Under the pieces are notes generated by a model. That model ran no database searches and was not told where the DNA came from. It saw only the letters and a program-made list of their open reading frames with translations. From IMG/VR virus record IMGVR_UViG_3300009164_000335, positions 1 through 25,069 of that record: a stretch of 25,069 bases of DNA, one strand, 5' to 3'. The DNA comes from a virus. Made by a program: the position numbers and the translations under genes. Shown in pieces: positions 1-25,069 of the stretch (position 1 is its first letter; the number at the start of each line of letters is the position of its first letter).

Positions 1-81
1 AAATATAATAGTACTGTAGAAAGGGTCTATGGTACATTGAACGCCCGTTATGGGGTTCCACAAGTCATACTTGCTTATTAA
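1..81 (+). CDS. C-terminal end of an upstream gene (partial)
   Basis: Frame 1 is open from the window edge to a TAA at 79-81, giving 26 residues that end in GVPQVILAY. The stop lies just upstream of the AAAGGAG ribosome-binding site of the next gene, the tight spacing usual here. Too little is visible to name a family; the call rests on the open frame and its fit with the following gene. Confidence 0.5.
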   Translation, partial: KYNSTVERVYGTLNARYGVPQVILAY

Positions 82-94
82 AGGAGAAAACATT

Positions 95-553
95 ATGACA
101 CGTTTACTAACCACGTTGGATATTCCAACACTACACACCACGCTAAACAGACATGCAATTGGGTTTGACCGAATGTTCGACGAACTTAATCGTACATTCA
201 TTGCCAGTCGCACTGATGGAAATTATCCACCTTATAATATTATCAAGGTCGATGACACCAATTATGAAATTGAATTAGCAGTGGCAGGCTTCGCTCAAGA
301 TGAGATCGATGTTGAATTCAAAGATACTCAGCTAACTATCAAGGGCGAACAACAAAGCGCAGACGAGGACGAAGCAGTAGAATATCTGCACAAGGGCATT
401 AGTGCCCGAGCATTTGTTCGAACATTTACCTTGGCTGAACATGTGGAAGTTCGTGACGCTTCTGTGGCCAACGGCATTTTAACAATTTCATTAGAACATG
501 TTGTGCCCGAGGCCAAGAAGCCTAAGAAAATTCAAATCGAATACAAAGGGTAA
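95..553 (+). CDS. hsp20: Small heat-shock protein, Hsp20/alpha-crystallin family
   Basis: 152 aa. ATG 95 is preceded by AAAGGAGAAAA; an upstream in-frame ATG at 50 lacks such a site. A short N-terminal arm (about 1-45) is followed by an alpha-crystallin domain (about 46-140) with the typical strands EIELAVAGF, LTIKGEQ and NGILTISLEH. A C-terminal IQI (the I-x-I motif used in oligomer assembly) lies close to the end. The family holds unfolding proteins for refolding by DnaK/ClpB. Hsp20 is a recurrent gene of T4-like marine and freshwater myophages. It is followed three bases later by clpS, so the two are probably co-transcribed. Confidence 0.95.
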   Translation: MTRLLTTLDIPTLHTTLNRHAIGFDRMFDELNRTFIASRTDGNYPPYNIIKVDDTNYEIELAVAGFAQDEIDVEFKDTQLTIKGEQQSADEDEAVEYLHKGISARAFVRTFTLAEHVEVRDASVANGILTISLEHVVPEAKKPKKIQIEYKG

Positions 554-556
554 AAA

Positions 557-859
557 GTGAGTACAGCAGAAGTCAAAACAGACACGCAAACAGTAGTTAA
601 TGTCACGGAGCCCACAAGGTTCAATGTCATCTTTGAAAATGACAATGTTACTCCCATGGACTTCGTGGTTGCATTACTGCAAACTTTATTTAATTACGAC
701 CACGAGCGTGCCTATGAGATCATGCTGATGATTCACCGGGACGGTCATGCAGTGGTGGCCACATACCATTTTGAAATTGCAGAACAGAAGGCACTGGAGT
801 GTACCATGAGTGCAAGACAGAATGGTTACCCACTAGAGGTAAAGGTTAAACCTGCTTGA
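557..859 (+). CDS. clpS: ClpS, N-degron adaptor of ClpAP protease
   Basis: 100 aa with a GTG start; the AAAGGG site overlaps the end of hsp20. After a variable N-terminal tail (1-20) comes the ClpS core. The N-degron pocket residues known from E. coli ClpS are visible: Asn28-Asp29 in the ENDN loop, gatekeeper Met34 in TPMDFV, and His60 in MIHRDG. The C-terminal YPLEVKVKPA matches the family end. ClpS delivers N-end-rule substrates to ClpA and reduces ClpAP degradation of SsrA-tagged proteins. A phage copy beside hsp20 and a tmRNA gene suggests control of host proteolysis (inference). With all key residues intact, it is likely functional. Confidence 0.95.
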   Translation: MSTAEVKTDTQTVVNVTEPTRFNVIFENDNVTPMDFVVALLQTLFNYDHERAYEIMLMIHRDGHAVVATYHFEIAEQKALECTMSARQNGYPLEVKVKPA

Positions 860-1074
860 CCACCGCCCATGACCATATGAAGTTTCATGACTATACATTT
901 GACATTAAAGACGGTGTCTTAGCCATGGATCCAGAATTAGATATTAATAGTACAGACTTTCAACATGGCGATCTATTCAGATTAGAGTTGGCAGATGCGG
1001 ACAACTCCATGACATTTGTCAGATTATCTAAATTAGAATCGTTCGTACTCGATAGTAAAAAAGATGATAACTAA
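856..1074 (+). CDS. Small acidic protein of unknown function
   Basis: 72 aa if it starts at TTG 856, which overlaps the clpS stop as TTGA; 65 aa from ATG 877, which has no clear ribosome-binding site. I prefer the coupled TTG, with modest certainty. The sequence is hydrophilic and acidic (Asp-rich), with no transmembrane segment and no motif I recognise. It sits between clpS and the tmRNA acceptor piece and ends only a few bases before that RNA. Confidence 0.65.
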   Translation: MTTAHDHMKFHDYTFDIKDGVLAMDPELDINSTDFQHGDLFRLELADADNSMTFVRLSKLESFVLDSKKDDN

Positions 1075-1079
1075 AGTAT

Positions 1080-1149
1080 AAGGATATTGCTGTATGAAGC
1101 GATGAGAAATGAGTCTTGGACCCGGGTGCGATTCCCGGCAGCTCCACCA
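1080..1149 (+). ncRNA. ssrA: Permuted tmRNA, acceptor (3') piece
   Basis: The segment ends with a T-arm (stem CCGGG/CCCGG, seven-base loop TGCGATT) and an acceptor strand CAGCTCC-A-CCA ending at 1149. This is nearly the 3' end of ordinary bacterial tmRNA. No anticodon arm or 5' acceptor strand lies upstream. The partner strand GGGGCTG lies 104 nt downstream at 1254 and pairs over seven positions, including the G3-U pair that specifies alanine charging. This is the layout of circularly permuted two-piece tmRNA genes. The 5' boundary is approximate. GCTGT at 1089-1093 could pair with ACAGC at 1295-1299 as part of helix P2. Confidence 0.88.
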
Positions 1150-1162
1150 AAAGGAGATTGGC

Positions 1163-1252
1163 ATGGACGAGGAAATGATATATCAACTAGTATGTGGAAT
1201 ACTAATAGTTGTCTCGTTGGTGTCATTTGCATGTTATCTAATCTTTTTTTGA
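1163..1252 (+). CDS. 29-aa single-pass membrane peptide inside the tmRNA linker
   Basis: An ATG with a strong AAAAGGAG site (from 1149, six bases before the start) opens 29 codons. An acidic N-terminus (MDEEM) is followed by an unbroken hydrophobic stretch (LVCGILIVVSLVSFACYLIFF), one transmembrane helix, ending at TGA 1250-1252. The ORF lies wholly between the tmRNA CCA end (1149) and the first base of the coding piece (1254), so it occupies the segment processing would remove. Small membrane peptides are common in phages; its function is unknown. Chance is possible for an ORF this short, but the ribosome-binding site and the exact fit argue for translation. Confidence 0.62.
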   Translation: MDEEMIYQLVCGILIVVSLVSFACYLIFF

Positions 1253-1253
1253 T

Positions 1254-1433
1254 GGGGCTGATCAGTTTCGACAGGGCAAAAAGTAACAAAGTGGACAGCT
1301 CGGGAATGTGAAACCCGTAGGATTTGCGTATGCAAGTCGAAGAAGCAAAAAACGTAAATGCAAACGACGAACAGTTCGCTTTAGCCGCCTAACAGCCGCT
1401 TAGGGTAGGAAATACCTCGTAACAGAAACCACC
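1254..1433 (+). ncRNA. ssrA: Permuted tmRNA, coding (5') piece with tag ANDEQFALAA
   Basis: It starts GGGGCTGATCAGTTTCGACAGGG, the conserved 5' acceptor strand and D-like domain of tmRNA. A pseudoknot-like GC-rich segment (CGGG/CCCG near 1301-1317) follows. The resume codon is probably GCA 1360, in the context AAAAAACGTAAAT-GCA, and the reading frame 1360-1392 encodes ANDEQFALAA plus TAA. The LAA end is the ClpXP/ClpAP degron. After the tag a short hairpin (GGTA/TACC near 1405-1416) precedes the terminator. tmRNA with SmpB rescues stalled ribosomes and tags the nascent chain for proteolysis. The tag is of beta/gamma-proteobacterial type, unlike cyanobacterial or alphaproteobacterial tags. The 3' end is approximate. 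Confidence 0.93.
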
Positions 1434-1462
1434 AGAAAAGGCTCTTCGGAGCCTTTTCTTTT
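1434..1462 (+). terminator. Rho-independent terminator of the tmRNA gene
   Basis: A perfect 11-bp stem (AGAAAAGGCTC / GAGCCTTTTCT) with a TTCG tetraloop is followed by T-rich sequence. It ends the transcript right after the tmRNA coding piece and supports the tmRNA boundary. Confidence 0.93.
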
Positions 1463-1487
1463 GGGCACCAAAACCTTTAAATACGTT

Positions 1488-2102
1488 ATGGACCCAATTA
1501 CTATCGGACTTGCTTTTACAGCCGCACAATCTGCGGTAGGACATATCAAACAAGCCATAGCTTTGGGCAAAGATATTAACAGTCTTGTAGGGCAATTCAG
1601 CAAGTTCTTTCAATCTGCAGATGCTATCCATAGAGAACGCACTAAAGTTTCAGCAAAGGGCATACAACTAGGGAAAACCGACGCAGAGCTAGGACACATG
1701 GCCTTGCAGATAGCCATGCACAGCGATGCCCTGCGTCAGCAAGAACGAGAACTTAAAGACATGATTCTCTGGCAGTTGGGTAAACCGCAGATCTGGGAAC
1801 AAATGATCCAAGAGCGTACCAGACTGTTCAAAGAACGTGCGGAAGCAGAGCGTGAGGAAGAAAAGCGTCAACTGGCACACAAGAAAAAAATAGCAGATCA
1901 AATGATGAATGCCTTTTACTTTTTAGGTTTCGCTATTGCTATTTTTTGTTTTGTAATGGTGGGAATTGGCATCTATGGCGCCATGGAAGATAAAAGAAAG
2001 TACGAAGAAAAAGTATTCCAACGCCAACAAGTAAGGATTCAACAGCAACGTGCCAGGGACGCCGAAACCAAAAAAGAATTGGCAGATTATGCTAAAAAAT
2101 AG
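1488..2102 (+). CDS. Membrane-anchored coiled-coil phage protein
   Basis: 204 aa from ATG 1488 (MDPITIGLAF); a TTG at 1461 would lie in the terminator tail, so it is rejected. An N-terminal weakly hydrophobic helix (about 3-20) precedes a long charged, Gln/Glu/Lys-rich helical region, probably coiled coil (about 50-140). One clear transmembrane helix follows (FYFLGFAIAIFCFVMVGIGIY, about 143-163), then a charged C-terminal helix. The opening MDPITIGLAFTAAQ resembles a conserved uncharacterised protein of T4-like myophages (from memory, not searched). No Shine-Dalgarno is evident. Function unknown; a virion or membrane-associated role is possible. Confidence 0.85.
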   Translation: MDPITIGLAFTAAQSAVGHIKQAIALGKDINSLVGQFSKFFQSADAIHRERTKVSAKGIQLGKTDAELGHMALQIAMHSDALRQQERELKDMILWQLGKPQIWEQMIQERTRLFKERAEAEREEEKRQLAHKKKIADQMMNAFYFLGFAIAIFCFVMVGIGIYGAMEDKRKYEEKVFQRQQVRIQQQRARDAETKKELADYAKK

Positions 2103-2250
2103 TATTGGTTTGTTATTAGTACTAGCATTAACTCAAGACCCCGGCCCGCCTATAAAGAAATGGCCCGAGTGGGAGTGTGTACGTTGGACTTGGACGGGCG
2201 ATGTGTATAATAGAAAAGTTGTTTGTCTTGAATGGAGAAAAAGAAAATAA
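2089..2250 (+). CDS. Small secreted or membrane-anchored Trp-rich protein
   Basis: 53 aa from ATG 2089, overlapping the previous gene by 14 bases. A hydrophobic N-terminus (NSIGLLLVLALT), probably a signal or anchor, is followed by a Trp-rich basic tail. That tail has two cysteines (WECVRW and VVCLEW) that could form a disulfide outside the cytoplasm. Short proteins with this DVYNRKVVCLEW-like end occur in T4-like phages (recollection). Function unknown. Confidence 0.7.
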   Translation: MLKNSIGLLLVLALTQDPGPPIKKWPEWECVRWTWTGDVYNRKVVCLEWRKRK

Positions 2251-2273
2251 CCGTCTACAGGTGAAAATTAGTT

Positions 2274-2281
2274 TATAAATA
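2274..2281 (+). promoter_or_regulatory. T4-type late promoter
   Basis: TATAAATA, an exact match to the T4 late-promoter octamer recognised by gp55-type sigma, 20 bases before the start codon at 2302. No -35 box is needed in this class. Confidence 0.75.
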
Positions 2282-2301
2282 GAATGTAGGAGTATTCAAC
2301 T

Positions 2302-2460
2302 ATGAAACAGAAAAATTTAGTCGCTAAATTATACAGAGCTTGCATGGATCATGACGTAGAAACCATGGCTAAACTTCGTGAAAAAGAGTTTGCCAAGATA
2401 CTAAAACGCAAGGCACAAGGTAAACCATTTACTGCAAAATGGACAGTGGTTCAGTTTTAA
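2302..2460 (+). CDS. Small basic phage protein of unknown function
   Basis: 52 aa beginning [20 protein letters not shown] and ending WTVVQF. It has a good GTAGGAG site nine bases upstream and its own late-promoter octamer. It is Lys/Arg-rich and predicted helical, with no signal peptide. It resembles short uncharacterised proteins of T4-like myophages; late expression would fit a structural or packaging-time role (inference). Confidence 0.85.
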
Positions 2461-2474
2461 CTGCCATGTTCTAA

Positions 2475-2482
2475 TATAAATA
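2475..2482 (+). promoter_or_regulatory. T4-type late promoter abutting a start codon
   Basis: TATAAATA ends on the first base of ATG 2482. A transcript starting about six bases downstream would begin near the second in-frame ATG (2488). This promoter would therefore give a leaderless or shortened message for the phosphoesterase. Confidence 0.65.
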
Positions 2483-3258
2483 TGGCTATGCCAAAAGCCA
2501 AAACATATCGCAGTATTTTTATTTCAGACGTACACCTGGGCACTAGAGACTGTCAAGCTGACAAGCTCAATAATTTCCTTAAACACAATAGTTGTGACAC
2601 GCTGTATCTTGTAGGGGATATCATTGATGCTTGGCGAATTCAGCAGAATAAATGGCGCTGGAAACAAAGCCATACCAACGTAGTACGGCGTGTTCTTGGA
2701 CACGCCAAACGTGGTACTCGTGTGGTGTATATTGCAGGAAATCATGATGAATTTTTAAGACCCATGATTCCTTATGGTTTCAGTTTTGGGCTTGTTGAGA
2801 TACACAATCAGATGGAGCATATAGGAGCAGACGGTAAGCACTATCTAGTCACACACGGTGACTTGTTTGATGGTATTACAAGATTAGCACCGTGGATAGC
2901 ATTTTTAGGAGATCGAGCGTATGATATCATTTTATCGCTTAATAGTAAGTTCAATTGGATACGTCATCGTTTTGGTTTTGGGTACTTTAGTCTTAGTCAG
3001 TACCTTAAAGCAAGAGTAAAAAAGGCAGTAGATTTTATTTTCCACTTTGAAAGGAATCTAGCTGCCTACTGCAAAAAGCGGGGGTACGATGGGGTTATAT
3101 GCGGACACATACATCATGCCGAAATCAAAGAAATTGATGGTGTAACATACATGAATGACGGCGACTGGGTGGAAAGTTGCACAGCCTTGGTTGAGCACCA
3201 CGATGGCAAGTGGGAAATAATTACGTGGACCAAGGAAACGGACAATGAAATTAAGTGA
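2482..3258 (+). CDS. LpxH-like metallophosphoesterase (UDP-2,3-diacylglucosamine diphosphatase family)
   Basis: 258 aa, or 256 from ATG 2488. All metal-binding motifs of the calcineurin-like fold are present in order: SDVHLG (Asp16, His18), GDIIDAW (Asp46), GNHDEF (Asn87, His88), THGDLFD (His125) and GHIHHAE (His209, His211). The order and length match the COG2908/LpxH group, which cleaves UDP-2,3-diacylglucosamine in lipid A synthesis; other members have unknown substrates. It overlaps a glycosyltransferase gene by 14 bases, and the pair suggests modification of host envelope glycolipid (inference). No Shine-Dalgarno, but a late promoter overlaps the start. Confidence 0.88.
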   Translation: MAMPKAKTYRSIFISDVHLGTRDCQADKLNNFLKHNSCDTLYLVGDIIDAWRIQQNKWRWKQSHTNVVRRVLGHAKRGTRVVYIAGNHDEFLRPMIPYGFSFGLVEIHNQMEHIGADGKHYLVTHGDLFDGITRLAPWIAFLGDRAYDIILSLNSKFNWIRHRFGFGYFSLSQYLKARVKKAVDFIFHFERNLAAYCKKRGYDGVICGHIHHAEIKEIDGVTYMNDGDWVESCTALVEHHDGKWEIITWTKETDNEIK

Positions 3259-3955
3259 AAAAATTACCATAGTAGTGCCCTGTAAAAATGAAGAGAATTA
3301 TATTCATCATTTGTTGGACTCGTTGCGTGACCAAAACATTGGTGACACTAGAGTTATCGTTGCTGATTGTAGCACTGACGCAACCAGGCAAGTTATAAAA
3401 AATAACAGCACCGGATTAACAGTTGAAATCATTGATGGTGGGCCTGTCAGCATAGCCAAGAACAACGGCGCACGATTAGTTAATACTCCCTACATCTTAT
3501 TCATTGATGCAGACGTTCGCTTCTTTAAGAACACTGTTATCCGTGATGCAGTCAGTGCAATAGAATCAAAAAACTTAGATCTCATAGGATTAAAAATCAA
3601 ATGTTATGATCGAGATCCAAGAGCAAAGATCGGTTTCATTATTTTTAATACTATAAATCAGGCCTTGAAATATTTTTCGCCTTTTGCCGTTGGGGCATTC
3701 ATGTTGACCCGCAGAGATCGGTTTGAAGAATTTGGAGGCTTTCCTGAAACGTTTTCAACCAGCGAAGATTACTTCCTGTCAAGAATGTACAGTCCACGAA
3801 AGTTTAGAATACTTAGACATCATTTTGGACAGGACAGTCGCAGGTTTAAAAAAATGGGCTACATGGGCATGGCCAAATACTTGGTCAAGAACTTTGTCAA
3901 TCGCAACAACCAAGCATACTGGGACAGTTTAGATTCATCTAAGTATTGGAATTAA
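3245..3955 (+). CDS. Family 2 glycosyltransferase
   Basis: 236 aa with the GT-A fold of GT2 enzymes. The N-terminal ITIVVPCKNEENYIHHLLDS binds the nucleotide sugar, DCSTDAT follows, a DxD-type metal site is FIDADVRF (88-90), and a likely catalytic SEDYF lies near 176. No long transmembrane segment is obvious, though FSPFAVGAFML is hydrophobic. Donor and acceptor cannot be inferred. The start overlaps the LpxH-like gene, so the two are translationally coupled. A role in altering host surface glycans or lipid A, possibly blocking superinfection, is inference. Confidence 0.9.
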   Translation: MKLSEKITIVVPCKNEENYIHHLLDSLRDQNIGDTRVIVADCSTDATRQVIKNNSTGLTVEIIDGGPVSIAKNNGARLVNTPYILFIDADVRFFKNTVIRDAVSAIESKNLDLIGLKIKCYDRDPRAKIGFIIFNTINQALKYFSPFAVGAFMLTRRDRFEEFGGFPETFSTSEDYFLSRMYSPRKFRILRHHFGQDSRRFKKMGYMGMAKYLVKNFVNRNNQAYWDSLDSSKYWN

Positions 3956-4043
3956 TTTGGTTTAATGTCAACGCATTACTGAGCTATGGCGTTATATATG
4001 TGTAGGGATAAAAATTCTTACGTTAACCAAAAGGAAACTTATC

Positions 4044-4265
4044 ATGAAATCAGTTATTACTCTAATCGCAACTTTGGTTGCCGCTTCTGCATTTGCCGCT
4101 GAGCCAGCCAAAGCACCAGTCACTCCTGCCCCGGCCGCCACAGCAAGTGCGCCCGCCAAAGCCGAAGTTAAGAAAGACGAGAAGAAGCCTGCCAAAAGCG
4201 AACCTGCTAAGAAAGAGCCAGCTAAAGCAGACACCAAAGCCGCCCCAGCACCAGCAGTTAAGTAA
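4044..4265 (+). CDS. Secreted Lys/Ala/Pro-rich protein
   Basis: 73 aa. Ribosome-binding site AAAAGGAAA precedes ATG 4044. A classical signal peptide (MKSVITLIATLVAASAFA, cut after AFA) is followed by a low-complexity mature part of Ala, Lys, Pro and Glu. Proteins like this are common in proteobacterial genomes, so a host origin is plausible. The frame ends with TAA-TAG at 4263-4268. A +1 frame that is already open continues to 4449 with a very different, acidic composition. Confidence 0.8.
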   Translation: MKSVITLIATLVAASAFAAEPAKAPVTPAPAATASAPAKAEVKKDEKKPAKSEPAKKEPAKADTKAAPAPAVK

Positions 4266-4449
4266 TAGTGAAGCAGACGACAATGATGACTTTGAAATCG
4301 ACGACGAAGTCACATTTGGTCGCAATCGACGGTCCAGCGAGTTTGGTAAGGTAGTCGACGACGATGTTGATGTATCGGACTACGTTAGACTTAGATTAGC
4401 TTTAGCTAGAGCTCTAGCAATGGAAGCATACGAAAAAGCCCAAGCATAA
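4261..4449 (+). other. Open +1 extension of the secreted protein (frameshift or broken gene)
   Basis: The frame beginning AGT 4261 is open to TAA 4449 and encodes an acidic stretch (SEADDNDDFEIDDEVTFG), then a helical end (RLRLALARALAMEAYEKAQA). The only in-frame ATG (4420) is nine codons from the stop, and no GTG or TTG start exists. It can be translated as a protein of any size only by a +1 shift from the upstream gene near GTT-AAG-TAA (4257-4265), or it is the remnant of a gene split by an indel. A terminator follows directly, so the region belongs to the same transcript. Confidence 0.5.
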
Positions 4450-4467
4450 AAGCCTGGGCTTTTTTTA
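4433..4467 (+). terminator. Rho-independent terminator
   Basis: A 10-bp stem AAAAAGCCCA / TGGGCTTTTT (4433-4442 with 4455-4464) and a T-run. It overlaps the end of the acidic +1 frame. Confidence 0.88.
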
Positions 4468-4485
4468 TTGGCCTCTGTGGTTGTA

Positions 4486-4493
4486 TATAAATA
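4486..4493 (+). promoter_or_regulatory. T4-type late promoter
   Basis: TATAAATA, an exact late octamer, 58 bases before the start codon at 4552 and directly after a terminator. Confidence 0.7.
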
Positions 4494-4551
4494 TTATTGT
4501 GACAACAGTCACAGCTCGTGTTTAACACACATACACACAAAGGAGAAAACT

Positions 4552-4782
4552 ATGAGCAAAACACCTTACGAGATCCGTCTCGAACTTCTCAAGATGGCCA
4601 ACGAAATTCTCGCCACGCCAATCTTCCAAACTCGTGAAGCTAAGATGCAGGAATACCATTCCAAGCTAACTGATGCCAATCGTGAAAGCCATCCATTTCC
4701 AACACTACCGGATTTTCCGTCTAGCTCGGACATTGTCAGCAAGGCCGAAGAACTTAAAAAGTTCATAGACCAAGCACAATAA
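4552..4782 (+). CDS. Helical phage protein of unknown function
   Basis: 76 aa (MSKTPYEIRLELLKMANEIL...), start set by AAAGGAGAAAAC. Two amphipathic helices flank a Pro/Ser-rich linker (FPTLPDFPSSSD). No catalytic motif and no signal peptide. The opening resembles a short conserved protein seen in T4-like marine phages (recollection). A late promoter lies upstream. Confidence 0.85.
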   Translation: MSKTPYEIRLELLKMANEILATPIFQTREAKMQEYHSKLTDANRESHPFPTLPDFPSSSDIVSKAEELKKFIDQAQ

Positions 4783-4788
4783 TGGCTA

Positions 4789-4852
4789 GGGTAGAAGGGT
4801 TAATTCTCTTCTACCCATATCCGGGGTAGTCGATGCAGGTCGAGAACCCGGA
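4789..4852 (+). other. Two strong intergenic hairpins
   Basis: Hairpin 1: GGGTAGAAG / CTTCTACCC (4789-4797 with 4808-4816). Hairpin 2: TCCGGG / CCCGGA (4820-4825 with 4847-4852), with an inner TCGA/TCGA pairing. Neither is followed by a T-run. They may stabilise the 3' end of the upstream message or act as an attenuator; no known family is recognised. Confidence 0.55.
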
Positions 4853-4871
4853 CTTCATTTAACTTTTATGG

Positions 4872-4928
4872 ATTTTGGTGCAAAAAACCAAAATACCTAT
4901 TGACATATACCAAATAGTTTGCTACAAT
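4872..4928 (+). promoter_or_regulatory. Stem-loop plus sigma70 promoter (PeSL-like), probably leaderless
   Basis: A 7-bp stem ATTTTGG/CCAAAAT (4872-4894) precedes -35 TTGACA (4900) and extended -10 TACAAT (4923-4928) with a 17-bp spacer. The start codon at 4935 lies six bases after the -10 box, where transcription should begin. Confidence 0.85.
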
Positions 4929-4934
4929 GATAGT

Positions 4935-5534
4935 ATGAAAAAAATCATACTAGTAGACGCAGACGGAGTACTTCTTAATTGGGAGTACGCATTCGACATT
5001 TATCTTCAACAACACGGCTTTGGCAAAGTTGAAGGTGCAGAATTTGAATACGATATCGGCAAGCGATATGGTATCGACCATGAACAAGGCAAAAAGCTGA
5101 TCAAGATCTTCAATGAGTCAGCGGCCATTGGTTTCCTTCCCCCACATCGTGACGCCATGTTTTACGTCAAACGATTGCACGAAGAACATGGATTTATTTT
5201 CCATTGCATTACTTCATTGAGCAAAGACAAGAACGCACAAGAACTGCGTAAGATGAATTTACGTAAGTTGTTTGGTGAAACTGCCTTTGAAAAGTTTGTG
5301 TTCCTTGACACAGGCGCAGACAAAGACGAAGCCTTGGCCAAGTATGCCAACACTGGTTATTACTGGGTGGAAGACAAACCCGAGAATGCCGAAGTGGGAC
5401 TGCGGGCAGGCCTTAAACCAATCCTAATGGAGCATGGGCATAACATGGATCATGCAGTGGAGGGTATCACGTTGGTTAAAAATTGGAAAGAAATTTACGA
5501 AATCATCGCTGGAGATCCTGCTTATGTTTCTTAG
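4935..5534 (+). CDS. HAD-superfamily phosphatase/nucleotidase
   Basis: 199 aa. ATG 4935 is chosen because an earlier ATG (4875) lies upstream of the promoter. HAD motif I is LVDADGVLL (Asp8 nucleophile, Asp10), motif II is CITSLS, and the acidic motif WVEDKPENAEVGL is near 154. The length and DxDGV form fit small 5'-nucleotidase-like HAD proteins found in phages. The substrate is probably a phosphomonoester or nucleotide (inference). There is no Shine-Dalgarno; the message is probably leaderless. It overlaps the next gene by 11 bases. Confidence 0.82.
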   Translation: MKKIILVDADGVLLNWEYAFDIYLQQHGFGKVEGAEFEYDIGKRYGIDHEQGKKLIKIFNESAAIGFLPPHRDAMFYVKRLHEEHGFIFHCITSLSKDKNAQELRKMNLRKLFGETAFEKFVFLDTGADKDEALAKYANTGYYWVEDKPENAEVGLRAGLKPILMEHGHNMDHAVEGITLVKNWKEIYEIIAGDPAYVS

Positions 5535-5982
5535 ACTGTTGGACAAAATTGGACGTAAACGTATTGTCATGGATCGGCTCAGCAACGAGCCATACTTGGA
5601 ACGTTACTATTTGTTTTTAAAAGATCGAAAGAAATTTCCATTCAATGTGTTTTTGCACAAGTTTCTTAAAAGCGACCCTGACGATGTACATGATCATCCC
5701 TGGCCCTACGCCACACTAATTCTCAAAGGCGGTTATTGGGAATGGACTCCTTTGTTTGATAACCAAGGAAAGAAACTGGCAGAAAAATGTACCTGGCGTG
5801 GACCTGGACACTTCCGAATCTGCAAGGCCACTAGTTTTCACCGCATTGAACTCGACCCTAATATCACAGCCTGGACATTGTTTATGCCAGGCCCACAAAA
5901 ACGTGAATGGGGATTCCTACGCCATGGTAAGTGGATACAACACGAAGCATATTTAGAAAGTCGACGAATTAAAAATGTTTAA
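5524..5982 (+). CDS. Cupin-like protein
   Basis: 152 aa from ATG 5524, overlapping the HAD gene. The core DDVHDHPWPYATLILKGGYWEW has an HxH metal motif and the Gly turn of a cupin barrel, with a later histidine in ATSFHRIEL. Such proteins recur in T4-like phages without assigned function. The motifs suggest a metal-binding isomerase or dioxygenase fold, but nothing shows activity. It lies in a tight cluster with the HAD and exonuclease genes. Confidence 0.78.
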   Translation: MFLRLLDKIGRKRIVMDRLSNEPYLERYYLFLKDRKKFPFNVFLHKFLKSDPDDVHDHPWPYATLILKGGYWEWTPLFDNQGKKLAEKCTWRGPGHFRICKATSFHRIELDPNITAWTLFMPGPQKREWGFLRHGKWIQHEAYLESRRIKNV

Positions 5983-6526
5983 GCCCAACCCGCTACCGGA
6001 TTGTATGATTGACATTGAAACCATTGACACTGGTCCTGAAAGTGCAGTGCTCAGCATTGCAGCCATGCGCTGGGACGCCAACAATAAATCAGCAGTTCGC
6101 AACAGCGTTGAAATTCTCATTGACGTAGATGACTGTTTGTCTCGTGGTTGTACCTACAGTGAAGATACCATCAAATGGTGGGATCAGCAGGCACCCGAGG
6201 TACATCACAAGGCATTTACGCAGGGCCCAAGATTGTCCTTGCCAGAAGCTCTCGATGAGCTTCGCAAGTATGTTGCAGGCACACAGAGATTTTGGTGCCA
6301 AGGTCTTAACTTTGACCAAATCATTCTAGAGCAGGCCTACAAGCGATGCGGTGAACCACGTCCTTGGAGTTACTGGCAATGGCGTGACAGTCGTACACTG
6401 ATGAAACTAGTGGACGATTTGCCAGCCAAAGATAGTCGTGCTCACGATGCAATTTACGACGTAGGCTATCAAATTGACTGCATGTTTCATGTGTTTGATC
6501 GCTATGGTATTGATACATTTAAATAG
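5975..6526 (+). CDS. DEDDh 3'-5' exonuclease, Rv2179c-like
   Basis: 183 aa. Exo I is MIDIET (Asp13, Glu15), Exo II is LNFDQ (Asp114), and Exo III is AHDAIYDVGYQ (His157, Asp162), so all four metal ligands and the general base are present. Size and the NFDQIILEQ spacing fit the single-domain exoribonuclease-like group related to DnaQ. Substrate could be RNA or DNA. The start overlaps the cupin gene by eight bases. Confidence 0.87.
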   Translation: MFKPNPLPDCMIDIETIDTGPESAVLSIAAMRWDANNKSAVRNSVEILIDVDDCLSRGCTYSEDTIKWWDQQAPEVHHKAFTQGPRLSLPEALDELRKYVAGTQRFWCQGLNFDQIILEQAYKRCGEPRPWSYWQWRDSRTLMKLVDDLPAKDSRAHDAIYDVGYQIDCMFHVFDRYGIDTFK

Positions 6527-6534
6527 GAAATAGT

Positions 6535-6729
6535 ATGTACGCAAAAAATGACGAAGTTGGTGTAATGAACATTGACTCAGACAAGGTAATTCAAGGCAAG
6601 GTAATTGATGTGGAGTATCCCCGAGTTTGGGTTCGACTGCCCACTCAAAGTGTCATTGAATTCAAACTGCACGAAAAAACCGGCAAGTATCTGGGCAAAA
6701 TGGCAGGCTTAGAACTGACCTTAGTCTAG
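6535..6729 (+). CDS. Small beta-rich protein of unknown function
   Basis: 64 aa, start preceded by AGGAAA. Alternating charged and hydrophobic strands (VIQGKVIDVEYPRVWVRLP) suggest a small SH3- or OB-like barrel. No signal peptide, no catalytic motif. It is the last gene before a late-promoter-like site. Confidence 0.8.
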   Translation: MYAKNDEVGVMNIDSDKVIQGKVIDVEYPRVWVRLPTQSVIEFKLHEKTGKYLGKMAGLELTLV

Positions 6730-6754
6730 TATTTTGATCAAGGGCAAAGTAGGC

Positions 6755-6762
6755 CATAAATA
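6755..6762 (+). promoter_or_regulatory. Late-promoter-like octamer
   Basis: CATAAATA, one mismatch to TATAAATA, nine bases before the start of the tail-fibre-like gene. Placement fits late expression. Confidence 0.5.
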
Positions 6763-6770
6763 CACTTACT

Positions 6771-7883
6771 ATGCCAATTGCCACAGCCCCAACTACTAAT
6801 TTAGACCCGGCGTCTATCACCAGAGCGCACCTGGAATTGTTTCCGGGTGACTTCAGCTACGATTTACTTCGTGGCGGCATTGCCACTGCATTTCGAAGTA
6901 CTGGCATCGATGACCGTGCAACCAACACCATGTTGGTCATTGAAGATTTTGGAACAACGCTGGCAGGTAAATTAACGGTACGGGACGTCGACGCCAAAAG
7001 TATTACAGTCGATGAGTTGACTGTCAAGGACTTTAAAGTCAACGGTGTATTAGAAACTCATGTGCATGTAACTACACTTCTTGTGGAAGGTAGAGAACTA
7101 GTGGTCAGCGCCGGTGCAGTCAATAAAGAGACATTGCACAATGCGGGCGTATACTGGGGACAGCATGGTCCGACTATATTGTTTGATCGGTTCCTTGACA
7201 AACTATCAATATCTTGTGGACTTGAGTTAGTTGCGGGATCTGAAATTACCATCAACGGTAAACAAGCTCTGACAGAAAATGCCCTGGGCAAGAACATTAA
7301 AAGTTCAGGTTTGACCAAACTAGGTGTACTGGAAGAGTTGCTGGTTGATGGTGAAGCCAGAACTGAAATACTGTACACTGAAAAATTAGTGCTGGGTACT
7401 GTAGACTCTCCAGGCAACCTTGCCATCTCTGCCAGCGAAGATCAGATTAGTTGGGGCATGGGAGAATCACAAGGGCAACTGGTTTTAAAAATTGACCAGC
7501 CTCGAGGCATTGTAATACAACAAGGTGACACAGTGGTTGTGACCTTTGATTCGGATGCCACTGTAGTCGAAAGCGATTTAGTAGTTGCTGAAAATATCAA
7601 AGTTGAAAAAGACATCATTGGCAAGGGCAACGTTGGTGTCGCAAAGAATCTATATGTGGGTGCAGGCGCCAAGATCGACCATGAAGGTGCGGCACAGTTT
7701 ACTTCAATACGCATTGGCACAAACTCTATCTCTTGGGCCCCCGCCAAACCTGAGTTTGGTGTATTTGTCCGTGGCGACATAGTTTATAACTCAGAGCCCA
7801 CTGTGGGACTGGCCGCAGGATGGATTTGTTTAGAGTCTGGTAATCCAGGTACTTGGGCTGCCATGGCGTTTGTTGTGCAATAA
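6771..7883 (+). CDS. Tail-fibre or baseplate-like structural protein
   Basis: 370 aa. Many short beta repeats of the kind LTVRDVDAKSITVDELTVKD and LVVAENIKVEKDIIGKGNV resemble beta-helical fibre shafts. The C-terminus GDIVYNSEPTVGLAAGWICL...GTWAAM is a pattern common at the ends of myophage fibre and whisker proteins. No enzyme motif. It is probably trimeric and virion-located (inference). A late-like octamer lies upstream. The exact role (long fibre, short fibre or neck) cannot be told. Confidence 0.8.
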   Translation: MPIATAPTTNLDPASITRAHLELFPGDFSYDLLRGGIATAFRSTGIDDRATNTMLVIEDFGTTLAGKLTVRDVDAKSITVDELTVKDFKVNGVLETHVHVTTLLVEGRELVVSAGAVNKETLHNAGVYWGQHGPTILFDRFLDKLSISCGLELVAGSEITINGKQALTENALGKNIKSSGLTKLGVLEELLVDGEARTEILYTEKLVLGTVDSPGNLAISASEDQISWGMGESQGQLVLKIDQPRGIVIQQGDTVVVTFDSDATVVESDLVVAENIKVEKDIIGKGNVGVAKNLYVGAGAKIDHEGAAQFTSIRIGTNSISWAPAKPEFGVFVRGDIVYNSEPTVGLAAGWICLESGNPGTWAAMAFVVQ

Positions 7884-7889
7884 TAATCA

Positions 7890-8099
7890 ATGTTCGATCC
7901 CAGTTACCTAAGGGACTTTGATCGATGGTTTTTAGAAAATGCAACTTGGTCTAGACATTTTTTACTTGTGCCAAGAAAAGATTTTTTAACAGGCCAATGG
8001 ATGTGGGCCACGTATGCTTATCGTGCTCACAAAGATAATCTAACACTTACAAGATGGTATAATCAAGATTTTGCCATTTGGTATTTTTTAACAAAATAA
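7890..8099 (+). CDS. Aromatic-rich small protein
   Basis: 69 aa, rich in Trp, Tyr and Phe (DRWFLENATW, GQWMWATYAYRAH, WYNQDFAIWYFLTK). It begins six bases after the fibre gene and has no clear ribosome-binding site. No motif recognised. Its position suggests co-transcription with the fibre gene. Confidence 0.72.
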   Translation: MFDPSYLRDFDRWFLENATWSRHFLLVPRKDFLTGQWMWATYAYRAHKDNLTLTRWYNQDFAIWYFLTK

Positions 8100-8102
8100 A
8101 AT

Positions 8103-8372
8103 ATGATAAATGAACCACGTATAAAGTTTTATGGAATAATAGTCGCAATAGTTGTAGGACTATGGGTGCTGGCATCATTAATACCAGAGAGTCCGGTATC
8201 ACTTGAAAAATCACGAACAGAACAACTTCGTACATTTTGTGTAATGAATAGACAGTGGGTTGAGTTCCGCAATGGCGATGCCACTTGGGGCACTGCTTTA
8301 TTAGACTATGAAGGCAAGCCAGTGACATGCAGGTCGATCAACAATCAAATATTTCATGGAAGTGGTAAATGA
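8103..8372 (+). CDS. Single-pass membrane protein
   Basis: 89 aa. One N-terminal transmembrane helix (FYGIIVAIVVGLWVLASLI, about 9-27) is followed by a hydrophilic domain with two cysteines (FCVMNRQW and VTCRSI), consistent with an exported, disulfide-bonded tail. Overlaps the DHFR start by four bases (ATGA). Function unknown. Confidence 0.82.
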   Translation: MINEPRIKFYGIIVAIVVGLWVLASLIPESPVSLEKSRTEQLRTFCVMNRQWVEFRNGDATWGTALLDYEGKPVTCRSINNQIFHGSGK

Positions 8373-8887
8373 AAGCAATAATAGCATGCGACCCCAAAGG
8401 TGGCATTGGCTATCAAAATAAATTGCCGTGGAATAAACTTGAGGGCGACCTTCTACGGTTCAAAGAGTTGACCACTAATGGCATAGTCATCATGGGTAGA
8501 AATACCTGGGATAGTTTGCCTAGAAAGCCCTTGGCCAACAGGACCAATGTTGTGGCAACCTCTTCCACTTTGATGTCGACAATCGAAAACAGTTTTGGTA
8601 ATTATTCTGCCACCAGAGAAGAGTACTTGTTTGCGGCCAGATACCCCAATACATTCTCAGTTACCAATCCTGAAATATTTAAACATGACGACAATGCCTG
8701 GGTAATAGGCGGCGCAAAACTTATTAACAGCATGTGGTCTTTAATTGACACAGTGCATCTATCTCGCACGTACACAGAGTATCATTGCGACGCATTTATT
8801 GATTTAACTCTACTGGAAAAAGAGTTCGAGTTGAAGAGCACAGAATCAAATATAGATCATAGTTACGAAATATGGAAAAGAAAATGA
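8369..8887 (+). CDS. Dihydrofolate reductase
   Basis: 172 aa. It reduces dihydrofolate with NADPH, regenerating the folate used by thymidylate synthase. Hallmarks: GGIGYQNKLPW (Met20-loop region), catalytic Asp27 in LEGDLLRFKELT, the NADPH motif VIMGRNTWDSLP, and WVIGGAKLINSM. Length is normal and all key residues are intact. It overlaps thyA by four bases, the usual phage pairing of T4 frd and td. Confidence 0.95.
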   Translation: MKAIIACDPKGGIGYQNKLPWNKLEGDLLRFKELTTNGIVIMGRNTWDSLPRKPLANRTNVVATSSTLMSTIENSFGNYSATREEYLFAARYPNTFSVTNPEIFKHDDNAWVIGGAKLINSMWSLIDTVHLSRTYTEYHCDAFIDLTLLEKEFELKSTESNIDHSYEIWKRK

Positions 8888-9807
8888 ATCACGATTTAAC
8901 CTATACAAACTTGCTGGAAGATATCTTGGCCAACGGCGAAGACCGTGGCGACCGCACCGGCATAGGCACTCGCAGTGTATTTGGTCGACAACTACGTTTC
9001 GACCTCACGCAGGGCTTTCCCGCAGTTACTACCAAGCGACTGGCTTGGAAATCCTGTGTGGGTGAACTACTTTGGTTCATTGAAGGATCAGGAGATGAAC
9101 GCAGACTAGCAGAGATTACACATGGTAGTCGGGATGGCACAGTAACTATCTGGACTCCCAACGCATTGGCGCCTTACTGGAAATCTCGGTCTAGATTTGA
9201 AGGCGACTTGGGTCGTGTCTATGGAGTACAATGGCGCAAGTGGCAAACCCCCAGTGCCAATGATGAAGATATACTGTTCCGTGACGATTTTGGCAGTTGG
9301 TATTCTGGTGGTCCAGGTCCCGCCATTAAAATTGTAGATCAATTAACTGATTTGATCAAGGGTATTAAAACAGATCCCACAGGACGTAGGCACATCATGA
9401 GTGCATGGAATCCAGGCGAGCTGGATCAGATGGCTTTGCCTCCCTGTCATGTCATGTGTCAATTCTACGTCAGCAACCGGGGCCAACTGAGTTGCCACAT
9501 GTATCAGCGCAGTGTTGATGTATTTTTAGGATTGCCGTTTAACATTGCCAGCTATGCATTGCTGACTCATATGATTGCACAAGTCTGTGATTTAACTGTG
9601 GGCGATTTAATTATCAGCACAGGCGACACTCACATCTATCAAAATCATTTGGAACAAGTCAAACAACAACTGAGTCGTGCCCCATTCCCTGCACCAACGT
9701 TAAACTTGACAGCGTCGATAAAAGACATTACAATGTTTACTATGGATGATGTACAATTAATGAATTATCAATGCCATGGTGCCATTAAAGCAGACATGGC
9801 AGTCTAA
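8884..9807 (+). CDS. thyA: Thymidylate synthase (ThyA type)
   Basis: 307 aa from ATG 8884, which overlaps the DHFR stop; ATG 8872 is an alternative. Motifs: GEDRGDRTGIGTRSVFG (phosphate loop), GELLWFIEGS, GRRHIMSAWNP, catalytic cysteine in ALPPCH, and GDTHIYQNH. It converts dUMP to dTMP with methylene-tetrahydrofolate. A 20-30-residue insertion-like stretch (SANDEDILFRDDFGSWYSGG) lies mid-protein, as in several bacterial homologues. No intron interrupts it, unlike T4 td. Confidence 0.96.
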   Translation: MNHDLTYTNLLEDILANGEDRGDRTGIGTRSVFGRQLRFDLTQGFPAVTTKRLAWKSCVGELLWFIEGSGDERRLAEITHGSRDGTVTIWTPNALAPYWKSRSRFEGDLGRVYGVQWRKWQTPSANDEDILFRDDFGSWYSGGPGPAIKIVDQLTDLIKGIKTDPTGRRHIMSAWNPGELDQMALPPCHVMCQFYVSNRGQLSCHMYQRSVDVFLGLPFNIASYALLTHMIAQVCDLTVGDLIISTGDTHIYQNHLEQVKQQLSRAPFPAPTLNLTASIKDITMFTMDDVQLMNYQCHGAIKADMAV

Positions 9808-9817
9808 GGATTAAACT

Positions 9818-10396
9818 ATGAAACAAGAACTAGACGAATTGCTGTGCAAGAAGTACCCCAAGATGATGGTGAACCGCAACAAGGACATGAAAGAAACTTG
9901 CATGTGCTGGGGCTTTGAATGTGGTGATGGTTGGTATAATATCCTAGATCAGCTCATGGCCAATATTCAGCATCGTATTGATTGGAAAGAAAAACAACGA
10001 AACAGTACCATCAAGTATAACGAGATGGCCACACAGGCCAAGGCTGGCAACTTTGAACTGTTTGAAACATACCATCCAAGTCTTAGTCAAGAATATAAGG
10101 ACAGGCGAATGGGAGAGATCGTTGCCGATGACCTCCGTGAACTGCCGGAAACAATTCCACAGGTAACATTAGACCAAGTTAAAGAAAAGTTCGGCACCTT
10201 GCGTTTTTACTACAGCGGTGGCGATGACAGCATCGATGGCATGGTACGCATGGCAGAAAGCATGAGTGCTGTGACCTGCGAAGAATGTGGCGTTCCAGGT
10301 CGTATTCGACATGGTGGATGGATCAGCACACTCTGTGATGAACATGCTCGAGCTCACGGCAAGAGTGACCTCACTGAGGAAGAACTAACTCAATGA
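9818..10396 (+). CDS. Phage protein with C-terminal zinc-binding domain
   Basis: 192 aa, start set by AAGGATTAAACTATG. A helical N-terminal half is followed by VKEKFGTLRFYYSGGDDSIDG, then a CEECG...CDEHA segment whose Cys/His ligands suggest one zinc site. The combination recurs as an uncharacterised protein in many tailed phages. Function unknown; the zinc finger hints at nucleic-acid or protein binding. Confidence 0.85.
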   Translation: MKQELDELLCKKYPKMMVNRNKDMKETCMCWGFECGDGWYNILDQLMANIQHRIDWKEKQRNSTIKYNEMATQAKAGNFELFETYHPSLSQEYKDRRMGEIVADDLRELPETIPQVTLDQVKEKFGTLRFYYSGGDDSIDGMVRMAESMSAVTCEECGVPGRIRHGGWISTLCDEHARAHGKSDLTEEELTQ

Positions 10397-11160
10397 AAGT
10401 AATTTTATGCACAGGGGGATTTGATCCCATACACAGCGGTCACATCTCATATCTTAATCATGCTGACCATTTGAGAGAACAGGGCGAGTCGTGGCTAGTG
10501 GTGGGATTAAATTCTGATGCTTGGCTGACTCGTAAAAAAGGTAGACCATTCATGCCTTGGCAGGATCGCATGGTGGTCTTGGACAATCTGCACATGACTG
10601 ACATGATCATTGACTTTGACGACAGTGATGGCACAGCCTGCGATGCAATACGCAAAGTTAAAGAATTGTTTCCTGGTGCTGACATTGTATTTGCCAATGG
10701 TGGAGACAGAACTCAAGACAATATTCCAGAAATGATATTTGATGATGTTGAGTTTGTATTTGGTGTTGGTGGTGAAGATAAGAAGAACTCCAGTAGTTGG
10801 ATCTTAGAAGAATGGAAGAATCCCAAGACTGAGCGTCCCTGGGGATATTATCGTGTACTACACGATGTCAATCAAGCCAAGGTCAAAGAGCTGACCTTAA
10901 AGCCCGGAGCCAGCATCAGCTACCAGCGACATGACCATCGCAGTGAATTCTGGATGGTCACAGAAGGCACAGGGGATGTCATCCTAGCCAATGAAGACCA
11001 AAGTGACATAGCCATGCACACACTGAACAAGCATGAAGGCTTCATCGTCCCACAGGGATTTTGGCATAAACTCAGCAACACCGGACTGGTGCCCCTGCAT
11101 GTGGTGGAAATACAGTTCGGCGCCCAGTGCGTAGAAGAAGACATTGAACGGGCTGAATAG
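10393..11160 (+). CDS. Nucleotidyltransferase fused to mannose-isomerase-type cupin
   Basis: 255 aa, two domains. Residues 1-145 form a cytidylyltransferase-like Rossmann domain with the HxGH motif in GGFDPIHSGHISYL, of the TagD/HldE-C kind that activates a sugar or alcohol phosphate with CTP or ATP. Residues 147-255 match the type II phosphomannose isomerase cupin: RPWGYY, LKPGASISYQRHDHRSEFW, GFIVPQGFWHKLSN, VVEIQFG. The GDP-mannose pyrophosphorylase domain that usually precedes this cupin is absent. The enzyme probably makes an activated sugar for glycan modification (inference). Coupled to the preceding gene by ATGA. Confidence 0.88.
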   Translation: MKVILCTGGFDPIHSGHISYLNHADHLREQGESWLVVGLNSDAWLTRKKGRPFMPWQDRMVVLDNLHMTDMIIDFDDSDGTACDAIRKVKELFPGADIVFANGGDRTQDNIPEMIFDDVEFVFGVGGEDKKNSSSWILEEWKNPKTERPWGYYRVLHDVNQAKVKELTLKPGASISYQRHDHRSEFWMVTEGTGDVILANEDQSDIAMHTLNKHEGFIVPQGFWHKLSNTGLVPLHVVEIQFGAQCVEEDIERAE

Positions 11161-11217
11161 TCTAGTTTAAATTAGACTCAGCCGTCGGTTGACTTTGGCG
11201 CCTAGATGTGGTATACT
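11159..11217 (+). promoter_or_regulatory. Stem-loop plus sigma70 promoter (PeSL-like)
   Basis: Stem AGTCTA/TAGACT (11159-11178) overlaps the previous stop region. Then come -35 TTGACT (11189), a 17-bp spacer and TATACT (11212-11217). The core is nearly identical to the promoters at 11694 and 21601. Confidence 0.85.
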
Positions 11218-11248
11218 GTGTACATGTAATACATATACCAGGCTTAAC

Positions 11249-11644
11249 ATGGCAAGAACAATATACTCAAATCATCCCAAGTGTGTTAATCACGGGTGCA
11301 ACTCATTTGTTATCCTGCAAGGATTGGACAAAGAAGGCAATCCAAGTTATCGTCCGCACTGCGGTCATTGCCAGTCTGCAAGTTGGGGCAAATGGCCACA
11401 TCGAAAAGGTGTGACTCCGTTTAAAACTGGCAAATGCAGTAACAAGGACGGACACCTAGGGTTTAAATGTTTGATTAAGTGGAGCCAAGTTCCAAATTGG
11501 GCAACTGGCATGACGGAAATCGATCATATCAATGGCGATAATTCTAAGAATGCACTAAGAAACCTTCAAGAGCTTTGTCCCATGTGTCATAAGCTCAAGG
11601 GACAAATAAAAGGTGACTACAAGAGATTTCGTTACAAGCGATAA
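11249..11644 (+). CDS. HNH endonuclease
   Basis: 131 aa from ATG 11249; earlier ATGs lie in or before the promoter. N-terminal Cys/His pairs (CVNHGC and CGHC) suggest a zinc ribbon. The HNH core is TEIDHINGDNSKNALRNLQELCPMCHKLK: the DH pair, central N and a terminal CxxC...H. Such proteins are often free-standing homing endonucleases in T4-type phages. It carries its own promoter cassette, as expected for an independently inserted gene. Confidence 0.9.
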   Translation: MARTIYSNHPKCVNHGCNSFVILQGLDKEGNPSYRPHCGHCQSASWGKWPHRKGVTPFKTGKCSNKDGHLGFKCLIKWSQVPNWATGMTEIDHINGDNSKNALRNLQELCPMCHKLKGQIKGDYKRFRYKR

Positions 11645-11747
11645 ATTGTTGTAAAAATACAACAAAAAAGATGTCTTTTCTTGCAGATTTTGGTTGACTT
11701 TGGTGCCTAGATGTGGTATACTATGTACATATTAAGCAATAAAGGAG
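11644..11747 (+). repeat. Promoter-cassette repeat, copy A
   Basis: Shares TGTTG(T/C)AAAAATACAACAAA, an AAAGATG(T/C)C segment, the whole promoter and an ATGTACATA...TAAG...AATAA leader with 21551-21653. The two copies precede unrelated genes, so the cassette appears to have moved as a unit. Confidence 0.75.
11646..11722 (+). promoter_or_regulatory. Terminator-like hairpin plus sigma70 promoter (PeSL-like)
   Basis: 8-bp stem TTGTTGTA/TACAACAA with an AAAA loop (11646-11665), just after the HNH stop. Then -35 TTGACT (11694), 17 bp, TATACT (11717-11722). Drives the gene at 11754. Confidence 0.87.
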
Positions 11748-11753
11748 TTGGCG

Positions 11754-12017
11754 ATGAAAGAGATCAAAATTAAAGTATTTGGTGATTCAGGTCACGCCTG
11801 GGCTCGCTTTCCCAAAGCCCGCTTGGTCAAACTTGGTATCGCAGATAAGATCACTCCTTACAGTTATCAAAATGGTGTGAATGCCTTTTTGGAAGAAGAC
11901 TGTGATTTGTCCACGTTGATGTCGACATTGAAGGCTCGAGGCTATACTGTAAAGTTCGACGAAAGTTACACCAACAAGTCCAGCAAGATTCGTAGCTATT
12001 GCAGTTACCAGGCTTAA
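11754..12017 (+). CDS. Small phage protein of unknown function
   Basis: 87 aa, start set by AAAGGAG six bases upstream. Alternating strands and helices (KEIKIKVFGDSGHAWARFPKAR) and a Tyr/Ser/Lys-rich end. No signal peptide or catalytic motif. Expressed from the copy-A cassette; likely an early host-takeover accessory gene (inference). Confidence 0.87.
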   Translation: MKEIKIKVFGDSGHAWARFPKARLVKLGIADKITPYSYQNGVNAFLEEDCDLSTLMSTLKARGYTVKFDESYTNKSSKIRSYCSYQA

Positions 12018-12046
12018 TTGACATAAATTGGTTTTGGTGTTATAAT
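12018..12046 (+). promoter_or_regulatory. Sigma70 promoter
   Basis: TTGACA (12018), 17-bp spacer ending TTTTGGTGT, TATAAT (12041-12046): full consensus in both hexamers, with an extended TG. It directly follows the upstream stop codon. Confidence 0.93.
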
Positions 12047-12073
12047 TAATACTTAGAAACAAGGAGTCCTGCA

Positions 12074-12355
12074 ATGAAGCAAGATTACACCATGTACATT
12101 TACAAGACGGACCGTCGTACCAAGACTGGTGAGCGTCTAGTATCCACCACAGTATGGACAGACCGAACTGCAGAGGGCATGAAGCGGGAGATCGAAGGTT
12201 TGTATTGGATCTACTTGCCCAAAGACGGCTACCGCTTTGAGTGTGTGCCCACAATGAAGACTGTCAAGAACTTGATGTCGGGCAAAGACATCCAAATCCC
12301 ACATGACACACCACGTGCCTGTGATCCCTCCAGCGAACTTTACTGGAGCATGTAA
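12074..12355 (+). CDS. Small phage protein of unknown function
   Basis: 93 aa, AAGGAG site 5' of ATG 12074. Basic, with the strand pattern MYIYKTDRRTKTGERLVSTT and Tyr/Trp-rich segments. No recognised domain. First gene of a four-gene overlapping operon (to 13183) that starts from the consensus promoter at 12018. Confidence 0.87.
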   Translation: MKQDYTMYIYKTDRRTKTGERLVSTTVWTDRTAEGMKREIEGLYWIYLPKDGYRFECVPTMKTVKNLMSGKDIQIPHDTPRACDPSSELYWSM

Positions 12356-12552
12356 TGCGCTGGGCTTGCCTAATGTACTACAAGGACAAACTGTATTCGG
12401 GTCACTACTGGGGCGAAGAATACAGTTTGGCCCGAGCTCGTAGGGCCATGGCGGAATTACAACAGTTTCATCCTGCCATGCGCTTCGAGTTGACAGACTG
12501 CAAAACTGGTGCTATAATACATACAACAAATAAACAAAAGGTTGCTATATGA
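12355..12552 (+). CDS. Small phage protein of unknown function
   Basis: 65 aa. Its ATG shares a base with the previous TAA (TAATG). The opening MRWACLMYYKDKLYSGHYWG is aromatic-rich; an Ala/Arg helix follows. A second consensus promoter lies inside its 3' half, so downstream genes can be expressed independently. Confidence 0.82.
   Translation: MRWACLMYYKDKLYSGHYWGEEYSLARARRAMAELQQFHPAMRFELTDCKTGAIIHTTNKQKVAI
12490..12518 (+). promoter_or_regulatory. Sigma70 promoter inside a coding region
   Basis: TTGACA (12490), 17 bp ending CTGGTGC, TATAAT (12513-12518), within the end of the 12355 gene; 30 bases before the start at 12549. Confidence 0.88.
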
Positions 12553-12692
12553 AAATCGTTTATAATCGTTTGCTGGGTGGTTGGTATATTGTGCGTGGCG
12601 CACACCAGACGCCCATTGGTGGCAGGTTCAATAGCCGAGAAGAAGCTAAAGCCCGCTTGAGTTCTTTGCCTGCAATGTTGAGGACAGCATGA
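12549..12692 (+). CDS. 47-aa phage protein
   Basis: MKIVYNRLLGGWYIVRGAHQ..., preceded by AAAAGG. A compact beta-strand start and an Arg/Glu helix (FNSREEAKARLSS). Stop overlaps the next start (ATGATG). Short proteins with this GGWYIVRG...GGRF layout recur in phages (recollection). Function unknown. Confidence 0.8.
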   Translation: MKIVYNRLLGGWYIVRGAHQTPIGGRFNSREEAKARLSSLPAMLRTA

Positions 12693-13183
12693 TGAACAAT
12701 TTTACAATTAAAGACAAAGAGTTTCGTAATGTCCACAATGGTCTGTATCTACTGGACCGTGTGGTAAGTGATCTCGAGGAGGTCATCCATCCAGACTTGT
12801 TTAAGAAATTGCTGAAGGCATCCACGGAAATCCGCAGAGGCTTCACCGGTGTCTACGAGCAAGAAACAAAACAGTTTGACGAGAAGAGCGAACACTATGA
12901 CAGCGTTCGTCGAGACCTTGGACTGACTGCAACTTGGAGCATCTTTGAGATCGAGGATCTCAACAAGGCCCATACCTTCCCTGAAGCAGAGTATGTTGTA
13001 TACACTGACCATTGGGGCAAGGGCGAGGTAGTCAAGTCCATTGCAGGCCTAACATGGTCGGCTTTGTACATGGCTGCCAATGCCGCAATCCGTGACAGTG
13101 GAGATGACCACCACACGTTCATTGAAAAATTTACTCCCATTCCTGACAAACCTGGTTACCTTAATCTTTCTACTGGATCTTAA
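12689..13183 (+). CDS. Phage protein of unknown function
   Basis: 164 aa from ATG 12689 (ATG 12692 is equally possible). Mixed alpha/beta; charged helical N-terminal half, then EAEYVVYTDHWGKGEVVKSIAGLTWSALY. No metal or nucleotide motif I can identify. Ends directly before the ParB-like gene. Confidence 0.85.
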   Translation: MMNNFTIKDKEFRNVHNGLYLLDRVVSDLEEVIHPDLFKKLLKASTEIRRGFTGVYEQETKQFDEKSEHYDSVRRDLGLTATWSIFEIEDLNKAHTFPEAEYVVYTDHWGKGEVVKSIAGLTWSALYMAANAAIRDSGDDHHTFIEKFTPIPDKPGYLNLSTGS

Positions 13184-14338
13184 ATGTCTGCCTACGCTAA
13201 AAAAATCAACGACGAATATCGCCAGACCGATAGTCATTTTATCTCACTGAGAGAACGGTTGCAAGAAAGCCTCCAGGGGGCTAACGAGTTTGCACTTAAT
13301 GCCATGGTGAAAGATCTGAAACGTAAGTTTAAGAACCTTGGATGGTCCAAATTTGCAGACATGGCTATCTGTAAGGCCATTATGGTATCTGGAGATAAAA
13401 TTCTTATAGACACTACAATGCAACGTGCAGTTAACTTTACTCATATTTTAAATATTCTAAATTATTTTAAAGAAACAATGGTGATGGCCATTCAGGTATA
13501 CGAAGATCCGGATAAGCCTGGCTATTATATTGCATGGGACGGTCAACACACTGCCATAGCATTATACATAATTGCTACTAAAGTATTAGGAGAGCGTATT
13601 GCAGATTTGATGATTCCAGTGGTAGTGTACAGTGTTAAACAAAAAGCAGAGATTCGGCGTAATTTTATTCTGCTCAATGGCGAAGCCAAGAGCATGCTAG
13701 ACTATATTGACAAGTGGCGTCAAATGGTACACGGAGTTTTGTGTGATGGCGCTGAGGATCCGATTTGGGTACAGGCGGCAGAAAAACAATTACTATTTGA
13801 AAACGCCGGACTGTTTGCCACAGATAAAAAGTTTTTAGATCATGACGAACCAGGTGCGTTCACTCTGTTAGCTGATACCATTTGTAGTAAAAGTGAAAAA
13901 ACTCTTAAGCCAGTTGTCGTAACACAAATGTTTACGCAATACTGGATTGCCATGAAAGCTCTGACCGGAAACGACCGACCAGTGGATGCCAAGGAAGCTA
14001 GACAGCTATACGAATACTTTGATCATTGTCATCAACAGGGTATTACTGTCGATGAAAACTACATCATCGAATTTACCCAATTTTGCAAGGATTATTTTTA
14101 TTGCGACTGGAACGCCAAAGGTGCGTTCTGGGATAAGACATACGATGCGTATGCTAATTGGTATGCTAAAAATAATCCACACGACGTGGATGCAAATGGT
14201 AATCAAATAATTCGTGGCTTCTCAAAAGAATTTAGCTGTGGTGGACCTTTCTTAATCGCACAAATGAAGAAGTCAACAAAGCTGAAGACTCCCGCTGTTG
14301 ATAATGCGTTTAGGCCTGCTAAGAAGGATTTATGGTAA
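13184..14338 (+). CDS. ParB/DGQHR-like protein
   Basis: 384 aa. The core IAWDGQHTAIALYIIATKVLG (DGQH at 119-122) matches the ParB/sulfiredoxin-like and DGQHR superfamily, where the motif lies in a nucleotide- or DNA-binding pocket. The stretch KAEIRRNFILLNGEAKSMLDYIDKWR after it resembles the helix following this fold in ParB and DndB-like proteins. The C-terminal 200 residues are helical with no clear domain. The ATG immediately follows the previous stop, and the gene shares a base with the HNH gene downstream. A role in DNA processing with that nuclease is inference. Confidence 0.7.
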   Translation: MSAYAKKINDEYRQTDSHFISLRERLQESLQGANEFALNAMVKDLKRKFKNLGWSKFADMAICKAIMVSGDKILIDTTMQRAVNFTHILNILNYFKETMVMAIQVYEDPDKPGYYIAWDGQHTAIALYIIATKVLGERIADLMIPVVVYSVKQKAEIRRNFILLNGEAKSMLDYIDKWRQMVHGVLCDGAEDPIWVQAAEKQLLFENAGLFATDKKFLDHDEPGAFTLLADTICSKSEKTLKPVVVTQMFTQYWIAMKALTGNDRPVDAKEARQLYEYFDHCHQQGITVDENYIIEFTQFCKDYFYCDWNAKGAFWDKTYDAYANWYAKNNPHDVDANGNQIIRGFSKEFSCGGPFLIAQMKKSTKLKTPAVDNAFRPAKKDLW

Positions 14339-14802
14339 TGTCTAAAATTCGTAATCCTGATGATGACAAAGTTAAAAGCACTAATCAAATTCATGAGCAA
14401 TATCGTTATAAGCCTGTTTGTAAATTAGATGGATGTGAAGAATCTTTAACTATATTTGATGGTCCGGGTAGTAACAGCTATTGCCGAGATCATCAACTCT
14501 TGTGTGTTGAATACGGGATTGGCATGGGTAAGGCAGATAGGCCACATACTTTTTACAGAGGGTGGGTATGTACCAAGTGCCAATACGACCCCAGAAAAGA
14601 CTCCCAGTTCGATGACATTGATGATGAGTTCCATAAGCTTCGTTGTATGCGAGGTGTAATGCATGGTGATCATTTAATTCGAAAAAGCGATGGCGGCAGT
14701 GATCGTGAAGAAAACATTCAAACATTGTGCTGTCGTTGCCACATGATCAAGACGTACAAGGAAAAGGATTACCTTAAAGGTAAAACGGTTGTCGAAGAAT
14801 AA
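14338..14802 (+). CDS. HNH endonuclease coupled to the ParB-like gene
   Basis: 154 aa from ATG 14338 (TAATG overlap). Several Cys/His pairs (CKLDGC, YCRDH, CTKC) suggest an N-terminal zinc-binding part. The HNH core MHGDHLIRKSDGGSDREENIQTLCCRCHMIKT has the DH pair, central N and terminal CxxC-H. Translational coupling suggests that it works with the preceding protein rather than as a lone homing enzyme (inference). Confidence 0.87.
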   Translation: MSKIRNPDDDKVKSTNQIHEQYRYKPVCKLDGCEESLTIFDGPGSNSYCRDHQLLCVEYGIGMGKADRPHTFYRGWVCTKCQYDPRKDSQFDDIDDEFHKLRCMRGVMHGDHLIRKSDGGSDREENIQTLCCRCHMIKTYKEKDYLKGKTVVEE

Positions 14803-14834
14803 CCGTTGACTTTTGCGGTCATTGAGTATATAAT
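14784..14834 (+). promoter_or_regulatory. Stem-loop overlapping a sigma70 promoter
   Basis: 7-bp stem AACGGTT/AACCGTT (14784-14807) runs into -35 TTGACT (14806); 17 bp; TATAAT (14829-14834). The hairpin also includes the HNH stop codon. Confidence 0.82.
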
Positions 14835-14860
14835 TATTAAACACTAACTAGGAGATTCAA

Positions 14861-15034
14861 ATGGCCGGTAAAGCAACCTCGATATATCTTACGATATGCC
14901 TCAGGAACACAGTAGAATCTTTATTTCACAGAGTATTTTTCGATGCAAAGTCTTACAACGAGTATGTGAAGACTCCAGAGTTTAAGGCCAAGTGGCCTAC
15001 AGAACAGTATCAGATCATCAAAGAAATTTACTAA
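14861..15034 (+). CDS. 57-aa phage protein
   Basis: MAGKATSIYLTICLRNTVES..., start set by TAGGAG. Mixed helical sequence with a charged, Tyr-rich second half (DAKSYNEYVKTPEFKAKW). No signal or motif. First gene after the 14806 promoter. Confidence 0.8.
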   Translation: MAGKATSIYLTICLRNTVESLFHRVFFDAKSYNEYVKTPEFKAKWPTEQYQIIKEIY

Positions 15035-15051
15035 CTTTGTAGGACGGCAAC

Positions 15052-15756
15052 ATGTTGGCTAGGACTAAAATCAGTGCAAAGAAAATCTACACTGAGTACA
15101 CTGCCGAACAAGTATGGACTGCGGCGGCTGTGGCACAGCGTATCAATGGCAGTTACGTCAAATATGACTTAATGGACTTTGATGCAACTCCTCCCATTGT
15201 ACTCAAAGAGAACAGCAAGACCATAATGCAAAAAGTATTGGATGGCGTCATTGTCCCGTTGCCCCAAGATGTTGACCGTGGTGTATTGGTGCGTGATCAC
15301 TTTCGTGGCAAGGTCATGGACTTGTTGGCTGGTAAAGCCAATGACTTTACGCAGGTTGCCATAGCCGCTACAGAAACTGATGTTTTTTCCTCCAAGGATA
15401 GATTGGCCTTTGCCATTGTGGCCAGTCTACCCAACAGCTACGAACGTGACGTCAAACGTGAGACTGTGGACAATCGTGTCAGTTCAGCACTTGGTGGACC
15501 AATTGGTTCGGTTGGTGACAAGGTCTCTGTCACTGCTGAAGTTTTGAAGTCAGTGTTTTCCATGAAATGGAACACCAACTATGTCACAGCCATTACCAAT
15601 GATGAACAGGTGGTGTTCTTTGCCTACAAAGAAGCATTGCCCGTTGGTGGAATTTATAATCTCAAGGGCACGGTCAAGTCGCACCGGGATCAGGGAGTGA
15701 CCCAACTCAATCGTGTAAAGGTAACAAGTGATAACATTACAGAAAGTCAACAATGA
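15052..15756 (+). CDS. Phage protein with possible OB-fold C-terminus
   Basis: 234 aa, TAGGA site before ATG 15052. Residues about 160-228 form regular strands (GDKVSVTAEVLKSVF, YVTAITNDEQVVFFAYK, IYNLKGTVKSHRDQGVTQLN), suggestive of an OB-like nucleic-acid-binding barrel. The first 150 residues are mixed, with no enzyme motif. Function unknown. Confidence 0.85.
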   Translation: MLARTKISAKKIYTEYTAEQVWTAAAVAQRINGSYVKYDLMDFDATPPIVLKENSKTIMQKVLDGVIVPLPQDVDRGVLVRDHFRGKVMDLLAGKANDFTQVAIAATETDVFSSKDRLAFAIVASLPNSYERDVKRETVDNRVSSALGGPIGSVGDKVSVTAEVLKSVFSMKWNTNYVTAITNDEQVVFFAYKEALPVGGIYNLKGTVKSHRDQGVTQLNRVKVTSDNITESQQ

Positions 15757-15946
15757 AATACGTGCCAACACTAGCCCGCACCTTGAACTCGTTCAAGGTT
15801 TGGGTCATTACCACTTGGTCTATAACAATGGTAGGAGATATGCTACTACTAGCATCTGCGCTCCTACTCTTAGTCAATTTCCGCTGGCAACTTGGGTAGA
15901 AAAAGCCCGTTGTTTTTATGCAACACTAAGGAATCTAAAAGGTTGA
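15728..15946 (+). CDS. Small phage protein, GTG start within the upstream gene
   Basis: 72 aa from GTG 15728 with AAAGG six bases upstream, overlapping the previous gene by 29 bases. The core HLELVQGLGHYHLVYNNGRRYATTS...PLATWVEKARCF resembles a small protein widespread in phages (recollection). The competing ORF at ATG 15753 was rejected. Confidence 0.75.
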   Translation: MITLQKVNNEIRANTSPHLELVQGLGHYHLVYNNGRRYATTSICAPTLSQFPLATWVEKARCFYATLRNLKG

Positions 15947-15971
15947 CATATGGTATGTTTGGTGCTACAAT
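15943..15971 (+). promoter_or_regulatory. Sigma70 promoter
   Basis: TTGACA (15943, overlapping the upstream stop), 17 bp ending TTTGGTGC, TACAAT (15966-15971), extended -10. Confidence 0.9.
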
Positions 15972-16001
15972 GTATACTTAAACACTAAAGGAGCGAGAGT
16001 T

Positions 16002-16484
16002 ATGGGAACACGTTCACGCATTGCCGTCATGCACGGCGAAGTCTGCAAGTCAGTTTATTGTCACTGGGATGGCTATTTGGAACACAATGGCCGGATCCTA
16101 CAAGAACATTATGACAGCGCCAAGGCCAACCACCTGGTGGCTCTAGGTGACATCAGCTCATTGGGTGCTAAGATTGGTGATGCACATCCTTTCTCAAAGT
16201 TTGAGATCAACAGTGATTCCCCAGATTTCGACAATCTCATGGCTGTACACGAACAGGCACAAGCAGAAGGTTGGACCACATTTTACGGTCGTGACCGTGG
16301 CGAAGAAGATACAGGGTTTAAATCAGACATGACCTTTGCAGACTTTTTAGCTCGTGTGGACGGCTGTGGTGCAGAGTATTATTATGTCATGCGTGATGGG
16401 GTGTGGTATACAGGTTGTCCTGATAAAGGTTCTAAGTTGGTGCCTTTGGCAGACGCCCTTGAAACTGTCAAGGAAACTACATGA
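16002..16484 (+). CDS. Conserved phage protein (MGTRSRI family)
   Basis: 160 aa, AAAGGAG upstream. The N-terminus MGTRSRIAVMHG...VYCHWDGYLEHNGRIL is shared by an uncharacterised family found in many phages and some bacteria (recollection). The His/Asp/Trp-rich start hints at a binding pocket, but function is unknown. Followed by an ATGA-coupled zinc peptide. Confidence 0.85.
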   Translation: MGTRSRIAVMHGEVCKSVYCHWDGYLEHNGRILQEHYDSAKANHLVALGDISSLGAKIGDAHPFSKFEINSDSPDFDNLMAVHEQAQAEGWTTFYGRDRGEEDTGFKSDMTFADFLARVDGCGAEYYYVMRDGVWYTGCPDKGSKLVPLADALETVKETT

Positions 16485-16633
16485 TTGTAAAATGCCGTGA
16501 ATGTGGTGAAGACCACAACCCCAAAGAAGTTGAATTTCTTAACATAGAAGAAGACATCCACGGACGTGATGTTATGGAATTCACCTGCCCTGTTACCAAA
16601 CATCCAATCAAATCTCTAGTGTATAATAATTAA
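16481..16633 (+). CDS. 50-aa zinc-ribbon-like peptide
   Basis: ATGA overlap with the upstream stop. MIVKCRECGEDHNPKEVE carries a CxxC knuckle and a later Cys-Pro (FTCPVTKH); with a His it could bind one zinc ion. Function unknown. Confidence 0.78.
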   Translation: MIVKCRECGEDHNPKEVEFLNIEEDIHGRDVMEFTCPVTKHPIKSLVYNN

Positions 16634-16652
16634 TTTTTAAAAGGAATTTAGA

Positions 16653-16862
16653 ATGTCTTACGAATTTGAATCACTTGACCGTATTGTTCGCAATTGGATT
16701 GACAGCTCTGCCAAGGATGCTGGCTTGACTGTGGAAGAATATTCACAGCATGAAATCGACTACGGTGATTGGTTGGACGAGCAGGAAAAAGATCCTGATG
16801 AGCAGGCCTACATCAAGTACATGGAACAAGAAGAAGCCAAGTACATGAGAAGCCTGCGTTAA
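16653..16862 (+). CDS. Small acidic helical protein
   Basis: 69 aa, AAAGGAATTTAGA before ATG 16653. Strongly acidic and helical (EYSQHEIDYGDWLDEQEKDPDEQAYIKYMEQEE). The acidic charge could mimic DNA, as some phage host-takeover proteins do; that is speculation. Confidence 0.83.
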   Translation: MSYEFESLDRIVRNWIDSSAKDAGLTVEEYSQHEIDYGDWLDEQEKDPDEQAYIKYMEQEEAKYMRSLR

Positions 16863-16870
16863 AATAACAG

Positions 16871-16899
16871 TTGACATTGATCAACTAATCTTGTATAAT
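16871..16899 (+). promoter_or_regulatory. Sigma70 promoter
   Basis: TTGACA (16871), 17 bp, TATAAT (16894-16899), both hexamers consensus. The leader to the start codon at 16956 is about 50 bases. Confidence 0.92.
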
Positions 16900-16955
16900 A
16901 CACTTTGTCATTGGCATTTCCGTCCATGACAATATTAACTCTAAAAGGATATTTT

Positions 16956-17126
16956 ATGATTAAAGTAGGCGATACCACAATGAAGTTACTCAAGTCCAAG
17001 CCGGGCAGTCACTTCCTGTTTGGATACAACTCCGACATTCCAATTCGTACTTGCAAGAAGTACGGCGTTGAGCTTCGTGTTGCTCGTGACAAGGCCCTGG
17101 GTCTTAAGTTTGTAACTCGTCTCTAA
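16956..17126 (+). CDS. Small basic protein
   Basis: 56 aa from ATG 16956, AAAAGGA upstream. Basic (Lys/Arg) with short strands (SHFLFGYNSDIPIRTCKKYGVELRV). No motif recognised; the charge would allow nucleic-acid binding. Confidence 0.8.
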   Translation: MIKVGDTTMKLLKSKPGSHFLFGYNSDIPIRTCKKYGVELRVARDKALGLKFVTRL

Positions 17127-17131
17127 TTGAA

Positions 17132-17359
17132 ATGAGTGAGATGACAGTACTTGATGTCCGTTGGTTCTCAGGAACCTCATGTGTGGGTGTGGTCAAGGTA
17201 GACATGCCCCATGAAGGCATCAAGTACTTCATCTCTGGTTGTACCGGTCAAGACGAAGAAGTAGACAAAGAACATATCGCCGCCTGGGGTGCCACATTCC
17301 CCAACGATGTCGGCGATATGTTGTTTGGTTCACAAAGGAAAACGCATGGGATTTCTTAA
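17132..17359 (+). CDS. Small phage protein of unknown function
   Basis: 75 aa. ATG 17132 (ATG 17141 possible). Beta-rich start (TVLDVRWFSGTSCVGVVKVD) and acidic middle (GQDEEVDKEHIAAWG). Overlaps the next gene by 14 bases. Confidence 0.8.
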   Translation: MSEMTVLDVRWFSGTSCVGVVKVDMPHEGIKYFISGCTGQDEEVDKEHIAAWGATFPNDVGDMLFGSQRKTHGIS

Positions 17360-17681
17360 TCGTTGGATTGCTCGCAAGTGCCGAGAAGCATGGGAAGAAT
17401 CGCAGGAACGTCCGGAGGACGTGGATTCCTCGAGCCTTGTGAAACGTAATCGTAACAGGGGCATTGGACTAGTTACTGCTACTGACAACAATCCCGGCGA
17501 CAGTGCGCCCACCATTAATTTCTCCCTGAGTTTTGCCCAGGGCGGCAAGATCATTACAACCACTTACTACGAACCTAAAACTGACAGACACAATCGTACA
17601 GTGCATGTGATTCCCGACGAGGAAGACTTCGCCGAACGTGTCAAAGAAATCGTGTTCAAGGAGTGCCTGACCCGTGGATAA
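17346..17681 (+). CDS. Small phage protein of unknown function
   Basis: 111 aa from ATG 17346 with AAAGGAAAA upstream; earlier ATGs lack a site. An N-terminal basic helix (MGFLNRWIARKCREAWEESQ) that occurs in many phage proteins is followed by a Gly/Ser/Asn-rich linker and strands (GGKIITTTYYEPKTDR). Function unknown. Confidence 0.83.
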   Translation: MGFLNRWIARKCREAWEESQERPEDVDSSSLVKRNRNRGIGLVTATDNNPGDSAPTINFSLSFAQGGKIITTTYYEPKTDRHNRTVHVIPDEEDFAERVKEIVFKECLTRG

Positions 17682-18012
17682 TACATTGTGCAAAACATGG
17701 TTGTTGAGTTGGGACCAAAGTGGCCTTGAAACCATAGCTCTAGTCTATGACCCACAATGGGTACTGGATACAATTGCCAGTGGCAAGACTCCCCAGCCTA
17801 ATGTAAATGTTAGAAACGTTATTCTTAGAGCACAGGTTAATCAGCAACGTCACTACGAAGTCTATGCAATTAACTTTGACTATGATATGACCGAAGGCGA
17901 TATACTTGAGTTTTATAAACAGAGCCCGCAAGGTTTTGTTGACCTAGTTCGAGACCGAGGACATGTCATGCACAGCGACAGACAGAAGTTCGATGAGTTG
18001 GTAATACGATGA
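17674..18012 (+). CDS. Small phage protein of unknown function
   Basis: 112 aa with GTG start 17674 after GGAG. Alpha/beta sequence with no motif (VYDPQWVLDTIASGKTPQ, HYEVYAINFDYDMTEGD). Overlaps the preceding gene by eight bases. Confidence 0.78.
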   Translation: MDNTLCKTWLLSWDQSGLETIALVYDPQWVLDTIASGKTPQPNVNVRNVILRAQVNQQRHYEVYAINFDYDMTEGDILEFYKQSPQGFVDLVRDRGHVMHSDRQKFDELVIR

Positions 18013-18025
18013 TGTAAGGACTACT

Positions 18026-18199
18026 ATGCCCAAAGATTCACAATTTAGAAACTGGGTTCGGAATTTGTACCATGATTGTTGTGAAGAGCGACTATTGTAT
18101 AAACAACCGGCCGATGACTTAAAAAAGTATTTCAATGATTATAAATGGTGGCTCAAACGTGAATATCAATTCCAGAAGGATAAGACCAATGTGGGTTAA
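18026..18199 (+). CDS. 57-aa charged protein
   Basis: MPKDSQFRNWVRNLYHDCCEERLLY..., TAAGGA upstream. Highly charged and helical with KWWLKREY near the end; similar short proteins are common in T4-like cyanophages (recollection). Overlaps the following gene by 11 bases. Confidence 0.85.
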   Translation: MPKDSQFRNWVRNLYHDCCEERLLYKQPADDLKKYFNDYKWWLKREYQFQKDKTNVG

Positions 18200-18440
18200 T
18201 GAAAAAACTGAACTAGATATAATCTATCAAAATCTAGAAATTGTGGACGGCGACACCGATGCAGTGGTCAATGAATTTTGTGACATGTGGTACAATGACA
18301 TCGACGGAGTCAAAGACTCTGACAAGGGCACATTGATACAGGCCGCCAATGGAATTCTAACCTGGTGGAATGTTGAATTGATGGTTACTGATTTGGCTTG
18401 GGCCGAAGACGATAATTGTTTTATGTGGAAAGTACAATAA
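18189..18440 (+). CDS. Small acidic protein
   Basis: 83 aa from ATG 18189, preceded by AAGGA. Acidic with many Trp (MWVNEKTELDIIYQNLE, WAEDDNCFMWKVQ). No motif recognised. Last gene before the structured intergenic RNA candidate. Confidence 0.82.
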   Translation: MWVNEKTELDIIYQNLEIVDGDTDAVVNEFCDMWYNDIDGVKDSDKGTLIQAANGILTWWNVELMVTDLAWAEDDNCFMWKVQ

Positions 18441-18660
18441 AGAACGTTCCAGCTAATCACTGGATACTGTGACCCGCAGGATGAGAAGTGCTGTGATAAG
18501 CAAGGGTGGTTCTAGTCCTACCGAACTAGCGTTGGCAATACGAGAATTTCCCCTGGTCGGGAAGCGGGTGGAAGGTGAGGCCAGACTGGGGTAACCCGGG
18601 AAAGGATGCACTATAATTACCGCCGCAGGGGGAAAGCATTTAGGTTAAATATCAAAAGGG
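18441..18660 (+). ncRNA. Structured intergenic RNA candidate
   Basis: About 220 bases with no ORF but several helices: CCAG/CTGG (18449-18463), TGCT/AGCA (18489-18502), CTAGT/ACTAG (18512-18529), and a composite stem CCCC+TGGTC with GGCCA+GGGG separated by a GACT bulge (18550-18591). The last encloses a purine-rich GGGAAGCGGGTGGAAGG loop. ATGC/GCAT (18606-18639) follows. The run is G-rich, unlike its AT-richer surroundings. I do not recognise a family; it may be a trans-acting RNA or a leader element for the gene at 18667. Boundaries are approximate. Confidence 0.6.
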
Positions 18661-18666
18661 CATCAA

Positions 18667-18876
18667 ATGGAAAAAATTGAAACAGCAAGCATGAAGCAGA
18701 AAAAAGAAGACGTTCGTAAGAGTATGGAAGATGCCCTGGCGGAATATTTAAGCAAAGGCGGCCAAATTACCAAATGCAAGGTCGGTGAATCCGGCAGAGT
18801 CGAAGGCGCCAGCACCAGCATGTGGGGCCGCCCCGGCAAGAAGAAGAAAACTGAAACCGAAGAAATCGAAGCATAA
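18667..18876 (+). CDS. Small Lys/Glu-rich protein
   Basis: 69 aa. A charged helix (KQKKEDVRKSMEDALAEYLSKGGQITKC) is followed by a Gly/Ser/Lys-rich tail. The ALAEYLSKGGQITKC segment resembles short uncharacterised proteins of T4-like phages (recollection). Preceded by the RNA candidate; AAAGGG upstream. Confidence 0.83.
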   Translation: MEKIETASMKQKKEDVRKSMEDALAEYLSKGGQITKCKVGESGRVEGASTSMWGRPGKKKKTETEEIEA

Positions 18877-18884
18877 GTATTATC

Positions 18885-19151
18885 ATGCGAACAGTCAATT
18901 GTGTTAAACTCAATCAAGAATTAGAAGGTATGGATCGTATTCCCTACCCTGGCGAGTTTGGCCAACGGTTATATGACTCTGTTTCCAAGCCAGCTTGGCG
19001 AGCATGGTTGGATCACCAAACCATGCTACTCAATGAGCGCCGTCTCAATATGTTAGACCCGGACGCTCGCAAATATTTAAAAACTCAATGTGAGAATTTC
19101 TTCTTTGGTGAAGCTGTTGATCAGCCCGAAGGCTATACACCACGAATATGA
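18885..19151 (+). CDS. yggX: YggX-like Fe(II)-trafficking / oxidative-protection protein
   Basis: 88 aa. It matches the YggX family along its length: start RTVNCVKLNQELEGMDRIPYPGEFGQRLY (family Cys near residue 6 and YPGE(L/F)GxR(I/L)Y), WxxWxxxQTMLxNExxLN represented by WRAWLDHQTMLLNERRLNM, and the end EGYTP. In bacteria YggX protects Fe-S clusters from oxidative damage. A phage copy is unusual and probably host-derived (inference). It lies eight bases after the previous gene and just before a tRNA. Confidence 0.93.
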   Translation: MRTVNCVKLNQELEGMDRIPYPGEFGQRLYDSVSKPAWRAWLDHQTMLLNERRLNMLDPDARKYLKTQCENFFFGEAVDQPEGYTPRI

Positions 19152-19160
19152 CAGGTCTAT

Positions 19161-19252
19161 GGGCCTGTAGTTTAATGGTAAAACGGCGGATTTATATCCC
19201 GTAAGCAACAGATAATTGGTTCATCTCGGTTCAATTCCGGGCAGGCCTACCA
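19161..19252 (+). tRNA. tRNA with unusual long variable region (anticodon read as UAU, uncertain)
   Basis: Acceptor GGGCCTG/CAGGCCT, D-arm GTTT/AAAC with GG in the loop, and T-arm CTCGG-TTCAATT-CCGGG, then an encoded CCA. In the anticodon arm, GCGGA/CCCGT pairs four of five (A-C mismatch) around TTTATAT, giving UAU for AUA (Ile) at 19193-19195. An alternative pairing GGAT/ATCC competes. About 22 bases lie between anticodon and T arms, far more than a class I tRNA has, while the D-arm is class I. It could be a tRNA with an insertion or a degenerate class II tRNA. Confidence 0.8.
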
Positions 19253-19259
19253 AACTTTA

Positions 19260-19267
19260 CATAAATA
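19260..19267 (+). promoter_or_regulatory. Late-promoter-like octamer
   Basis: CATAAATA, one mismatch from the late octamer, 59 bases before the start codon at 19326. The same variant occurs at 6755. Confidence 0.4.
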
Positions 19268-19325
19268 ACTGTAGCAGACTTCATCAAAGGTTGATGATGT
19301 TTCACACTTATTTAGGAGAACTACT

Positions 19326-19592
19326 ATGTTAATCAAAAAAGACGGAAAACTAATTTCATCAGCTGAAATGTGGGCGGCATGCGAAGCTTGGGAAAAGACT
19401 TTGAAGGCTGAACTAGAGATCGAATGCGCTGAATTGCGTGTGGCCAATCGTGCGTCTGCACCTGGTGCAGACGGAGTCAGAACTGCCCCTTGGAGCGACG
19501 CACAAGAAGCACGTTGGGGCGATTTCTTTGGTGCATTTACCACAGCGGCCAACATCACCATTGAAAACACCGACTTTACCCCAGTTGAATAA
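19326..19592 (+). CDS. Small acidic Ala-rich protein
   Basis: 88 aa, TTAGGAG upstream. Starts MLIKKDGKLISSAEMWAACE; helical Ala/Glu-rich, then APGADGVRTAPWSD. No motif known. Followed by a strong terminator. Confidence 0.83.
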   Translation: MLIKKDGKLISSAEMWAACEAWEKTLKAELEIECAELRVANRASAPGADGVRTAPWSDAQEARWGDFFGAFTTAANITIENTDFTPVE

Positions 19593-19617
19593 TTCACAGT
19601 AATTAGACAGTAATTTA

Positions 19618-19654
19618 CCCCTTGTAAGTCCATGATTTACAAGGGGTTTTTCTT
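19618..19654 (+). terminator. Rho-independent terminator
   Basis: 10-bp stem CCCCTTGTAA/TTACAAGGGG with a 9-base loop, then TTTTTCTT. It lies 23 bases upstream of a consensus promoter, forming a terminator-promoter unit. Confidence 0.95.
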
Positions 19655-19677
19655 GACTAAAATTCTGCATTTTTCGG

Positions 19678-19706
19678 TTGACATTTGGTTGAATTTGTGG
19701 TATAAT
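19678..19706 (+). promoter_or_regulatory. Sigma70 promoter, probably leaderless
   Basis: TTGACA (19678), 17 bp, TATAAT (19701-19706). The start codon at 19713 follows after six bases, at the expected transcription start. Confidence 0.93.
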
Positions 19707-19712
19707 ACACAC

Positions 19713-19943
19713 ATGAACAGAACAAACGAACTATTACAATGGGCCGGAGCCGGCTTTATTGTTGCAGGACACACCTTAAATGCCGTGGGTCCCAGCATGC
19801 ATCCCTGGAATATTGTCACATTTTCCATTGGTACCATAGCATTTTTGGCTTGGGCTATACGTGTTGCAAATAAGCCACAGGCCATGGTCAACGTTGTGTC
19901 ATTGACCATAGGGCTAGTAGGGTTATATAAAGCATTTGGTTGA
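19713..19943 (+). CDS. Multi-helix membrane protein
   Basis: 76 aa. Predicted transmembrane stretches: FIVAGHTLNAVG (short), IVTFSIGTIAFLAWAIRVA, and VVSLTIGLVGLYKAF. No Shine-Dalgarno; the start lies six bases from the -10 box, so the message is probably leaderless. The upstream in-frame ATG at 19632 lies in the terminator. Function unknown. Confidence 0.83.
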   Translation: MNRTNELLQWAGAGFIVAGHTLNAVGPSMHPWNIVTFSIGTIAFLAWAIRVANKPQAMVNVVSLTIGLVGLYKAFG

Positions 19944-19968
19944 CATTGGCACCAAAAGTCTTTATAAT
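19940..19968 (+). promoter_or_regulatory. Sigma70 promoter overlapping a stop codon
   Basis: TTGACA (19940), 17 bp, TATAAT (19963-19968). Followed by the repeated leader motif ATCAACTGCAAAAAAGG. Confidence 0.92.
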
Positions 19969-19996
19969 ACTAACATCAACTGCAAAAAAGGCATGT

Positions 19997-20320
19997 ATGC
20001 AAGCTAGAGAACTCAACACCCAAGAAGCTCCAACTAAATGGTTTGCGGCCATGGATGCCCAGCGTCGCAACACCAATAACAAGAGTCACTTCCCGCAGAC
20101 TATTCAAAATCAAATCACTCGCATGCTCACAGTCATGGACATGGTCTATTCAGCCAAAGGCGTTTATGAAGCCTACGGCAAAAAAGGTGTGTCAATCAAG
20201 ATTGACGGTGCTGTAGTCAAGGATCGTAAGAATCTCATGGCCTTGGAACAAGAGTGGACTGCCAAGGGCTTTGTCAAAAAAGTAAGCCCGCAAGGCATCA
20301 TTTATCGGTTGACAGCCTAA
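19997..20320 (+). CDS. Basic DNA-binding-like phage protein
   Basis: 107 aa from ATG 19997, AAAAAAGG upstream. Basic, with helix-rich FPQTIQNQITRMLTVMDMVY and an end VKKVSPQGIIYRLTA. A small winged-helix-like layout is conceivable, but no motif is firm. Its stop is embedded in the next promoter. Confidence 0.78.
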   Translation: MQARELNTQEAPTKWFAAMDAQRRNTNNKSHFPQTIQNQITRMLTVMDMVYSAKGVYEAYGKKGVSIKIDGAVVKDRKNLMALEQEWTAKGFVKKVSPQGIIYRLTA

Positions 20321-20337
20321 CCAAAAGACGTTATAGT
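20309..20337 (+). promoter_or_regulatory. Sigma70 promoter
   Basis: TTGACA (20309), 17 bp, TATAGT (20332-20337), overlapping the end of the upstream gene; followed by the repeated ATCAACTGCAAAAAAGGAC leader. Confidence 0.9.
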
Positions 20338-20368
20338 ACTAAAATCAACTGCAAAAAAGGACTCGGAC

Positions 20369-20638
20369 ATGAAAGCACTGCAAAACTTCGTAGCCCAGAA
20401 AAATCACTGGAATAGTTTCTTCAAAGGAACTCAGTTCAGTCTTGACAGCGCCACAGATCGTCAAAAACTGGCTGACATGATTGACAATGCCCTGAGCCCA
20501 GAGAACTTGACCTGCGATGGCGAACTGCCCCGTGCAGAAGTCAATCGTCGCTACAAGGAATTGATGACTGCGGCCCGGCAACTCAAGAAGCTGGACCCCA
20601 GTGTCAAGTTTTACGAATACGAATCAGAAATTGCCTAA
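20369..20638 (+). CDS. Small helical phage protein
   Basis: 89 aa, AAAAAAGGACTCGGAC before ATG. Charged helices (SATDRQKLADMIDNALSPENL, AEVNRRYKELMTAARQLKKL). No signal or motif. Start of a cluster running to 21277. Confidence 0.83.
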   Translation: MKALQNFVAQKNHWNSFFKGTQFSLDSATDRQKLADMIDNALSPENLTCDGELPRAEVNRRYKELMTAARQLKKLDPSVKFYEYESEIA

Positions 20639-20648
20639 GGAGAAAACA

Positions 20649-20960
20649 ATGGAAAAAGTAGTACGTAACGGCAAGGTAGCCGTGCTGGTGTCCCCAGGCT
20701 TTGGTGCTGGGTGGTATACTTGGAATCGGGAACACCCCGAGTGCCTCTATGATGCCGATGTGGTGGCCTGGGTAGAAGGCGGCAAGGGAGGCCCTATGCC
20801 CGACATGGCGGCCAAGTATGGATGGCCGGGCTTCTATGACGGCGGTGGCCGCGACTTGATCATCTACTGGATTGACCAAGGAGAGCAGTTCCGAGTTGAC
20901 GAGTACGACGGTTCTGAATCGTTGGTATTTTCATCAGAAGAGAAGTGGATGACGGCGTAA
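20649..20960 (+). CDS. Conserved small phage protein
   Basis: 103 aa from ATG 20649, AAGGAGAAAAC upstream. A compact beta-rich sequence with many Gly and aromatic residues (VLVSPGFGAGWYTWNREHPE, WIDQGEQFRVDEYDGSESL) recurs in phages as a hypothetical protein (recollection). Function unknown. Confidence 0.87.
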   Translation: MEKVVRNGKVAVLVSPGFGAGWYTWNREHPECLYDADVVAWVEGGKGGPMPDMAAKYGWPGFYDGGGRDLIIYWIDQGEQFRVDEYDGSESLVFSSEEKWMTA

Positions 20961-21169
20961 TGAAATTTTGGCTCATCATATTCTTTTTTACTCCGGGTAA
21001 TGGAGAGTTTGTGCGTCAGAAAGAGATTGCATATAAGAATGAAGCCCGATGCTTGGCAGCCCAAGATAAAGTGAAACCGCCACACCATAGTTTTATTGTC
21101 CGCACATTCTGTGTGTCAGACAATCATCACAGTGGTCGGGCCAAAGACCCCAACGTGGAGTACGATTAA
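20960..21169 (+). CDS. Small secreted or membrane-anchored protein
   Basis: 69 aa, TAATG overlap. Hydrophobic N-terminus (MKFWLIIFFFTPGNG) serves as signal or anchor. Two cysteines (EARCLAAQ and RTFCVSDN) may form a disulfide outside the cytoplasm. Function unknown. Confidence 0.8.
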   Translation: MKFWLIIFFFTPGNGEFVRQKEIAYKNEARCLAAQDKVKPPHHSFIVRTFCVSDNHHSGRAKDPNVEYD

Positions 21170-21277
21170 ATGGAAAAGTTTTTTGAATTCGTTCTCGCAA
21201 CATTTGCAGGACGCATTGTTCTATTTTTTATAATTGTCGCCAGTCTGTGGACGTATAAACTTTATACAGGACTGTAA
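21170..21277 (+). CDS. 35-aa single-pass membrane peptide
   Basis: MEKFFEFVLATFAGRIVLFFIIVASLWTYKLYTGL. ATG follows the previous TAA directly. One transmembrane helix (about 13-29). A second tiny membrane peptide, comparable in layout to the one in the tmRNA linker; function unknown. Confidence 0.7.
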   Translation: MEKFFEFVLATFAGRIVLFFIIVASLWTYKLYTGL

Positions 21278-21286
21278 ACTTTTTGG

Positions 21287-21315
21287 TTGACATCCTGACC
21301 ATTTGGTGCTATAGT
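21287..21315 (+). promoter_or_regulatory. Sigma70 promoter
   Basis: TTGACA (21287), 17 bp ending TTTGGTGC, TATAGT (21310-21315), followed by a GAAACAGCAAAAAGGACC leader related to those at 19969 and 20338. Confidence 0.9.
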
Positions 21316-21346
21316 TACTATATTGAAACAGCAAAAAGGACCGGAC

Positions 21347-21550
21347 ATGGGCTATCGTATTCTTAACCAACGTGACAGCAAATGGCAAGCTCGCAAGGGC
21401 TTGGAAGGTCCGTTCTTTTACCCCAATGGCATGGCCCTGTACTATGACCCCAAAGAGGGTGCATACTGGGATCCAACCACTGATTTCTACCTGTCCAACG
21501 ACGAAATGGACATCATAAACCAGCAGATTTTCACTGCACTGGCCCACTAA
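21347..21550 (+). CDS. Small phage protein of unknown function
   Basis: 67 aa from ATG 21347, AAAAAGGACC upstream. Aromatic-rich (FYPNGMALYYDPKEGAYWDPTTDFYLS). No motif. Ends one base before the copy-B cassette. Confidence 0.83.
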   Translation: MGYRILNQRDSKWQARKGLEGPFFYPNGMALYYDPKEGAYWDPTTDFYLSNDEMDIINQQIFTALAH

Positions 21551-21653
21551 AGTGTTGCAAAAATACAACAAACTTTTGGTAAAAAAGATGCCAAAAGTGG
21601 TTGACTTTGGTGCGTAAATGCGGTATACTATGTACATAGTAAGAAATAAGGAA
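21551..21653 (+). repeat. Promoter-cassette repeat, copy B
   Basis: Second long copy of the cassette at 11644-11747, about 10 kb away, with the same order of hairpin, AAAGATG segment, promoter and leader. Confidence 0.75.
21572..21629 (+). promoter_or_regulatory. Stem-loop plus sigma70 promoter (PeSL-like)
   Basis: 8-bp stem ACTTTTGG/CCAAAAGT (21572-21598), then -35 TTGACT (21601), 17 bp, TATACT (21624-21629). A weaker GTTG/CAAC hairpin lies just upstream. The main stem has no T-run. Confidence 0.87.
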
Positions 21654-21659
21654 CACGAA

Positions 21660-22094
21660 ATGGCTTATATGTCCCAGGAAAAGAAAGCAAAGATTGCCCC
21701 AGTAGTCAAGGCAATTTGCAACAAGTATGGCGTCAAGGCCAGTCTTGCAGTACGCAATCACATGACGCTGGCCCTGAACATCAAGGCAGGCTCCATTGAC
21801 TTCATTGGTAATTCCAATGCGGTGTGTGGCGCAGACTTTTATCAAGTGTCACGTGGCTTCAAACCCAACACCAGTGGCTACGACCAAGTTAATCCGTATC
21901 ACTTTAAGAGTCACTACAGTGGCAAGGCCCTGGCGTTTCTCACAGAAGTGTTGGCGGCCATGAATGTTGGCAATCACAACCGTAGCGACATCCAGTCAGA
22001 CTACTTTGATGTGGGCTGGTACGTTGATGTCAACATTGGCAAGTGGGATGCACCCTATGAGGTCTCGGGTGCCAAAGAATTGGCTTTGGCATAA
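21660..22094 (+). CDS. Conserved phage protein of unknown function
   Basis: 144 aa from ATG 21660, AAGGAACAC upstream. The N-terminus MAYMSQEKKAKIAPVVKAIC, followed by a basic core (VKASLAVRNHMTLALNIK) and YNHR-like motifs, matches a widespread phage hypothetical family (recollection). Possible nucleic-acid binding; unproven. Confidence 0.87.
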   Translation: MAYMSQEKKAKIAPVVKAICNKYGVKASLAVRNHMTLALNIKAGSIDFIGNSNAVCGADFYQVSRGFKPNTSGYDQVNPYHFKSHYSGKALAFLTEVLAAMNVGNHNRSDIQSDYFDVGWYVDVNIGKWDAPYEVSGAKELALA

Positions 22095-22101
22095 TAAATG
22101 G

Positions 22102-22130
22102 TTGACATCCAACTAGATTGGTGTTATACT
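22102..22130 (+). promoter_or_regulatory. Sigma70 promoter
   Basis: TTGACA (22102), 17 bp ending TTGGTGT, TATACT (22125-22130); leader GAAACTGCAAACAAGGAC is the fourth copy of the leader motif. Confidence 0.9.
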
Positions 22131-22164
22131 TACTGTATTGAAACTGCAAACAAGGACTGACAAA

Positions 22165-22449
22165 ATGGCTACTACAATTTCAGACGTTAATCAAGCTATC
22201 ATGTTTGGCAACTTCAGCAACGACGAACTGACCAGCATCATCGATGCAGTCAAGTTTGCTCGTAGCCGGATACAGAAGCAGAACATTCGTAGCATGTGCG
22301 TGGGCGACCCAGTGACGTTTACTTCCAGCAGAACTGGCATGTTGGTCAAGGGCATGGTACAAAAGATCGCCATCAAGTACGTCACAGTCAAGACCAACCA
22401 AGGCATGTGGAAAGTGCCTGCCAACATGCTTCAAGTGTCAGCGGCTTGA
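22165..22449 (+). CDS. Small phage protein, SH3-like
   Basis: 94 aa from ATG 22165. A helical start (NDELTSIIDAVKFARSRIQKQ) and a basic beta segment (VGDPVTFTSSRTGMLVKGMVQKIAIKYVTVKT) suggestive of a small barrel. Its relatives are common in phages (recollection). Function unknown. Confidence 0.85.
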   Translation: MATTISDVNQAIMFGNFSNDELTSIIDAVKFARSRIQKQNIRSMCVGDPVTFTSSRTGMLVKGMVQKIAIKYVTVKTNQGMWKVPANMLQVSAA

Positions 22450-22474
22450 CACAGAGATTAATCCATGCTACAAT
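22446..22474 (+). promoter_or_regulatory. Sigma70 promoter, probably leaderless
   Basis: TTGACA (22446, over the upstream stop), 17 bp, extended -10 TGC-TACAAT (22469-22474). The candidate start at 22480 lies five bases downstream. Confidence 0.87.
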
Positions 22475-22479
22475 GTAGC

Positions 22480-22617
22480 ATGGTAAGAATTCAAATTGTA
22501 CAATACAAAAACAAAACGGTTGACTTTGCTGTTAATTGGATGTACAATATGAATATGGTGCGTGAGAAACACCATGCAACTTCAGGTAAACTTAACTTTA
22601 ACAATCGAGGAAATTAA
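22480..22617 (+). CDS. 45-aa ORF, possibly leaderless
   Basis: MVRIQIVQYKNKTVDFAVNWMYN... to TAA at 22615-22617. It has no Shine-Dalgarno, but its ATG lies five bases after a -10 box, as for the HAD and 19713 genes. It spans a second promoter (22520), and the following gene begins one base after its stop. Basic composition; could be non-coding leader instead. Confidence 0.45.
   Translation: MVRIQIVQYKNKTVDFAVNWMYNMNMVREKHHATSGKLNFNNRGN
22520..22548 (+). promoter_or_regulatory. Sigma70 promoter
   Basis: TTGACT (22520), 17 bp, TACAAT (22543-22548). It would provide a 65-70-base leader for the gene at 22619. Confidence 0.82.
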
Positions 22618-22618
22618 T

Positions 22619-22960
22619 ATGAACAAGACTTTTAATATTGCAGGTTACTCTAAGCTCAGCGGTCAGTACAAGGCTCGCTTTGCCAATGGTACAGTGGCAG
22701 AGCGCACTCGTGTGCTCAAGCGTGATAACCACGCTGACATCTACTTGGTCGAGTTGCCCCAGGCAATGTCCAAGACCGAGGCAGCTCAGTTTGTGCTGTC
22801 CGGCTTGACCGCAGTTGAGCCTGCGGTGGGTGTTGCGCTCAAGCGCATCATCGAGAAGGACGGCGCAGTGTCCCAGCCAGTAACTGGCAAGATTGCGGCT
22901 CCCGTGAGCAAGGCACCAGTGGCCAAGGCTGTTGTGGCCAAGGTGGAAGCTTCGGCCTAA
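22619..22960 (+). CDS. Small phage protein with Ala/Val/Lys-rich tail
   Basis: 113 aa from ATG 22619, GAGGAAATT upstream. A folded N-terminal part (KTFNIAGYSKLSGQYKARFANGT..., about 1-80) is followed by a low-complexity tail (APVSKAPVAKAVVAKVEASA). Function unknown; a terminator follows. Confidence 0.85.
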   Translation: MNKTFNIAGYSKLSGQYKARFANGTVAERTRVLKRDNHADIYLVELPQAMSKTEAAQFVLSGLTAVEPAVGVALKRIIEKDGAVSQPVTGKIAAPVSKAPVAKAVVAKVEASA

Positions 22961-22989
22961 TTGGCCAAGACACCTGAAGGCTCAGAAGC

Positions 22990-23020
22990 AAGGGGTTGGG
23001 CAACTGACCCCTTTCTTTTT
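22990..23020 (+). terminator. Rho-independent terminator
   Basis: 7-bp stem AAGGGGT/ACCCCTT with a 10-base loop and TTTCTTTTT; three bases before the next promoter. Confidence 0.93.
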
Positions 23021-23022
23021 GC

Positions 23023-23051
23023 TTGACACAAGTGCCAAACTTTGCTATAGT
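23023..23051 (+). promoter_or_regulatory. Sigma70 promoter
   Basis: TTGACA (23023), 17 bp ending ACTTTGC, TATAGT (23046-23051); directly downstream of a terminator. Confidence 0.92.
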
Positions 23052-23079
23052 AGTGACATAAGTTAACAAGGAGGCAGAC

Positions 23080-23358
23080 ATGTTTCGTATTAATGATAAC
23101 AAAGGCTTTTCAATTACTTTTGACAATGGCTACACTGTCAGTGTACAGTTTGGTCCAGGTAACTATGGCAGTAATCGTAACATTGACCCCATGTCTCGTG
23201 ACTATGCCCACAGTGACGGTGCGAGTGCAGTCACTGCCGAAACTGCCTTGCTAGATCCCCATGGCAATTTTGTAGCATACAAGGATGATGACGTACAAGG
23301 TTATCAAACAGTTAACGATGTGATGGCATTGCTAAACTACGCCGCCGCTCAGAGGTAA
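23080..23358 (+). CDS. Conserved small phage protein
   Basis: 92 aa, AAGGAGGCAGAC upstream. Beta-rich MFRINDNKGFSITFDNGYTVSVQFGPGNY, then an Asn/Asp/Ser-rich loop. A widespread phage hypothetical (recollection). First of an overlapping operon to the window end. Confidence 0.87.
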   Translation: MFRINDNKGFSITFDNGYTVSVQFGPGNYGSNRNIDPMSRDYAHSDGASAVTAETALLDPHGNFVAYKDDDVQGYQTVNDVMALLNYAAAQR

Positions 23359-23362
23359 TGAC

Positions 23363-23764
23363 ATGAACCAGTTAGAACTTGGTAAGACTGTGACCATCAA
23401 GGTCAAGAACATACTGTGGCCACATCGCCACTTGTATGCCATGGGCGTGGCTGGTCCAGAGTTCAACACATACTCGGGCACCATCATGCGTGAGAAGTGG
23501 TTCAGTGTTGACGAGGTTGGCATCACCACAGACAACCCAGACTTCCCATTCCGTCGCATCAACCGAGACAGTATTGTAGCAGTCGATGATGTGGCCGTGG
23601 ATTTTATGCGAGTGCCTGTAGACCGACGAGAATACACCTTCACTGGCAGCAAGGGTGATTTGTACACTGTGATCAAACAAGGCAATGCCACTACCTGCAC
23701 CTGTGCTGGTTTTCAATTCCGTAAAAAATGCAAACACGTTGAAGAGGTCAAAAGTGGACTATAA
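23363..23764 (+). CDS. SWIM-type zinc-finger protein
   Basis: 133 aa. N-terminal beta-rich domain (about 1-90), then a C-terminal SWIM-like motif: CTCAGFQFRKKCKHVEEV, the CxC...CxH zinc ligands (near 113-126). SWIM domains bind DNA or proteins. Overlaps the next gene by 11 bases. Confidence 0.88.
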   Translation: MNQLELGKTVTIKVKNILWPHRHLYAMGVAGPEFNTYSGTIMREKWFSVDEVGITTDNPDFPFRRINRDSIVAVDDVAVDFMRVPVDRREYTFTGSKGDLYTVIKQGNATTCTCAGFQFRKKCKHVEEVKSGL

Positions 23765-24089
23765 CCCAGACAAGTGGCTCATGGTCAAGTTGACCAATGT
23801 CAAAGACAGCAAGTCGCATTATCGTATATTTGCCACTTGGTATGGTGGATATCTTGGCAACGATAGTTGGAAATTAAACAGTGGTGTCACCGGCATTGAC
23901 TTTGTCAACGACGTTTATTCTTTTGCAGGCAGTTCAGGCTCTGTATATCATTGCCACAAAGACATGTACGGCTCCAGCGGCTACGGACATGGTGTATTGC
24001 AAAACCTAATTGATCAAAGTAAAGAACAGGTGGCCATTGAGGTCATGCCTGAGGACACAGATTTTTTAACTTTAGACTACACCACATGA
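23754..24089 (+). CDS. Conserved small phage protein
   Basis: 111 aa from GTG 23754 with GAGG upstream, inside the end of the SWIM gene. MDYNPDKWLMVKLTN...YRIFATWYGGYLGNDSWKLNSG resembles a phage hypothetical family (recollection). No catalytic motif. Confidence 0.85.
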   Translation: MDYNPDKWLMVKLTNVKDSKSHYRIFATWYGGYLGNDSWKLNSGVTGIDFVNDVYSFAGSSGSVYHCHKDMYGSSGYGHGVLQNLIDQSKEQVAIEVMPEDTDFLTLDYTT

Positions 24090-24259
24090 ACACCGAACAC
24101 ACTTGCAATGTCTGCGCCTGCACCTTCACAGACAGTGAAGGTGGAGTACACGGAGAATTTGGAATTATCCCGGTGTCATTTTGTCCAACTTGTTTAAGTT
24201 GTATGTGCGACATGGTGCATCAGCTTGCGGAGTTTGATCAAGAGGAATCGATGCCGTGA
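24086..24259 (+). CDS. 57-aa zinc-ribbon protein
   Basis: ATGA overlap. MNTEHTCNVCACTFTDSEGG and FCPTCLSCMCDM give two CxxC knuckles, a zinc ribbon. Length and Asp/Glu end fit small phage zinc proteins. Confidence 0.83.
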   Translation: MNTEHTCNVCACTFTDSEGGVHGEFGIIPVSFCPTCLSCMCDMVHQLAEFDQEESMP

Positions 24260-24516
24260 AACTGTTACTGCTGATCCTACCTTTGCTCGTGGCACAGTCT
24301 GCCAATGCCAATGAATCATCGTGCTATTCGATATCAAATGTTGATCAAAAGAACACCTGCCTAGCATTGGCCAAACGACAATCTTCTTATTGTTACTCTG
24401 TGCAAAACACGGACACAAAGAATATTTGCCTAGCACAGACCAAAATGCAACGAAGCCACTGCTACAGTATTTCGTCACCGGACGTTAAGAAACAATGTCT
24501 TGCTCTAGTGCCTTAA
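24256..24516 (+). CDS. Secreted protein with three Cys repeats
   Basis: 86 aa, GTG start overlapping the upstream stop (GTGA). Signal peptide (LLLLILPLLVAQSANA), then three tandem units of about 22 residues: CYSISNVDQKNTCLA, CYSVQNTDTKNICLA and CYSISSPDVKKQCLA. Each has two cysteines, so a periplasmic disulfide-rich repeat is likely. Similar repeats occur in small bacterial secreted proteins (recollection). Function unknown. Confidence 0.88.
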   Translation: MKLLLLILPLLVAQSANANESSCYSISNVDQKNTCLALAKRQSSYCYSVQNTDTKNICLAQTKMQRSHCYSISSPDVKKQCLALVP

Positions 24517-24526
24517 AGGATGTATA

Positions 24527-24781
24527 ATGAACGAACGAATTAGAGAAATTGCTGAACAGGCTGGATGTAAAGTTATGGATGATGGTGAGTGGTATATTCC
24601 GTCGGCAACTGGTTTTGAAAAAATTGTTTATACTAATGGAATGGGATTAGAAAAGTTCGCCGAACTTATTATTCGGGAATGTTTGGGTATTGTTAATAGA
24701 CACGAATACAGTTATCACGAAGCCGACCCACTTTGGGAAACTGCACAATTGATTAAAGAACATTTCGGAGTTGAAGAATGA
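24527..24781 (+). CDS. Conserved small phage protein
   Basis: 84 aa, AAAGGATG upstream. MNERIREIAEQAGCK...KFAELIIRECLGIVN...IKEHFGVEE is a motif set repeated in many phage genomes (recollection). Overlaps the next start by four bases. Confidence 0.9.
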   Translation: MNERIREIAEQAGCKVMDDGEWYIPSATGFEKIVYTNGMGLEKFAELIIRECLGIVNRHEYSYHEADPLWETAQLIKEHFGVEE

Positions 24782-24993
24782 CTGAACAAGTCGACAGTGA
24801 TGGCGCCACACCAATGTGGAGACCCGGCGACAGAGTTTTGGTGCTGCCACTTAAAATGGAAGCCACGGTAATACAACAACGTCTAAGTTATGATGGTCCG
24901 GAATATTGTTTCTGGGGCAATGTTGAATTACGGTATGACGATGGCGTTAGTGGTGTTAGCAATAGTTGGCAACTTGCAAGGATTGAAAAATGA
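24778..24993 (+). CDS. Small phage protein, possible SH3-like
   Basis: 71 aa, ATGA overlap. WRPGDRVLVLPLKMEATVIQQRLSYDG looks like a small beta barrel. Function unknown. Confidence 0.85.
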   Translation: MTEQVDSDGATPMWRPGDRVLVLPLKMEATVIQQRLSYDGPEYCFWGNVELRYDDGVSGVSNSWQLARIEK

Positions 24994-25069
24994 CTGATAG
25001 ATTTGATTTGGAACAACAGATTTTAGACTGCTGGAAGATCACCGATGAAATTCCCATGATGGAAGCTCA
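24990..25069 (+). CDS. Conserved phage protein (partial, runs off the window)
   Basis: ATGA overlap. The visible MTDRFDLEQQILDCWKITDE matches a hypothetical family found in very many tailed phages (recollection). The C-terminus is beyond the window. Confidence 0.82.
   Translation, partial: MTDRFDLEQQILDCWKITDEIPMMEA

Follow-up and report, generated by a model that had tools for sequence, protein, structure and literature searches.

The window analysed here is an entire viral record, a 25 kb phage contig of 25,069 bases. It carries a gene for tmRNA, which rescues ribosomes that are stuck, in the permuted (two-piece) arrangement, on which ARAGORN and Rfam agree. The Rfam scan of the window gave a match to RF04321 at 1088–1392 with 119.7 bits (cut-off 47) and one to RF01850 with 107.3 bits (cut-off 84). 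The covariance model covers the whole tRNA-like domain in permuted order, and the ARAGORN prediction is permuted too. As read from the sequence, the acceptor stem has 7 bp with a G3-U70 pair (GGGGCUG/CAGCUCC-ACCA), the CCA is encoded and the tag ends in AA before its stop codon. The features of the locus are as follows.

1088–1149, plus strand: acceptor piece with the upstream arm, the T arm and CAGCUCC ACCA, the CCA being at 1147–1149 (RF04321; ARAGORN 1057–1483; sequence).
1150–1253, plus strand: linker of 104 nt with the nested small gene, forming one long hairpin and predicted to be absent from the mature tmRNA (sequence, ARAGORN, Rfam, fold).
1151–1156, plus strand: Shine-Dalgarno sequence AAGGAG, doubling as the 5' strand of the linker end helix through pairing with 1243–1248 (sequence; paired probability about 1.0).
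1163–1252, plus strand: linker ORF of 29 aa, MDEEMIYQLVCGILIVVSLVSFACYLIFF, with one predicted transmembrane helix and the stop codon UGA at 1250–1252 (sequence).
1237–1249, plus strand: 3' strand of the linker end helix, which encodes the last peptide residues and pairs with the Shine-Dalgarno strand (fold, covariation).
1254–1392, plus strand: first part of the coding piece, with the GGGGCUG acceptor strand and the tag ANDEQFALAA at 1360–1392 (ARAGORN, Rfam).
1434–1459, plus strand: terminator-type hairpin and T-run at the end of the tmRNA transcript, GAAAAGGCTCTTCGGAGCCTTTTCTTTT (sequence; the stem was also predicted, there scored on the minus strand).

The RNase P site would be expected at 1254, and removal of the linker in the window, giving two RNAs, is assumed here from the tmRNA family; RNase P and tRNase Z have been proposed as the processing enzymes (PMC3985003). 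By eye, the upstream neighbours of the tmRNA are an Hsp20-like small heat-shock gene (94–553) and a ClpS adaptor-like gene (557–859), which together with the ssrA tag make up a possible phage proteolysis module. Near the ClpS relatives of other phages (L187–L198), ARAGORN finds no tmRNA. In the tRNA-Ile(UAU) at 19161–19252, the anticodon arm is followed by about 19 additional bases, a variable region unusually long for an isoleucine tRNA.

The sequence-only reading had placed a ribosome-binding site straight after the CCA, followed by a 29-codon ORF with one membrane helix that ends at 1252, and the sequence bears this out: the ATG (1163–1165) stands 6 nt downstream of AAGGAG. The motif quoted there, AAAAGGAG, does adjoin the CCA, but its first letter is already the final A of the CCA (1149). 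A single base, U1253, separates the stop codon from the coding piece, as had been claimed. The peptide has a single strongly hydrophobic stretch, with a 19-residue Kyte-Doolittle maximum of 2.73. The window thereby shows the layout by which we define a linker-ORF class, namely a Shine-Dalgarno sequence at most about 12 nt from the CCA and an ATG from which an ORF of at least 20 codons runs as far as the linker end, and its Shine-Dalgarno sequence lies inside the helix that joins the linker ends.

Taken by itself, the window does not prove a gene, as chance is only mildly improbable. Of the dinucleotide shuffles of the whole linker, 1.4% contained a Shine-Dalgarno sequence, an ATG and an ORF of at least 20 codons (P about 0.014), whereas the frame stayed open in 13% of shuffles that kept the Shine-Dalgarno sequence, the ATG and the terminal UGAU (P 0.13), so that openness alone is weak evidence. 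A second frame is open over the linker (1087–1311; TTG start, no Shine-Dalgarno sequence), and the position of the stop codon is partly explained by UGAU, which is terminal in most phage linkers, with or without an ORF. The only close relative of the window, L057, matches it at 99.96% identity over 10.4 kb and does not differ from it in the linker; because of this near-identity, the peptide's own comparative coding evidence is weak. Similarity to two linker families is also weak (shuffle P 0.002–0.003 before correction for 18 comparisons). In the family clustering the peptide has no entry of its own and, by score, would most likely fall inside the YEVI group, to which its similarity is weak. 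A tblastn search of phage genomes returned nothing beyond matches at E about 5 in Aeromonas phages, and the peptide had no match in PHROGs or Pfam and none above cut-off in NCBIfam. Its coding status would then rest on class membership and the weak similarity to the two families. With an open second frame and no diverged homologue, the linker could serve structure alone, with an AAGGA-like helix strand and an open frame coinciding by chance to give the ORF. We consider this quite unlikely: the whole-linker shuffles, the one clean predicted transmembrane helix, linker ORFs in all the nearest distinct tmRNA relatives and a layout that fits a class with strong coding evidence all speak against it.

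This class emerged from a scan of 2.9 million viral contigs for permuted tmRNAs in which no ORF was required, so that the linker set is unbiased. Among the matches listed, 15 of 87 distinct linkers of 80–110 nt had a Shine-Dalgarno sequence, an ATG and an ORF of at least 20 codons, as compared with a mean of 0.9 and a maximum of 4 in shuffled linkers and none on the reverse strand. For linkers of 111–141 nt and ORFs of at least 25 codons, the figures were 35 of 93 distinct linkers among the matches listed, against a mean of 1.2 and a maximum of 4 in shuffles and 1 on the reverse strand. A Shine-Dalgarno sequence fell in the first 12 nt in 14/15 ORF linkers but in 2/72 others (80–110 nt set, among the matches listed). 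Further linker-ORF homologues with weaker Shine-Dalgarno sequences were seen among the listed 111–141 nt matches, and targeted scans added others. Rfam confirmed a permuted tmRNA in all 14 ORF-type loci scanned. In bacterial and archaeal genomes, a search with one linker-ORF pattern gave a lone match without a tmRNA (L199).

The linker peptides cluster into about 21 or more families, 9 of them with a membrane-type helix; the remaining ones are zinc-finger-like, basic or amphipathic, or carry a C-terminal YL(S/A/G)G motif. This C-terminus, following an amphipathic N-terminus, is common to otherwise unlike marine peptides (L245, L256, L264, L270, L286, L290, L309, L152, L168 and L201). The MF, MDEV, MFDR and MDREIW peptides had no match among the INPHARED phages. 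Linkers of another type (L006, L029, L044 and L111) encode a conserved W-rich stretch (FYTENEWSRSIGWGPLPPER / FFTEREWSRIVGWDLPP) and have no Shine-Dalgarno sequence after the CCA; their frame appears to run on upstream through the CCA. Some non-coding linkers (L230, L301, L303 and L307) have T-arm-like hairpins, for example GGTTCGAATCC, and L303 has a second acceptor-like piece, a hint of tRNA or tmRNA fragments in the slot.

In order to look for selection on the peptides, the observed amino-acid changes were compared with those expected if the same substitutions fell randomly. The MF family showed 59 differences where 85.7 ± 3.8 were expected. Deficits were likewise found in MDEV (15 vs 24.6), YEVI (13 vs 19.8), MVNG (5 vs 9.1), MFDR-YLSG (23 vs 36.2), MSNLLL (18 vs 26.2), MDREIW (17 vs 25.2) and the family of phage Melnitz (12 vs 19.8), and amino-acid changes were also significantly fewer in MKLE (L152/L158), MSDIVTYL and MDFHWI. 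Some families were left out, their sequences being too close or too few. Moreover, length changes within families are multiples of three, as in the Melnitz (142/166 nt) and MKLE (124/121/118 nt) linkers. Together, these comparisons indicate significant amino-acid-level selection in about ten linker-ORF families.

The MF peptide (MFENWHWVY membrane peptide) was also searched for without a tmRNA anchor. It was found inside tmRNA linkers in about 18 contigs and as a free-standing gene in nine (L356, L359, L361, L362, L364 and L366–L369), which represent about three groups of related phages and in which the gene mostly ends just upstream of a permuted tmRNA. In L363 and L372, no tmRNA was found beside the gene. 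In L356 and L367, the MF gene lies upstream of the tmRNA and a different ORF occupies the linker. The ORF of the window extends over the linker as far as the processing site, an arrangement that would also suit a leader ORF, in which the passage of the ribosome and not the peptide would regulate tmRNA maturation. We regard this as very improbable: amino-acid-level selection in many families, and the encoding of the same peptide outside the linker, argue that the peptide itself matters. The sequence-only reading had proposed that the pre-tmRNA is both a messenger and a tmRNA precursor. For the class this is well supported by selection, in-frame indels, the free-standing homologue and the Shine-Dalgarno enrichment; for the peptide of the window it is weakly so, the one close relative being near-identical.

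The linker ORFs change while the tmRNA stays. The tmRNA bodies of L235 and L248 are 99.3% identical over 282 nt and hold unrelated linker ORFs, and those of L091 and L100 are 96.4% identical, one with an ORF linker and the other with a structured non-coding linker. Overall, unrelated linkers were found on tmRNA bodies that are 91–99% identical, both ORF against ORF and ORF against non-coding. The nearest distinct relatives of the window's tmRNA (L134, L262 and L181, 81–84.5%) have a linker ORF each, all different. Since nearly identical tmRNAs hold unrelated linker ORFs, the linker behaves as a cassette slot.

The linker is also highly structured. The region 1143–1260 folds with -37.4 kcal/mol (z -4.5), and none of 200 shuffles was as stable; the linker fold also surpassed synonymous variants in stability (P 0.04 and 0.02). 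In 54 ORF-type linkers, positions 1–9 pair with positions -5 to -13 in 85–100% of cases with strong covariation, and the Shine-Dalgarno sequence is usually the 5' strand of this end helix. Non-ORF linkers (n=60) have the end helix and its covariation likewise, so that regulation is not what the helix was built for. Summed over 12 linkers, end pairing reached 9.65 as compared with 5.72 ± 0.98 in synonymous variants (200 sets, maximum 8.22). By these comparisons, selection acts on the protein and on the helix, through nucleotides common to both. The first G of the Shine-Dalgarno sequence faces a U in 37/54 ORF linkers and in 10/60 others, linkers that are related, so that no P value is given; this pair may keep the helix openable. 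In single-sequence folds of the ORF linkers L017, L041, L064 and L080, the Shine-Dalgarno sequence is only partly paired.

These observations bear on whether translation and processing compete, the possible switch that the sequence-only reading had put forward. Because the Shine-Dalgarno sequence forms part of the end helix, its exposure and the processing fold should exclude each other, and the covarying helix strand and the pairing in excess of synonymous variants lend this idea structural support, short of proof. A rival explanation is nesting for compactness: a real gene in a polycistronic phage transcript, translated and matured without mutual regulation, with the Shine-Dalgarno sequence falling in the helix only because the space available to the gene has its 5' end there. 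The end helix of linkers without an ORF, the interchangeable position of the MF gene upstream of the tmRNA or in the linker, and the deeper Shine-Dalgarno sequence of some ORFs (in phage Melnitz, GGAG about 10 nt after the CCA) all fit it, and we treat it as a serious possibility, though not the one we would choose. What weighs against it is that the end helix of ORF linkers exceeds the synonymous expectation, so that Shine-Dalgarno sequence and helix have to draw on common nucleotides and cannot be free simultaneously.

A small hydrophobic peptide with a single helix and a structurally masked Shine-Dalgarno sequence, as found in the window, also resembles TisB or Hok. In known type I toxins, the Shine-Dalgarno sequence is masked by pairing of the 5' and 3' ends of the same RNA. 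By this analogy of size, helix and masking, the 29-aa peptide would be toxic, kept silent by the hairpin until a failure of processing or a disturbance of transcription. Membrane peptides make up no more than half of the linker families, however, the others being zinc-finger-like, basic or amphipathic, and no family match was found in the three databases; a toxin seems improbable to us.

The ends of the ORFs suggest a further possibility. Eight families end with TGA|U at the linker end, as does the window, six with GAU| and three with AU|, and four stop earlier; with all three frames occurring by family, stop placement was rejected as a sign of design. In the six GAU families, no stop codon interrupts the frame before the exact boundary of cleavage. 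An RNase P cut at the coding piece would leave a message whose end coincides with its last codon, as after GAU in these families, or follows just behind it, as with UGA-U in the window. Its ribosomes would become tmRNA substrates, and the peptide would accumulate only when trans-translation is overloaded. A precedent is the arfA mRNA (RNase III, tmRNA; PMC3985003), in which cleavage at the ORF end likewise could create a non-stop message for trans-translation, although gene, nuclease and location are different. Such control cannot be the general purpose, since the ORF stops short of the linker end in four families and is out of register there in three, and the phases resemble chance thirds; we rate it as unlikely, if slightly less so than a toxin.

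The explanation that we prefer, and hold to be probable, is that the linker is a slot for an exchangeable small-protein gene, that the 29-aa membrane peptide is this phage's cargo, and that the peptide is made from the unprocessed transcript, with closure of the helix making its synthesis self-limiting. Production would be mainly co-transcriptional. The Shine-Dalgarno sequence would emerge about 90 nt ahead of the final peptide codons, with which it pairs, allowing early ribosome loading, and would stay accessible only until the helix receives its 3' strand or for as long as a ribosome keeps the helix open. After transcription of these codons and departure of the last ribosome, the helix would close and mask the Shine-Dalgarno sequence. 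With the helix closed, RNase P and the 3'-end nucleases would be offered the acceptor-stem fold, the linker would be removed and translation would end, tying peptide output to tmRNA synthesis. The probable role of the peptide is that of an accessory factor ('moron' or host takeover) at the inner membrane of the host. The shared geometry of Shine-Dalgarno sequence and helix can be read directly from the nucleotides, whereas timing and regulation are what we infer from it. A masked Shine-Dalgarno sequence could also mean poor translation, which counts against the preferred explanation. For the broader proposal, that phage permuted tmRNAs have a general cassette slot in which the shared nucleotides make each precursor choose between message and tmRNA maturation, we see the chances as evenly balanced.

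Permuted tmRNAs (reportedly, Keiler 2000) have the acceptor piece, excised linker, coding piece with tag and intact tRNA-like domain that are seen here. The phage linkers described here differ in being long and in containing small ORFs; published linkers, in the parts of the literature covered, are non-coding, one holding a tRNA gene. A survey of 11,946 permuted sequences (PMC11915505) speaks, in the passages covered, of linkers that hold a tRNA gene or a repeat and does not mention linker ORFs. The sequence-only reading knew of no described case, and our search, within the literature that it covered, found no account of a protein gene in a tmRNA linker.

Protein genes nested in segments removed from functional RNAs are known. 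Some group I introns, tmRNA introns among them, carry homing endonucleases. The intervening sequence of 23S rRNA in Coxiella encodes S23p (PMC4990558). Here, there is no mobile intron and no endonuclease: the window peptide matches no such family in Pfam, PHROGs or, above cut-off, NCBIfam, and the Rfam scan of the window gave no intron family. Moreover, ORF and processing helix have nucleotides in common, and the cargo families change while the RNA stays. In the dual-function RNAs SgrS/SgrT and RNAIII/hld, one transcript is both a functional RNA and the message for a small protein. In the pre-tmRNA, by contrast, maturation takes the coding part out of the RNA, so that the two roles are expected to be sequential or exclusive. 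The nested gene in an excised part is thus of a known kind; cassette exchange and the sharing of nucleotides between Shine-Dalgarno sequence and helix are the new features.

One member of the class belongs to a cultured phage. Melnitz (L201, MZ577097) has a permuted tmRNA (1142–1594 of the locus) and, inside the annotated SsrA, a 41-codon linker ORF, MFKWLSKTRLVVITRDYFRERNRKADAKIPKYLSGTRSVYD, located at 46096 onward in MZ577097, with the GGAG described above; its host is the OM43 (Methylophilales) strain H5P1. Unlike that of the window, the Melnitz peptide is soluble and basic, with a YLSG motif and no membrane helix. Searched for without tmRNA anchoring, it turned up in no contigs other than those already known to have it in a tmRNA linker (13/13). 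The GenBank record MZ577097 annotates only SsrA at the linker, with no CDS. The description of the Melnitz tmRNA, in the passages covered, treats riboswitch and tmRNA phylogeny and does not mention a linker ORF (PMC9004378).

Few bacterial RNAs have been studied as well as tmRNA, and in the literature surveyed its linker counts as waste. If linker genes are translated and selected, phage annotation misses a set of host-takeover peptides, one of them in a cultured phage. The pre-tmRNA would then be a message in which use and maturation compete, and what selects for long linkers in phage permuted tmRNAs would become directly testable.
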